In this document: one piece after another, positions 1 to 41,552 of the stretch
Layout of the letters: every line of letters starts with the position of its first letter
Numbering within the stretch: the first letter of the stretch is position 1
Source of the DNA: a virus
Length of the DNA: 41,552 nucleotides
IMG/VR virus record: IMGVR_UViG_3300024999_001276
Location: 1-41,552 of that record
Reading direction: 5' to 3' (one strand)
The notes under the pieces: generated by a model
Told to the model about the DNA's origin: nothing
Databases searched by the model: none
The model's input: only the letters and a program-made list of their open reading frames with translations
Translations under genes and position numbers: made by a program

Positions 1-1127
1 CTATCGGGACCAACAATGTGATTATAACGGCATTTAAGGAGTCCTTGTATCATCCTGAATATATCCTCAACTGTACAATTTCAGAAGTGTACGGCGGTAA
101 AACGGAATCAACCGTATTTATGAGTGGCAACCCGAATTATCCCGACTTAATATGGCACTCTCGCCTTTATGGAGAAAACTATAATGCCGACTACTTCCCG
201 GATGATGCGGTCCAAAAGGTGCCGGGAAATGTCGCTGGCTTGGCGCATATCTTTGAACTTCTCTATGTTTCTCATAGCAAAGGGCATGGGTATATTTATT
301 ATGCCGATGGAACGAATTATCCTATCTTTCCCTATGCGAGTATTAATCTTGAGAAGGGATCGGATATTCCTGGCAGTATTCAGGAAGTCGACAACACGAT
401 TGTGTGCGCGTCAACGACTAATGGTGTTATGCAAATCCTGTCCAACACAACGATTAATGACAGACTTTCTGTTCAGGATGTTAGCACTAAGGTCAATAAA
501 GGCGAAGGGAAAAATTACAACTATCTAGGAATACTTAGGCGGGTTAACCTGCAAAGTGCGGTTTCTTATAATTTCGATGGGTATTACGGTCTGTGCGTTG
601 GTTGCGTGTGTTACGTTTGGGACTACAGATCAAACGCATGGCTATACGATGTCAATATTCCTGCTTCGTGTTTTGCTGAGGTTAACAATATTCTTTATTT
701 TGGAAGCAACTCCGAGGGTATTGTTTATCAGTTCGACCCACTCCTGATGAATGATGACGGATACGCAATCGACGCATGGTACGATTTGCGCGAAGAAAAC
801 GCTGGCACACCAAATATGGTTAAGGTGATCAATAGGGTTAATTTGACCGCCAAACCCATGAATAGGGCATCGGTTGTTCTCTCATTTCGTTCTCGTAAAA
901 GTAATAGTGATATTGCATTATCCATGAATACGAGTGCGTTTAGTTTTAATGGTTTTTGTTTTCCTAGCTTTACATTTAACACCTCGTTTTTCCCAGTATT
1001 TAAACGAAAACGTATGTCAAAACGAGCTAATTACTTCCAATTTAGATTTGGAAATAACGTACTAAATGAGGGATTGAGCGTAATTTCCCTTGCAGTGGAA
1101 TTCGATAAAGGGAGTGAGATGAGATAA
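1..1127 (+). CDS. tail/stabilisation-like virion protein, 5' truncated
   Basis: The reading frame is already open at the window edge (from base 3), so the annotated GTG at 18 is not the true start. At least 374 residues are present. The C-terminal third has a basic stretch KRKRMSKRANYFQFRF followed by a beta-rich end, a pattern I associate with podovirus tail-stabilisation (P22 gp10-like) and beta-propeller tail proteins. The middle is rich in short beta-strand-like segments with Tyr, Trp and Asn, as in propellers. Its stop overlaps the next ATG by one base (TAATG), so it is translationally coupled to the tail spike. The role as a tail/neck adaptor is inferred from composition and neighbours. 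Confidence 0.55.
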   Translation, partial: IGTNNVIITAFKESLYHPEYILNCTISEVYGGKTESTVFMSGNPNYPDLIWHSRLYGENYNADYFPDDAVQKVPGNVAGLAHIFELLYVSHSKGHGYIYYADGTNYPIFPYASINLEKGSDIPGSIQEVDNTIVCASTTNGVMQILSNTTINDRLSVQDVSTKVNKGEGKNYNYLGILRRVNLQSAVSYNFDGYYGLCVGCVCYVWDYRSNAWLYDVNIPASCFAEVNNILYFGSNSEGIVYQFDPLLMNDDGYAIDAWYDLREENAGTPNMVKVINRVNLTAKPMNRASVVLSFRSRKSNSDIALSMNTSAFSFNGFCFPSFTFNTSFFPVFKRKRMSKRANYFQFRFGNNVLNEGLSVISLAVEFDKGSEMR

Positions 1128-3010
1128 TGGCATTTCCGACCAAGGACACGTTTGTATTTGATTTTGAAGCTCAACCGGACTATCCTGATTGGACCCCAAC
1201 GGAAACTAAAGTAAACATGAATGCTCGGGGTGAAGAGTTAAGGGTAGCACTTAACGAGATAATCAATAAGCTAAACTCTGGAGAATTAGACTCCAGATAC
1301 TATACCGAGGCAGAGATAGACGCTAATTATGAGACGATCGAAGAATTAACATCCAACAGGAAGATAAGCCCAACTGGTGATTTCACAGGAACATTGAATG
1401 GTGCCACTATAACAGCTACTGACCCAGGCTTATCATCAACTGTGGAGGCAATGAAGGGGATTGGTGCGACAGAAGAGAAAACTAATTTAAGTGTTTTTAA
1501 TGCGCATATGGCAGAAAATGCGTATTCTTCGGCACATGGAATTGTTGGCAATGCTAATTATTTACACACAGACAACCTGCTATATACCGATAGTTCACAT
1601 ACCGTCCTCGCAACTGATGATACAGTAGCAATACAGTCTATGATTAATGATTATGGGAGTATATTTATAGGCCGTGGAAAGAGTTGTAGGATTACAAACA
1701 GTTTAACTAGTAGTAAGCCTATAAAACTCAATTGTCACGGTACACTATGGCTAGAAACACCTAATATTCCCTTAATGATCATAGACAATGATACTGCAAT
1801 CGAAAACTCCGATATTTTTATCAGTGAAATTAAGGGTATTGGTAAAACTCAAGGGCAAGCAGGTGTGCAAATTAAAAACGGTAAATTTAATAAGTTTGAA
1901 ATTAATGTGGCAAGCGGCTTTAAGTACATTGTTCACTTTAAACAACGCGATATAGCATCTCCAATTGGTGAGAATAAATTCCGTTTCACTAAATGGACTG
2001 ATGCCGAAAAGGCTATTTATTTCGAAAATCCTTATTCTGAAGTTGTCACGGCGTTAGCTACTGATATTACAACTACCAATCAATTAACTTTACAGTTGAA
2101 TCCCGACACTGTTTTAGAATACCCCTGCTACTTACTGATAGGTGACTTAAATAATATGGATATCTTAGAGTCAGTTAAGGTTACTGGTAAAACGGGGTCA
2201 GACTACAATATTATTCGCGCTCAACAAAGTACAACTGCTAAGACGTTTACTGTTGGCACATCTGTAGTTATTGGTGGGGCATGGGCAGAAGGGAATCAGT
2301 TTAACGGAGGCTTTATAGCCAAGTGTGATAAAGGTGTATTATTCGAAAAGGGATGTTGGGCAGGAGGAACGCAGTTTATCGGTGCGATAGACAATGCTGA
2401 CATTGCCAATAGTACGGATTGGGAAAATCTCATGGGAATTAACCGTGCAGGTAATTTACTATTAACAAGGTTTATGAGGTGGGATAAATGCGTTTTTGGG
2501 CAAGATACGCGCTTAGAACCTAATCGTATTCGTGGCCTTGTTACACCTGGCAATATTAAGGCAGGGGGAGAAAATGGTAACTCGACTCAAGTAAACAATG
2601 ACGGCGGGTTTGAGGTAACAAAAGCAACTGGCTCGCCCTATATTGATTTTAAAACCGATGAAAATTCTGACAGGGACGCTAGAATCTATAAGACTGCCAA
2701 CCATGCTTTGAATTTTCAGACTGGAGGATCTGCCGCAATCAAAGAGGGGTTTGCCATTGGTGCAAATGGTACAAGATACACTAAGAATGCAGGGTATAAT
2801 GTGGTTGTCCCTATAAGTTCGGCTTATATTGTGGTTACCCTACCATATGCAATGGCAGACGCTAATTATTCAGTTCAAGTTACCCCGCAATGGAATACTA
2901 CTTGTTGGGTTCCATTTGCAAATAAGGGGACAACCACTTTCCGCATATATTTTGGAACCCCACCAACGGCGGAAAATAAACTTGATTGGCAGATGTTAAA
3001 AATTATGTAG
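1127..3010 (+). CDS. tail spike / tail fibre with beta-helix-like body
   Basis: This 627-residue protein begins with about 110 residues of virion-attachment-like sequence. A region near residues 155-330 follows that resembles pectate-lyase-type right-handed beta-helices (repeated short beta strands, a DDTVAIQSMIND-like motif at the start of the helix, many Gly and Asn turns). The last 70 residues (NAGYNVVVPISSAYIVVTLP onward) look like a small jelly-roll receptor-binding module. Tail spikes bind and often degrade surface polysaccharide. I see no definite catalytic triad. It follows the tail protein with a one-base overlap and ends the tail operon before a weak terminator. Confidence 0.75.
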   Translation: MAFPTKDTFVFDFEAQPDYPDWTPTETKVNMNARGEELRVALNEIINKLNSGELDSRYYTEAEIDANYETIEELTSNRKISPTGDFTGTLNGATITATDPGLSSTVEAMKGIGATEEKTNLSVFNAHMAENAYSSAHGIVGNANYLHTDNLLYTDSSHTVLATDDTVAIQSMINDYGSIFIGRGKSCRITNSLTSSKPIKLNCHGTLWLETPNIPLMIIDNDTAIENSDIFISEIKGIGKTQGQAGVQIKNGKFNKFEINVASGFKYIVHFKQRDIASPIGENKFRFTKWTDAEKAIYFENPYSEVVTALATDITTTNQLTLQLNPDTVLEYPCYLLIGDLNNMDILESVKVTGKTGSDYNIIRAQQSTTAKTFTVGTSVVIGGAWAEGNQFNGGFIAKCDKGVLFEKGCWAGGTQFIGAIDNADIANSTDWENLMGINRAGNLLLTRFMRWDKCVFGQDTRLEPNRIRGLVTPGNIKAGGENGNSTQVNNDGGFEVTKATGSPYIDFKTDENSDRDARIYKTANHALNFQTGGSAAIKEGFAIGANGTRYTKNAGYNVVVPISSAYIVVTLPYAMADANYSVQVTPQWNTTCWVPFANKGTTTFRIYFGTPPTAENKLDWQMLKIM

Positions 3011-3062
3011 GTCATAATATTCTATCGCAGTTGACGCATTAGCCGCAATAATCATCAACACT

Positions 3063-3088
3063 AAAGCCAAGAGGCCTTTTTATTTTTA
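3063..3088 (+). terminator. weak intrinsic terminator after tail spike
   Basis: A short imperfect stem (AAAGCC / GGCCTTT around AAGA) is followed by a T-rich run. The stem is short, so this is tentative. Confidence 0.35.
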
Positions 3089-3109
3089 AACTTTCAAAGG
3101 AGGTAACGC

Positions 3110-3460
3110 ATGGCGATCATTAGCCCAACCACAGCAAAAACGGCAGAAGAAATACGAGCAGCTAGTATCGCGGCAGCCCAAGGTCAACAAGGGGCACTTG
3201 GCACAAGCGATCTAACTGGTGGTTCATCGCCAGGTATTATCCCAGGGGTTTCTAATCCTGATGCCACCAAGCCACCTGATACTTCAGGGGGTGGAAGTGG
3301 GCGTTGGGTTAACGACCCCATTACCGGGGAGATGATATGGAAACCATCTAATCCGCCCGTTAATACACCCCCCGATAAGCCAACTACACCACCTGCCGAT
3401 GATGACAAGCCTACGTTGTCACCTGCTGGCGGAGGACTTAATCCTCCTGGAAGTGGATAA
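3110..3460 (+). CDS. Pro/Thr-rich N-terminal part of a virion protein, ended by TAA inside a repeat
   Basis: The ORF has a good ribosome binding site (AAAGGAGG) before the ATG and encodes 116 residues: an Ala-rich start, then low-complexity Pro, Thr, Gly and Asp. The segment GSGRWVNDPITGE...KPTTPPADD is repeated right after the TAA stop in the same frame as EGNDPITGE...EPTTPPADN. That frame then stays open into the 422-residue protein starting at 3629. The simplest reading is one protein of about 595 residues interrupted by a TAA at 3458-3460. Alternatively this is a genuine short linker or head-tail decoration protein. Function is not recognised. Confidence 0.6.
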   Translation: MAIISPTTAKTAEEIRAASIAAAQGQQGALGTSDLTGGSSPGIIPGVSNPDATKPPDTSGGGSGRWVNDPITGEMIWKPSNPPVNTPPDKPTTPPADDDKPTLSPAGGGLNPPGSG

Positions 3461-3628
3461 GAGGGTAACGATCCAATTACAGGGGAGGCGACATGGTATC
3501 CTACTGAACCAGCCGCTAGACCTTCCGACGAACCAACTACACCACCTGCCGATAATCCTTCTATACCACCAGCAGACGAACCTTCTGTACCTCCTACCGA
3601 TACTCTACCACGCGACTATGCGGCTGAA

Positions 3629-4897
3629 ATGAAAGCAGCCCTAGAGGCCCAACAAGCAGCTATGGCAGCTATGTATAACCAACAGGCGGCGGCACAGGCA
3701 GAGCAGATTCGCCAAGCCATCGCTGCACAAACTGCTGCGGCAAATGCAACAAAAGCCGATTATACCAACCAAATGAATGCTTCAATTAGCACGTTAAATG
3801 CCGAACGGTCCGCACTGCCTGGAAAAACTACCATTGCTAATAACCAAGCATCGGCCACAGGGGTTGCAAACGCACAACATATCCGCAATGCACTGAATCA
3901 AATGGGGTTACTTCAATCCGGGGAGTCTGCGTCTCAACAACTTACAAACGACGTAGGAACGGCCACTAATATAAATAACAACAACCTGCAAGGTCAAATA
4001 CTTGACACCCAGTATGTAAACCAGATAGCCGCATCGGAAGCTGATTTGGCATCCAAGGTCAAGGCTATTAATGATGCAATAGCACTGGCTCAAGCTAATG
4101 GCGATACAAACGCATTGGCTGCACTAACTGCCGCACAGAGTCAGATTGGATTGGCTGCTGCCCAAAATAATACAACCATGAATGAGTTCCAATATCGAAT
4201 TGGTAAGGACGCTACCGAGACTGAATTAGCGCAACAACAGATCGATAACCAAGTAGCACAGTTCGCGCAAACGTTGGGCTTATCCAGAGAGCAACTGGCG
4301 GCGCAAGTAGCTCAGAATGGAGCGCTAAATGCACTTGCTCAAGCTGGTCTTGATCAGGACGCGGCTCAGTTCGCAGCACAGTTAGGATTAAGTAAGGAAC
4401 AATTCCTTGCTGGATTACAGCAATGGGCGTTGAATTATAATGCTTCGGTTGGACAACAAGAGTTTGAAAATGGTATCGCGGTCGGAGACATAACAGGTAA
4501 TTACCCCGGTGACGTTAGTTCGGGAGCGAGTAGGGTTGTTATTAATCCTGATGGAAGTATTAGCGTTGTACCTGTGGACGTTATTGATCCAGAAGACGAA
4601 ACACCTGAAACTGATGTTATCGACGCATCAGGTAATTTAACTCCCGACATGAGCGGAACAACGACAGACAGGTCAGGGGTTAGGTGGAACAATTACCCTG
4701 TAGTAGCACCTGGTTTTGTTGCTCCTTCTAAAAACGATAGGGGTGATACGTTAGTTGGTTATCGCTTAAGTTATAGCTCGCATGGCGAGAAATACTATGT
4801 TCCTATGTACTCTGATCAAATAGGCTCCGGCGTTGTGCCTAGAGGGTACAGAAAAACAGGGGATATTGACGGTATTCCTACGTACAAAGAATTGTAA
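3629..4897 (+). CDS. Ala/Gln-rich coiled-coil virion (ejection-type) protein
   Basis: This 422-residue protein has an Ala- and Gln-rich, probably coiled-coil body at residues 1-280, then FENGIAVGDITGNYPGD and a beta-rich tail. A related motif occurs in the next two virion genes. The composition and the position before a transglycosylase fit podovirus internal/ejection proteins. The ATG at 3629 has no ribosome binding site, and the frame is open without interruption back to the TAA at 3458, so the true N-terminus probably lies upstream. It may be the continuation of the 3110 gene. Confidence 0.6.
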   Translation: MKAALEAQQAAMAAMYNQQAAAQAEQIRQAIAAQTAAANATKADYTNQMNASISTLNAERSALPGKTTIANNQASATGVANAQHIRNALNQMGLLQSGESASQQLTNDVGTATNINNNNLQGQILDTQYVNQIAASEADLASKVKAINDAIALAQANGDTNALAALTAAQSQIGLAAAQNNTTMNEFQYRIGKDATETELAQQQIDNQVAQFAQTLGLSREQLAAQVAQNGALNALAQAGLDQDAAQFAAQLGLSKEQFLAGLQQWALNYNASVGQQEFENGIAVGDITGNYPGDVSSGASRVVINPDGSISVVPVDVIDPEDETPETDVIDASGNLTPDMSGTTTDRSGVRWNNYPVVAPGFVAPSKNDRGDTLVGYRLSYSSHGEKYYVPMYSDQIGSGVVPRGYRKTGDIDGIPTYKEL

Positions 4898-4912
4898 GGG
4901 ATGGTGATTAGT

Positions 4913-5455
4913 ATGCCTACGATTGACCCGAATAAGCCAGGATACTACACAGATGGTACGCCCATACCTGGATATACTCCTAATTCAACACCTGCCAAGC
5001 CGCCGGGATATCCTATCGGAGTCGGTATGGATAATCCGTTAATTCCCCCTCAAGATCCTGATATAACTCAAAGGGCATCGTTAATTAGGGCGGCATCTGG
5101 CGACACTCCTCCTATTCAAAGGCCGGGGAATCCCTATAATGCTCAGGGGGCAAGAGTGACTCATATAACTGCTGACAATAAGACGGTTGATAGCGGAAGG
5201 AATGCGTATGATTATTATGGTGTTCCTACTTTGGCATCGAGAACGCAGGGGAATGAGCAGTATGAGTTTCAGGAGAAATTAAAGCAATGGGCTGCTGAAT
5301 TTGAGGAGCAGAAAAGGCAGAATAGGTTTGGGAATGGAATTTCAGTTGGGAACTTAACGGGGTATTATGGAGATAAAAAAGTATCCGTGCCAAGTACAGG
5401 GACTTATCGGAGTCCTACTGGCGGAGGGTATTACGTGAATGGGGTTCTGCAGTAA
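4913..5455 (+). CDS. small virion protein sharing the ejection-protein motif
   Basis: This protein of about 180 residues begins with a Pro/Gly-rich segment (KPGYYTDGTPIPGYTP). Near the C-terminus it has a helix ending in RFGNGISVGNLTGYYGD, matching FENGIAVGDITGNYPGD in the upstream gene. The second ATG (4913) is chosen because GGTG lies five bases upstream; the ATG at 4901 directly abuts AAGGG. The protein is probably an internal or tail-tube-associated virion component. No catalytic domain is seen. Confidence 0.6.
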   Translation: MPTIDPNKPGYYTDGTPIPGYTPNSTPAKPPGYPIGVGMDNPLIPPQDPDITQRASLIRAASGDTPPIQRPGNPYNAQGARVTHITADNKTVDSGRNAYDYYGVPTLASRTQGNEQYEFQEKLKQWAAEFEEQKRQNRFGNGISVGNLTGYYGDKKVSVPSTGTYRSPTGGGYYVNGVLQ

Positions 5456-5479
5456 GAGGGTTGATTAACCCTCTTTTTT
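5454..5479 (+). terminator. intrinsic terminator
   Basis: A perfect stem AGAGGGTT / AACCCTCT with a GATT loop is followed by six T. It lies directly on the stop of the preceding gene and separates it from the transglycosylase gene. Confidence 0.9.
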
Positions 5480-5503
5480 ATTGCATAGAAAGGATGATAT
5501 GAC

Positions 5504-7051
5504 TTGGCTGTTTATGGACTCCAAGAAGACGTTATGGCTAACAAAGATAAGGGTGTTCAGCTTTACATCCCTGGGCAAACCAAGCTTACCCCGAACGATA
5601 TATTTCTTGGTGGACCAGGAACGGGAATAGATGATGCCCAACTGAACGGAGCAGTTCGTGTTCATGGTGACTCGACAGAAGATACCGCGAACGGATTCGA
5701 CAGGTACATGGAAAGCATAAAGAACGGCATACCCATAAAGACCAAAAATGATCAACCGGACAATTCAATGTCAAGAACATACGGATTACAGGCTGACGTA
5801 GATGCCAATAAGGGCAGAAATGTCAATCTGTATACCCCTGGTAAAACCAACATTACTTCGAATGACGTATTCCTTGGTGGAGAGGGAACCGGGATTAAGG
5901 ATAGCTCTCTAAATGGGGCTAGAAGAATCTACGGTAATACCACGGAGGATACGGCAAGCGCATTCGGGGATTACAATAATGATCTATCAACTCAAATAAA
6001 GGCAGCCATAGCAGCTAATTATGCTCCTAGGGTTGATGAAGAAATGGGGATGCCAACACTAGCCCGTCAGCAGATGGAAAGTGGTCAAGCTCAAAATATG
6101 ATTAGTAATACTTATAATCGAGATAAATTCTCTTATGATCAAGGACAGGATACGATTAAGAATAAGTACAATAATGATAAGTTTGAGTACGATAAGCAAG
6201 TCCAGGCCATTAAAGATGCTCAGTGGCAAGCGTCATTCGGTCAAGGGGCAAATGAGTTTGACAGAACGTTAGGGTATAACCAATATAATGACGCGGAGAA
6301 TCGAAAAATATCCCAGCAGAATGCTAACGTGAACGAGCTTAACGTTACCGGGGAGTGGCCTAGTAGTAGCGGCGGAGGAACAAGTACCGGGGAATACGCT
6401 TCATCCATCAATAAGTACGCTAATCAATTTGGCGTATCCCCCAGCCTCATTGATGCAGTCATTAATCAGGAGAGTGGAGGGAATGCCGGGGGACCTGATA
6501 GTTCGGCGGGGGCACAAGGATTGATGCAACTCATGCCTAATACAGCCAGAGAATTAGGGGTTACGGACCCTTATAGCACGGACCAGAACATCATGGGCGG
6601 GACAAAGTACCTCAGTCAACAATTGCAGAAGTATGGCAGTAATGAGTTGGCATTGGCTGCATACAATGCCGGTCCTGGTGCGGTTGATAATGCTATCAGT
6701 AAAGCAGGGAGTAGGGATTGGTCTGCCGTATCTCGGTTCTTGCCGAGAGAGACTCAGAATTATGTACCTTCCATTATGGGGAACGTTAAGTTGAATCCTC
6801 CTAAAACCAAAAAGCCCGAACCGTTTAGCGATGCTGCAACCAATAGCATGATGAACCAAATGAAAGGCGCATTGACCGAAGGAGCGACTATTGATGATCT
6901 CATAGAGGACTTGGGCGTATATCAAAGTGATGGTACGGCAAAACTCAGGAACTACGATAACGGATTTCTTATGAATTGGCTCCAATCACAAAAGGCCAAA
7001 AGCGATAGTCAGGCCGAGGGGTTAACTAAATCGGCGTTTAAGCAGTGGTAG
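5504..7051 (+). CDS. virion-associated lytic transglycosylase (SLT domain)
   Basis: The 515-residue protein starts at TTG behind AAAGGATG. Residues 4-75 and 93-164 are tandem copies of one module ([11 protein letters not shown] / [11 protein letters not shown]). A helical linker follows with the NVTGEWP form of the shared virion motif. An SLT lytic transglycosylase domain at about 297-420 shows the catalytic Glu in NQESGGN, then [10 protein letters not shown] and AYNAGPGAV. Such ejected enzymes cleave glycan strands to let the DNA-delivery channel cross peptidoglycan. It precedes the giant ejection-type protein. Confidence 0.88.
5513..5985 (+). repeat. tandem duplication of a ~72-residue module in the transglycosylase
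   Basis: Two protein modules are offset by exactly 267 bases. Both contain YGLQxDVxANK, LYxPGxT, NDxFLGGxGTGI and TEDTAxxF. The DNA copies have diverged, so the duplication is old and kept in frame. Confidence 0.85.
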
Positions 7052-7069
7052 TATTAAGGGGGCATTGCC

Positions 7070-10000
7070 GTGGCTTGGTTAAGCAATAGCACTCAATCAA
7101 AAACTAAATGGCTAAAGGACCCCGGATCTCTTTTGGAGGAAGATGATTTTTCGACTGCTCAAAAGTCAATGAGGACAGAGGTCAACAACAAGACTTCTGC
7201 GCTGAGGTCAAGGTCGTTGCCTATTCCGGGAGAAGGTGATGACAGGAATTGGCTTGAACGCAAGCTCAACACGCCACAGGATACTGGGCTACTCGGTGAT
7301 GTTCTTGACGTTATTTCTCGCGGTCAGTATGCTTCAGCTAATGTTGCAAAAACCTTAACCGATGGCAAAGATGATTCGATAGGCGATGTCGCGAGTTCTG
7401 TGTATCGAGGATTAAGTGGTGAAGATAAAACATCATACGGGGATGTGTTGGAACAATCGGGGATGGAGCGTGGGAAGCTGCGCTCTGCCCTCGGATTCGT
7501 GGCCGATGTCGCCTTGGACCCAACTACCTATTTAACTCTTGGCGTAGGCACAGGGGCGAAGGTAGGGGGCAAGGCGGCTGCAAAGGGATTGGGCAAGGTT
7601 ATCCCCAAGGCACTTGGCAAAGAAGCCATAGATCGTGGTGGGGTTAAGTTTATGGGAGCCTCTTTAATTCCTGGTAATGTTATTAAATCAGGGGTCGAGA
7701 AGATTGGGCTAAATAAGGCCGGGAACCTACTCAGGGATTCAAAACCTGTTCAAGTTCTTGGCAAATCCCTTGTTCCGAACTTCCGAGAAGCAGGAACCGA
7801 TAAGGCGGCATGGGATGCGTTTGTAGATACAAAGAAAGGTTATCAAAATTCCCTCTCATACGCTCAAAATAAGGCCGTAGGCGATGCCGTTGAGATGGCT
7901 AAGGGGTTTACCAAAGAGGAACGAACTCTAGCAACACACGCTATCCAGAACCCTGTGGTGTATAGGCTTGCAGGTCCTAAGGTTAAGGAACTTGCGGATA
8001 CGGCAAGGAAATCATTCGATGATTCGGCAACTGTTGAGCAGGGCTTGGGATTACTGAAAGAGCCACGTAAGAATTATGTCCCTGGTATTTATCCTGATAA
8101 GAAAAAGCCATTCCTTCAGGGAATAATCAGTAACCCAGGCATAAAGGCTTCTATTGGTAGTTTTGGAAAGCAGAAGAAATTCGATACACTGAAGGATGCA
8201 ATGGATGCAGGGTTAAGTCCAGAAACAGACATTGCTAAATTATCCGGATCTCGCCAAGTTGTTAGCGCTAGGGCCACAGAGACACAGAAGTTTATTAACG
8301 AAGCGTTAGAAAAGTTTGGGACAAAAGTTGACTCGAAGAATATTGACAAGTTATCGGATGACGTAGGGGTGTATCTTCCAAAGGGAAGCCTTAGTTTCTT
8401 CTCTCAAAAAGTAATTGGTGGCAATGTTGATAAATTTACTCAAGTCGGTAGGGCTAAGGAGTCCGTAAAGGGGATTGATTCGGATATTAGCAGTATCCAA
8501 AAGCAACTTGATGGAATAGTAAAAAGCATAGCGACAGGCTTAAAGGATGCAGATAGGTCGGTTGCTCCCGATTTACTACACAACAAGATAAAAGCATTGG
8601 GAGGCATTGCACCATCAAGGACGGGTGCAATGGTATCCGAATACGCGCAAAGTATACCCAAGTCATTAAAGCGTAAAAATGGCAGACCGATAGATGAGGT
8701 CGCGGATGAACTCGGTATAACTGCAAGGGAATTATTAGATGGTATTGCAAGCGGTATACCAAAACCTAAAAATTACATGGCTGAAGCTGAAAGGATTGCG
8801 GTAAACGATTCATCCTACAAAGCCTTGAGTCAAACGCTAGATGCTATTGTGTCCGGGAAAGATGATACCGCAGAACAAATAGCCGAGCTACTCAAGGGTG
8901 CCAATAAGGATGAGTTGATAGAAATTCCTTCGAGTATGATTAAGGATGGAATTGGTGTTTCTAAGAATGTTCCGGCCTACGCCTTGCCTAAGCAAATAGC
9001 TAATGAGTTGAATAATTTCAAAGCTCTGCAATCAGATGAAGGCAGTAAAGGAATACTGGGAGCATATGACAATGTTTTAAATTTATGGAAAGGCTATGCA
9101 ACGGCTGTCAATCCAGGGTTCCATATCCGCAATGCTCAGTCAAACGCTTTTCAGACCGCATTAAATAGTGGCAAGGAATTACTTAATCCTATGAACCACG
9201 TTAGGGCATTAGGTGTAAATGCAACCGATTTACCCTTTGTAGGGAAGAAGATTGCAGATAAAACAATTGATGTTGGTGGTAAAGAGATGACTCTCGCCGA
9301 AACTAAAGAGTTGATGAAGAAAGAGGGCGTTATTGGTTCGGGATGGTTCGGGGCCGATATACCCGGATATATCGAAAAGAAACTTAATGCAGGGATAAAG
9401 GGGAACCTATCTCCTCAACTCCTGAATCCTTTATCTCAAAATAACGCATTAATTAAGGCTGGCAGAACCGTAGGGACTGGGGTAGAGAATCAGGCCCGGG
9501 CATTCAACTTCCTTTCTGAACTCAAAAAGACAGGTGATGTAAAACAAGCAGCTAAAACGGTAAACAAAACGCTTTTCGATTATGGGGATGTTACTCCTTT
9601 TGAAAAGAACGTCCTAAAGAGGACGGTTCCCTTCTACACGTGGTTAAGGAAGAACGTTCCACTACAGACCGAGAACCTAATTAGAACTCCTGGTAAATAC
9701 GCAGCAACTCAAAAAGCACTCAATGGGGTTAGAAATCTCTCTGAACCAGTAGACGAAAAAAATATTCCGGACTATATGGATAACCCTAACTGGGTCAAGA
9801 CTCCACTTGAACAAGGTGGAAATCCTATGTACTGGAATGCTAATCTACCGATCGGAGACTTAGAAAAACTAAATCCTGCTCAAATAGGAAAAACTGCTCT
9901 CAGTTCGTTATCCCCGTTACTCAAGGCCCCACTAGAATTAGGATTCAATCAAAACACATTCTTTGGCGATAAAATTGAGAAGTATCCCGGAGAAATGAAA

Positions 10001-10384
10001 AAGGCACCCGGGTATGTTCCCGACCTGCCGGATACTGTGGTTAAGTTGTTGGGCGCACAATATGGAGTAAGTAAAGAGGGTGTTGATGAATTACAGGTTC
10101 CAGCCGATGTCAGGTACATGATGTCGCAGGTTCCTTTTATGGAGAATGTTTCTAAGTCTCTTGACCTGAAAGGTGACAAGAAATTCAACCAATTACTCAC
10201 TTTCTTGATGGGGGCCAAGATTACTCCTTTCGATGCTAAAAAAGCTGAGATGAATGCTCTTTATGATCAAAGGGACGCGTTGAGGGCTGCGTATGACAAA
10301 TATCAGACTCAAGGGTTATTGGAATCTGATGAAGAATTAGCTAAGGCCAAGAAGAAAAAGAAGGGAACGAGTTGGCTAAAATAA
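7070..10384 (+). CDS. giant internal virion / ejection protein
   Basis: This 1104-residue protein starts at GTG behind AAGGGGG. It has Gly/Ala-rich possible membrane-active helices near residues 140-175 (LGFVADVALDPTTYLTLGVG), then long Lys-rich helical stretches. It also carries segments I associate with very large podovirus internal proteins: NPGFHIRNAQSNAFQ, KRTVPFYTWLRKNVPLQ and MYWNANLPIGDLEKLNP. It is the last gene of the late virion operon. Formation of part of the DNA-ejection conduit is inferred from size, position after the transglycosylase and these motifs. No enzyme domain is visible. Confidence 0.72.
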   Translation: MAWLSNSTQSKTKWLKDPGSLLEEDDFSTAQKSMRTEVNNKTSALRSRSLPIPGEGDDRNWLERKLNTPQDTGLLGDVLDVISRGQYASANVAKTLTDGKDDSIGDVASSVYRGLSGEDKTSYGDVLEQSGMERGKLRSALGFVADVALDPTTYLTLGVGTGAKVGGKAAAKGLGKVIPKALGKEAIDRGGVKFMGASLIPGNVIKSGVEKIGLNKAGNLLRDSKPVQVLGKSLVPNFREAGTDKAAWDAFVDTKKGYQNSLSYAQNKAVGDAVEMAKGFTKEERTLATHAIQNPVVYRLAGPKVKELADTARKSFDDSATVEQGLGLLKEPRKNYVPGIYPDKKKPFLQGIISNPGIKASIGSFGKQKKFDTLKDAMDAGLSPETDIAKLSGSRQVVSARATETQKFINEALEKFGTKVDSKNIDKLSDDVGVYLPKGSLSFFSQKVIGGNVDKFTQVGRAKESVKGIDSDISSIQKQLDGIVKSIATGLKDADRSVAPDLLHNKIKALGGIAPSRTGAMVSEYAQSIPKSLKRKNGRPIDEVADELGITARELLDGIASGIPKPKNYMAEAERIAVNDSSYKALSQTLDAIVSGKDDTAEQIAELLKGANKDELIEIPSSMIKDGIGVSKNVPAYALPKQIANELNNFKALQSDEGSKGILGAYDNVLNLWKGYATAVNPGFHIRNAQSNAFQTALNSGKELLNPMNHVRALGVNATDLPFVGKKIADKTIDVGGKEMTLAETKELMKKEGVIGSGWFGADIPGYIEKKLNAGIKGNLSPQLLNPLSQNNALIKAGRTVGTGVENQARAFNFLSELKKTGDVKQAAKTVNKTLFDYGDVTPFEKNVLKRTVPFYTWLRKNVPLQTENLIRTPGKYAATQKALNGVRNLSEPVDEKNIPDYMDNPNWVKTPLEQGGNPMYWNANLPIGDLEKLNPAQIGKTALSSLSPLLKAPLELGFNQNTFFGDKIEKYPGEMKKAPGYVPDLPDTVVKLLGAQYGVSKEGVDELQVPADVRYMMSQVPFMENVSKSLDLKGDKKFNQLLTFLMGAKITPFDAKKAEMNALYDQRDALRAAYDKYQTQGLLESDEELAKAKKKKKGTSWLK

Positions 10385-10385
10385 A

Positions 10386-10412
10386 AGCAAGGAGCATTTT
10401 ACTCCTTGCTTC
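10386..10412. terminator. bidirectional terminator between convergent genes
   Basis: A perfect 10-bp inverted repeat AAGCAAGGAG / CTCCTTGCTT has a 7-base loop. It closes the late operon on the plus strand, and the last codons of the minus-strand gene lie inside it. Confidence 0.8.
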
Positions 10413-10623
10413 TTTCTATGCTATTTTGAGCATTGTCTAAAATAGTTTTTGCATACTCGATTTGCTTTCTATCGGATGAGCTTAATAATTGCCTCGCCTC
10501 GATGATTGAACCACTTAGATTTCCAATATCCTTCAGATATCCTTGGCTAACCTTATATCCTATTACACAGTAAATAATGGTCATTACGACAATTGTGGCA
10601 AAGATTGTTTCTGACTTTTTCAA
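10399..10623 (-). CDS. small single-span membrane protein
   Basis: This 74-residue protein starts at TTG behind GGGAG. It has one membrane segment at residues 7-24 (ETIFATIVVMTIIYCVIG) and a charged helical tail. It is read against the late genes and so is probably a lysogeny-expressed cargo gene. Function is unknown; a superinfection-exclusion or holin-antagonist role would be speculation. Confidence 0.6.
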   Translation of the reverse strand: MKKSETIFATIVVMTIIYCVIGYKVSQGYLKDIGNLSGSIIEARQLLSSSDRKQIEYAKTILDNAQNSIERSKE

Positions 10624-10684
10624 TTAATATCTCCCTCATTTATTTTACAACATTTTATCACTAGCGTATCTTAATGCAATAGTA

Positions 10685-10712
10685 AAAGAGCAGGATAATT
10701 ATCCTGCTCTTT
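10685..10712 (-). terminator. terminator of the secreted Ig-like gene
   Basis: A perfect long inverted repeat AAAGAGCAGGATAA / TTATCCTGCTCTTT is followed on the minus strand by a short T run. It lies just after the stop of the minus-strand gene. Confidence 0.85.
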
Positions 10713-10716
10713 CTCA

Positions 10717-11346
10717 TTATCTAGTCAAACTCAATGCCTGTAGCTGCGCTATAGCCTCATCATCCTTCATTGATCCATGCATAACCTGCGTTGCGATACT
10801 GTTGTACTGTTTTGCTTTTATTGTTAATCCCGATCCCTGCATAATCATTCCCTGGACTATTCCCCTAAAAGTAGAGTTTGGTTCATACCTCATTTTGTGA
10901 ATTTGTAGTTCGATAATCAGATTAGTTATCCTACCATTGATGGTTAACATATATCCCGGAGGAGCCACAATCTCTTGCGCCCTCATAGCCTCAATTTGCA
11001 ACTGCTCTGCTGTGGGATCTTTCACCGTTACCTTACATGTAGCCTTCTTTCCTCCATCAACACTAGTCGCCGTGATAACTGCTTTACCGGGGCTTATCGC
11101 TGTTACCATTCCCCTCTCTCCTACGGTAGCAACTGATGGCTTGCTAGATTTCCATACTAGACTCCGATTTGTTGCCGTGTGCGGAGTTACATTATACTCT
11201 AAGTAATACGTTAATCCTGTTGTTGATTTTAAGCTTTTTTGCACTATTGTTACCCTTGATACCCTCGTTGAGCTTTTAGCTATAACAGGCAACGCAAACA
11301 CCAACACCATCATCATAGCCAAAACAATCGCTGTGATTCTTTTCAT
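10717..11346 (-). CDS. secreted protein with one bacterial Ig-like (BIG2) domain
   Basis: The 209-residue protein has a clear signal peptide (MKRITAIVLAMMMVLVFALP, cut expected near VIAKS). A BIG2 fold at about 30-110 is recognisable from VSRVTIVQKS, LVWKSSKPSVATV, GMVTAISPGKAVITA and CKVTV. The C-terminal 90 residues are helical and unrecognised. BIG2 domains act in cell-surface adhesion or display. It has its own strong SD (AGAGGAGG) and terminator and is opposite to the late genes, which suggests a lysogenic-conversion (moron) gene that alters the host surface. It is not needed for the virion as far as I can see. Confidence 0.8.
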   Translation of the reverse strand: MKRITAIVLAMMMVLVFALPVIAKSSTRVSRVTIVQKSLKSTTGLTYYLEYNVTPHTATNRSLVWKSSKPSVATVGERGMVTAISPGKAVITATSVDGGKKATCKVTVKDPTAEQLQIEAMRAQEIVAPPGYMLTINGRITNLIIELQIHKMRYEPNSTFRGIVQGMIMQGSGLTIKAKQYNSIATQVMHGSMKDDEAIAQLQALSLTR

Positions 11347-11448
11347 CTCATACCTCCTCTAAATTTTCCCATAATCATACCATTTGTCTCTTGCGAAATT
11401 TACTGTAATTTGTTGCAAAATAATAAAATCACTTTACAACAATTGTCT

Positions 11449-11476
11449 TTGCGTAAATTGGCATTCGTGGTACACT
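11449..11476 (+). promoter_or_regulatory. promoter of the lysis-cassette leader RNA
   Basis: TTGCGT, a 16-base spacer and TACACT place transcription start near 11483, exactly where the folded leader begins. Confidence 0.6.
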
Positions 11477-11482
11477 ATTAAG

Positions 11483-11630
11483 ACTAGGTGGATAGGCAAG
11501 GCGTAAGCTACTTTGCGACAAGGCCGTTTGTCCCGGCCTCCCCTAGTGTATCTTGGACAACCCGGGGGCAAACGGGGTGCAGATATCGCACCTAAGAAGA
11601 ACATCGAGAAATCGGTGTTCTTTTCCTTTT
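11483..11630 (+). ncRNA. structured leader RNA with pseudoknot and terminator (riboswitch/attenuator candidate)
   Basis: A closing stem ACTAGG 11483-11488 / CCTAGT 11542-11547 encloses two hairpins. One is GCAAGG/CTTTGC (11496-11516), the other AGGCCG/CGGCCT (11521-11539). The loop of the second (TTGTCC, 11528-11533) is complementary to GGACAA at 11555-11560, making a pseudoknot. Two further hairpins follow (CCCG/CGGG from 11561, GGTGC/GCACC to 11592), and then an intrinsic terminator at 11597-11630 just before the first lysis gene. I do not recognise it as a known riboswitch class: the conserved cores of c-di-GMP-I and -II, cobalamin, THF and fluoride RNAs are not seen. Gating of the lysis operon is inferred. 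Confidence 0.65.
11597..11630 (+). terminator. terminator at the end of the leader RNA
   Basis: The stem AAGAACA/TGTTCTT is extended by a T-G pair and CGA/TCG and capped by a GAAA tetraloop. It is followed by TTTTCCTTTT and lies 5-20 bases before the SD of the first lysis gene. Confidence 0.85.
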
Positions 11631-11650
11631 CTATTAGGAGGTGCATCACA

Positions 11651-11962
11651 CTGAGAAAAAACATAATCATATTTGTTCTGATAATATCGCTATTTACCTC
11701 CCTCTTTCTACTTATCCACAGTAGAGATTCCCCCACAAACATGAATATAAATACCATTACCATTGGAAGTAGCCAAGACTACAGGATTGACATAAACCAC
11801 GCGTCACGAGAGGCCCTAGAATCGCTTCCAGGCATAGGGAGTGTACTTGCCGATAGAATCATCAAGGGACGTCCTTTTGATGATGTCTGGGAGCTTAATA
11901 GGATAAAGGGGATTGGGCAAAAAACAATAGAGGGATTAGAAGGGAAGATTGATGCGAATTGA
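11651..11962 (+). CDS. membrane-anchored helix-hairpin-helix protein, ComEA-like
   Basis: From the CTG at 11651 the protein is 103 residues. It has an N-terminal membrane anchor (about residues 5-22) and a C-terminal ComEA-type HhH domain: IDINHASREALESLPGIG, then ADRIIKGRPF and LNRIKGIGQKTIEGL. HhH domains of this kind bind DNA backbone non-specifically; ComEA holds transforming DNA outside the membrane. CTG is chosen because a perfect AGGAGG lies nine bases upstream and no ATG, GTG or TTG is suitably placed. Using the TTG at 11513 would mean translating the structured leader. Its stop overlaps the holin start (TTGA). An HhH DNA binder at the head of a lysis cassette is unusual. Confidence 0.75.
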   Translation: MRKNIIIFVLIISLFTSLFLLIHSRDSPTNMNINTITIGSSQDYRIDINHASREALESLPGIGSVLADRIIKGRPFDDVWELNRIKGIGQKTIEGLEGKIDAN

Positions 11963-12231
11963 GTCCTGAAGTGATTGCTCAAATGATTTTAAGTATTGGA
12001 GTAGTGCCGACTTTGTTAGTCTTCCTGGTTTACAGCGACCGAAAAGAGCGCAAAGACGAGAGAGAGAAGTCGCAGAACAGAGAGGTCAAGCTCATGGAAC
12101 ACATTGGAAAGTCTGATGAAAATATGAACAAGTTCGCCTCAAGCTTGGAGAAGATAGGCGATACTATGAATTCTCTTGACAAGTCCATGGGGTATCTACA
12201 GCGTGATGTTGAGGAGTTGAAGGCCAAATGA
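11959..12231 (+). CDS. BhlA/UviB-like holin
   Basis: The 90-residue protein starts at TTG overlapping the previous stop. One N-terminal membrane segment (about residues 8-25) is followed by a very charged Arg/Lys/Glu stretch and a coiled-coil tail with heptads (KIGDTMNSLDKSMGYLQRDV). This is the layout of the BhlA/UviB holin-like family, which forms membrane lesions letting the endolysin out. It overlaps the amidase start by four bases (ATGA), which supports the lysis role. Confidence 0.75.
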   Translation: MSPEVIAQMILSIGVVPTLLVFLVYSDRKERKDEREKSQNREVKLMEHIGKSDENMNKFASSLEKIGDTMNSLDKSMGYLQRDVEELKAK

Positions 12232-12899
12232 AGATATTCATAGACCCCGGACATGGTGGACGCGATCCAGGTGCTAATGTAAAAATCAAAGAATCACAAT
12301 ACGCCTTAATCTATGCCCTCGAACTAGGTCGCACACTTAAGGAATTAGGCTTTGATATAGCATATTCCAGAACAACGGATTCAGACGTTTCCTTGCCCGA
12401 ACGATGCCGGATGGCTAACTCGTGGGGTGCTGATTACTTTATCTCTGTCCATTTCAATAGCGGAGGTGGAGTCGGCATTGAAACATTTGCATTTTCAGCC
12501 GGAGGACAAGGGGAAAAGCTTGCTAATTTTGTTCAAGGGGAATTGATAAACTTTACTAGTTCCCCCGACCGCGGCCGTAAGTTCGCTAACTTTCAAGTTC
12601 TCCGCGATACCTCAATGCCAGCTATCTTAATCGAAGGCGGCTTTGTGGATAGCGATATAGACTCGCAAAGGATACCGACAGATGAATATAAGCACAAGTA
12701 CATCCAAGGGGCTACAAAGGGCATCTGTGGGGCTACAGGGGTAATGTGGAAAGATCCATATGCTGTGGTTTCCTCAGTTCAACCAACGGGAGATAAAGAC
12801 GTTTATCTCAGTGTCCGGGTATTGGAATCTAAGTCTGAGGAAGTCGCTAAACAAATTATTGCGATGGGGTATGCTTGCAAACCCTTGCCATTAGCCTGA
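12228..12899 (+). CDS. N-acetylmuramoyl-L-alanine amidase (endolysin)
   Basis: The 223-residue Amidase_3 enzyme cleaves the amide between MurNAc and L-Ala in peptidoglycan. The zinc-ligand motif is at DPGHGGRDPGA (residues 6-16). A second metal His sits in ISVHFNSGG (near 75), and the catalytic Glu in ILIEGGFVD (near 136). The last 35 residues (VYLSVRVLESKSEEVAKQII) resemble a short SPOR-like wall-binding module. There is no signal peptide, consistent with holin-dependent export. It starts inside the holin stop (ATGA). Confidence 0.93.
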   Translation: MKIFIDPGHGGRDPGANVKIKESQYALIYALELGRTLKELGFDIAYSRTTDSDVSLPERCRMANSWGADYFISVHFNSGGGVGIETFAFSAGGQGEKLANFVQGELINFTSSPDRGRKFANFQVLRDTSMPAILIEGGFVDSDIDSQRIPTDEYKHKYIQGATKGICGATGVMWKDPYAVVSSVQPTGDKDVYLSVRVLESKSEEVAKQIIAMGYACKPLPLA

Positions 12900-12905
12900 T
12901 TGAGG

Positions 12906-12935
12906 TATGCTACCGACATTGATGTCGGTAGCATA
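12906..12935. repeat. perfect 14-bp inverted repeat between amidase and second holin
   Basis: TATGCTACCGACAT and its exact complement are separated by two bases. No T run follows, so it is not a usual terminator. It may be an RNA-stabilising or processing hairpin, or a dyad operator, between the two lysis genes. Confidence 0.8.
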
Positions 12936-12952
12936 AGAAAGGATTGATTCAT

Positions 12953-13132
12953 ATGTTGGAGAAATTTCGCAAACCGACTCTTGTTGTAGCTATTTTGGGG
13001 GCTATTAAGCTGGTTCTAGATGTATCTGGTATTCCGGTTCTCACTGATGATAATATTAATGCTATTGCTAATGGAGTTGCTGCGGTTGCTACTATCGTTG
13101 GGATTCTAATTAATAGGGATGCGGTGCAGTAG
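12953..13132 (+). CDS. phi-LC3-like small holin
   Basis: This 59-residue protein has two hydrophobic segments (about 8-25 and 37-53) with the TDDNINAIANGVAAVATIVG signature typical of phi-LC3/SPP1-type holins. The ATG at 12953 is chosen because AAAGGA is nine bases upstream; the TTG at 12944 sits directly on that SD. It would work with, or time, the BhlA-like holin. Two holin-type genes flank the amidase. Confidence 0.75.
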   Translation: MLEKFRKPTLVVAILGAIKLVLDVSGIPVLTDDNINAIANGVAAVATIVGILINRDAVQ

Positions 13133-13168
13133 AATAGCAATTTGTATAATTTTCATAATCTGCAATTT

Positions 13169-13199
13169 CCCCTGCCGTAATGGTGGGGGTTATTTTATT
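13169..13199 (+). terminator. terminator of the lysis operon
   Basis: CCCCTGCC / GGTGGGGG (eight pairs including two G-T) is followed by TTATTTTATT. Confidence 0.75.
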
Positions 13200-13222
13200 G
13201 CCCAAATATAGAAAGGAATAGC

Positions 13223-13251
13223 TTGTAATGTACACTAATATGGAATACAAT
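13223..13251 (+). promoter_or_regulatory. sigma-A-type promoter of the RHH/Rep operon
   Basis: TTGTAA, a 17-base spacer and TACAAT lie 18 bases before the start codon of the RHH gene. Confidence 0.75.
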
Positions 13252-13268
13252 GTAATAGAGGTGAAATA

Positions 13269-13397
13269 GTGAAAAAGATTAATCTTTACGTCACAGAGGC
13301 GCAAGACAAATGGCTAGAGGAGCAAGCTAAGAAAATGGAACTAGGCAAGTCTGAACTAATTAGGAGGATTATGGATAAGGAGATGAAAAAGAAGTGA
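13269..13397 (+). CDS. ribbon-helix-helix regulator, 42 aa
   Basis: The GTG start sits six bases after GAGGTG. The protein KKINLYVTEAQDKWLEEQ...LGKSELIRRIM has the RHH pattern: a beta strand, helix A, a turn and helix B. Such proteins bind DNA as dimers. It is first in the operon with the primase/Rep gene, eight bases upstream of it, which suggests a CopG-like copy-number or autoregulatory role (inferred). Confidence 0.75.
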   Translation: MKKINLYVTEAQDKWLEEQAKKMELGKSELIRRIMDKEMKKK

Positions 13398-13404
13398 GTG
13401 AACC

Positions 13405-14715
13405 ATGCCGTTAGCTCAAAGGCAAACAGATATTGAAGCTTTCCATAAGCATCTATTTGACGATACTACGGATGGTTTCATATCATTCTTATCCATAAAG
13501 ATCAAACGTGGGGAAAAGATGGCCAAAACCTATACGACCGATATGGAACGCCTAAGGCTTGATATGGAGGATACTGACGGTCGTGAGGACACTTATGTTA
13601 GCCCAAATACATATTGGGTTCGCAAACGCTCTGTAAGCAATATAAGGCAGTACAGGAGCTTGTTTATTGACTTAGACATAGAAAAGTATGGCAAGCACAC
13701 CAAAGACGACACAATGGCTATTATATGGGACATGGTAGCAAAGAAGCTTATTCCTAAACCTAGTATGATTGTGGATAGTGGTAGGGGATTCCATCTTTAC
13801 TTCCGAATCAAAAACGCACCAAAACAAGCACTTCAAACATTCCAAGAGCTAGAAGATTATCTATATCATCAGTTAGTAGACTTAGGCGCAGACTATAGCG
13901 CGACAGACAGCGCGAGGGTACTTAGATTACCGGGTACTATAAACAGCCGTAATAATGCAACATGTAAGATACTACACATCGACAATGATATTTACTATTC
14001 AATGGTTGATCTTAGGGACGAATACCTCAACTATGAAAAGAAAAGGCAAGATAGAATTGCCAAGTCAAAAGATTATAAACCTAGAAAAGCTTGCGTAGTT
14101 AAGAGCCTGTTTAACTCATATAGTCTTCACATGAACAGAGCAGAGGATATCGAAAAACTATGCAAGTTAAGGAATTATGACGTTGAAGGTTCGAGAAACT
14201 TTATCCTCCATTGTTTTAGTTATTGGAATGGAATTTATATCAGAGATACAGAACAACTCTTAATGGACGTTATGGAGTTCAATGGGAAATTTAAGAAACC
14301 ATTGCTCGACGGTGAGGTTAAGGGAATCTGTAAATCAGTCAGTAAGGCAGTAAAGAAGTTCATCGACTACGAGCAGGGCAGAAATAGTGGATTAATTAAA
14401 AGAGTCACTAAAGGCATGAAGGATAAGCCGGGTTACTGGTACACGAATGAGTTCCTAATTAATAGGCTAACAATTACAGAAGCAGAACAAGTAAAACTCA
14501 AAACAATAATAGGAACTCATGAAAAGTATCGAAGAAGAAACGTTGCGAGATTAGCTGGTCGAAAGAATGAGAACGGTTTAACTCCAAGGCAACAGGCAAA
14601 GCAAGATCAAGCTATGTCAATTAAAGAACTTAGCGCAAATGGTTTGACGCAAAATGAGATTGCCAAAAGACTGAAAATTAATCAAGGAACTGTTTCTAGA
14701 AATCTAACTAATTAA
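13405..14715 (+). CDS. AEP-type primase / plasmid-phage replication protein
   Basis: The 436-residue protein resembles archaeo-eukaryotic-primase replication proteins of Gram-positive plasmids. It has a catalytic acidic motif LFIDLDIEKYG (near residue 90), the conserved nucleotide-binding motif MIVDSGRGFHLYF (near 122-135) and SARVLRLPGTINSRN (about 170-184). A PriCT-like helical domain follows near 240-320. The C-terminus carries a helix-turn-helix (LSANGLTQNEIAKRLKINQG) that may recognise the origin. It would prime or initiate replication. The SD is weak. A long hairpin follows immediately. Confidence 0.75.
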   Translation: MPLAQRQTDIEAFHKHLFDDTTDGFISFLSIKIKRGEKMAKTYTTDMERLRLDMEDTDGREDTYVSPNTYWVRKRSVSNIRQYRSLFIDLDIEKYGKHTKDDTMAIIWDMVAKKLIPKPSMIVDSGRGFHLYFRIKNAPKQALQTFQELEDYLYHQLVDLGADYSATDSARVLRLPGTINSRNNATCKILHIDNDIYYSMVDLRDEYLNYEKKRQDRIAKSKDYKPRKACVVKSLFNSYSLHMNRAEDIEKLCKLRNYDVEGSRNFILHCFSYWNGIYIRDTEQLLMDVMEFNGKFKKPLLDGEVKGICKSVSKAVKKFIDYEQGRNSGLIKRVTKGMKDKPGYWYTNEFLINRLTITEAEQVKLKTIIGTHEKYRRRNVARLAGRKNENGLTPRQQAKQDQAMSIKELSANGLTQNEIAKRLKINQGTVSRNLTN

Positions 14716-14732
14716 AGTATGCACGAAATAGA

Positions 14733-14784
14733 CCTTAATACAGTGTGTGAACCCCCGTTGGTATCCCCACACACTGTATTAAGG
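14733..14784. repeat. 17-bp perfect inverted repeat after the primase/Rep gene
   Basis: CCTTAATACAGTGTGTG and its exact complement flank an 18-base loop containing CCCCCGTTGG. No T run follows, so it is not a standard terminator. A hairpin of this length next to a primase gene could be a single-strand priming site or a Rep recognition site (inferred), or protect the mRNA end. Confidence 0.85.
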
Positions 14785-14815
14785 CAAACATTCTTAAATA
14801 AACGGAGGAATTACA

Positions 14816-15352
14816 ATGACCAAGAAAGCAGTCGTCAAACATAGGAAAGCAAGTCAAGGGCATCTATTCAAAAATATAAAATGCGCCACGGGTGAAGTTG
14901 CTGAAACCTACACTGATTATCTGAAAACTAAACATTGGAAGGGATTGCGACAAGAGGTAGCGGAAAGAGATAATTACACATGTCAAAGATGTAAAGGAAC
15001 ATTTAATGTAGGGTTTTCTATCCACCATAATACCTATAAATATTTAGGTGATGAAAGATTAAAGGACCTGACCTTCTACTGTGCTAAATGTCATTCAGTT
15101 ATTCATAATGATAGGAAAAATACACATGACTTCAATAGAGCGCATAGCGCACGAATTACTCAAAAGATGTCCAAGATGAATGAGGAACAAATAGAAAAGG
15201 TGTTTGAGTTTATGGATAGCCTGATTGCCAAACCAGTTAAGCCAGTAAAGATACAATTGACTTGCCGAACTTGTGAAAAGGAAAACCTTCTTGATTGTCA
15301 AAAATGCCTAAACGGGAAGAACTTGCCTTTTCATACTAGCAGGGCTAAATAG
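14816..15352 (+). CDS. HNH endonuclease
   Basis: The 178-residue protein has a compact HNH domain at about 40-105: W..LR.EVAERDNYTCQRC, then FSIHHNTY, then YCAKCHSVIHN. Two CxxC pairs bind structural zinc and the His-His plus CHxxIH carry the metal-dependent nuclease. A second zinc ribbon (CRTCEKENLLDCQKC) lies near the C-terminus. It is probably a phage packaging-type or free-standing endonuclease. SD CGGAGGAA is good. Confidence 0.85.
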   Translation: MTKKAVVKHRKASQGHLFKNIKCATGEVAETYTDYLKTKHWKGLRQEVAERDNYTCQRCKGTFNVGFSIHHNTYKYLGDERLKDLTFYCAKCHSVIHNDRKNTHDFNRAHSARITQKMSKMNEEQIEKVFEFMDSLIAKPVKPVKIQLTCRTCEKENLLDCQKCLNGKNLPFHTSRAK

Positions 15353-15387
15353 GCAGAAACATTGACCCTGCTTTCTCTTTTTTGCCC

Positions 15388-15416
15388 TAGACATGGTACT
15401 TGCGGGGGTATATAAT
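15388..15416 (+). promoter_or_regulatory. strong sigma-A-type promoter before yopX
   Basis: TAGACA, exactly 17 bases and a perfect TATAAT lie 37 bases upstream of the YopX-family start codon. Confidence 0.8.
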
Positions 15417-15452
15417 GGTACTAGATGTATATTAGATTGGAGGAATTAAAAA

Positions 15453-15929
15453 ATGCGAGAGTATAAGTTTAGGGGTAAGCGCATTGACAATGGCGACTGG
15501 GTTTATGGATGTTTGTATTATTTCAACTACGAGAGTAATCCGAATAATCCAGTAAGATGCTTCATAGCACCTATTAATCAAGTTGCTTATGCGAATGGTG
15601 AAGTGGTCGAAGAGTGGGAGGTTACCCCTGAATCAGTCGGAGAATTCACGGGACTTAGGGATAAAAACGATAAAGAAATATATGAAGATGATATCTTGGA
15701 TATCACATCAGAACTCTTAACTAATTTTGGGAATACTAGAACTGGGCAATACGACACAACGTATAAGCTTGTTAAGTGGTTTGATGATGAGTGGGGATGC
15801 AAAGTTTTGAAAAGCAAAAGTATTGTGGTTGGAAGTAGGCAAAAAGGTCTGATTGTACCAGCCAAATGGGGAGTTGTTATTGATAACATCCATGGCAACA
15901 CTTTCTCTTGGAGGCTAAATAATGTCTGA
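15453..15929 (+). CDS. yopX: YopX family protein
   Basis: The 158-residue protein matches the YopX phage family end to end: REYKFRGKRIDNGDWVYG at the start, SVGEFTGLRDKNDKEIYEDD in the middle, and a C-terminal WGVVIDN...W segment. The family forms oligomeric shells of unknown function in SPbeta-like and many other Firmicute phages. It starts the run of small genes behind the promoter above and overlaps the next gene by eight bases. Confidence 0.9.
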   Translation: MREYKFRGKRIDNGDWVYGCLYYFNYESNPNNPVRCFIAPINQVAYANGEVVEEWEVTPESVGEFTGLRDKNDKEIYEDDILDITSELLTNFGNTRTGQYDTTYKLVKWFDDEWGCKVLKSKSIVVGSRQKGLIVPAKWGVVIDNIHGNTFSWRLNNV

Positions 15930-16095
15930 CAACAAGGAAAAAGCAAACAAGCCACACGTCAAGGTATATTTTGAAACAAAAGAAGAAGTTGAAGAAGTAA
16001 AAGCACTAGCTAAAACTCAAGGCCTTTCGGCCAGTGCGTGGTTTAGAAGTTGGGCGAAGGGGCAGTTGGGGAAGGGGGGAAGATTAAATAAATGA
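15922..16095 (+). CDS. small RHH-like protein, 57 aa
   Basis: MSDNKEKANKPHVKVYFETK begins the protein, and LAKTQGLSASAWFRSWAKGQ gives the second helix of a ribbon-helix-helix fold. SD TTGGAGG is good. The stop overlaps the next ATG (ATGA). A decayed second copy of its C-terminus lies at 16410-16472. Probably a DNA-binding regulator. Confidence 0.65.
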   Translation: MSDNKEKANKPHVKVYFETKEEVEEVKALAKTQGLSASAWFRSWAKGQLGKGGRLNK

Positions 16096-16409
16096 GTAAG
16101 CAATTAGAAATAGGAATATTCTGCACTGAACCTACTGAACCATTTATTTATTGGGTAAACGGGGAAGTCACGATTGAAACGCTAAGGCAAATTGAAGATA
16201 GCCTTATAGAAATATTGGGAGAGCAAATTACAGAAGCTGGTCAGTCTAGCTATAATCTAAGGGTTAAGGCAATATATGTACCATCTGAACAGCAATACGG
16301 TACTGGATACGGTGACGTTCTTACAATTCCCAGCTACTTTGATCTAGAAGTTATTGAAAAAATACCATTTGATATACCGGAGGAAGCAGAACCTTGGCGA
16401 TATATGTGA
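16092..16409 (+). CDS. hypothetical protein, 105 aa
   Basis: Acidic alpha/beta protein with no motif I recognise. It is coupled to the RHH gene by ATGA overlap. Its C-terminus is Pro/Glu rich. It is a plausible effector or partner of the small RHH protein, but nothing in the sequence proves this. Confidence 0.55.
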   Translation: MSKQLEIGIFCTEPTEPFIYWVNGEVTIETLRQIEDSLIEILGEQITEAGQSSYNLRVKAIYVPSEQQYGTGYGDVLTIPSYFDLEVIEKIPFDIPEEAEPWRYM

Positions 16410-16472
16410 GCTAGTACATGGTTTAGGATTTGGGCTATTCGAGAGATTAGGAAGAAGAAGGGCGGAAAATAA
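16410..16472 (+). pseudogene. remnant of a duplicated RHH C-terminus
   Basis: In frame after the preceding stop, the bases encode ASTWFRIWAIREIRKKKGGK and a stop. This closely matches SASAWFRSWAKGQLGKGGRLNK of the RHH gene at 15922. No start or first half remains. It probably marks a tandem duplication of the RHH-hypothetical pair followed by deletion. Confidence 0.6.
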
Positions 16473-16474
16473 AG

Positions 16475-16666
16475 ATGGATTACGCCGAAGCATGGGAAAG
16501 ACTAGATAATAAACTTTACAGGGCAAAGCATTCATTAAATGAGCTAATTAGTAAACAGGGTATTTTTCCTAACTACGATGAAGACTTAAGGCTTAGGAGT
16601 AAAAGAGAGGGCATTGAGCTAGCCATTGGGTACATGCTTGATATTAAGAAAATTATTGCCGAATAA
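16475..16666 (+). CDS. small helical protein, 63 aa
   Basis: Charged, helical protein of unknown function (YAEAWERLDNKLYRAKHSLN). It follows the RHH remnant by two bases and is the end of the first block of small genes. Confidence 0.5.
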   Translation: MDYAEAWERLDNKLYRAKHSLNELISKQGIFPNYDEDLRLRSKREGIELAIGYMLDIKKIIAE

Positions 16667-16749
16667 CACCCAATCACTTCGCCACTGTAGCTAATTTGGT
16701 ATTTGATGTGGGGTCGGATTAAAGAATAAGCGAAGGAGGAAGAAGTAGG

Positions 16750-16878
16750 ATGAAAACAGATTGGTTTGCAATATTTATAATTGTTAGCGGTGTTTTGTAT
16801 TATGGTGCTTTCTGTTTTTATAGACAGTGGATGATAAGAAAAGAAGAGAAGAGATCGAGAAGGAGGGGAAATAAATAA
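16750..16878 (+). CDS. 42-aa single-span membrane peptide
   Basis: MKTDWFAIFIIVSGVLYYGA is a membrane segment, followed by a basic tail (RKEEKRSRRRG). SD AGGAGGAAG precedes the ATG. Its stop abuts the next ATG. Function unknown. Confidence 0.55.
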   Translation: MKTDWFAIFIIVSGVLYYGAFCFYRQWMIRKEEKRSRRRGNK

Positions 16879-17055
16879 ATGGAATCATGCTGGCTAATCA
16901 AATTTAAGGATGGACACAAAATCATCATATCCGAGGAACTTTATAAGCAGGAAGAGAAGCGTAATTGGGCAGGAAGAGAACGGATATGCGAGGAACATTG
17001 GTTTGATATCAGGAAGTGTCGCGAACGAAATGAAGGGATTAGCGTTAGCGGTTAA
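16879..17055 (+). CDS. hypothetical protein, 58 aa
   Basis: The ATG follows the previous stop directly, with GGAGGGG upstream. It is rich in Glu, Lys, Trp and Cys (ERICEEHWFDIRKCRERN). Not recognised. Confidence 0.5.
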   Translation: MESCWLIKFKDGHKIIISEELYKQEEKRNWAGRERICEEHWFDIRKCRERNEGISVSG

Positions 17056-17082
17056 ATCAATATTGTAGGAGGACGAAGAAGG

Positions 17083-17280
17083 ATGAGTGAATTAACTAAA
17101 TCATTCTGCGTTTATGTAGTTATTGGAATGGGTATCGGATTCTCACTGTTATTGCTGGCGTATGTTTACTGGAAGGCGTTCGAGCAAATAGTTAATACAT
17201 TAGGAATGAATAAGGAGTTCATTCAGTTTATTTGGGATAAGCGCAGAAAGAGTCTTAAACCAAAGCCAAAGATGCAATAA
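17083..17280 (+). CDS. small membrane protein, 65 aa
   Basis: An excellent SD (TAGGAGGA) precedes the ATG. One membrane span at about residues 9-29 (YVVIGMGIGFSLLLLAYVYW) precedes a basic cytoplasmic-type tail. Not recognised. Confidence 0.6.
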   Translation: MSELTKSFCVYVVIGMGIGFSLLLLAYVYWKAFEQIVNTLGMNKEFIQFIWDKRRKSLKPKPKMQ

Positions 17281-17293
17281 TAAATAACAAGAC

Positions 17294-17327
17294 AAATACC
17301 ATCCGAGTTGGATGGTATTTTCTATTT
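17294..17327 (+). terminator. intrinsic terminator
   Basis: A perfect 11-bp stem AAATACCATCC / GGATGGTATTT with a GAGTT loop is followed by a T-rich run. It ends the small-gene operon. Confidence 0.88.
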
Positions 17328-17376
17328 CAATATGGGCATTTTATATTCAATGACAAAAGATTGAGGTGGAGAAAAT

Positions 17377-17514
17377 ATGACAGAATACGGAATTTGCCCT
17401 GAATGCGATAATGAACTCGATAAATTTACGAATAAAAAGTATAAAACAATTCTTTGGCGATGCTCATTGTGTAGTCATGAGGATGTGATTTCATCAAGGC
17501 AACGGGTCACATGA
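17377..17514 (+). CDS. zinc-ribbon protein, 45 aa
   Basis: SD GAGGTGG precedes the ATG. CPECDNE and RCSLCSHE give two CxxC pairs of a zinc ribbon. ATGA overlap couples it to the YdjM-like gene. Function unknown. Confidence 0.65.
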   Translation: MTEYGICPECDNELDKFTNKKYKTILWRCSLCSHEDVISSRQRVT

Positions 17515-17831
17515 TTTTTGGGTTCTGTCTTGGTGCGTTGACGACTAACCTTGATCCCCTTTACACCATTGTCGTAGTTGTGGCAAGCCCATTGCCCGAC
17601 ATTGATCATCCCTACTCGTTTTATGGTAAATACAACCCGGCTGCTTGCTTAATGAAGCACAGGGGTCATTGTCACAGCATCATAGGATCAATAATGCTTG
17701 CGCTGCCATTTATCGAGTTTAGTATAAATATCTTCGCACTAGTTTTCATTGCATGTATCGGGCATCTTGTGGCTGACCGTATATCATCGTCATTCCCTGG
17801 AAAGTGGCCTTTCAGGATAAGAGTATGGTAA
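17511..17831 (+). CDS. YdjM-like membrane metal-dependent hydrolase
   Basis: The 106-residue protein has two to three membrane segments and the YdjM-family metal motif: SPLPDIDHPYSFYG, then HRGHCHSII and GHLVADRISS. The usual family is larger (about 150-200 residues), so this is a compact version. These membrane proteins are damage-linked in enterobacteria; the role here is unknown. It converges with the minus-strand replication module one base downstream, without a visible terminator. Confidence 0.75.
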   Translation: MIFGFCLGALTTNLDPLYTIVVVVASPLPDIDHPYSFYGKYNPAACLMKHRGHCHSIIGSIMLALPFIEFSINIFALVFIACIGHLVADRISSSFPGKWPFRIRVW

Positions 17832-18047
17832 TTACCAAAAACTTTTATGCACACAGTAATCAAAAGGCTGCTTAACCTCAAACCTTCTTACCTCTGCCAT
17901 TGCATCCACTGATGCTATATTTAGAGACTCATTCCATCGCCTTACTTCTTCCTTGCGTTCTTTTTTCATCTGCTCGTAAACAGGTTTCATGACTATATTG
18001 AGAATCCCGTAGGTTGCCCTCGTTACCGTTTTTCCCGTTTTCCCCAT
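17832..18047 (-). CDS. hypothetical protein, 71 aa, end of the plasmid-like operon
   Basis: Basic helical protein (QMKKERKEEVRRWNESLN). SD AAGGAGG precedes its ATG and it follows the replication-relaxation gene by two bases. Not recognised; it is probably an accessory of that protein. Confidence 0.5.
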   Translation of the reverse strand: MGKTGKTVTRATYGILNIVMKPVYEQMKKERKEEVRRWNESLNIASVDAMAEVRRFEVKQPFDYCVHKSFW

Positions 18048-18049
18048 AG

Positions 18050-18721
18050 CTACCTCCTTAAAATCGAGTAGACATCTTTCTTTATTTCATCAATACTTGC
18101 GACAATGAAATTAAGTTCGCTTTTAATAGGCGGATTAAAATCCGTTACGACTAAAATAGTAGGAAATATAGCCGTCCTATCCTTAATGACTGCCCACTCT
18201 TCGTTGGTCCAATCGGAATCATAAATCTTTTGGTACTGCTCTGGTTTATTAAACCTCTTACTTGGACACCTCTCTATCTCGATAAAAACAACTTTTCTAT
18301 CCTTGCGTCCCGGCTCGATAAATATATCAACCATGGCATCTGCAAAAACAATTCCATCTAGGATTGAATAGCTCCACTTAAACTCAACGGTAACGCCCGG
18401 TGATTTTTGTTTAAGTAGCTCACAGTATACCTCGTTTATCATCAGGGTATGTTCTATGTTTATGGGCCTCTTGCCCACAAAATAGACGGAGGGAAGCTGC
18501 GGGGCATAAACCTTTTTTTTAATTCTTTCCTGTCTACAAAGTCGAGCTAGGGCATACTGGGCAATCCTTTTTGAAGATTTACGATCAACCATAATGATAT
18601 CCTCTATTTGCTTTCTAGTGAATGCCCTGCCCTTTTTTATTAACTTAACAATATGGTCGTCTCTGTCTTTCCCGAAAGAGTAGCAACTTGTGGCTAAGAA
18701 CTTTGTTAATCCCTCATTCAT
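18050..18721 (-). CDS. replication-relaxation family protein
   Basis: The 223-residue protein has an N-terminal winged-helix segment (residues 15-75: RDDHIVKLIKKGRAFTRKQI, then KSSKRIAQYALARLCRQERI). The C-terminal alpha/beta part has acidic and Lys motifs (DAMVDIFIEPG, KVVFIEIERCPS) recalling the replication-relaxation family of Firmicute plasmids and integrative elements. Those proteins sit with FtsK-type ATPases, as here, and are thought to act on DNA relaxation or initiation. SD GGGGAGGAG is good and it has its own promoter. Confidence 0.75.
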   Translation of the reverse strand: MNEGLTKFLATSCYSFGKDRDDHIVKLIKKGRAFTRKQIEDIIMVDRKSSKRIAQYALARLCRQERIKKKVYAPQLPSVYFVGKRPINIEHTLMINEVYCELLKQKSPGVTVEFKWSYSILDGIVFADAMVDIFIEPGRKDRKVVFIEIERCPSKRFNKPEQYQKIYDSDWTNEEWAVIKDRTAIFPTILVVTDFNPPIKSELNFIVASIDEIKKDVYSILRR

Positions 18722-18747
18722 ACGAAAAACTCCTCCCCTTATGGTTT

Positions 18748-18776
18748 ATAATAATGTATACTCACCCCTTCGTCAA
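18748..18776 (-). promoter_or_regulatory. promoter of the replication-relaxation gene
   Basis: Read on the minus strand: TTGACG, exactly 17 bases, then TATTAT, 27 bases before the start codon. The 120-base gap after the FtsK gene therefore holds a promoter rather than another gene. Confidence 0.75.
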
Positions 18777-18840
18777 ACTCTTCGTTCACATGTTCGCGGT
18801 AATTGTTCACCGTGCGGTTGTCCTTAACGTGTCAATCCTT

Positions 18841-20163
18841 TTATTTAGGGCTTTTCTGATAAACTGGGGGTTCATAGTGCCTTCCTACCATTATTTTTTT
18901 ATCTATTTCCTCCTTTATAATATTTTTAGGTGACTTGGTTACTTTATTCACAACCTCTGTTTGTGTAGATTGTGGCTTTTGGTAGGCTGACATGATGGAC
19001 TTGATATGCTTATTGTCGATGAAGGGGACTTGCACTAGGACCTCATCCTTGAATTTAAACAATGCCCTTCCCTCGATATCCTTATCAATCATCTTTGACG
19101 ATTCCCATTCATCTTCCCCTAATAGAACGCGAGCAGATACCGGATTGCATCGAAAAGCTACTACCGCACTAAAGTTATTTTTCATTGTACCTGAGACGAG
19201 ATTAGCTGTTGGACGATGGCAGGAAATTATAACATGCACTCCGGCTCCCCTGGATTCACCTGTTACCTTCGTCATTTTTTCGCGGGCCTTAGAAAAGTCT
19301 TTACCCTCCAACTTGGTCATTTCGTCGATATAGCAAACGATTCTAGGGAGTTTCTTGTCAGGATATTCCTCGTTGTAGGCCGCCAAATCATCACATTTGT
19401 ATTTCTTGAACAAGGCATATCTCTCGCCAATAATTACAGATAGATCGTCCATCATGCCCTCGACTTCTTCAGGACTCGTAATGGTCCTATCGACCAACAG
19501 TGGGTCTTCACCAAGCAATGCGGTCCCGTTGCCATGTTTGAGGTCACCTAACCACAACCTGCAATCATCACGGGTATACCTAATGTGTAGGGCAGCTAGT
19601 ATTAACCTCCCCAAGATACTCTTACCGCCTCCTGTAGCACCTCCGATCAAGAGGTGAGCACTATTTGAGCTAGCTAAATCCAGTTGCTCCAACCCTCTTC
19701 TTGACCATCCAAGGGGTATCCATAATCCCTTTTTCTTGGGTATGGTTTCGGCCTCGTTAGTGTAGTTAATTAGATCCAGAAGATGGCCGGACAATACAGT
19801 CAGCGAAAAATGAGCTTTCGGATCATTTTCTAGGAGTTTAAATAGGACTTCACTCTTCAGGTTGAACTCGATATCATTAATACTTTTGATTAGTTTGTCG
19901 TGTTTCAGACCATTCGGTATCCTGTATTTAAATACTCGATTATGACCATTCCATCCCTTGCTGATTAGCTTCGGGTATTCTTTCGAGATATGGTCTTTTC
20001 CACGTTCTTTGGTTTCTGTGCAAACATCATTACGTTTCCAGTTTTGCATGATCATATTTGGGCTATAATCCCTGTGTCCGGGAATATATCTTAGTGCAAA
20101 CCTCCCGATCATAACGATAGTATCCGAGAATAGCCCAATGATGTCAGGCTTAACGGCTGCCAC
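18841..20163 (-). CDS. FtsK/HerA-type DNA-translocating ATPase
   Basis: The protein of about 440 residues has the RecA-like core of FtsK/SpoIIIE/TcpA proteins. Walker A IGGATGGGKSILG lies near residues 174-184, LGDLKHGNG follows, and Walker B RIVCYIDEMTKLEG is near 275-288. A sensor region VIISCHRPTANLVSG comes next. No membrane span is visible, unlike true FtsK, so it is a soluble translocase. GTG at 20163 is preferred because AAGGAGGG is six bases upstream; the ATG at 20169 directly touches that SD. With the replication-relaxation and Rep genes it suits plasmid segregation or transfer. Confidence 0.88.
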   Translation of the reverse strand: MAAVKPDIIGLFSDTIVMIGRFALRYIPGHRDYSPNMIMQNWKRNDVCTETKERGKDHISKEYPKLISKGWNGHNRVFKYRIPNGLKHDKLIKSINDIEFNLKSEVLFKLLENDPKAHFSLTVLSGHLLDLINYTNEAETIPKKKGLWIPLGWSRRGLEQLDLASSNSAHLLIGGATGGGKSILGRLILAALHIRYTRDDCRLWLGDLKHGNGTALLGEDPLLVDRTITSPEEVEGMMDDLSVIIGERYALFKKYKCDDLAAYNEEYPDKKLPRIVCYIDEMTKLEGKDFSKAREKMTKVTGESRGAGVHVIISCHRPTANLVSGTMKNNFSAVVAFRCNPVSARVLLGEDEWESSKMIDKDIEGRALFKFKDEVLVQVPFIDNKHIKSIMSAYQKPQSTQTEVVNKVTKSPKNIIKEEIDKKIMVGRHYEPPVYQKSPK

Positions 20164-20251
20164 GGTCATCCCTCCTTGCTCTTCGTGAATCCCTTCGCTG
20201 ATGATAATTAATACTCCTTGCTATTTGTCCTATATTCCTGTTAAATTTAGG

Positions 20252-20283
20252 CAAAAAAAGAACCAGACACATCATGTCCGGCT
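20252..20283 (-). terminator. terminator of the MerR-like gene
   Basis: On the minus strand CCGGACA / TGTCTGG (one G-T pair) is followed by TTCTTTTTTT. The stop codon of the MerR-like gene lies in the loop. Confidence 0.8.
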
Positions 20284-20817
20284 GAATATCCTCTTCCATA
20301 GCGGCTTGTTGCGTTGCTTTTGTGCTTCTTTTATGTCGTTGAGTCTTTGTAATACCTCTCTATCCCTGTTCTCTGCGCCTATACGACCATCCTCGGCCCT
20401 CTCATGAAGATTTGCAAAACCTTCCTTAAACTCTGCCCGCATATCCTCAAGTTCCTCTTGTAGTTGGAGGATAATGCGATTCTGCTTAGTAAGTTCTTCG
20501 AGCAGAACATGGCGAATACTCTGCGCTAAATCCTCTTGTTGTACTACTTTTGTTTTGTTATTTTCTATCAAATCTGTTGAATTTGGTACGGCATATCCGT
20601 ACTTTTTATCGAGATTCTGCTTTATCTGGTCGTAATCAAGTCCTTCTTTATAATGTCGAGCAATAAGTATGAATAGCTCAATATTTGACTCGTCATATTT
20701 ACGATGCCGGCCTTCTCCTGATACTTTTAGATATTCCTCAAAGCGATCACGATAGAAGGCGGCAAGGCTGGCCCCGATTCCGGCTCCCTCCGCTATCTGC
20801 TTTAGTGTTAAATACAT
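20272..20817 (-). CDS. MerR-type HTH protein with coiled-coil tail
   Basis: The 181-residue protein has a winged HTH at 1-70 (LKQIAEGAGIGASLAAFYRD, then GRHRKYDESNIELFILIARH), linked to a long coiled coil (about 105-170) and a basic end. This shape is common on Firmicute plasmids and phage-plasmids, where such proteins are thought to aid partition or maintenance. The gene sits directly downstream of the iterons and DnaA boxes, so it may bind the origin. It is read in the same direction as Rep. Confidence 0.72.
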   Translation of the reverse strand: MYLTLKQIAEGAGIGASLAAFYRDRFEEYLKVSGEGRHRKYDESNIELFILIARHYKEGLDYDQIKQNLDKKYGYAVPNSTDLIENNKTKVVQQEDLAQSIRHVLLEELTKQNRIILQLQEELEDMRAEFKEGFANLHERAEDGRIGAENRDREVLQRLNDIKEAQKQRNKPLWKRIFSRT

Positions 20818-20833
20818 AATATTTCATCTCCCC

Positions 20834-21015
20834 TGTGGATAACTCATTAATAAGATAATATGTAGGAGGTTATTTATGTAAGTGTTATTTATGTATATGT
20901 AGATATGTCCAAAGTGGACAGATCGATGTGGCCAAAATGGACAGGCGGCGTGTGGCCAAAATGGACAGGCGGCGTGTGGCCAAAATGGACAGGCACTTTC
21001 TATACCTGTGGATAA
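20834..21015. other. probable origin of replication
   Basis: Perfect DnaA boxes (TGTGGATAA) lie at 20834-20842 and 21007-21015. Between them are an AT-rich stretch with two direct copies of TTATTTATGTA (20870-20880, 20885-20895) and four iterons (20907-20992). It lies between the Rep gene and the MerR-like gene. DnaA boxes, an unwinding-type AT-rich repeat and iterons beside a rep gene are the standard parts of an iteron plasmid origin. Function is inferred from this arrangement. Confidence 0.8.
20907..20992. repeat. four iterons with 23-24 bp phasing
   Basis: Cores start at 20907 (GTCCAAAGTGGACAG), 20930, 20954 and 20978 (all three GGCCAAAATGGACAG). The last three share a 24-bp unit including GGCGGCGTGT. 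Spacing of about two helical turns puts all cores on one DNA face. Each core has a small dyad (CCAAAATGG). Likely Rep-binding sites. Confidence 0.85.
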
Positions 21016-21027
21016 CTCCGAAGATGC

Positions 21028-21504
21028 CTATAAATGCTTACTATTTTCAATTAAATAATCATCCCATAACTTATTCAAGACTCCGTAATCTATGGTGTAC
21101 CACTTGGTATGATCTCCTTTATCTGCGTTAAGCTCAACGCTCACTATAACCATTAAGTCCTCAAGATCCTTTACCATCCTTCTTATTGTTCTAACCGACC
21201 ACCACGGGGATTGTTTGCGCCATTGCTCGTAAGTGTTATATACCCATCTCCTGCGCTCTATAACGACCCCTGATTCAGTGTTGAGCCAATAGTGTAGCTT
21301 TTGTACGAACACGGCTTTATCGAGTCCCAGAACCTTAACTAGTCTCTCCTGAATAACAACTAAGTGTCCATCATGTATTAGTAGATCAGATTTGTATTCG
21401 GACGACATTTTAGGAATATCTTTTTGCACAATAAAAAACCCCTGTCTATAAAATTGGGAATGGACAGGAGGTTCATATTTATGGTACATTATCTGTAACA
21501 ACAT
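21028..21504 (-). CDS. winged-helix replication initiator (Rep)
   Basis: The protein is of Firmicute plasmid/phage replication type: HLVVIQERLVKVLGLDKAVF, then QKLHYWLN, RRRWVYNTYEQWRKQSPWWS, VRTIRRMVKDLEDL and a C-terminal TKWYTIDY. These are the winged-helix initiator features of RepA_N or DnaD-like proteins. At 158 residues it is the N-terminal domain only. ATG 21504 has GGGAG upstream; ATG 21408 (MSSEYKSDLL) matches where the conserved domain begins but has no clear SD. An attenuator lies between the two, so translation may be coupled to termination. Iterons follow its 3' end. Confidence 0.75.
   Translation of the reverse strand: MLLQIMYHKYEPPVHSQFYRQGFFIVQKDIPKMSSEYKSDLLIHDGHLVVIQERLVKVLGLDKAVFVQKLHYWLNTESGVVIERRRWVYNTYEQWRKQSPWWSVRTIRRMVKDLEDLMVIVSVELNADKGDHTKWYTIDYGVLNKLWDDYLIENSKHL
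21424..21452 (+). promoter_or_regulatory. promoter opposing rep (antisense RNA promoter)
   Basis: TTGCAC, exactly 17 bases and TATAAA on the plus strand, inside the 5' part of the rep transcript. Start would be near 21459. Confidence 0.65.
21431..21473 (-). terminator. attenuator in the rep leader / early coding region
   Basis: On the minus strand AACC-bulge-CTGTC-type stem (GGTT...GACAGG pairing, ten pairs with one bulged base) is followed by TTTTTTATT. It lies after the first rep start codon and before the alternative one at 21408. It contains CTGTCCATT, which is part of the iteron sequence. Confidence 0.65.
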
Positions 21505-21570
21505 AAAAGTTTCTCCCGTTGGCCCCTTGAACGAAATCTTTGGTCGGATGCGTTCAAGGGGTTTTCCCTT
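21459..21570 (+). ncRNA. candidate antisense (ctRNA-like) RNA to the rep leader
   Basis: From the opposing promoter, transcription would run about 110 bases. It would end at a strong terminator: stem CCCCTTGAACG (21523-21533) / CGTTCAAGGGG (21551-21561), 17-base loop, then TTTTCCCTTTT. The RNA would be fully complementary to the rep mRNA leader, including its SD. This is the layout of copy-control RNAs that induce attenuation in inc18/pIP501-type plasmids. No transcript evidence is available. Confidence 0.6.
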
Positions 21571-21605
21571 TTCCCTAATTCGACAGGTTCAACCCGTATT
21601 CCTTT

Positions 21606-21634
21606 AAAATATTACCCGAAAAAATAAGTAACAA
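21606..21634 (-). promoter_or_regulatory. possible rep promoter
   Basis: On the minus strand TTGTTA, 17 bases, TATTTT. It lies in the 3' end of the 37-aa ORF and would start the rep leader near 21598, upstream of the antisense target. Confidence 0.4.
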
Positions 21635-21725
21635 ACTCATAGAGGTAAAGCGGGTCAAGTATAGTTAGTTCATCATCCACTACTATCCACTTAAAAAATC
21701 CTGCTAAATCGCGTTCAACAATCAT
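21612..21725 (-). CDS. 37-aa acidic hydrophobic peptide upstream of rep
   Basis: ATG follows AAAGGAAG by nine bases. The product MIVERDLAGFFKWIVVDDEL...LYEFVTYFFG is acidic and aromatic. It is read toward rep and ends just before the rep leader. It could be a copy-control or leader peptide. The rest of 21726-21834 holds a TATTAT -10-like box (minus strand, near 21752) and nothing else I recognise. Confidence 0.45.
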   Translation of the reverse strand: MIVERDLAGFFKWIVVDDELTILDPLYLYEFVTYFFG

Positions 21726-21834
21726 TCAACAAAACTTCCTTTCTTACCCTATAATACAATACATTTTTACTGCCTTCAGTGGGTCTTCATAACCATAATT
21801 ACGACTAGATATTTCCTTATATCTAAAAATGTGC

Positions 21835-21877
21835 AAAAAAAAGTGAGCATCCGATGTATTTCGATTGGATGCTCACT
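21835..21877 (-). terminator. terminator of the XRE repressor gene
   Basis: An 11-bp perfect stem AGTGAGCATCC / GGATGCTCACT is followed on the minus strand by eight T. It insulates the repressor gene from the rep module. Confidence 0.92.
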
Positions 21878-21885
21878 AAAATATT

Positions 21886-22281
21886 CTATTTTGATTTCAT
21901 TTTTTTGATCGACTCCAGGAGATTGCGAAAGAAAACTGGGTCTATATCCTCGTTATATAAATCCTTGGCTAGCATAGCATATGGCAAGCTCTCCTGTTTG
22001 GCGAAGAACTCTATTACATCATCCGGTATATCAACGTTATTTAACTCGGTTAGTTTGCGCAGGGACATGATGTTGTTGTCCAGGAGATATGCCGAATCGA
22101 CTCCCAACGCCTTGGCTACCTTTTCTAAGGCCCGGATCGACATGTTGCTTTTTCCTGTTTCTGCATCAGACAAGTAGGATAAAGAAAACCCTGTTAGGTC
22201 GCGCAGATCGGCAAGTGTCATCCCTCTTACTGTTTCCCTAATATATCTAATCTTGTGGCCGTAGTCCATTTGACACACCAT
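21886..22281 (-). CDS. XRE-family repressor (CI-like)
   Basis: The 131-residue protein has an N-terminal HTH at about 8-68: GHKIRYIRETVRGMTLADLR, FSLSYLSDAETGKSN, IRALEKVAKALGV. The helical C-terminus (DDVIEFFAKQESLPYAMLAK) resembles SinR/SlrR-type oligomerisation regions, with no peptidase domain. It diverges from the Cro-like gene across a 200-base control region, so it is the likely lysogeny repressor. An internal ATG (MDYGHK) at 22269 is an alternative start. Confidence 0.82.
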   Translation of the reverse strand: MVCQMDYGHKIRYIRETVRGMTLADLRDLTGFSLSYLSDAETGKSNMSIRALEKVAKALGVDSAYLLDNNIMSLRKLTELNNVDIPDDVIEFFAKQESLPYAMLAKDLYNEDIDPVFFRNLLESIKKMKSK

Positions 22282-22390
22282 CCATTCATGTAAAGTATTA
22301 TCTAATTATTAGTATTCTCATTTACGCATGTTCGCTATAACTGAAATGAAAATATTTTTCCAATTATACCGAAATTGACTACTTTTAAGC

Positions 22391-22419
22391 TTGATTTATC
22401 GGACACGGCGATATATACT
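22391..22419 (+). promoter_or_regulatory. promoter of the Cro-like gene
   Basis: TTGATT, exactly 17 bases, TATACT. The start point near 22426 falls on the dyad operator. Confidence 0.75.
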
Positions 22420-22425
22420 AAGGAT

Positions 22426-22452
22426 ATGTTATAGAACAATGGTCTAGAACAT
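22426..22452. promoter_or_regulatory. dyad operator at the lytic promoter
   Basis: ATGTTATAGA and TCTAGAACAT form an inverted repeat with nine of ten matches around a 7-base centre. TAGAACA is also present twice directly. It covers the transcription start, so repressor binding would block the early operon. Confidence 0.6.
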
Positions 22453-22496
22453 CAAAAACAAGTTATTCGGTATTACTTTAAAAGGGGGTGGATGGA

Positions 22497-22694
22497 TTGA
22501 CAATCGGTAGCCAAGTTCGCAAATATCGGAATAAAAAAGCATGGACATTAAGCGAGCTTGGAGAACGCGCAAAGCTCAAGGGAAATACTTTAAGTGATAT
22601 TGAAAATGATAAGTGCGACCCGAGCATAAAGTCGCTAAGAAGGGTAGCTGAAGCTCTTGAGATCGAAGTTGCCTGTCTATTCCAAACGGTGTAA
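22497..22694 (+). CDS. Cro-like XRE regulator
   Basis: A 65-residue HTH_3 protein: SQVRKYRNKKAWTLSELGER, NTLSDIENDKCDPSIKSLRR. TTG at 22497 is preferred because GGGGG lies eight bases upstream; the GTG at 22488 touches the SD. First gene of the rightward early operon and divergent from the repressor, so probably Cro. Confidence 0.8.
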   Translation: MTIGSQVRKYRNKKAWTLSELGERAKLKGNTLSDIENDKCDPSIKSLRRVAEALEIEVACLFQTV

Positions 22695-23070
22695 ATCTTT
22701 CTTTTTTATTTCTTTTAAAAAGTTCTTTAACCTTAAACAAGCCTTCCGATTGCACTTACCACGCAAGCAGAAGGGACTTAATCGTATTCTAAATTGTTAT
22801 GAATTTGGTGCACTTCCAATTATTCGATTGTTACCAGCAATCAAATATTCGAAAGCACACCGATTTGAGCAACATTGCTCTAAATAATTTCTCGTCCCAC
22901 CACAGAACGATTCAGGTATTGAAGTACCTGCATCAAACACTACCGTAGTCCAAGGGGCTTGTTTGCTACGCTCTTGTTTAACTGTGTCTAATATACATCA
23001 TTTGGACTAGCTTTACAAGAGGTTTTTCAATTAATTTATGACATTTTTGCAAAAAAGTATTAGAAAATGA
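22695..23070. other. 376-base non-coding interval with small palindromes
   Basis: No ORF here has a ribosome binding site. It holds perfect palindromes GAGCAACATTGCTC (22867-22880) and CAGGTA/TACCTG (22913-22930), and a weak promoter-like TTTACA-N17-TTTATG just before the next gene. A short plus-strand frame (FNLKQAFRLHLPRKQKGLNR) might be a decayed fragment of foreign DNA, but I cannot assign it. Confidence 0.4.
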
Positions 23071-23379
23071 ATGTTTTGTAATCGTTTCGTCAAGGAGGTG
23101 GAGGCGATAGAGAAGGAATTAGTGCAGGAATTCAAACGATTGACAGGCTACAACGGTGGCGACATTGCCGAAAAGTATGGAGTTAGTAGGCAGTTCGTCC
23201 ATCAAGTGCTCAATAATCACACATTGACGCATAAGGCGAGTTCGGCTTTCTTCTTAAATTCGATGATTAGCGAAAAGATTTCAACCTTAAAAAGGCAGGT
23301 GCGAGACTTGGAGTTCTTACAACTCAGTATCGAGGGCAGTGTAACGAATGTAGCAAATGAGGATGGTAACCGTGAATAA
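23071..23379 (+). CDS. phage HTH regulator
   Basis: The protein has an HTH at YNGGDIAEKYGVSRQFVHQV, followed by a coiled-coil-like tail. The ATG at 23071 has no SD. A perfect AAGGAGG ends eight bases before an ATA codon at 23107, and a GTG at 23098 lies within that SD, so the true start may be ATA 23107 (about 90 residues). Probable early transcription regulator. It overlaps the next gene. Confidence 0.65.
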   Translation: MFCNRFVKEVEAIEKELVQEFKRLTGYNGGDIAEKYGVSRQFVHQVLNNHTLTHKASSAFFLNSMISEKISTLKRQVRDLEFLQLSIEGSVTNVANEDGNRE

Positions 23380-24016
23380 GTTACAAATTCAAGCCACAGA
23401 AAAGGCTAAACAACTTAGGGAACAAGTCGGAGGAACAATTTTCTCCTTTCCAATTGAGGAAAGTAACCCTTTCTCATCGTATGCAGTTGTGATGTATGCG
23501 GGTGGTAAATACTTTCCATATCCAGATGCGGCAGATATATCAATGGCGGCTGCCGGGATACTCATCATCTTGGAAGAGTTGAAAAAAATCGGGCAAGACG
23601 CTGATTACACAAGAAATGTTCGATTGATTTCACACCAAGCTCAGATGGATGCACCGAGTACCGTTATGCGTCAGATAAAGAAAGAACATTGTAGTAAGCC
23701 AGTCTTTGGGACGGATGATATTTCGGAAGGTAGTGAAGAAACGGGCAAGCTTATTTCTGCTCGCGGGTTAATCAAGTTCAGTTATCTTGCGATGATGGAT
23801 GATAAGTTGCCAAAAGCGGCGGAGTTCATGGATGAATATTACAAATTATTAGCAACTCGCAAATACGGAAAAACGGCGGCCGCAATTAAGCAAGGGGTTC
23901 TCAGAATGGGTAAGGACCAAGTTATCAAGTGGATAGAGGAAACTTATGAAAAATATATCCACAATGATATGGAGATCATGAACATCTTTGCTGATTTGAA
24001 AGGAACAAAAGTATGA
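23372..24016 (+). CDS. hypothetical early phage protein, ~214 aa
   Basis: Mixed alpha/beta protein with SAAAGILIILEELKKIG-type helices; the N-terminal half recalls nothing specific. GTG 23372 is preferred because GAGGATGG is five bases upstream, and it overlaps the previous stop. It is coupled to the ORF6N gene by ATGA. Perhaps a partner of the antirepressor; not recognised. Confidence 0.55.
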   Translation: MNKLQIQATEKAKQLREQVGGTIFSFPIEESNPFSSYAVVMYAGGKYFPYPDAADISMAAAGILIILEELKKIGQDADYTRNVRLISHQAQMDAPSTVMRQIKKEHCSKPVFGTDDISEGSEETGKLISARGLIKFSYLAMMDDKLPKAAEFMDEYYKLLATRKYGKTAAAIKQGVLRMGKDQVIKWIEETYEKYIHNDMEIMNIFADLKGTKV

Positions 24017-24774
24017 GCAATTTAATTCCAATCGAATACCAAAGTCAAAGAATTTTAACAACTGCCCAGTTAGCGGAATCATACGGGGCTGATACAAAAC
24101 TTATCTCGCAAAACTTTTCAAGGAATGAGACTCGCTACAAGGCCGGGAAACATTATTTCAAATTAGAGGGAAATGACCTAGAAGAGTTCAAGAAATCCTA
24201 TCCTCAATTTGAAGATACCCTTAAATTTGTATCAATCCTCTACCTATGGCCCGAGAAGGGAGCATGGCTACACGCTAAATCCCTAAACACTGACAAGGCC
24301 TGGGAAGCTTACGAGATGTTAGTTGATGATTATTATGCTATTAAACAATCGTTACCATTGCCAAAAGAAACACTCCCCAATGAACCTCAACGACTCCGAG
24401 CGGAAGCAATGCTTCTAAACGCAAAAACTAGGCAAGCAAAAATGATGAAAGAGACAGCTATAGAGTTTCAATCCAAGCTATCTGACGTATCACTGCATCT
24501 TTTGATCGGTGGCATAACTGAAATACTCATGGGTAAATCACTCCTGCCATTACCAACCATCGAAAAGACGTATTCAGCGACAGACATTGGAAATGAGCTT
24601 GGAGTTTCCTCTAATAGAATCGGAAAGATCGCCAACCGGAACAATCTCAAAACGGATGAGTATGGCATTACTGTATTAGACAAGTCCCCCTATAGTACGA
24701 AACAGATTCCTTCGTTTAGGTATAACGAAAAAGGGAGGGAAAGACTTATCGAGTTAGTGGGTGGATCGGAGTAA
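24013..24774 (+). CDS. ORF6N-domain antirepressor-like protein
   Basis: The 253-residue protein has an N-terminal ORF6N domain (residues 1-100: RILTTAQLAESYGADTKLIS, then GKHYFKLEGNDLEEFK and LYLWPEKGAWLHAKSLNTDK). A coiled-coil linker follows. The C-terminal HTH (YSATDIGNELGVSSNRIGKI) resembles phage antirepressor C-terminal domains. Antirepressors of this type relieve CI repression or control early genes, which fits its place next to the switch. Stop overlaps the next ATG. Confidence 0.82.
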   Translation: MSNLIPIEYQSQRILTTAQLAESYGADTKLISQNFSRNETRYKAGKHYFKLEGNDLEEFKKSYPQFEDTLKFVSILYLWPEKGAWLHAKSLNTDKAWEAYEMLVDDYYAIKQSLPLPKETLPNEPQRLRAEAMLLNAKTRQAKMMKETAIEFQSKLSDVSLHLLIGGITEILMGKSLLPLPTIEKTYSATDIGNELGVSSNRIGKIANRNNLKTDEYGITVLDKSPYSTKQIPSFRYNEKGRERLIELVGGSE

Positions 24775-25019
24775 TGATTGCAGAGGAAGAAATGCTAAAG
24801 GAAATTCTCAAAGAAAACCCAAAATTTAAGAGTTACTTAGAAGTTATTCACGCAAAAATGTACTATTGCGACCGAACGAATGAGGTTCGTGTTAGTGGGT
24901 CAGATTCATCGGGTGATGATGATTTCGATTTATCTCTTGAGCTATTCATCGCCATTAGCAATCAGAATTCAAGCTTTGGCCAATTGAAGATAAGGCCAAT
25001 ATTAAGAAGGGTTAAGTAA
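24774..25019 (+). CDS. hypothetical protein, 81 aa
   Basis: Acidic, helical at the start, with an SGSDSSGDDDFDLSLE loop. Coupled by TAATG to the antirepressor gene. Not recognised. Confidence 0.5.
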   Translation: MIAEEEMLKEILKENPKFKSYLEVIHAKMYYCDRTNEVRVSGSDSSGDDDFDLSLELFIAISNQNSSFGQLKIRPILRRVK

Positions 25020-25063
25020 GTATTTAAATTAGGTGGACAAGTAGTTAAGGCAAGGAGGGAATT

Positions 25064-25246
25064 ATGGTTAAATATCTCGGCAAATACAAAAAGTGCCGAA
25101 CATGCACGCACGCTATTGAGCCTCTAATGGTAATGGTGTTAGTTAAGGATTCATGTCTCAAAAAGATTATGTTTTCGAGTGGCTACATGGTGGATAAATA
25201 CACTTGCGAGAAGTGCGAACATTTCAAGGAGAAGGAAGGTAAGTAA
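25064..25246 (+). CDS. zinc-finger-like small protein, 60 aa
   Basis: An excellent SD (AAGGAGGG) precedes the ATG. CRTCTH and CEKCEH give two CxxC pairs for a zinc site, separated by a hydrophobic strand region (LMVMVLVKDSC). It abuts the next gene with no gap. Unknown. Confidence 0.6.
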   Translation: MVKYLGKYKKCRTCTHAIEPLMVMVLVKDSCLKKIMFSSGYMVDKYTCEKCEHFKEKEGK

Positions 25247-25873
25247 ATGAACTACGATAATTATTGCGATAGTCACGAACCAACAGATGAGTTTTCCGTA
25301 AAACTCCACGAGCTAATCAACGGTGAGGTTAAGGGCAAAATCAAGGAGACTGTCGAAGAACTGGAATCCCTTAAAAGTGAATATATCTTGCAATCTCAAG
25401 AGCTAAGTAAGGTTCGAAACGATCTTCGCCTTGCAAGCGTAAATCACGACAAGGAGCTCAAACAAGCCGCAAAAGTTGCCCAAAGGGAATACTGGTTCGA
25501 CTGTGCGGTTGGGGATAAGGTTTTTATCCTTAATAAGAATATCAAAACCAAAAAGTGCGAAAGGTGCGATGGCAAAGGGGAAGTAAAAACCATAATTGAT
25601 TACGTAGAAGTAAAGGCCGAATGTCCAATATGCGGTACTTATTCTAAGAGACAGAAACTTTATTTTACGGAATACAGCATTATTGAGGGGAATATTGAGC
25701 GTCTACAAATTGAGTTGGTCAAAGATCACAAATGGATCCATATTTGGATAAAAGACCGCGAGTACAAATATGAGGTTGGTGGATTTTATCAGATATTCCG
25801 AACCAAAGAAGAATGCCAAGTTGCCTATGATGAAGCGATTAAGAAGCAAGGAGCGAATCAAATTGGAATCTAA
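25247..25873 (+). CDS. coiled-coil plus zinc-finger protein
   Basis: The 208-residue protein has a coiled coil near 30-80, then a DnaJ-like zinc motif CERCDGKGEV...AECPICG (about residues 104-132) and a beta-rich C-terminus. The CxxCxGxG half resembles DnaJ central domains, but no J domain is present. Function unknown. It starts directly after the preceding stop. Confidence 0.6.
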   Translation: MNYDNYCDSHEPTDEFSVKLHELINGEVKGKIKETVEELESLKSEYILQSQELSKVRNDLRLASVNHDKELKQAAKVAQREYWFDCAVGDKVFILNKNIKTKKCERCDGKGEVKTIIDYVEVKAECPICGTYSKRQKLYFTEYSIIEGNIERLQIELVKDHKWIHIWIKDREYKYEVGGFYQIFRTKEECQVAYDEAIKKQGANQIGI

Positions 25874-26114
25874 CAATCCAGCAAACCAAATCAGTCAAGC
25901 AGCCAAATCCCGTGGATTATCCTATTGGGAGTACATCGAGTCAACTCAACCCCATCATGTACAAAAGTTCGCTTGGGGTGACAAGAAGGAAACACGCAAG
26001 GAGAAGCGCGCGGAAGAGAACAGGATTATTCCATTTCTGGGCGGTTCTATTTATCCCATGGCGAGGTTGTTCTCCAAGATGAGGAGTTCTATTGGGAAGA
26101 GGAGTGCTTATTGA
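25863..26114 (+). CDS. hypothetical basic protein, 83 aa
   Basis: TTG start with AAGGAGCG upstream, overlapping the previous stop. QISQAAKSRGLSYWEYIEST is a possible HTH-like helix pair; the C-terminus is basic. Not recognised. Confidence 0.5.
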   Translation: MESNNPANQISQAAKSRGLSYWEYIESTQPHHVQKFAWGDKKETRKEKRAEENRIIPFLGGSIYPMARLFSKMRSSIGKRSAY

Positions 26115-26428
26115 TGAAAATATACGTAGCGGGAAAGATCACCGGAAATGACAACTTCGTCGAACAATTTAAGCAAGCAGAAGAAATGCTAAAAGAAAAA
26201 GGACATGTTGTAATTAATCCCTCGTTGTTGCCTGTAGGGTTTGAGCATGGCGAGTATATGAAGGTGTGTCTTCCAATGGTTGGCATATGCGACGCCATCT
26301 ATCTACTGAATGGTTGGAAGTCTAGTAAGGGTGCGAATATGGAAAAAGATTATGCCGAAAGTTGGGGCAAGTTGATCTTTTTTGAGGGAGATACGCCACG
26401 CACCACCATAAAACCGGAAACCATGTGA
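26114..26428 (+). CDS. nucleoside 2-deoxyribosyltransferase-like (DUF4406)
   Basis: About 104 residues with the family pattern: KIYVAGKITGNDNF at the start, HVVINPSLLP, MVGICDAIYLLNGWKSSKGA and the catalytic-type Glu region MEKDYAESWG. Such phage proteins are thought to hydrolyse or transfer deoxyribosyl groups in nucleotide salvage or base modification. It lies three genes before a C5 methyltransferase. ATG 26114 has GAGGAG nine bases upstream. Confidence 0.8.
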   Translation: MKIYVAGKITGNDNFVEQFKQAEEMLKEKGHVVINPSLLPVGFEHGEYMKVCLPMVGICDAIYLLNGWKSSKGANMEKDYAESWGKLIFFEGDTPRTTIKPETM

Positions 26429-26670
26429 GAATGGTTAAACAAGCAACTCAAACTTGTCTATGTGGAAAAGAAGTCAACCTGCCTGACGGTGAAGTTAAGA
26501 TAACCTGCTCATGCGGTAGAACTTGGGAAATTAGCACAGAAGGAGTGCTGTTCACTAATCTAATGTTCCCATTTTGTCAGGGAGAATGTTCTAGGCGGGA
26601 GATTGTGCCTATTGTGGCAAAGGGTGAGCGAGTGAGGAATAAGCGGAAAAGGAGGGCGTTGAAGCATTGA
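26425..26670 (+). CDS. zinc-ribbon protein, 81 aa
   Basis: CLCGKEVNLPDGEVKITCSC gives paired CxC sites. The tail is basic (RVRNKRKRRALKH). GTG 26425 overlaps the previous stop; ATG 26431 is an alternative. Not recognised. Confidence 0.5.
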   Translation: MRMVKQATQTCLCGKEVNLPDGEVKITCSCGRTWEISTEGVLFTNLMFPFCQGECSRREIVPIVAKGERVRNKRKRRALKH

Positions 26671-27476
26671 GAGTATTAAGCCTCTTTGACGGAATATCTT
26701 GCGGACAAGTAGCACTCGAACGAGCAGGTATTGAAGTTGAAGCATACTATGCAAGTGAAATTAATGAGTACGCAATCCAGGTGACACAAAAAAACTATCC
26801 TCATACCATTCAATTAGGAGATGTTGAGAAAATTAAACCACCATATGGTATTGATTTACTAATTGGAGGAAGTCCTTGTCAGGGATTTAGTTTTCTTGGA
26901 ACTCAATTGAATTTTTCCGATTCGAGAAGTGGTTTATTTTTTGAATACGTCAGGGTTCTTGGAGAAGTTAGGCCAAAATACTTTCTATTGGAAAATGTAA
27001 AAATGAAACAGGAATACCAAGATATTATAAGTAGGCACTTAGGGGTAGAACCAATACTTATTGATAGCTCAGTAGTAAGTGGTCAGATGAGAAAAAGGAA
27101 TTATTGGACTAATATTCCTGGCATTATTCAACCGGAAGATAAGGGAATAACCTTTCAATCCATACTCGAAAGCGGATACACGAACCGAATGAAAGCATTG
27201 TGCCTGTTGGAATCAGAGAACAGATTACACATAGCGTCAGACGATCTTTACAGAAGAAATAAGGCGAAGTCGTTAGGAAATATAGTGTTCTTTTCCAAAA
27301 ACTTTGAACCTGAAAAAGGGGTCAGGATGCTAACTCAGCAAGAGCTTGAAAAACTTCAAACACTTCCGATTGGCTATACTCAACCACTAAAAAGAAATGT
27401 TGCAGCAGGATTAATAGGTAATGGTTGGACGGTAGATGTAATCGCTCATATATTGAGCTATTTGCCAAAATCTTAG
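26667..27476 (+). CDS. C5-cytosine DNA methyltransferase
   Basis: The 269-residue enzyme transfers methyl from SAM to cytosine C5. Motif I SLFDGISCGQVALERAG is at the N-terminus, and motif IV GGSPCQGFS is near residues 68-76 with the catalytic Cys. Motif VI LLENVKM is near 107-113, motif VIII QMRKRNYWTN, and motif X GNGWTVDVIAHIL is at the end. It is short with a small target-recognition region, like the Dnmt3-type phage enzymes. No cognate restriction gene is adjacent, so it is probably an orphan protecting phage DNA. TTG start overlaps the previous TGA. Confidence 0.93.
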   Translation: MRVLSLFDGISCGQVALERAGIEVEAYYASEINEYAIQVTQKNYPHTIQLGDVEKIKPPYGIDLLIGGSPCQGFSFLGTQLNFSDSRSGLFFEYVRVLGEVRPKYFLLENVKMKQEYQDIISRHLGVEPILIDSSVVSGQMRKRNYWTNIPGIIQPEDKGITFQSILESGYTNRMKALCLLESENRLHIASDDLYRRNKAKSLGNIVFFSKNFEPEKGVRMLTQQELEKLQTLPIGYTQPLKRNVAAGLIGNGWTVDVIAHILSYLPKS

Positions 27477-27491
27477 CAAGGAGGGATTTAG

Positions 27492-27803
27492 ATGTTAGAA
27501 CGAATCGCAAAAGCCATCGGCCACCAAGCATCAAAAATAGGCTGGATCAATCGAGAAATCCAAGCCTACAAAAACGAGCAGGAAAAGAAGGTTATCGAGG
27601 AGCGCAAGAAGCGCAATAAGGCTGACTTTACCGAGCTAATGCGGTGTGGTAATACGGTTCGGAGCGAGGATAAGGAAGATAGCAGGATGAAAGCTGTGGT
27701 GGTGGATTATGTTGGCAGGGGGAGAGTCGGGGAGCCGTTTAACCCTGTTTTTACGAGGATGGACTGTCTAAATTGGAGCATAAGTGAGGGTATGAAGAAG
27801 TGA
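27492..27803 (+). CDS. hypothetical protein, 103 aa
   Basis: The N-terminal half is a charged helix (NEQEKKVIEERKKRNKADFT), the C-terminal half beta-rich. SD AAGGAGGG is excellent. Overlaps the next GTG by four bases. Not recognised. Confidence 0.5.
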   Translation: MLERIAKAIGHQASKIGWINREIQAYKNEQEKKVIEERKKRNKADFTELMRCGNTVRSEDKEDSRMKAVVVDYVGRGRVGEPFNPVFTRMDCLNWSISEGMKK

Positions 27804-28327
27804 GATTAATAAAATTAACACAAGGTCAAGAGGCAATGGTTGATGACGATAAGTACGATGATTTAAACAGTTTTTATTGGTTTGCTTTGCTTGATTCTCC
27901 AAGTAAGAAGTTTTATGCAAGGAGGAATACTCCTGATTTTGGAGAGGGGAGAAGTTCAGAAAGTATGCACAGAAGAGTTATCGGATATTCTGGAAAAGAA
28001 TTACTCGTTGACCATATTAATGGCAATACACTCGATAATCAAATTTCAAATTTAAGATTAGTGACCCGTCGCGAAAATAACCAAAATAAGCATTGCGAAA
28101 GGAGTTCACTCTTGCCTGGGGCAAGTTGGCATAAGGGGAATAAGAAATGGGCCGCAAATATTATGATTAATGGCAAAACCAAATATCTAGGTAGTTTCAA
28201 GTTAGAACATGAAGCATACGCCACATATCTTAAATCTTGTAAATCATATGGATTCCCAATTGATCTTATGATTCAAAAATTTGGCTTACCTAATGTTCCT
28301 TGTGCTAGAAAGGAGCAATCAACATGA
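27800..28327 (+). CDS. HNH endonuclease with AP2 DNA-binding domain
   Basis: The 175-residue protein has an HNH core (MHRRVIGYSGKELLVDHING, NTLDNQISNLRLVTRRENNQ), then an AP2-type three-strand domain (GASWHKGNKKWAANIMING, KYLGSFKLEHEAYATYL). This combination defines free-standing phage homing-type endonucleases. It sits immediately before the PP-loop gene broken by a stop. GTG start overlaps the previous gene. Confidence 0.9.
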   Translation: MRLIKLTQGQEAMVDDDKYDDLNSFYWFALLDSPSKKFYARRNTPDFGEGRSSESMHRRVIGYSGKELLVDHINGNTLDNQISNLRLVTRRENNQNKHCERSSLLPGASWHKGNKKWAANIMINGKTKYLGSFKLEHEAYATYLKSCKSYGFPIDLMIQKFGLPNVPCARKEQST

Positions 28328-28343
28328 GAAAGGCAGATAAATC

Positions 28344-29084
28344 ATGCTCCTAGTTTGCTAAGGAGGGGGCACAGACAGCACGGCAGAGCTTGTTGAGATG
28401 GTCAATGGGGGAATAAGGCCTGACTTAATATTATTCGCTGATACTGGGGGAGAAAGGCCTGAAACGTACTGGTATATAATCATGTTCTCGTTGTGGTTAG
28501 TGAGTCGTGGATTCCCTCCGATCACAACGGTAAAGGGTCCCGTAGTGCTTGAAGAAGATTGCCTAAGAAGGAAAGCACTTCCCTCTCTTGCCTATGGATT
28601 CAAGACGTGCTCACAGAGGTTTAAAACAGAACCACAAAATAAGTTCGCTAATCATTTTCAACCCTTTGTGGATGCATGGGCGAAGGGGGAAAGGGTTATC
28701 AAGGCAATCAGATACGAATACGGCGAAGAACGGCGCATGAAGGAATCTCTTGATAAAAAGTACACTAATTGGTTCCCTCTCATCGAATGGGAAATGGATA
28801 GAGATGCTTGTGTAGAAACCATAGCCGATGCAGGACTTCCACAGCCAGGTAAAAGCAGTTGCTTCTTCTGCCCATCAATGAAGAAGGCTGAGATATTTGA
28901 GTTGAGAGATTCTCATCCAGATTTATTAAAAAGAGCATTAAGCATGGAAAAAAATGCGGATCTCACTACAATTTCTGGACTAGGAAGAAGTTTTGCATGG
29001 AATGACTTAATTAGTAATGATGCCAACCAAATTAAGATGTTTGTTGATGTCGTAGACCAAGCGTGTGGATGCTATGACGGATAA
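28344..29084 (+). pseudogene. PP-loop ATPase (PAPS-reductase-like) with an in-frame TAA in the PP-loop
   Basis: From ATG 28344 the frame reads MLLVC, TAA (28359-28361), then GGGTDSTAELVEM and stays open for 240 residues. GGGTDSTA is the ATP-pyrophosphatase PP-loop of the PAPS reductase/DndC superfamily, whose genes normally run straight into it. LILFADTGGERPETY and a C-terminal zinc-type region SSCFFCPSMKK support the family. The stop replaces a residue normally Ser, Phe or Tyr before GGG. ATG 28398 lies after the PP-loop and would give an inactive product. Read-through is an alternative to a dead gene. Confidence 0.75.
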
Positions 29085-29104
29085 AAAGATAAGGAGGTTA
29101 TATT

Positions 29105-29542
29105 GTGAGAAAACTAACCCAAGCCCAACTCTCTGCAATCCAAAACTTAATCATTAATCCCCTAATTGACTCTACGGAGGTTGAATTCTCCAAAAATGGC
29201 TTATCTCGTATCACAATCAAGTCAACAGTTAATGCCCCATGGGACGGACCGGAAGGAGTGGATATGTCGATTTCCCTTGCATTGGATAATGAGTTCCCCG
29301 GCCTAGAATATCTCTGCACTCCGGCTAGATATGTGAATCCTGTCGATGGGCTGGACAATGAGCTGTACCTTATCAACTATGAGGGGGAGACGCTTATTAA
29401 TTTAATCATGAGAAGCGAAGGGCAAAAAGAAGGAACACCCACGGCAATGGATGTCCCGACTGACAAGGAAACTACTCACTTAGATTGTATCACGAATCGA
29501 TCAAGGTCAGAACTTATTGGGCCGTGTGAGTGCAATTACTAA
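29105..29542 (+). CDS. hypothetical protein, 145 aa
   Basis: Acidic alpha/beta protein with a Cys-containing C-terminus (LIGPCECNY). GTG start behind GGAGG. First gene of the recombination block; not recognised. Confidence 0.5.
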   Translation: MRKLTQAQLSAIQNLIINPLIDSTEVEFSKNGLSRITIKSTVNAPWDGPEGVDMSISLALDNEFPGLEYLCTPARYVNPVDGLDNELYLINYEGETLINLIMRSEGQKEGTPTAMDVPTDKETTHLDCITNRSRSELIGPCECNY

Positions 29543-29564
29543 TTTGAAGAAATGAGGAATTAAA

Positions 29565-31271
29565 TTGAGAATAAAACGTCTTGAAATCAAGAACTACATT
29601 GGTATATCTGAATTTGCTATGGATTTAGGAAAAATTAACTGGCTGTCTGGTCATACAGGCTGCGGAAAAACAACCATCGTCGAATCCTTAGAAAAAGGCT
29701 TTACGAACAAATCACGTAGGACAGAGGTTATTCGCCACGGTGAAGATGAATCCAGAATCTTTATTCAATCTGATGATGGATTGGAGATTGAACGCAAGAT
29801 AAGAACTGATAAGGGGGATTATCTCAGGGTTAGAAAACAGGGGCAAAACGTCCCATCGACTCAAGGATTTCTCAATAAGCTGATTAGCGGCGAGGTATTC
29901 CGTCCTCTTGAATTCGTAAAGAAGTCTCCCGATGAACAAGCAAAGATCATTCTCAACATGCTTGAAATCCCATGGTCCACGAATGACATCCAGATTTGGT
30001 TCGGCGAGTTGCCGGGTGTTAATTACGAGGCCCACATACTCCAAGTTCTGAAACAAATCGAGAACCTTTATTATACCCAACGTGAATCAATTAACCGGGA
30101 GGTATCAGTTCTAAAGGCACAAGTGTCGGGCATTAGGGACGGGCTTCCCCCAAATTATGACGGAGCTTACTGGAAAGAGCAGAAGGTACAGGAGTTCTAT
30201 TCTATGGTCGCTCAAGCTGAAGAGGTCAACAAGAAGATTCTGGCTGCCCAGAATGCCATTCAGGGCGTACAGGATAAGATTGACGCGATTAACGCTAACG
30301 CTGAGTTGGACAAGCAGACGAAGAAAAATGGATATGATCGGCAACGTGCTGATGGTCGGGAGTTTATTCAGTTTCTTAATCAGAAGATTGAGAAAGTACA
30401 AAACGTTATCGATGGCATGAAACACAGGGTTGAATCAGAAACCAGGGATGCAGACAAGGAACTAGCTCTTGGTATCGAAAAGGAAAGAAGTGAATATCGG
30501 AAAAAACTTCAAGAACTTAACGACCGACATAATGAAGAAATAGCTGCCCTTAATCATATTGCTGAAACCGCCAAGGAATCCATTAAGAGAACTATGGCTG
30601 AAGAAAAAACTAACGCTCATGAAGAAATTGCTAAATGCAAAAATTCCCAAACAGCCAAGGAGCAGGAGCTATTAAATATTGATTCAATGGAAGTACAAGC
30701 ATTACTATCCATCGACGAAAAAACGGTTGAACAAATAAAAACTATCAACGCGGAGGCTGGAAATTCGCAAAAGGTAACTGACGAAACGAAACCAATCGAC
30801 ATCCAACCACTCCAAGTGGCTGCCGACAATGTGGCGCATATGCAAAGTTTCCTCCGAGAGTTTGAAAACATGTCTGACATAATCACAACTAAAATAGCTC
30901 CAAAATTAGAACTTTCTCAAACTTTAACCGCGCGAATTGAAACAGCGCGCAAAACCCCTATGGAACTTCTGAAAATTGCAGCCGTTCCGATTCCAGAAAT
31001 TGCGGTCGATGGTGATGGGAAGATTCGTATCGCAGGAACCTTGCTAGATGGTCTGTCCGAGGGTGAACAACTCGAATTAGCGTTCAGGGTAGCAAAGGCT
31101 CAAGCTTCGCAATTAGGGGATTTAAAAGTCCTTTGTGTGGATGGAATAGGTAAGGTAAATCAAGCCAACAGGTTGTGGCTGGATGAGTATATGAAGACTG
31201 ACGATTTCCAGTATTTTATCTTGGATACCACGGATACCGATCTTGAAGTAAAAATCGAGGGGGAAATTTAA
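29565..31271 (+). CDS. SbcC/Rad50-like AAA ATPase
   Basis: The 568-residue SMC-type protein has Walker A GHTGCGKTTIVES at residues 29-41, a long coiled coil at about 190-420, ABC signature LSEGEQLELAFRVAKAQ near 497-513 and Walker B LKVLCVDGIGK near 520-530. The middle has no zinc hook that I can see. Such phage proteins partner with nucleases in end processing. It is followed directly by a putative annealing protein and a PD-(D/E)XK nuclease. TTG start with GAGGAA upstream. Confidence 0.85.
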   Translation: MRIKRLEIKNYIGISEFAMDLGKINWLSGHTGCGKTTIVESLEKGFTNKSRRTEVIRHGEDESRIFIQSDDGLEIERKIRTDKGDYLRVRKQGQNVPSTQGFLNKLISGEVFRPLEFVKKSPDEQAKIILNMLEIPWSTNDIQIWFGELPGVNYEAHILQVLKQIENLYYTQRESINREVSVLKAQVSGIRDGLPPNYDGAYWKEQKVQEFYSMVAQAEEVNKKILAAQNAIQGVQDKIDAINANAELDKQTKKNGYDRQRADGREFIQFLNQKIEKVQNVIDGMKHRVESETRDADKELALGIEKERSEYRKKLQELNDRHNEEIAALNHIAETAKESIKRTMAEEKTNAHEEIAKCKNSQTAKEQELLNIDSMEVQALLSIDEKTVEQIKTINAEAGNSQKVTDETKPIDIQPLQVAADNVAHMQSFLREFENMSDIITTKIAPKLELSQTLTARIETARKTPMELLKIAAVPIPEIAVDGDGKIRIAGTLLDGLSEGEQLELAFRVAKAQASQLGDLKVLCVDGIGKVNQANRLWLDEYMKTDDFQYFILDTTDTDLEVKIEGEI

Positions 31272-32189
31272 TTGAGTAACGAGTTTGAACTAGCACTGCA
31301 AAAATCAACTATACAGCCACAAAACGCGGCTATCCAAACATCACTAGGGCGTTATACTCAGGAACTTCAAGGGATGGTTTATTCCGCTAAACAATTCCCA
31401 AGAGATCAATTCGCGGCTTATCAACGTATTAAGCAAGCTTGTGAGCGCAAGTCCTTAGCCATGATTGCAAGCTACGAATACCCTAGAGGTGGACAAAAGA
31501 TAACAGGCCCATCCATCCGACTCGCCGAGGTTGTGGCTCAAAACTGGGGAAACATGACATTCGGAGTCGTGGAACTAGAGCAAAAAGTCGGGGAGTCAAC
31601 CTGCATGGCCTATGCGTGGGACATCGAGACAAACGTTAGATCGGAGAAGATTTTCACTGTTAAGCATGAAATAGGGACTAAAAAAGGACCAAAGAAGCTA
31701 GAGGACTCACGCGACATATACGAGCTTGTGGCGAACATGGGGGCAAGGAGGCAGAGGGCTTGCATACTAGCTATCATCCCGAAAGATGTAGTTGATTCGG
31801 CGGTCGAGGAATGCGATAAGACGTTGGCAGGGAAGAACTCAGAACCAATCATTGACCGATTAAAAAAGATGTTCGACGCTTTCAAGGCGTTTGGCGTTAC
31901 AAGGGAAATGATTGAGAAGAAAATTGGGGTTGGGTTGGATAGTTTTACAGAGAAGGATGTCATTGTCTTGATCAAGGTTTATAACAGCTTGAAGGATGGT
32001 ATAGGGAAGCGTGAGGACTTCTTTGAGACAGATAAACCACAACCGACAGCAGATTCATTGGCTGAAGAATTTAAACGGCAACAAGGGCAAACAGCAACCC
32101 ATGGTGGAGAATTATTCAATAACGATGCGAGTAAAGCATTAGATGCCGAGATTGCTGACAAGGAGGCAAAAGATGCTAAGTCTAAATAG
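31272..32189 (+). CDS. putative single-strand annealing / recombination protein
   Basis: The 305-residue protein has a conserved core: SLAMIASYEYPRGGQKITGP, SIRLAEVVAQNWGNM, YAWDIETNVRSEKIFTVKHE and LVANMGARRQRACILAIIPK. I recognise this as a widespread phage family found beside YqaJ/DUF3799-type nucleases. A RecT/Rad52-like annealing role is suggested by that gene pairing, not by a motif I can prove. TTG start directly after the SbcC stop. The C-terminus is acidic, as in SSB-type interaction tails. Confidence 0.6.
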   Translation: MSNEFELALQKSTIQPQNAAIQTSLGRYTQELQGMVYSAKQFPRDQFAAYQRIKQACERKSLAMIASYEYPRGGQKITGPSIRLAEVVAQNWGNMTFGVVELEQKVGESTCMAYAWDIETNVRSEKIFTVKHEIGTKKGPKKLEDSRDIYELVANMGARRQRACILAIIPKDVVDSAVEECDKTLAGKNSEPIIDRLKKMFDAFKAFGVTREMIEKKIGVGLDSFTEKDVIVLIKVYNSLKDGIGKREDFFETDKPQPTADSLAEEFKRQQGQTATHGGELFNNDASKALDAEIADKEAKDAKSK

Positions 32190-32964
32190 ATCGAACTATC
32201 ACAGCCTAGAAGCATCACGCGATTACATGAGTCGGGGCCAATATCTCGACTTCCTGAAATGCGAGGCGGCAGCAGTTGCCGTCCTCCAAGGGGAATGGGT
32301 AGAAGATACTTCGGACGCTTTATTGGTCGGGCAATACGTACACACTTTCAATGACGGTACGCGCTCTGAATTCATCTCTAATCATCCAGAAATGTTCAAG
32401 AAGGATCTTAGTCTTAAAGCTACTTTTATCGTGGCTGACAAGATGATTGAGACGTTGCAGAATGACGAGTTCGCCATGTATGTCCTCGAAGGCCAAAAAG
32501 AAGTTATCTATACGGCTGAAATGTTCGGGTGTTGGTGGAAGGTAATGATAGACAGTCATAATCCTGAGAATCGTAGAAATGTTGACCTAAAGACAACTCG
32601 AAGTATAACGGATCAATCATGGAGTGAAGAAATACGCGAGAGAGTTAGCTTTATCGAAACTTATAAATATGTTTTACAAGCCAGTCTGTATAGCGAGATA
32701 GAACGTCTTGCTAACGGAAGACCTCCTGGTGACTGGTTCGACTTTTATATCGTGGCGGTATCCAAACAGGATGTACCAGACAAGGAAGTTATCTCATTGG
32801 TTGATCCCGAACGATACGCCATCGAGCTAATTAATATCCAAAACAACATGAAGCGGATACTTAGTGTGAAGAGTGGCAAGGTTGAACCGGGGCATTGCGG
32901 AAGGTGTGACTATTGCCGTTCAGTAAAAAAACTAACTGGCGCGATTCATTACAGTCTACTTTAA
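32173..32964 (+). CDS. PD-(D/E)XK exonuclease (DUF3799-like)
   Basis: The 263-residue protein resembles the exodeoxyribonuclease VIII-like phage nucleases. It has an N-terminal SRGQYLDFLKCEAAAV, active-site motifs CWWKVMIDSH and RNVDLKTTRS (Asp, then Asp-x-Lys), a YVLQASLYSE helix and a C-terminal CGRCDYCRSVKK that could hold a zinc or iron-sulphur site. It would resect DNA ends for the annealing protein upstream. ATG 32173 has AAGGAGG six bases before it. Confidence 0.8.
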   Translation: MLSLNRSNYHSLEASRDYMSRGQYLDFLKCEAAAVAVLQGEWVEDTSDALLVGQYVHTFNDGTRSEFISNHPEMFKKDLSLKATFIVADKMIETLQNDEFAMYVLEGQKEVIYTAEMFGCWWKVMIDSHNPENRRNVDLKTTRSITDQSWSEEIRERVSFIETYKYVLQASLYSEIERLANGRPPGDWFDFYIVAVSKQDVPDKEVISLVDPERYAIELINIQNNMKRILSVKSGKVEPGHCGRCDYCRSVKKLTGAIHYSLL

Positions 32965-33008
32965 ATCAACGGGCAGCTAACCCCTGCCCCATCAAAAGGA
33001 GGAAAAAA

Positions 33009-33230
33009 ATGCAAAGCACAGCAACAGAAATAGACCCCATCCTATTCGGCAAATTATACATGTCCGGACTAAACGACATTGAAGTAGGCAAAATCATCGG
33101 CTGCGGTAAATCAAGGATACAAAAAGAGCGTGCAGGACTAGAACTTCCGCCGAATAAGGATATTTTTGCATGGCAAAAAAGTTTGGATCGCGCAGATTTA
33201 GAGAAGATACCACCTAAATATCGGAGGTAG
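33009..33230 (+). CDS. small HTH protein, 73 aa
   Basis: LYMSGLNDIEVGKIIGCGKS is a helix-turn-helix. It is distantly like the HTH of the gene at 39195 (MYNSGKNDTQIAKAVGINIY). SD AAAGGAGG is excellent. Probably a phage regulator or packaging-type small DNA-binding protein. Confidence 0.6.
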   Translation: MQSTATEIDPILFGKLYMSGLNDIEVGKIIGCGKSRIQKERAGLELPPNKDIFAWQKSLDRADLEKIPPKYRR

Positions 33231-33232
33231 CT

Positions 33233-33571
33233 ATGAGTTATCAATATTATATATCTCCTACTGACTACCGGGTAGCAGAGAAAAACGGTATCAAGAAAGC
33301 TACACTCGAATATCGCGTACGTAACCTTGCGTGGGATATGGAAAAGGCAATAACTACACCACCTCAGAAGGGGAAAACCACAGAGGATAAGTGGAGAAAA
33401 TTAGCAAAGAAAAACGGCATCCCGTATCGAGCATTTCAGAAGCGAGTAAATATTTACGGGTGGGAACAGGAACGAGCCGCAACTGAACCGTTGCAAAATA
33501 GGCATGAAATAATCATAGGCGTGATGGAAGCCAGAGATAAGGCTATTGAGAGAAAGAAGGTTTGTTCATGA
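33233..33571 (+). CDS. phage protein with NGI...RV...GW repeats, copy 1
   Basis: The 112-residue protein has repeated units: AEKNGIKKATLEYRVRNLAW and AKKNGIPYRAFQKRVNIYGW, each followed by an E-A-T/A segment. It is a paralogue of the gene at 38579, starting MSYQYYISPTDY versus MSYNFYIPPTAY. The units look like HTH modules. Function unknown. Confidence 0.65.
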   Translation: MSYQYYISPTDYRVAEKNGIKKATLEYRVRNLAWDMEKAITTPPQKGKTTEDKWRKLAKKNGIPYRAFQKRVNIYGWEQERAATEPLQNRHEIIIGVMEARDKAIERKKVCS

Positions 33572-34239
33572 AAATAGTACAACCGGAAGTCCATATCGAG
33601 AACCAAGATTGGGCTGAATTACTCAGGAGAATAGAAACTAAGGGTCGGGTTTGCTACAAGTCTGAGGAAAGAATAACAGAAGATTCATCTATATCCTTTG
33701 TTGAGTCCCTGATCAAGCGAGGGCATATGTCGGTCTTGGAACATTCGTCAATTGCCGTTAAGTTCATCGTTGACCGTGGGGTGTCGCACGAAATCGTTAG
33801 ACATAGATTAGCTAGTTATAGTCAGGAATCTACACGCTATTGCAACTATGGTCACGATGATGAAATTACAGTGATTGATCCATTCTTCTTTTCGATTGGT
33901 AGCGCAAGGAGGGAAAATTGGTTTGCGAGTTGCGAAATAGTTGAAGAGGCCTATCTTGCATTACTAAAACTGGGGTCAACTCCGCAAGAAGCCCGTTCTG
34001 TCCTACCAAATAGTCTGAAAACCGAAATATGGATGACAGCCAATATCCGCGAATGGCTTCACTTCTTCAAAGAGCGCACCTCGAAAGCAGCTCATCCACA
34101 AATGAGACAGGTGGCTATACCACTATTACTAAAACTTAGGATCTTGTTGCCTGTAGTATTTATGGGTATAGCGTATGACTGTGATTTTAAACCCGTTAAT
34201 TACGCTGAGGTATTTTGCCAAGAGAGGGTGGATAGGTAA
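33568..34239 (+). CDS. thyX: flavin-dependent thymidylate synthase
   Basis: The 223-residue enzyme makes dTMP from dUMP using FAD and methylene-THF. The ThyX signature RHRLASYSQESTR is near residues 78-90, with HMSVLEHSSIAVKF before it and RSVLPNSLKTEIWM in the C-terminal half. It starts at ATG 33568, overlapping the previous stop. Supplies thymidylate for phage replication and sits between replication genes. Confidence 0.95.
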   Translation: MKIVQPEVHIENQDWAELLRRIETKGRVCYKSEERITEDSSISFVESLIKRGHMSVLEHSSIAVKFIVDRGVSHEIVRHRLASYSQESTRYCNYGHDDEITVIDPFFFSIGSARRENWFASCEIVEEAYLALLKLGSTPQEARSVLPNSLKTEIWMTANIREWLHFFKERTSKAAHPQMRQVAIPLLLKLRILLPVVFMGIAYDCDFKPVNYAEVFCQERVDR

Positions 34240-34505
34240 TGAGATCACTAGGTATTACGCGCAAGTTAGACGCATTAGGTCGGGTAACATTGCCTGTTGA
34301 GCTGAGGCAATCGTTAGGTTACGAAACAGGTACACCACTCGAAATCCTTGCCGATGATAAGAGTTTGTATATCAAGAAGGCAAGTGACGGCTGCACGTTT
34401 TGTCACTCGGACATTAAGGTTGTGGCGTGGCATGGGGATAGGGTTTGCCGCATATGCGCTGCTGATATTTTAGCGAAGAGCGTGAAGGATGGTGTTAAGG
34501 GATGA
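34239..34505 (+). CDS. AbrB-type transition-state regulator with zinc ribbon
   Basis: The 88-residue protein has a SpoVT/AbrB DNA-binding swapped hairpin (GITRKLDALGRVTLPVELRQ, then LEILADDKSLYIKK), plus CTFCHSD...CRICAAD, a two-CxxC zinc site. AbrB-like proteins bind DNA as dimers or tetramers. Starts in the ThyX stop (TAATG). Confidence 0.85.
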   Translation: MRSLGITRKLDALGRVTLPVELRQSLGYETGTPLEILADDKSLYIKKASDGCTFCHSDIKVVAWHGDRVCRICAADILAKSVKDGVKG

Positions 34506-34852
34506 AAACGTGGGGGATGATCAAGGATCTGACCGAAAACCGTGATAATAAATTTAAATGCACGAACGGATGCATTATAGACCCGAGAAGGGACTTTATA
34601 ATCGGACGCGATAAAGAAGGATATATTAGATTCTTCGAACACGGAGAATTCAGGGATGCCTTCTTCGATATACACAATAAGTTCGACTGGGATTGGGAAT
34701 TAGTCCGCCAACCAGTCGATTTCTTAACAGCTGTAAATAGCGGTAAAGAGATACGTCCGGATGATGTCCCAGCAATAATTCACGGATTTAATGAACTAGG
34801 TTACTGGGCATTAACTATTGACAGGATCAACGGCCTATGGCTAGTCGAGTAG
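34502..34852 (+). CDS. hypothetical protein, 116 aa
   Basis: Acidic, Trp/Phe-rich protein with FEHGEFRDAFFDIHNKFDWD. ATGA overlap with the AbrB gene. Not recognised. Confidence 0.5.
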   Translation: MKTWGMIKDLTENRDNKFKCTNGCIIDPRRDFIIGRDKEGYIRFFEHGEFRDAFFDIHNKFDWDWELVRQPVDFLTAVNSGKEIRPDDVPAIIHGFNELGYWALTIDRINGLWLVE

Positions 34853-34863
34853 TCCATGCAAAG

Positions 34864-34908
34864 AAATAAGGCAGAGATTAATCCTCTCTGCCGACTGAAT
34901 CCTTATTT
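34864..34908. terminator. bidirectional terminator at a convergent junction
   Basis: GGCAGAGA / TCTCTGCC forms an inner stem; AAATAAGG / CCTTATTT forms an overlapping outer one, followed by T. It ends the plus-strand genes and overlaps the 3' end of the minus-strand nuclease gene. Confidence 0.75.
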
Positions 34909-35405
34909 TTATGAGCTTCTAATCCCAATCTGATTAATTCCCTAATTGCGTTGGATCTACTTGGAATGCCTGGTTCATATCTTCGGTAATTATCAACTTT
35001 ATCTAACATCTCCTTGGTAAAACTTATCCCTTTTATTTTAACTTCTTTCTTATTGTATTTCACGTTCTTTAGCTCAACTAACTGGATGTGCTCGTCGGGA
35101 TTTATGCTTAACCTTGCACTTTCTTTAATTTCGGGGGCAGCCACAATACCAATGACATCTTTGCCGGACGAGCTTATATACTTCTTTAAATACCGTCTAA
35201 TTTGGTTGATGGTGGAAATATCAACGATGTCTCGCTTCAATTCTATTAGATAAACCGTTTTATCATCTTCCCCAACCAAGTCAACGGTAAGACCACGAAT
35301 ATCCTTAACCTTTACTTCTTGCCCAACATACCTAAAATCAAAGAAATCTGAAAAGTTGGCAACTATATGGTCCTGAAGTTCTCTTTCTATGGCATATGCG
35401 AACAT
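34878..35405 (-). CDS. NucS/DUF91-like PD-(D/E)XK nuclease with RHH-like tail
   Basis: The 175-residue protein has a PD-(D/E)XK core at about 1-100: VDLVGEDDKTVYLIELKRD contains the Asp, Glu and Lys active-site set, followed by INQIRRYLKKYIS. The C-terminal 45 residues (MLDKVDNYRRYEPGIPSRSN, AIRELIRLGLEA) look like a ribbon-helix-helix. This is a nuclease with its own DNA-binding tail. It is the second gene of a two-gene minus-strand operon with a small RHH protein. Confidence 0.78.
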   Translation of the reverse strand: MFAYAIERELQDHIVANFSDFFDFRYVGQEVKVKDIRGLTVDLVGEDDKTVYLIELKRDIVDISTINQIRRYLKKYISSSGKDVIGIVAAPEIKESARLSINPDEHIQLVELKNVKYNKKEVKIKGISFTKEMLDKVDNYRRYEPGIPSRSNAIRELIRLGLEAHKNKDSVGRED

Positions 35406-35557
35406 TATTTATTTCCTTCTTTCTTTATTTCGCTAAACTTATCTTCGGCTAATTTACAAAGTTGCTGACTAAATGAACGCTTTTCCTTATCAGCTAAATC
35501 TTGAACCTTATCACGAAATTCCTTATCAATAGTTATGGTTATTTTATCCTTAGCCAT
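35405..35557 (-). CDS. 50-aa RHH protein upstream of the nuclease
   Basis: The product MAKDKITITIDKEFRDKVQD...KEKRSFSQQLCKLAEDKF is a classic ribbon-helix-helix. SD AGGAGGTG precedes the ATG. Its stop overlaps the nuclease start (TAATG). Small RHH gene plus downstream effector is antitoxin-toxin or autoregulator layout. Confidence 0.75.
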   Translation of the reverse strand: MAKDKITITIDKEFRDKVQDLADKEKRSFSQQLCKLAEDKFSEIKKEGNK

Positions 35558-35581
35558 ACTTATGCACCTCCTGACATACCT

Positions 35582-35609
35582 ATTATAACATACGCCATAA
35601 AAAGGTCAA
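35582..35609 (-). promoter_or_regulatory. promoter of the RHH-nuclease operon
   Basis: On the minus strand TTGACC, 16 bases, perfect TATAAT, 25 bases before the RHH start codon. It is divergent from the rightward promoter beside it. Confidence 0.8.
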
Positions 35610-35644
35610 ATAAGTACGATTAAGTATGGTAAGGTAGGGTAGTC

Positions 35645-35655
35645 TGTGGTATACT
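35645..35655 (+). promoter_or_regulatory. extended -10 promoter for the replication block
   Basis: TGTGG then TATACT gives an extended -10 (TG-N-TATACT); the -35 is poor. It faces the replication genes and is divergent from the RHH promoter. Confidence 0.5.
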
Positions 35656-35682
35656 ATTAATATAGGAAGGAACGAGGTGAAA

Positions 35683-35703
35683 ATGGGCAATTGGGGAACA
35701 TAA
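35683..35703 (+). CDS. six-residue minigene or leader peptide
   Basis: GAGGTG SD, then ATG-GGC-AAT-TGG-GGA-ACA-TAA (MGNWGT). It is the first start codon after the promoter and precedes the next gene by 60 bases. Possibly a leader peptide; no terminator is seen behind it. Confidence 0.3.
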   Translation: MGNWGT

Positions 35704-35763
35704 GGAGTCCTTGCCACCACGAATTAAAACAATAGAAATAATTAAAAATAAGGAGTGAGAACA

Positions 35764-36150
35764 TTGTCAAAAACTATAGAAAAAAGCGTTCTTGAAATGG
35801 CAAAGGGTGCCTTAATCGAACAGTTTAATACTGAATTCGTAAAGATCGGCTCCAATATCCTTGACCCGAATACGGATGCAACTAAGGCCCGCAAAATTAC
35901 TCTGACGTTAACCTTCAAACCTGATGAAAACCGAGAATTTATTGGATGGGAAGCTCAGTCCAAATCAACCCTTGCCCCTGTTATGCCGATTGCGACAAGG
36001 TTCTTCCTCGGTACAGACAAAGACGGAACCCCTGTTGCCACGGAGATTGTTCGCGATGATCCGAACCAAGTTCATATTTTCGATGAACCGGAAGACGGTC
36101 AACCTGAAACTCAAGACTCAAAAGTATTAAAATTTGGGAGCGTGAAGTGA
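35764..36150 (+). CDS. phage 'replication terminator'-annotated protein
   Basis: The 128-residue protein belongs to the phage family widely annotated as replication terminator protein: GALIEQFNTEFVKIGSNILD, KARKITLTLTFKPDENRE, SKSTLAPVMPIATRFFL. The family name is historical and no Ter function is shown. TTG 35764 is chosen because AAGGAG is eight bases upstream. It is next to the 237-aa gene it accompanies in many Firmicute phages. Confidence 0.8.
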   Translation: MSKTIEKSVLEMAKGALIEQFNTEFVKIGSNILDPNTDATKARKITLTLTFKPDENREFIGWEAQSKSTLAPVMPIATRFFLGTDKDGTPVATEIVRDDPNQVHIFDEPEDGQPETQDSKVLKFGSVK

Positions 36151-36151
36151 A

Positions 36152-36258
36152 CTACCCACTACCCTAAAGGGATAGCGGTTTTACGCTCATTCATATCAAG
36201 ATCAGGTTTAAGGGTAGAAAGTAACCCGACAGGCTACAAAGGGAGCCGGGGAAAAAGG
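36152..36258 (+). other. structured interval between two replication-linked genes
   Basis: A hairpin built on CTACCCT / AGGGATAG starts two bases after the stop. A second is GGCT / AGCC inside CCCG...GGGG near 36212-36240. No ORF. The first hairpin's CCCTAAAGGGAT recurs inverted behind the next gene. Confidence 0.45.
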
Positions 36259-36272
36259 AGTTTCAAGGATAA

Positions 36273-36986
36273 ATGATTGAAGCAGCATTGAGATATATTA
36301 ACAGTTTCCGTGATATTCAAGTCGTCCCCCACAATGGACTCAGCTTTACAAACGACAAGCTTTTTCAACTTCCAGAAGATGTACCAGCAGTATTTTCCAC
36401 CAAAACCCTCGCAAGCCTTGTCGAACTAATCCTAAAGGAACACTCTCACAACTCCCTGAATGACCTTATCGTCCACATTGACAGCCCAACTAAGGTAAAT
36501 GTCCACACAACTCTTCGTGGACATCTTGACCGCTTTAATCTTTATACCGCAACGGCTGAATTACCGAGGATCACGCTTGACAGCTACATCGATCTTGAGG
36601 CTATGAACATCTTGTTAAAGAGTGCATTTGTCCAAAACGGAACTAGGGATGAACTTATCAAGGTCCTCGGACAAGTTGTTGAGGATGCGATAAAAACCAG
36701 CGTTGACGATGGCATGTCGCAAACAGTAACGGTTAACACAGGGGTTAGATCACTTGCTAAGATGGAAATGCCTACAATCGTTAAACTGGCACCTTATCGG
36801 ACGTTTATCGAAGTACCTCAGCCTGAAGGAGAGTTCTTGCTTCGCCTAAAGAAAGGACCGGAGGCGGCATTATTTGAGGCAGACGGTGGAGCATGGAAGA
36901 TGGCTGCGCGGCAGAATATTAAGCAGTATTTTGAGGTTGCGCTTGCCGGATTAATTGAGGCCGGAAGGGTAATTGTGACGGAGTAG
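36273..36986 (+). CDS. conserved phage protein, 237 aa, replication-region
   Basis: Recognised as a common phage family found beside the previous gene: PAVFSTKTLASLVELI, IHIDSPTKVNVHT-type strand, LKSAFVQNGTRDELIKVLGQ, VKTS-type DDGMSQTVTV, KLAPYRTFIEVPQPEGEFLL and GPEAALFEADGGAWKMAAR. Function is unknown to me; a role in replication or recombination is guessed from neighbours. AAGGATAA SD is adequate. Confidence 0.75.
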   Translation: MIEAALRYINSFRDIQVVPHNGLSFTNDKLFQLPEDVPAVFSTKTLASLVELILKEHSHNSLNDLIVHIDSPTKVNVHTTLRGHLDRFNLYTATAELPRITLDSYIDLEAMNILLKSAFVQNGTRDELIKVLGQVVEDAIKTSVDDGMSQTVTVNTGVRSLAKMEMPTIVKLAPYRTFIEVPQPEGEFLLRLKKGPEAALFEADGGAWKMAARQNIKQYFEVALAGLIEAGRVIVTE

Positions 36987-36994
36987 AAGTAATA

Positions 36995-37035
36995 AGGGGT
37001 GGTTACAGCTACCCCATCCCTTTAGGGGTGATTTC
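36995..37035. repeat. hairpins with an inverted copy of CCCTAAAGGGAT
   Basis: GGGGT / ACCCC forms one hairpin. ATCCCTTTAGGG at 37016-37027 is the exact inverse of CCCTAAAGGGAT at 36162-36173. The pair flanks the 237-aa gene. Confidence 0.6.
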
Positions 37036-37037
37036 AG

Positions 37038-37832
37038 GTGTCAAAAGGTTGGATCAGTATACACAGGAAACTTCAATTCCATTGGTTGTGGGAAGATAAA
37101 CCTTTTAGTAAAGGACAAGCGTGGATAGACTTATTAATGTTAGCTAATCATGAAGATTCTAAATTCCTACTAGGAAATCAGCTTGTAGAAGCTAGTCGCG
37201 GAGACATAGTAACCAGTGAGGTCAAGCTCATGAATAGGTGGGGATGGTCGAACACTAAGGTTAGATCATTTTTAAATTTGCTAGAAAAAGATTCAATGAT
37301 TATCAAAAAAACAGACTCAAAAAAAAGTGTCCTGACCCTTACGAACTACGGCGTTTGGCAGGATTCAAAAAGTGAAAAAGAAGTGGAAAAAAAGTGCAAT
37401 AAAAGTGCGTTAGAAGTGGAAAAACATACAATCAATAACTCTAATAACTCTAATAACTCTAATAACTCTAATAAAGTATCTATTGACGGTTTTGAAGAAC
37501 TTTGGAAACTGTATCCGAAAAAAGAGGGCAAGGGACAGGTTAGTAAAACACAAAAGGAAAAATTGGCCAAGATTGGTATCGAAGAAATGACAAGGGCTAT
37601 TAGCAGATACGTCCAAGCTAAAAAAGGCAAGGATAAGCAATATCTTCAGAATGGAAGCACATTCTTCAATAGTGGCTATGTAGATTACTTGGATACAAAT
37701 TATCAGGATGGGGGATTAAGTGGTGGAAATAACGGCAGTAAATCCAATGCAATCAATCAAGGAAATCTTAAACCTTGGGAAACTGACCCATACCTCGCCG
37801 ACATCCTCGGAAGAAACGAGAAAGAGGCTTAA
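37038..37832 (+). CDS. phage replisome organiser (DnaD-like)
   Basis: The 264-residue protein has an N-terminal winged helix of phage initiator type (WISIHRKLQFHWLWEDKPFS, KGQAWIDLLMLANHEDSKFL, then WGWSNTKVRSFLNLLEKDSM). A low-complexity Asn-Asn-Ser linker (around 134-147) follows, and then a DnaD-like C-terminal domain ending near LQNGSTFFNSGYVDYLD. It likely loads DnaC/DnaB at the lytic origin. GTG start with AGGGGTG upstream. Confidence 0.82.
   Translation: MSKGWISIHRKLQFHWLWEDKPFSKGQAWIDLLMLANHEDSKFLLGNQLVEASRGDIVTSEVKLMNRWGWSNTKVRSFLNLLEKDSMIIKKTDSKKSVLTLTNYGVWQDSKSEKEVEKKCNKSALEVEKHTINNSNNSNNSNNSNKVSIDGFEELWKLYPKKEGKGQVSKTQKEKLAKIGIEEMTRAISRYVQAKKGKDKQYLQNGSTFFNSGYVDYLDTNYQDGGLSGGNNGSKSNAINQGNLKPWETDPYLADILGRNEKEA
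37434..37469. repeat. four tandem copies of AATAACTCT
   Basis: The 9-bp unit gives the NNS repeat in the replisome organiser. Phage initiators often hold lytic-origin repeats inside their own gene, so these direct repeats may be part of an origin, or only a linker. Confidence 0.7.
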
Positions 37833-37833
37833 T

Positions 37834-38589
37834 ATCTTCAATATTGGGACTGGATACAGTCTGAAACCAGTAGAAAAAGTCTTTACCTGTAAAGAGTGCG
37901 AAGACCGAGAAATAGTAGCTGTTGGGCTAGACCCCTACGGATTAACTCTTTACGCAGATTGTATTTGCAAGGTCAAGAAGAACGCAGCCCGAAAGCTTAA
38001 ATCATCAGGATTAACCACGCAACAACTAAGATACAACATAGCTAATTACAAAGTTAACAATGAGAACCGCAATATGTTCCAGGGAGTTGAAAGATACCTA
38101 AAGGCGTGGCCTGACTTGATAAAAAGCTCATCTGATACCAAAGGGTTCTTACTGATGGGTAATGCAGGGATCGGAAAAACGATGTTAGCCAGCATAATTG
38201 CAAGGGACATGCTCGACAAGGGAATTCAGGTTGTGTTTGTATCATCTGCTGATTTATTAGCCGAATTAAGGGATGCCCAATTCAGAAAAGACGAGGGTGG
38301 TATAGAGGCTAAGATAGAAACTTTAGCCAAGGCTCAAGCGTTGATACTTGATGATATAGGCAAAGAAAAGCCTACCGAGTGGGTTCAAGGAATGTATTAT
38401 CGCCTGATTGACCTTAGATACCGAAACAACCTGCTTACTGGATTTACGACGAATTATTATCCTAAACCGTTGGAAGAAAGATTGGGGGATTACGGAGAAG
38501 CAACGGTGTCCAGAATTTTGGGAATGACTGTTGATTATCTGCTTTACGCCAAGGATTACGATCATAGGACAAAAAAAGATGTCCTATAA
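37834..38589 (+). CDS. dnaC: DnaC-like helicase loader
   Basis: AAA+ loader: an N-terminal zinc-type segment CKECEDREIVAVGLDPYGLT...DCICK, Walker A LMGNAGIGKTMLAS (near residue 107), Walker B ALILDDIGKEKPT (near 168), and a C-terminal TGFTTNYYPKPLEERLGD. It loads the DnaB-type helicase. The open frame runs back to ATG 37720 and 37747, both without SD and deep in the organiser gene. AGAGG six bases before an ATC at 37834, two bases after the organiser stop, is the best-placed start. Confidence 0.85.
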   Translation: MFNIGTGYSLKPVEKVFTCKECEDREIVAVGLDPYGLTLYADCICKVKKNAARKLKSSGLTTQQLRYNIANYKVNNENRNMFQGVERYLKAWPDLIKSSSDTKGFLLMGNAGIGKTMLASIIARDMLDKGIQVVFVSSADLLAELRDAQFRKDEGGIEAKIETLAKAQALILDDIGKEKPTEWVQGMYYRLIDLRYRNNLLTGFTTNYYPKPLEERLGDYGEATVSRILGMTVDYLLYAKDYDHRTKKDVL

Positions 38590-39004
38590 CTTCTACATCC
38601 CACCAACCGCATATGAAACGGCCAAACAAAACGGAATAAGCACAAGGTTACTCTCCGACAGAGTAAGAATCCTGGGATGGAGCATCGAAAGAGCGACGAA
38701 AGATCCACCTCGAAAGCAAGGGGATTGGAAGAAGTGGGTAGATGTTGCGAAAGAAAACAATATCCCTCCTGGGACTTTTTACCGAAGAATTAGCGAATCA
38801 GGAATGCGACCTGAGCAAGCCGCCACAATACCAATAGTGGACACAAAGACAAAAATCAACAACATAGCAATAGCAAAAAGGAAATACCCCAAGGAATACG
38901 AGGACATGGCTTTAGCCAATGGGATTGGAAAGAAAACCTTTGTTAGTAGGATGTTTAGGAAATGGAATCCATTAGAGGCGGCAACTAAGCCTGTTAAGAG
39001 ATAA
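38579..39004 (+). CDS. phage protein with NGI...RV...GW repeats, copy 2
   Basis: The 141-residue protein has three repeat units (AKQNGISTRLLSDRVRILGW, AKENNIPPGTFYRRISESGM, ALANGIGKKTFVSRMFRKWN). It starts inside the DnaC stop. Paralogue of the 33233 gene with one more unit. Probable DNA-binding or scaffold protein. Confidence 0.65.
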   Translation: MSYNFYIPPTAYETAKQNGISTRLLSDRVRILGWSIERATKDPPRKQGDWKKWVDVAKENNIPPGTFYRRISESGMRPEQAATIPIVDTKTKINNIAIAKRKYPKEYEDMALANGIGKKTFVSRMFRKWNPLEAATKPVKR

Positions 39005-39016
39005 GGAGGAACCCAA

Positions 39017-39181
39017 ATGAAATATATGATACGCCAAATGCAATTACAAAAAATAATTGGAGAACTTAGGGCACTGGAAGCAACATTCTATGATCCGATG
39101 CATGGAAGCACCGAGGAATGGCGCAATGCCCATAAAGTTATCAATAGTATCGTAGATGAATTGAAAAATAACTTTGGATAA
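39017..39181 (+). CDS. small helical protein, 54 aa
   Basis: Two helices (RQMQLQKIIGELRALEATFY, EEWRNAHKVINSIVDELKNN). SD AAGGAGGAAC. The same SD-start context is repeated before the next gene. Not recognised. Confidence 0.6.
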   Translation: MKYMIRQMQLQKIIGELRALEATFYDPMHGSTEEWRNAHKVINSIVDELKNNFG

Positions 39182-39194
39182 GGAGGAAACCCAA

Positions 39195-39581
39195 ATGCGA
39201 ACACCAACATTCGATAAATCCGTAGCTCTATCCATGTACAACTCCGGCAAAAACGATACCCAAATAGCCAAAGCAGTCGGAATAAACATCTATGCCATTA
39301 GACGATGGAGGAAGAGAAATGATCTACCTGGAAACATCGGAAGCATAGCCGATGGAACACACCGAACTGGTGATCATTATCGCGATGTGTTGGAACCGAA
39401 TCAGGTCGAGGAAATGGGCAGATTCCTGAGAGCTCTATGTATCGGGACCAGGGAATGCGAGCGAATAGGCGTGAAACCTAATATATCAGAGGCTATACGT
39501 GCGTGGGGTAATGTGCCTAAGACGGTTGGGGAACGAGCTATAACGATGGGGTTTGTTGCGAGGGAGAAGGTGGAGAGATGA
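39195..39581 (+). CDS. HTH regulator, 128 aa
   Basis: An HTH at residues 10-42 (ALSMYNSGKNDTQIAKAVGI, NIYAIRRWRKRNDLP) resembles transposase/phage HTH_23-type domains. The rest is helical. Its HTH resembles the 33009 protein. Late-early regulator or small terminase-like protein. Confidence 0.65.
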   Translation: MRTPTFDKSVALSMYNSGKNDTQIAKAVGINIYAIRRWRKRNDLPGNIGSIADGTHRTGDHYRDVLEPNQVEEMGRFLRALCIGTRECERIGVKPNISEAIRAWGNVPKTVGERAITMGFVAREKVER

Positions 39582-39826
39582 AAAGAATACTAGATTATCT
39601 ATTGAGTGTTGGGTTTAAGGATACGGGGTTTACATGGGGAAAGTACATCAATATGAAAAGGGTAATTAGCGAGAGTGAGGATTGGGTAAAAATTGAGAAA
39701 ACGTGCAAGGGGTATGAATGCGAATGTCATATATGGCTAAATAGCTCCTTTGGTAAGAAAATGAAAACCATACCAATATCAACATATGGGGAGGTTATCG
39801 CATTTCTAAAAAGAAACTTGAGATAA
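39578..39826 (+). CDS. hypothetical protein, 82 aa
   Basis: Basic alpha/beta protein (KGYECECHIWLNSSFGKKMK). ATGA overlap. The end of its gene contains the SD of the deaminase. Not recognised. Confidence 0.5.
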   Translation: MKRILDYLLSVGFKDTGFTWGKYINMKRVISESEDWVKIEKTCKGYECECHIWLNSSFGKKMKTIPISTYGEVIAFLKRNLR

Positions 39827-40188
39827 GGGATTATTACTTAACTAACTACTTCGACGAAGCGCGAAAGCTCCTCCTCCTCTCAAACTGCCTAAAACGTCAC
39901 TACGCCTGTGTAATCGTTAAGGGTGGCCACATTATATCTAAGGGGTGGAATACGAGCCTAGAAGCCTGTACTACGTGCTCTAGGGTGGATATTGAACATA
40001 ATGCGGAAGGTTACGATGATTGTCCAGCCGTGCATGCTGAGGTTTCTGCTTTAATTAGGGCGAGAGAAAACAGCCTCGAAGGTGCTGAGATATATCTAGT
40101 CTGCTCGGATGAGGTTGATCCTATACCGTGTCCGGCGTGTCAGAGGTTGTTGGATTATGCAGGGGTTAAGCGGATAAGGGAGGTGTAG
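39802..40188 (+). CDS. dCMP/cytidine deaminase-like zinc enzyme
   Basis: The 128-residue protein has a zinc-binding CPAVHAEVSALIRARE (His-Ala-Glu) and PIPCPACQRLL (Pro-Cys-x-x-Cys), the ComE/dCMP-deaminase signature. A strand-rich VIVKGGHIISKGWNTS precedes it. The frame has no ATG, GTG or TTG before the GTG at 39985, which would delete the front half of the fold. An ATT at 39802 sits seven bases after GGGGAGG inside the previous gene, so an ATT start is proposed. Works with ThyX in thymidylate supply. Confidence 0.75.
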   Translation: MSKKKLEIRDYYLTNYFDEARKLLLLSNCLKRHYACVIVKGGHIISKGWNTSLEACTTCSRVDIEHNAEGYDDCPAVHAEVSALIRARENSLEGAEIYLVCSDEVDPIPCPACQRLLDYAGVKRIREV

Positions 40189-40190
40189 GG

Positions 40191-40226
40191 GTGAAAGTAA
40201 TTTTGAAGCAGAGTCCGTATGGATAA
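40191..40226 (+). CDS. 11-residue coupled leader peptide
   Basis: GTG start six bases after GGGAGG; product MKVILKQSPYG. Its stop lies just past the ATG of the sigma-like gene, so translation of the two would be coupled. The sigma-like gene itself has only a weak SD. Confidence 0.35.
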   Translation: MKVILKQSPYG

Positions 40227-41552
40227 TAACCCTCACCTACCCGGTACGGCAGACGAGTTCATTGAAAATAACCTTGGATTGGCGCAAAAAGAAGCATGGA
40301 GATTTATCAAGTGGATAAGCAGGGATGAGGAAATAAAGTTTGATAAAGACGATTTACTGAGTATTGCGTACATGGGACTCGTAAAAGCTTATCAAGGGTA
40401 CGATCCAACAAGGTTTACAGGAGAAAACGGTGGGAAAATAAAGTTCTCGACATATGCGGTGCCAATGATAAAAGGAGAATTGCGGAGGCATATAAGGGAC
40501 TTAGGGCACACAGTAAGGAGACATAGAGACGGAACAGGAATTAATAACATCGACAGCCTTGATAGGGAGATAAGGGACGATGAAAGTAGCGCGCAAACAG
40601 TAGGGGATACGATCAATATTGAGAGCTATGAAATCGAATATCAGGCGATTGTAAATGATTTTGTTCGCCAACTTGATCCAAAATTACAAAAAACATACAA
40701 GCTTTTGACGCTTGGTAAAACACAAAATGAGATAGGTAAGTGTTTTGGGATAAGTCAGGTGCAGGCCTGGAGAATGGTAAATAAGCTCCTTGATTTAGCG
40801 AAACAGTATGGAGAGAAGGGGAATGAGGATATGGGTAGGGAAATATCGCCAGAAACAAAACTAATGCGTGAGGAGGTTGATACCTTTGCTAAATTTGGCG
40901 CAATTGGAACCTACGAAGATATTGCGAGTAAGTATGGGGTTGGGAAAGGTACGGCTTACTCTTGGATGAGGAAGCTTATGGATGGAGGGGTTGTTGAAAA
41001 GGCGGAAGTTACTGAGGTGACGAAGATGGAAACTACTCCATTCGAGATACCTAACACGCCGGGGAATTATGAGGCGATTGATAAGCTAGTAGAAGGCACA
41101 GAAGCACTATCAGAGGCTAGTAAAGAGGACGAGGGTGGCATTGTTACGGAGGGAGACGGTGAAGGACATAGAATTGCATTTGAGGAATATTTTAAAGTTG
41201 AATTCGATGAACAAAATCGCGTGCCCGTATGCCTTGGGGGGTATGATCCTATTACGTATTGTTGTAGGGATTGTACGGACAACGTTGAATGCAAGGAAGC
41301 GTCCAATAAGGTTAAAGGCAAGGAAACCATTGACGATCTTGGAGGATTGGCAGAGCCGGAACCGGGGTGGAATCCTGAACGTGAAGGGGAATCGGCATCT
41401 AAAATGTTTTCATTGCCTAGTGGTGCAGAGGAACCGATGATTGCAAAGCCACAAACTCCTGACCAAATGTGGGTGCATGTTGCTTATTTCTTAGGGGCAA
41501 TTAAGCAGCATGGAATAAGGCAGGTAGAGGAAGATATACAGGATAGGATTAA
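40219..41552 (+). CDS. phage sigma-70-like factor with extra HTH and Cys motif, 3' truncated
   Basis: The frame is open from ATG 40219 to the window end (444 codons). Residues 41-100 match sigma region 2 (LLSIAYMGLVKAYQGYDPTR, FSTYAVPMIKGELRRHIRDL). Near 150-190 is a region-4 HTH (LGKTQNEIGKCFGISQVQAW). A second HTH near 228-250 (YEDIASKYGVGKGTAYSWMR) and an acidic spacer follow. A Cys cluster (YCCRDCTDNVEC) lies near 350-362, and the tail is still open. It should redirect RNA polymerase to late genes. Long size and extra domains are unusual for sigma factors. Confidence 0.8.
   Translation, partial: MDNNPHLPGTADEFIENNLGLAQKEAWRFIKWISRDEEIKFDKDDLLSIAYMGLVKAYQGYDPTRFTGENGGKIKFSTYAVPMIKGELRRHIRDLGHTVRRHRDGTGINNIDSLDREIRDDESSAQTVGDTINIESYEIEYQAIVNDFVRQLDPKLQKTYKLLTLGKTQNEIGKCFGISQVQAWRMVNKLLDLAKQYGEKGNEDMGREISPETKLMREEVDTFAKFGAIGTYEDIASKYGVGKGTAYSWMRKLMDGGVVEKAEVTEVTKMETTPFEIPNTPGNYEAIDKLVEGTEALSEASKEDEGGIVTEGDGEGHRIAFEEYFKVEFDEQNRVPVCLGGYDPITYCCRDCTDNVECKEASNKVKGKETIDDLGGLAEPEPGWNPEREGESASKMFSLPSGAEEPMIAKPQTPDQMWVHVAYFLGAIKQHGIRQVEEDIQDRI

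Follow-up and report, generated by a model that had tools for sequence, protein, structure and literature searches.

In pT181, the leader of repC is the target of an 87 nt antisense RNA and contains a pre-emptor that competes for the 5' arm of a terminator, which includes the ribosome-binding site (RBS) and lies before the start codon (PMC5703833). The Inc18 plasmids pIP501 and pAMbeta1, which are theta plasmids, combine antisense attenuation by RNAIII on a long leader with CopR, and have a separately transcribed XRE-type repressor gene upstream (PMC5703833). In pSK41 and other RepA_N plasmids there is an antisense RNA on the leader and a winged-helix initiator structurally similar to DnaD, and in the chimeric Rep of pPR9 the N-terminal domain of the initiator has been swapped for a phage-type HTH_36 domain (PMC5703833). 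Mycobacterial extrachromosomal prophages, with RepA or RNA origins, are temperate and carry a rep/par cassette in place of an integrase, with no antisense attenuator described there (PMC7157519). Searches of open-access papers turned up no account of antisense attenuators on the initiators of phage-plasmids.

Here we describe a replication module at positions 20834-21602 of an IMG/VR virus record, an incomplete metagenome contig of 41,552 bp (hereafter the window). We consider, with a probability of roughly 0.83, that the module provides lysogenic plasmid replication and copy control for a temperate phage probably maintained as a plasmid, and that a pT181-type antisense attenuator sets the synthesis of its initiator, Rep. 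The leader resembles that of pT181 in the size of the antisense RNA (about 70 versus 87 nt), the pre-emptor and the RBS-containing terminator. However, the small plasmid pT181 replicates by the rolling-circle mode from a Rep_trans initiator, whereas the window has a phage-type winged helix, iterons, DnaA boxes and an additional pairing in the leader (P:A, below). The likeness to pIP501 and pAMbeta1 lies in the antisense attenuation, the long leader and the upstream XRE-type gene, but RepR is of the PriCT_1 type, and the XRE gene of the window resembles a phage CI repressor. Because the initiator differs, we do not place the locus in the pT181 or pIP501 plasmid families, although the mechanism appears to be alike. 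The RNAI of pSK41 acts on translation and not on termination, and Reps of the RepA_N type keep a C-terminal domain that is absent here. The mycobacterial extrachromosomal prophages likewise have other initiators. The same N-terminal DNA-binding domains occur in the DnaD-like and O-like initiators of phages (phrog_6493, 678, 7882, and 428), several of which have adjoining iteron palindromes.

The window has tail-side and lysis genes, including an endolysin; no head genes and no terminal repeats were found in its 41,552 bp, and blastn against phage records gave no match. A block on the minus strand comprises a CI-like XRE gene, a 37-aa ORF, rep, the iterons, and genes for MerR-like, FtsK-like and replication-relaxation-like proteins. 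The CI-like repressor gene (21886..22281) lies upstream of rep on the same strand, is followed by a terminator-like hairpin (21835-21874), and is divergent from a Cro-like HTH gene on the plus strand (22488..22694; phrog_3, E=4e-10). At the other end of the block are the FtsK/SpoIIIE-like translocase (18841..20169, minus strand; PF01580, E=1e-12) and the replication-relaxation-like protein (18050..18721, minus strand; phrog_2190), whose match to PF13814 falls just under the cut-off (E=6e-5). The 37-aa ORF (21612..21725, minus strand), which precedes the rep leader, is conserved among the initiator types described below and matched no family; in two other loci (L002 and L010) it is longer and its end is hydrophobic, possibly spanning a membrane. 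A separate DnaD-like loader and a DnaC-like helicase loader are encoded on the plus strand (37038..38589; phrog_2514 and phrog_50) and are the probable lytic replication module.

The rep gene named in the original prediction is borne out as an ORF for a 133-aa initiator (21028..21429, minus strand), which matches phrog_6493 with E=3e-28, though only over positions 5-110 of the 261 in that family. By this match, Rep is the N-terminal winged helix of DnaD/O-type phage initiators without their C-terminal domain. Its start is probably the GTG at 21429, and not the ATG downstream at 21408, since the spacing from GACAGGGG to GTG or ATG is conserved in all leaders. Most phage and plasmid relatives of Rep measure about 240-465 aa and have the C-terminal part, in contrast to initiators linked to the leader, which end at 123-173 aa. 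Shorter DnaD-like ORFs (121-160 aa) were also seen in L017, L021, and L063 (a Bacillus genome, a Lachnospiraceae MAG and a Lactiplantibacillus plasmid); these are possibly independent truncations or broken genes. A structure model of Rep gave a confident winged helix (pLDDT 84), for which Foldseek returned only generic winged-helix matches, with the DnaD N-domain at rank 40, and a sequence search of the PDB gave weak matches. Rep had no match to the rolling-circle initiator domain Rep_trans, matching DnaD-like phage families instead. Membership in the RepA_N plasmids was rejected, as there was no match to RepA_N (PF06970) at E<=0.5 and the protein stops after the winged helix.

Beside rep lie the parts of an iteron-type origin: tandem repeats, an AT-rich region and DnaA boxes, with Rep as the putative iteron-binding protein. 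All three had been predicted and were recovered. The four phased iterons (20906..20991, with starts at 20906, 20929, 20953, and 20977) are palindromic, TGTCCANNNTGGCCA-like, and spaced by 23-24 bp, each 24-bp unit containing a 15-bp palindrome. They are the only copies in the window; the rest of the 41.5 kb contains no such palindrome, and shuffled genomes had 0-1 each. Two perfect DnaA boxes, TTATCCACA, flank the iterons on the minus strand, one on the rep-proximal side (21007..21015) and one on the distal side (20834..20842), and both are present in all type I relatives, that is, loci with a Rep of this kind. Between the distal box and the iterons is an AT-rich stretch (20843..20905; 70-78% AT) of CATAAATAAC repeats with ACATATTATCTTAT, which is conserved in relatives and is the probable unwinding element. 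Hits to a pattern for this element in three further loci (L067, L070, and L077) were unrelated and were discarded.

Conservation of Rep and iterons, on which the prediction also depended, was found in five other distinct type I phage loci. In these, Rep is 72-90% identical, the DnaA boxes and the AT-rich motif are the same, and there are three palindromes each, at the same distance from rep, whose sequence has changed while the palindromic form is kept. In more distant dnaD-like genes (L011, L012, L015, and L018), a palindrome lies inside the gene, just past the winged-helix codons, and this position suggests that the module may have arisen when a phage initiator gene was cut at its internal origin.

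From its sequence, the leader of rep appears to be an attenuator of the pT181 type, in which four segments, P, A, T5' and T3', accompany a target hairpin, H1. From a conserved GGATAAT-like element (GGAATAC in the window; 21596..21602, minus strand) to the start codon the order is P, H1, A, T5', T3'. Segment P, CCTGTCGAATTAGG (21574..21587, minus strand), lies close to where the rep mRNA is predicted to begin, was present in 14 of the 15 aligned leaders, and contains CCTGTC, which is complementary to segment A. H1 (21523..21561) is the mRNA target hairpin and, read from the plus strand, the terminator stem-loop of the antisense RNA, with a T-rich tail to about 21572; a strong plus-strand terminator had been predicted, and this hairpin has z = -4.3. 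Segment A (21509..21519, minus strand) is the anti-terminator, or pre-emptor, strand and pairs with T5' (21462..21474, minus strand), the 5' arm of the attenuator terminator, in every leader. The 3' arm, T3' (21433..21446, minus strand), consists of GACAGGGG and a U-run, which agrees with the predicted terminator-like hairpin before rep, and GACAGGGG is probably also the RBS of rep. The possible pairings are thus P:A, A:T5' and T5':T3', and those that share a segment are mutually exclusive. Pre-emptor and terminator arms exclude each other, and the terminator overlaps the RBS before the start codon, as in the pT181-type mechanism. The GGATAAT-like element is possibly the -10 of the rep promoter, although no clear -35 accompanies it. 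Segment P was also considered as an operator for Rep, and this was rejected based on the fact that P is constant while the iterons change among relatives.

Support for these pairings comes from an alignment of 15 distinct leaders. The window and its relatives are metagenome contigs, and most of the relatives trace to a small number of metagenomes whose accession numbers are related. Across the alignment P:A is paired in 97.6% of cells and T5':T3' in 95.6%. Together, H1 and A:T5' have 29 double-changed cells compared with 10.9 +/- 3.0 in shuffles, none of 500 of which reached 29, and sliding the partner by a single column lowers pairing from 87% to about 51%. In H1, compensatory changes affect seven of the nine pairs, and each arm pairs best with its own partner (1 of 720 permutations). 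For A:T5' in the first six leaders, 17, 0, 1, 6, 12, and 20 of 500 shuffles were as good; the window's own pairing is among the weaker (-11.1 kcal/mol, 17/500). RNAalifold, run unguided, also proposes P:A, H1 and T5':T3'. The 141-nt leader as a whole had no significant folding z-score, which alternative structures could explain, and Rfam holds no family related to it.

Strand bias separates the two structures. When H1 is folded from each strand in the 15 leaders, all 39 G-U pairs fall on the plus (antisense) strand, the sense strand having none, and the antisense hairpin is the more stable in 15/15, by a mean of 6 kcal/mol. The T5':T3' stem is the opposite, with G-U pairs on the sense strand, and we infer that H1 evolves as an antisense RNA and the attenuator as mRNA. 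Since a generic consensus scan found promoters and terminators no commoner than in shuffles, we relied on comparison of the leaders, and the evidence for the promoter is comparative. The best plus-strand site is TGGACA-N18-TACATT (21461..21490), with an extended TG and its -35 on the T5' arm, and the best antisense promoter of each leader falls in identical alignment columns in 15/15. From this promoter and the H1 terminator we predict an antisense RNA of about 68-70 nt (21497..about 21566, plus strand), with its own promoter and terminator and complementary to the leader, an arrangement consistent with both sequence and covariation. It would cover A and H1 and, as attenuation requires, spare T5'. 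In most leaders the antisense loops contain UUUGGCGG or UUUGGUCGG, which, matched by eye, is of the YUNR type, a kind of sequence associated with U-turn loops when antisense RNAs pair, pIP501 being one example (PMC7430163).

These features can be assembled into the following scheme. Short Rep would bind the palindromic iterons, and DnaA at the two flanking boxes would help to open the AT-rich stretch and, given that Rep is without the C-terminal domain of its phage relatives, would bring the helicase machinery. On the nascent mRNA, pairing of A with T5' would act as anti-terminator and allow rep to be transcribed. The antisense RNA, roughly 70 nt, would be made in proportion to copy number; when it pairs with H1 and A, or when P captures A, T5':T3' could form, and this stem would both end transcription and hide the RBS.

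Plasmid-type copy control in a phage genome, the core of the original prediction, is thus well supported by covariation and by recurrence in other phages, yet its proposed details differed from the scheme above, and it overlooked both the C-terminal truncation of the phage-type initiator and the presence of the leader before unrelated initiators. It had placed the antisense promoter at TTGCAC-N17-TATAAA (21424-21452), giving a 110-base RNA that spans the whole leader including the attenuator, and it had suggested that Rep also binds the iteron-like CTGTCCATT and shuts itself off. Both the hexamers and the iteron-like match (21459-21471, within the attenuator, 12 of 13 bases) do exist. However, that promoter is neither the best site nor conserved, and an RNA starting there would bind T5' as well and could block the terminator, whereas the RNA of about 68-70 nt leaves the attenuator arm uncovered. 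The feedback part fares no better, since in relatives CTGTCCATT does not follow the iterons, which change, while T5' follows A and T3'; moreover, the leader with CTGTCCATT stays before an unrelated, type IV initiator in L131 and L132, and the type IV repeats differ (L094 and L097). We regard this version as very improbable. Hardly more probable is that H1 is a mere terminator without antisense regulation, and that the attenuator alone controls rep, for example via Rep, the ribosome or a ligand. H1 is indeed a good plus-strand terminator, but 15/15 leaders conserve the promoter together with the target hairpin and the terminator, the G-U bias shows selection on the plus strand as RNA, and no conserved gene was seen in the stretch of roughly 30 bases that separates promoter from terminator.

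A function in lytic replication or superinfection immunity, and not in plasmid maintenance, also seems unlikely, if slightly less so than either of these. Incompatibility is a necessary outcome of antisense copy control, and phage P4 achieves immunity through an RNA attenuator, both of which speak for such a role. Against it, the module is on the CI strand beside probable partition genes, and the separate DnaD/DnaC-like loaders are on the lytic strand. Control of plasmid copy number in the lysogen is the most likely reading.

Pattern scans for the leader showed that it precedes four types of initiator (I-IV), all without a helicase-recruiting C-terminal domain. A bare 16-mer of the H1 loop matched many contigs by chance, and only contigs with the full leader were retained; the leader pattern was absent from the 399 Bacilli genomes scanned. 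Type II initiators are O-like (PF04492 below cut-off, 128-129 aa), and types III and IV have HTH_36 (169 and 167 aa, respectively). By blastp, types I, II and III/IV are mutually without significant similarity, with III and IV weakly related to each other. Leader identity can nevertheless reach 91-93% between types, compared with 40-59% among type I leaders, and the window's leader shares 96% identity over 159 bases with the one that precedes the type IV initiator of L131 and L132. The leader therefore seems to move among phages independently of the initiator that it controls.

The four types also differ in what surrounds them. In types I and II, DnaA boxes flank the repeats and there is no KYEKFYL tail (in L080 one box is perfect and the others have one mismatch). 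Types III and IV end in KYEKFYL, complete in L081, L094, L097, L105, and L131, and have no perfect DnaA box within 1.4 kb (L085 was readable for 403 bases only; L094 has one single-mismatch site). We tentatively propose, with somewhat less than even confidence, that loss of the helicase-recruiting domain is offset by host DnaA at the flanking boxes in types I and II, or by docking of a replication protein on KYEKFYL in types III and IV, and that one attenuator governs at least four initiator types that have only a DNA-binding domain in common, with initiator, recruitment mode and copy control independently exchangeable. As types III and IV are weakly related, the tail that they have in common may simply be inherited.

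The window combines virion genes with plasmid replication and partition genes (rep and a probable par) on one element, as is the case in phage-plasmids. The probable par is the MerR-like gene (20272..20817, minus strand), encoding a MerR-type HTH (Pfam MerR_1, E=4e-4, below cut-off), a probable coiled coil and a basic/aromatic C-terminus. pSK1 Par, RocS and RacA have a MerR-type winged helix followed by a coiled coil, beside rep (PMC11500499), an arrangement that the window may share, although the MerR_1 match here is sub-threshold. The gene adjoins rep in most loci, and the fact that ParA takes its place next to rep in L105 makes a partition role likely; we consider it a probable single-protein partition factor like pSK1 Par. 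Four related contigs (G001, G004, G006, and G007) have terminase and/or portal genes with differing virion modules, G007 being siphovirus-like with a tape measure gene and a tyrosine recombinase. The window, an incomplete contig whose missing part could contain an integrase, yielded neither a tyrosine integrase nor a serine resolvase, and searches of G001, G003, G004, G006, G009, and G012-G018, which are also incomplete contigs, turned up no tyrosine integrase. The only integrase-like gene of the group is the tyrosine recombinase of G007/G008 (L053:6742-7674), about 1.3 kb from rep, which could serve in dimer resolution or integration.

Plasmid RNA copy control would here be joined to phage initiators, with the same RNA brake on unrelated replication starters, and this suggests that the leader is an interchangeable part that phages use for plasmid life. 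Nature thus supplies 17 distinct leaders that fall into about five loop types, and with them it can be tested whether initiation and copy control evolve apart, how an initiator works when it lacks a helicase-recruiting domain, and whether antisense loops define incompatibility or superinfection groups among phage-plasmids. The leaders may also be useful as RNA switches.

Three other features of the window deserve mention. Within the lytic DnaD-like gene are four tandem 9-bp AATAACTCT repeats (37434-37473), possibly a second (lytic) origin or a simple repeat. In the early region, the protein encoded at 35755-36150 matches phrog_997, annotated as a replication terminator (E=6e-31). Lastly, an ORF that runs off the window end (40219-41552) matches phage RNA polymerase sigma factors (phrog_351, E=5e-38).
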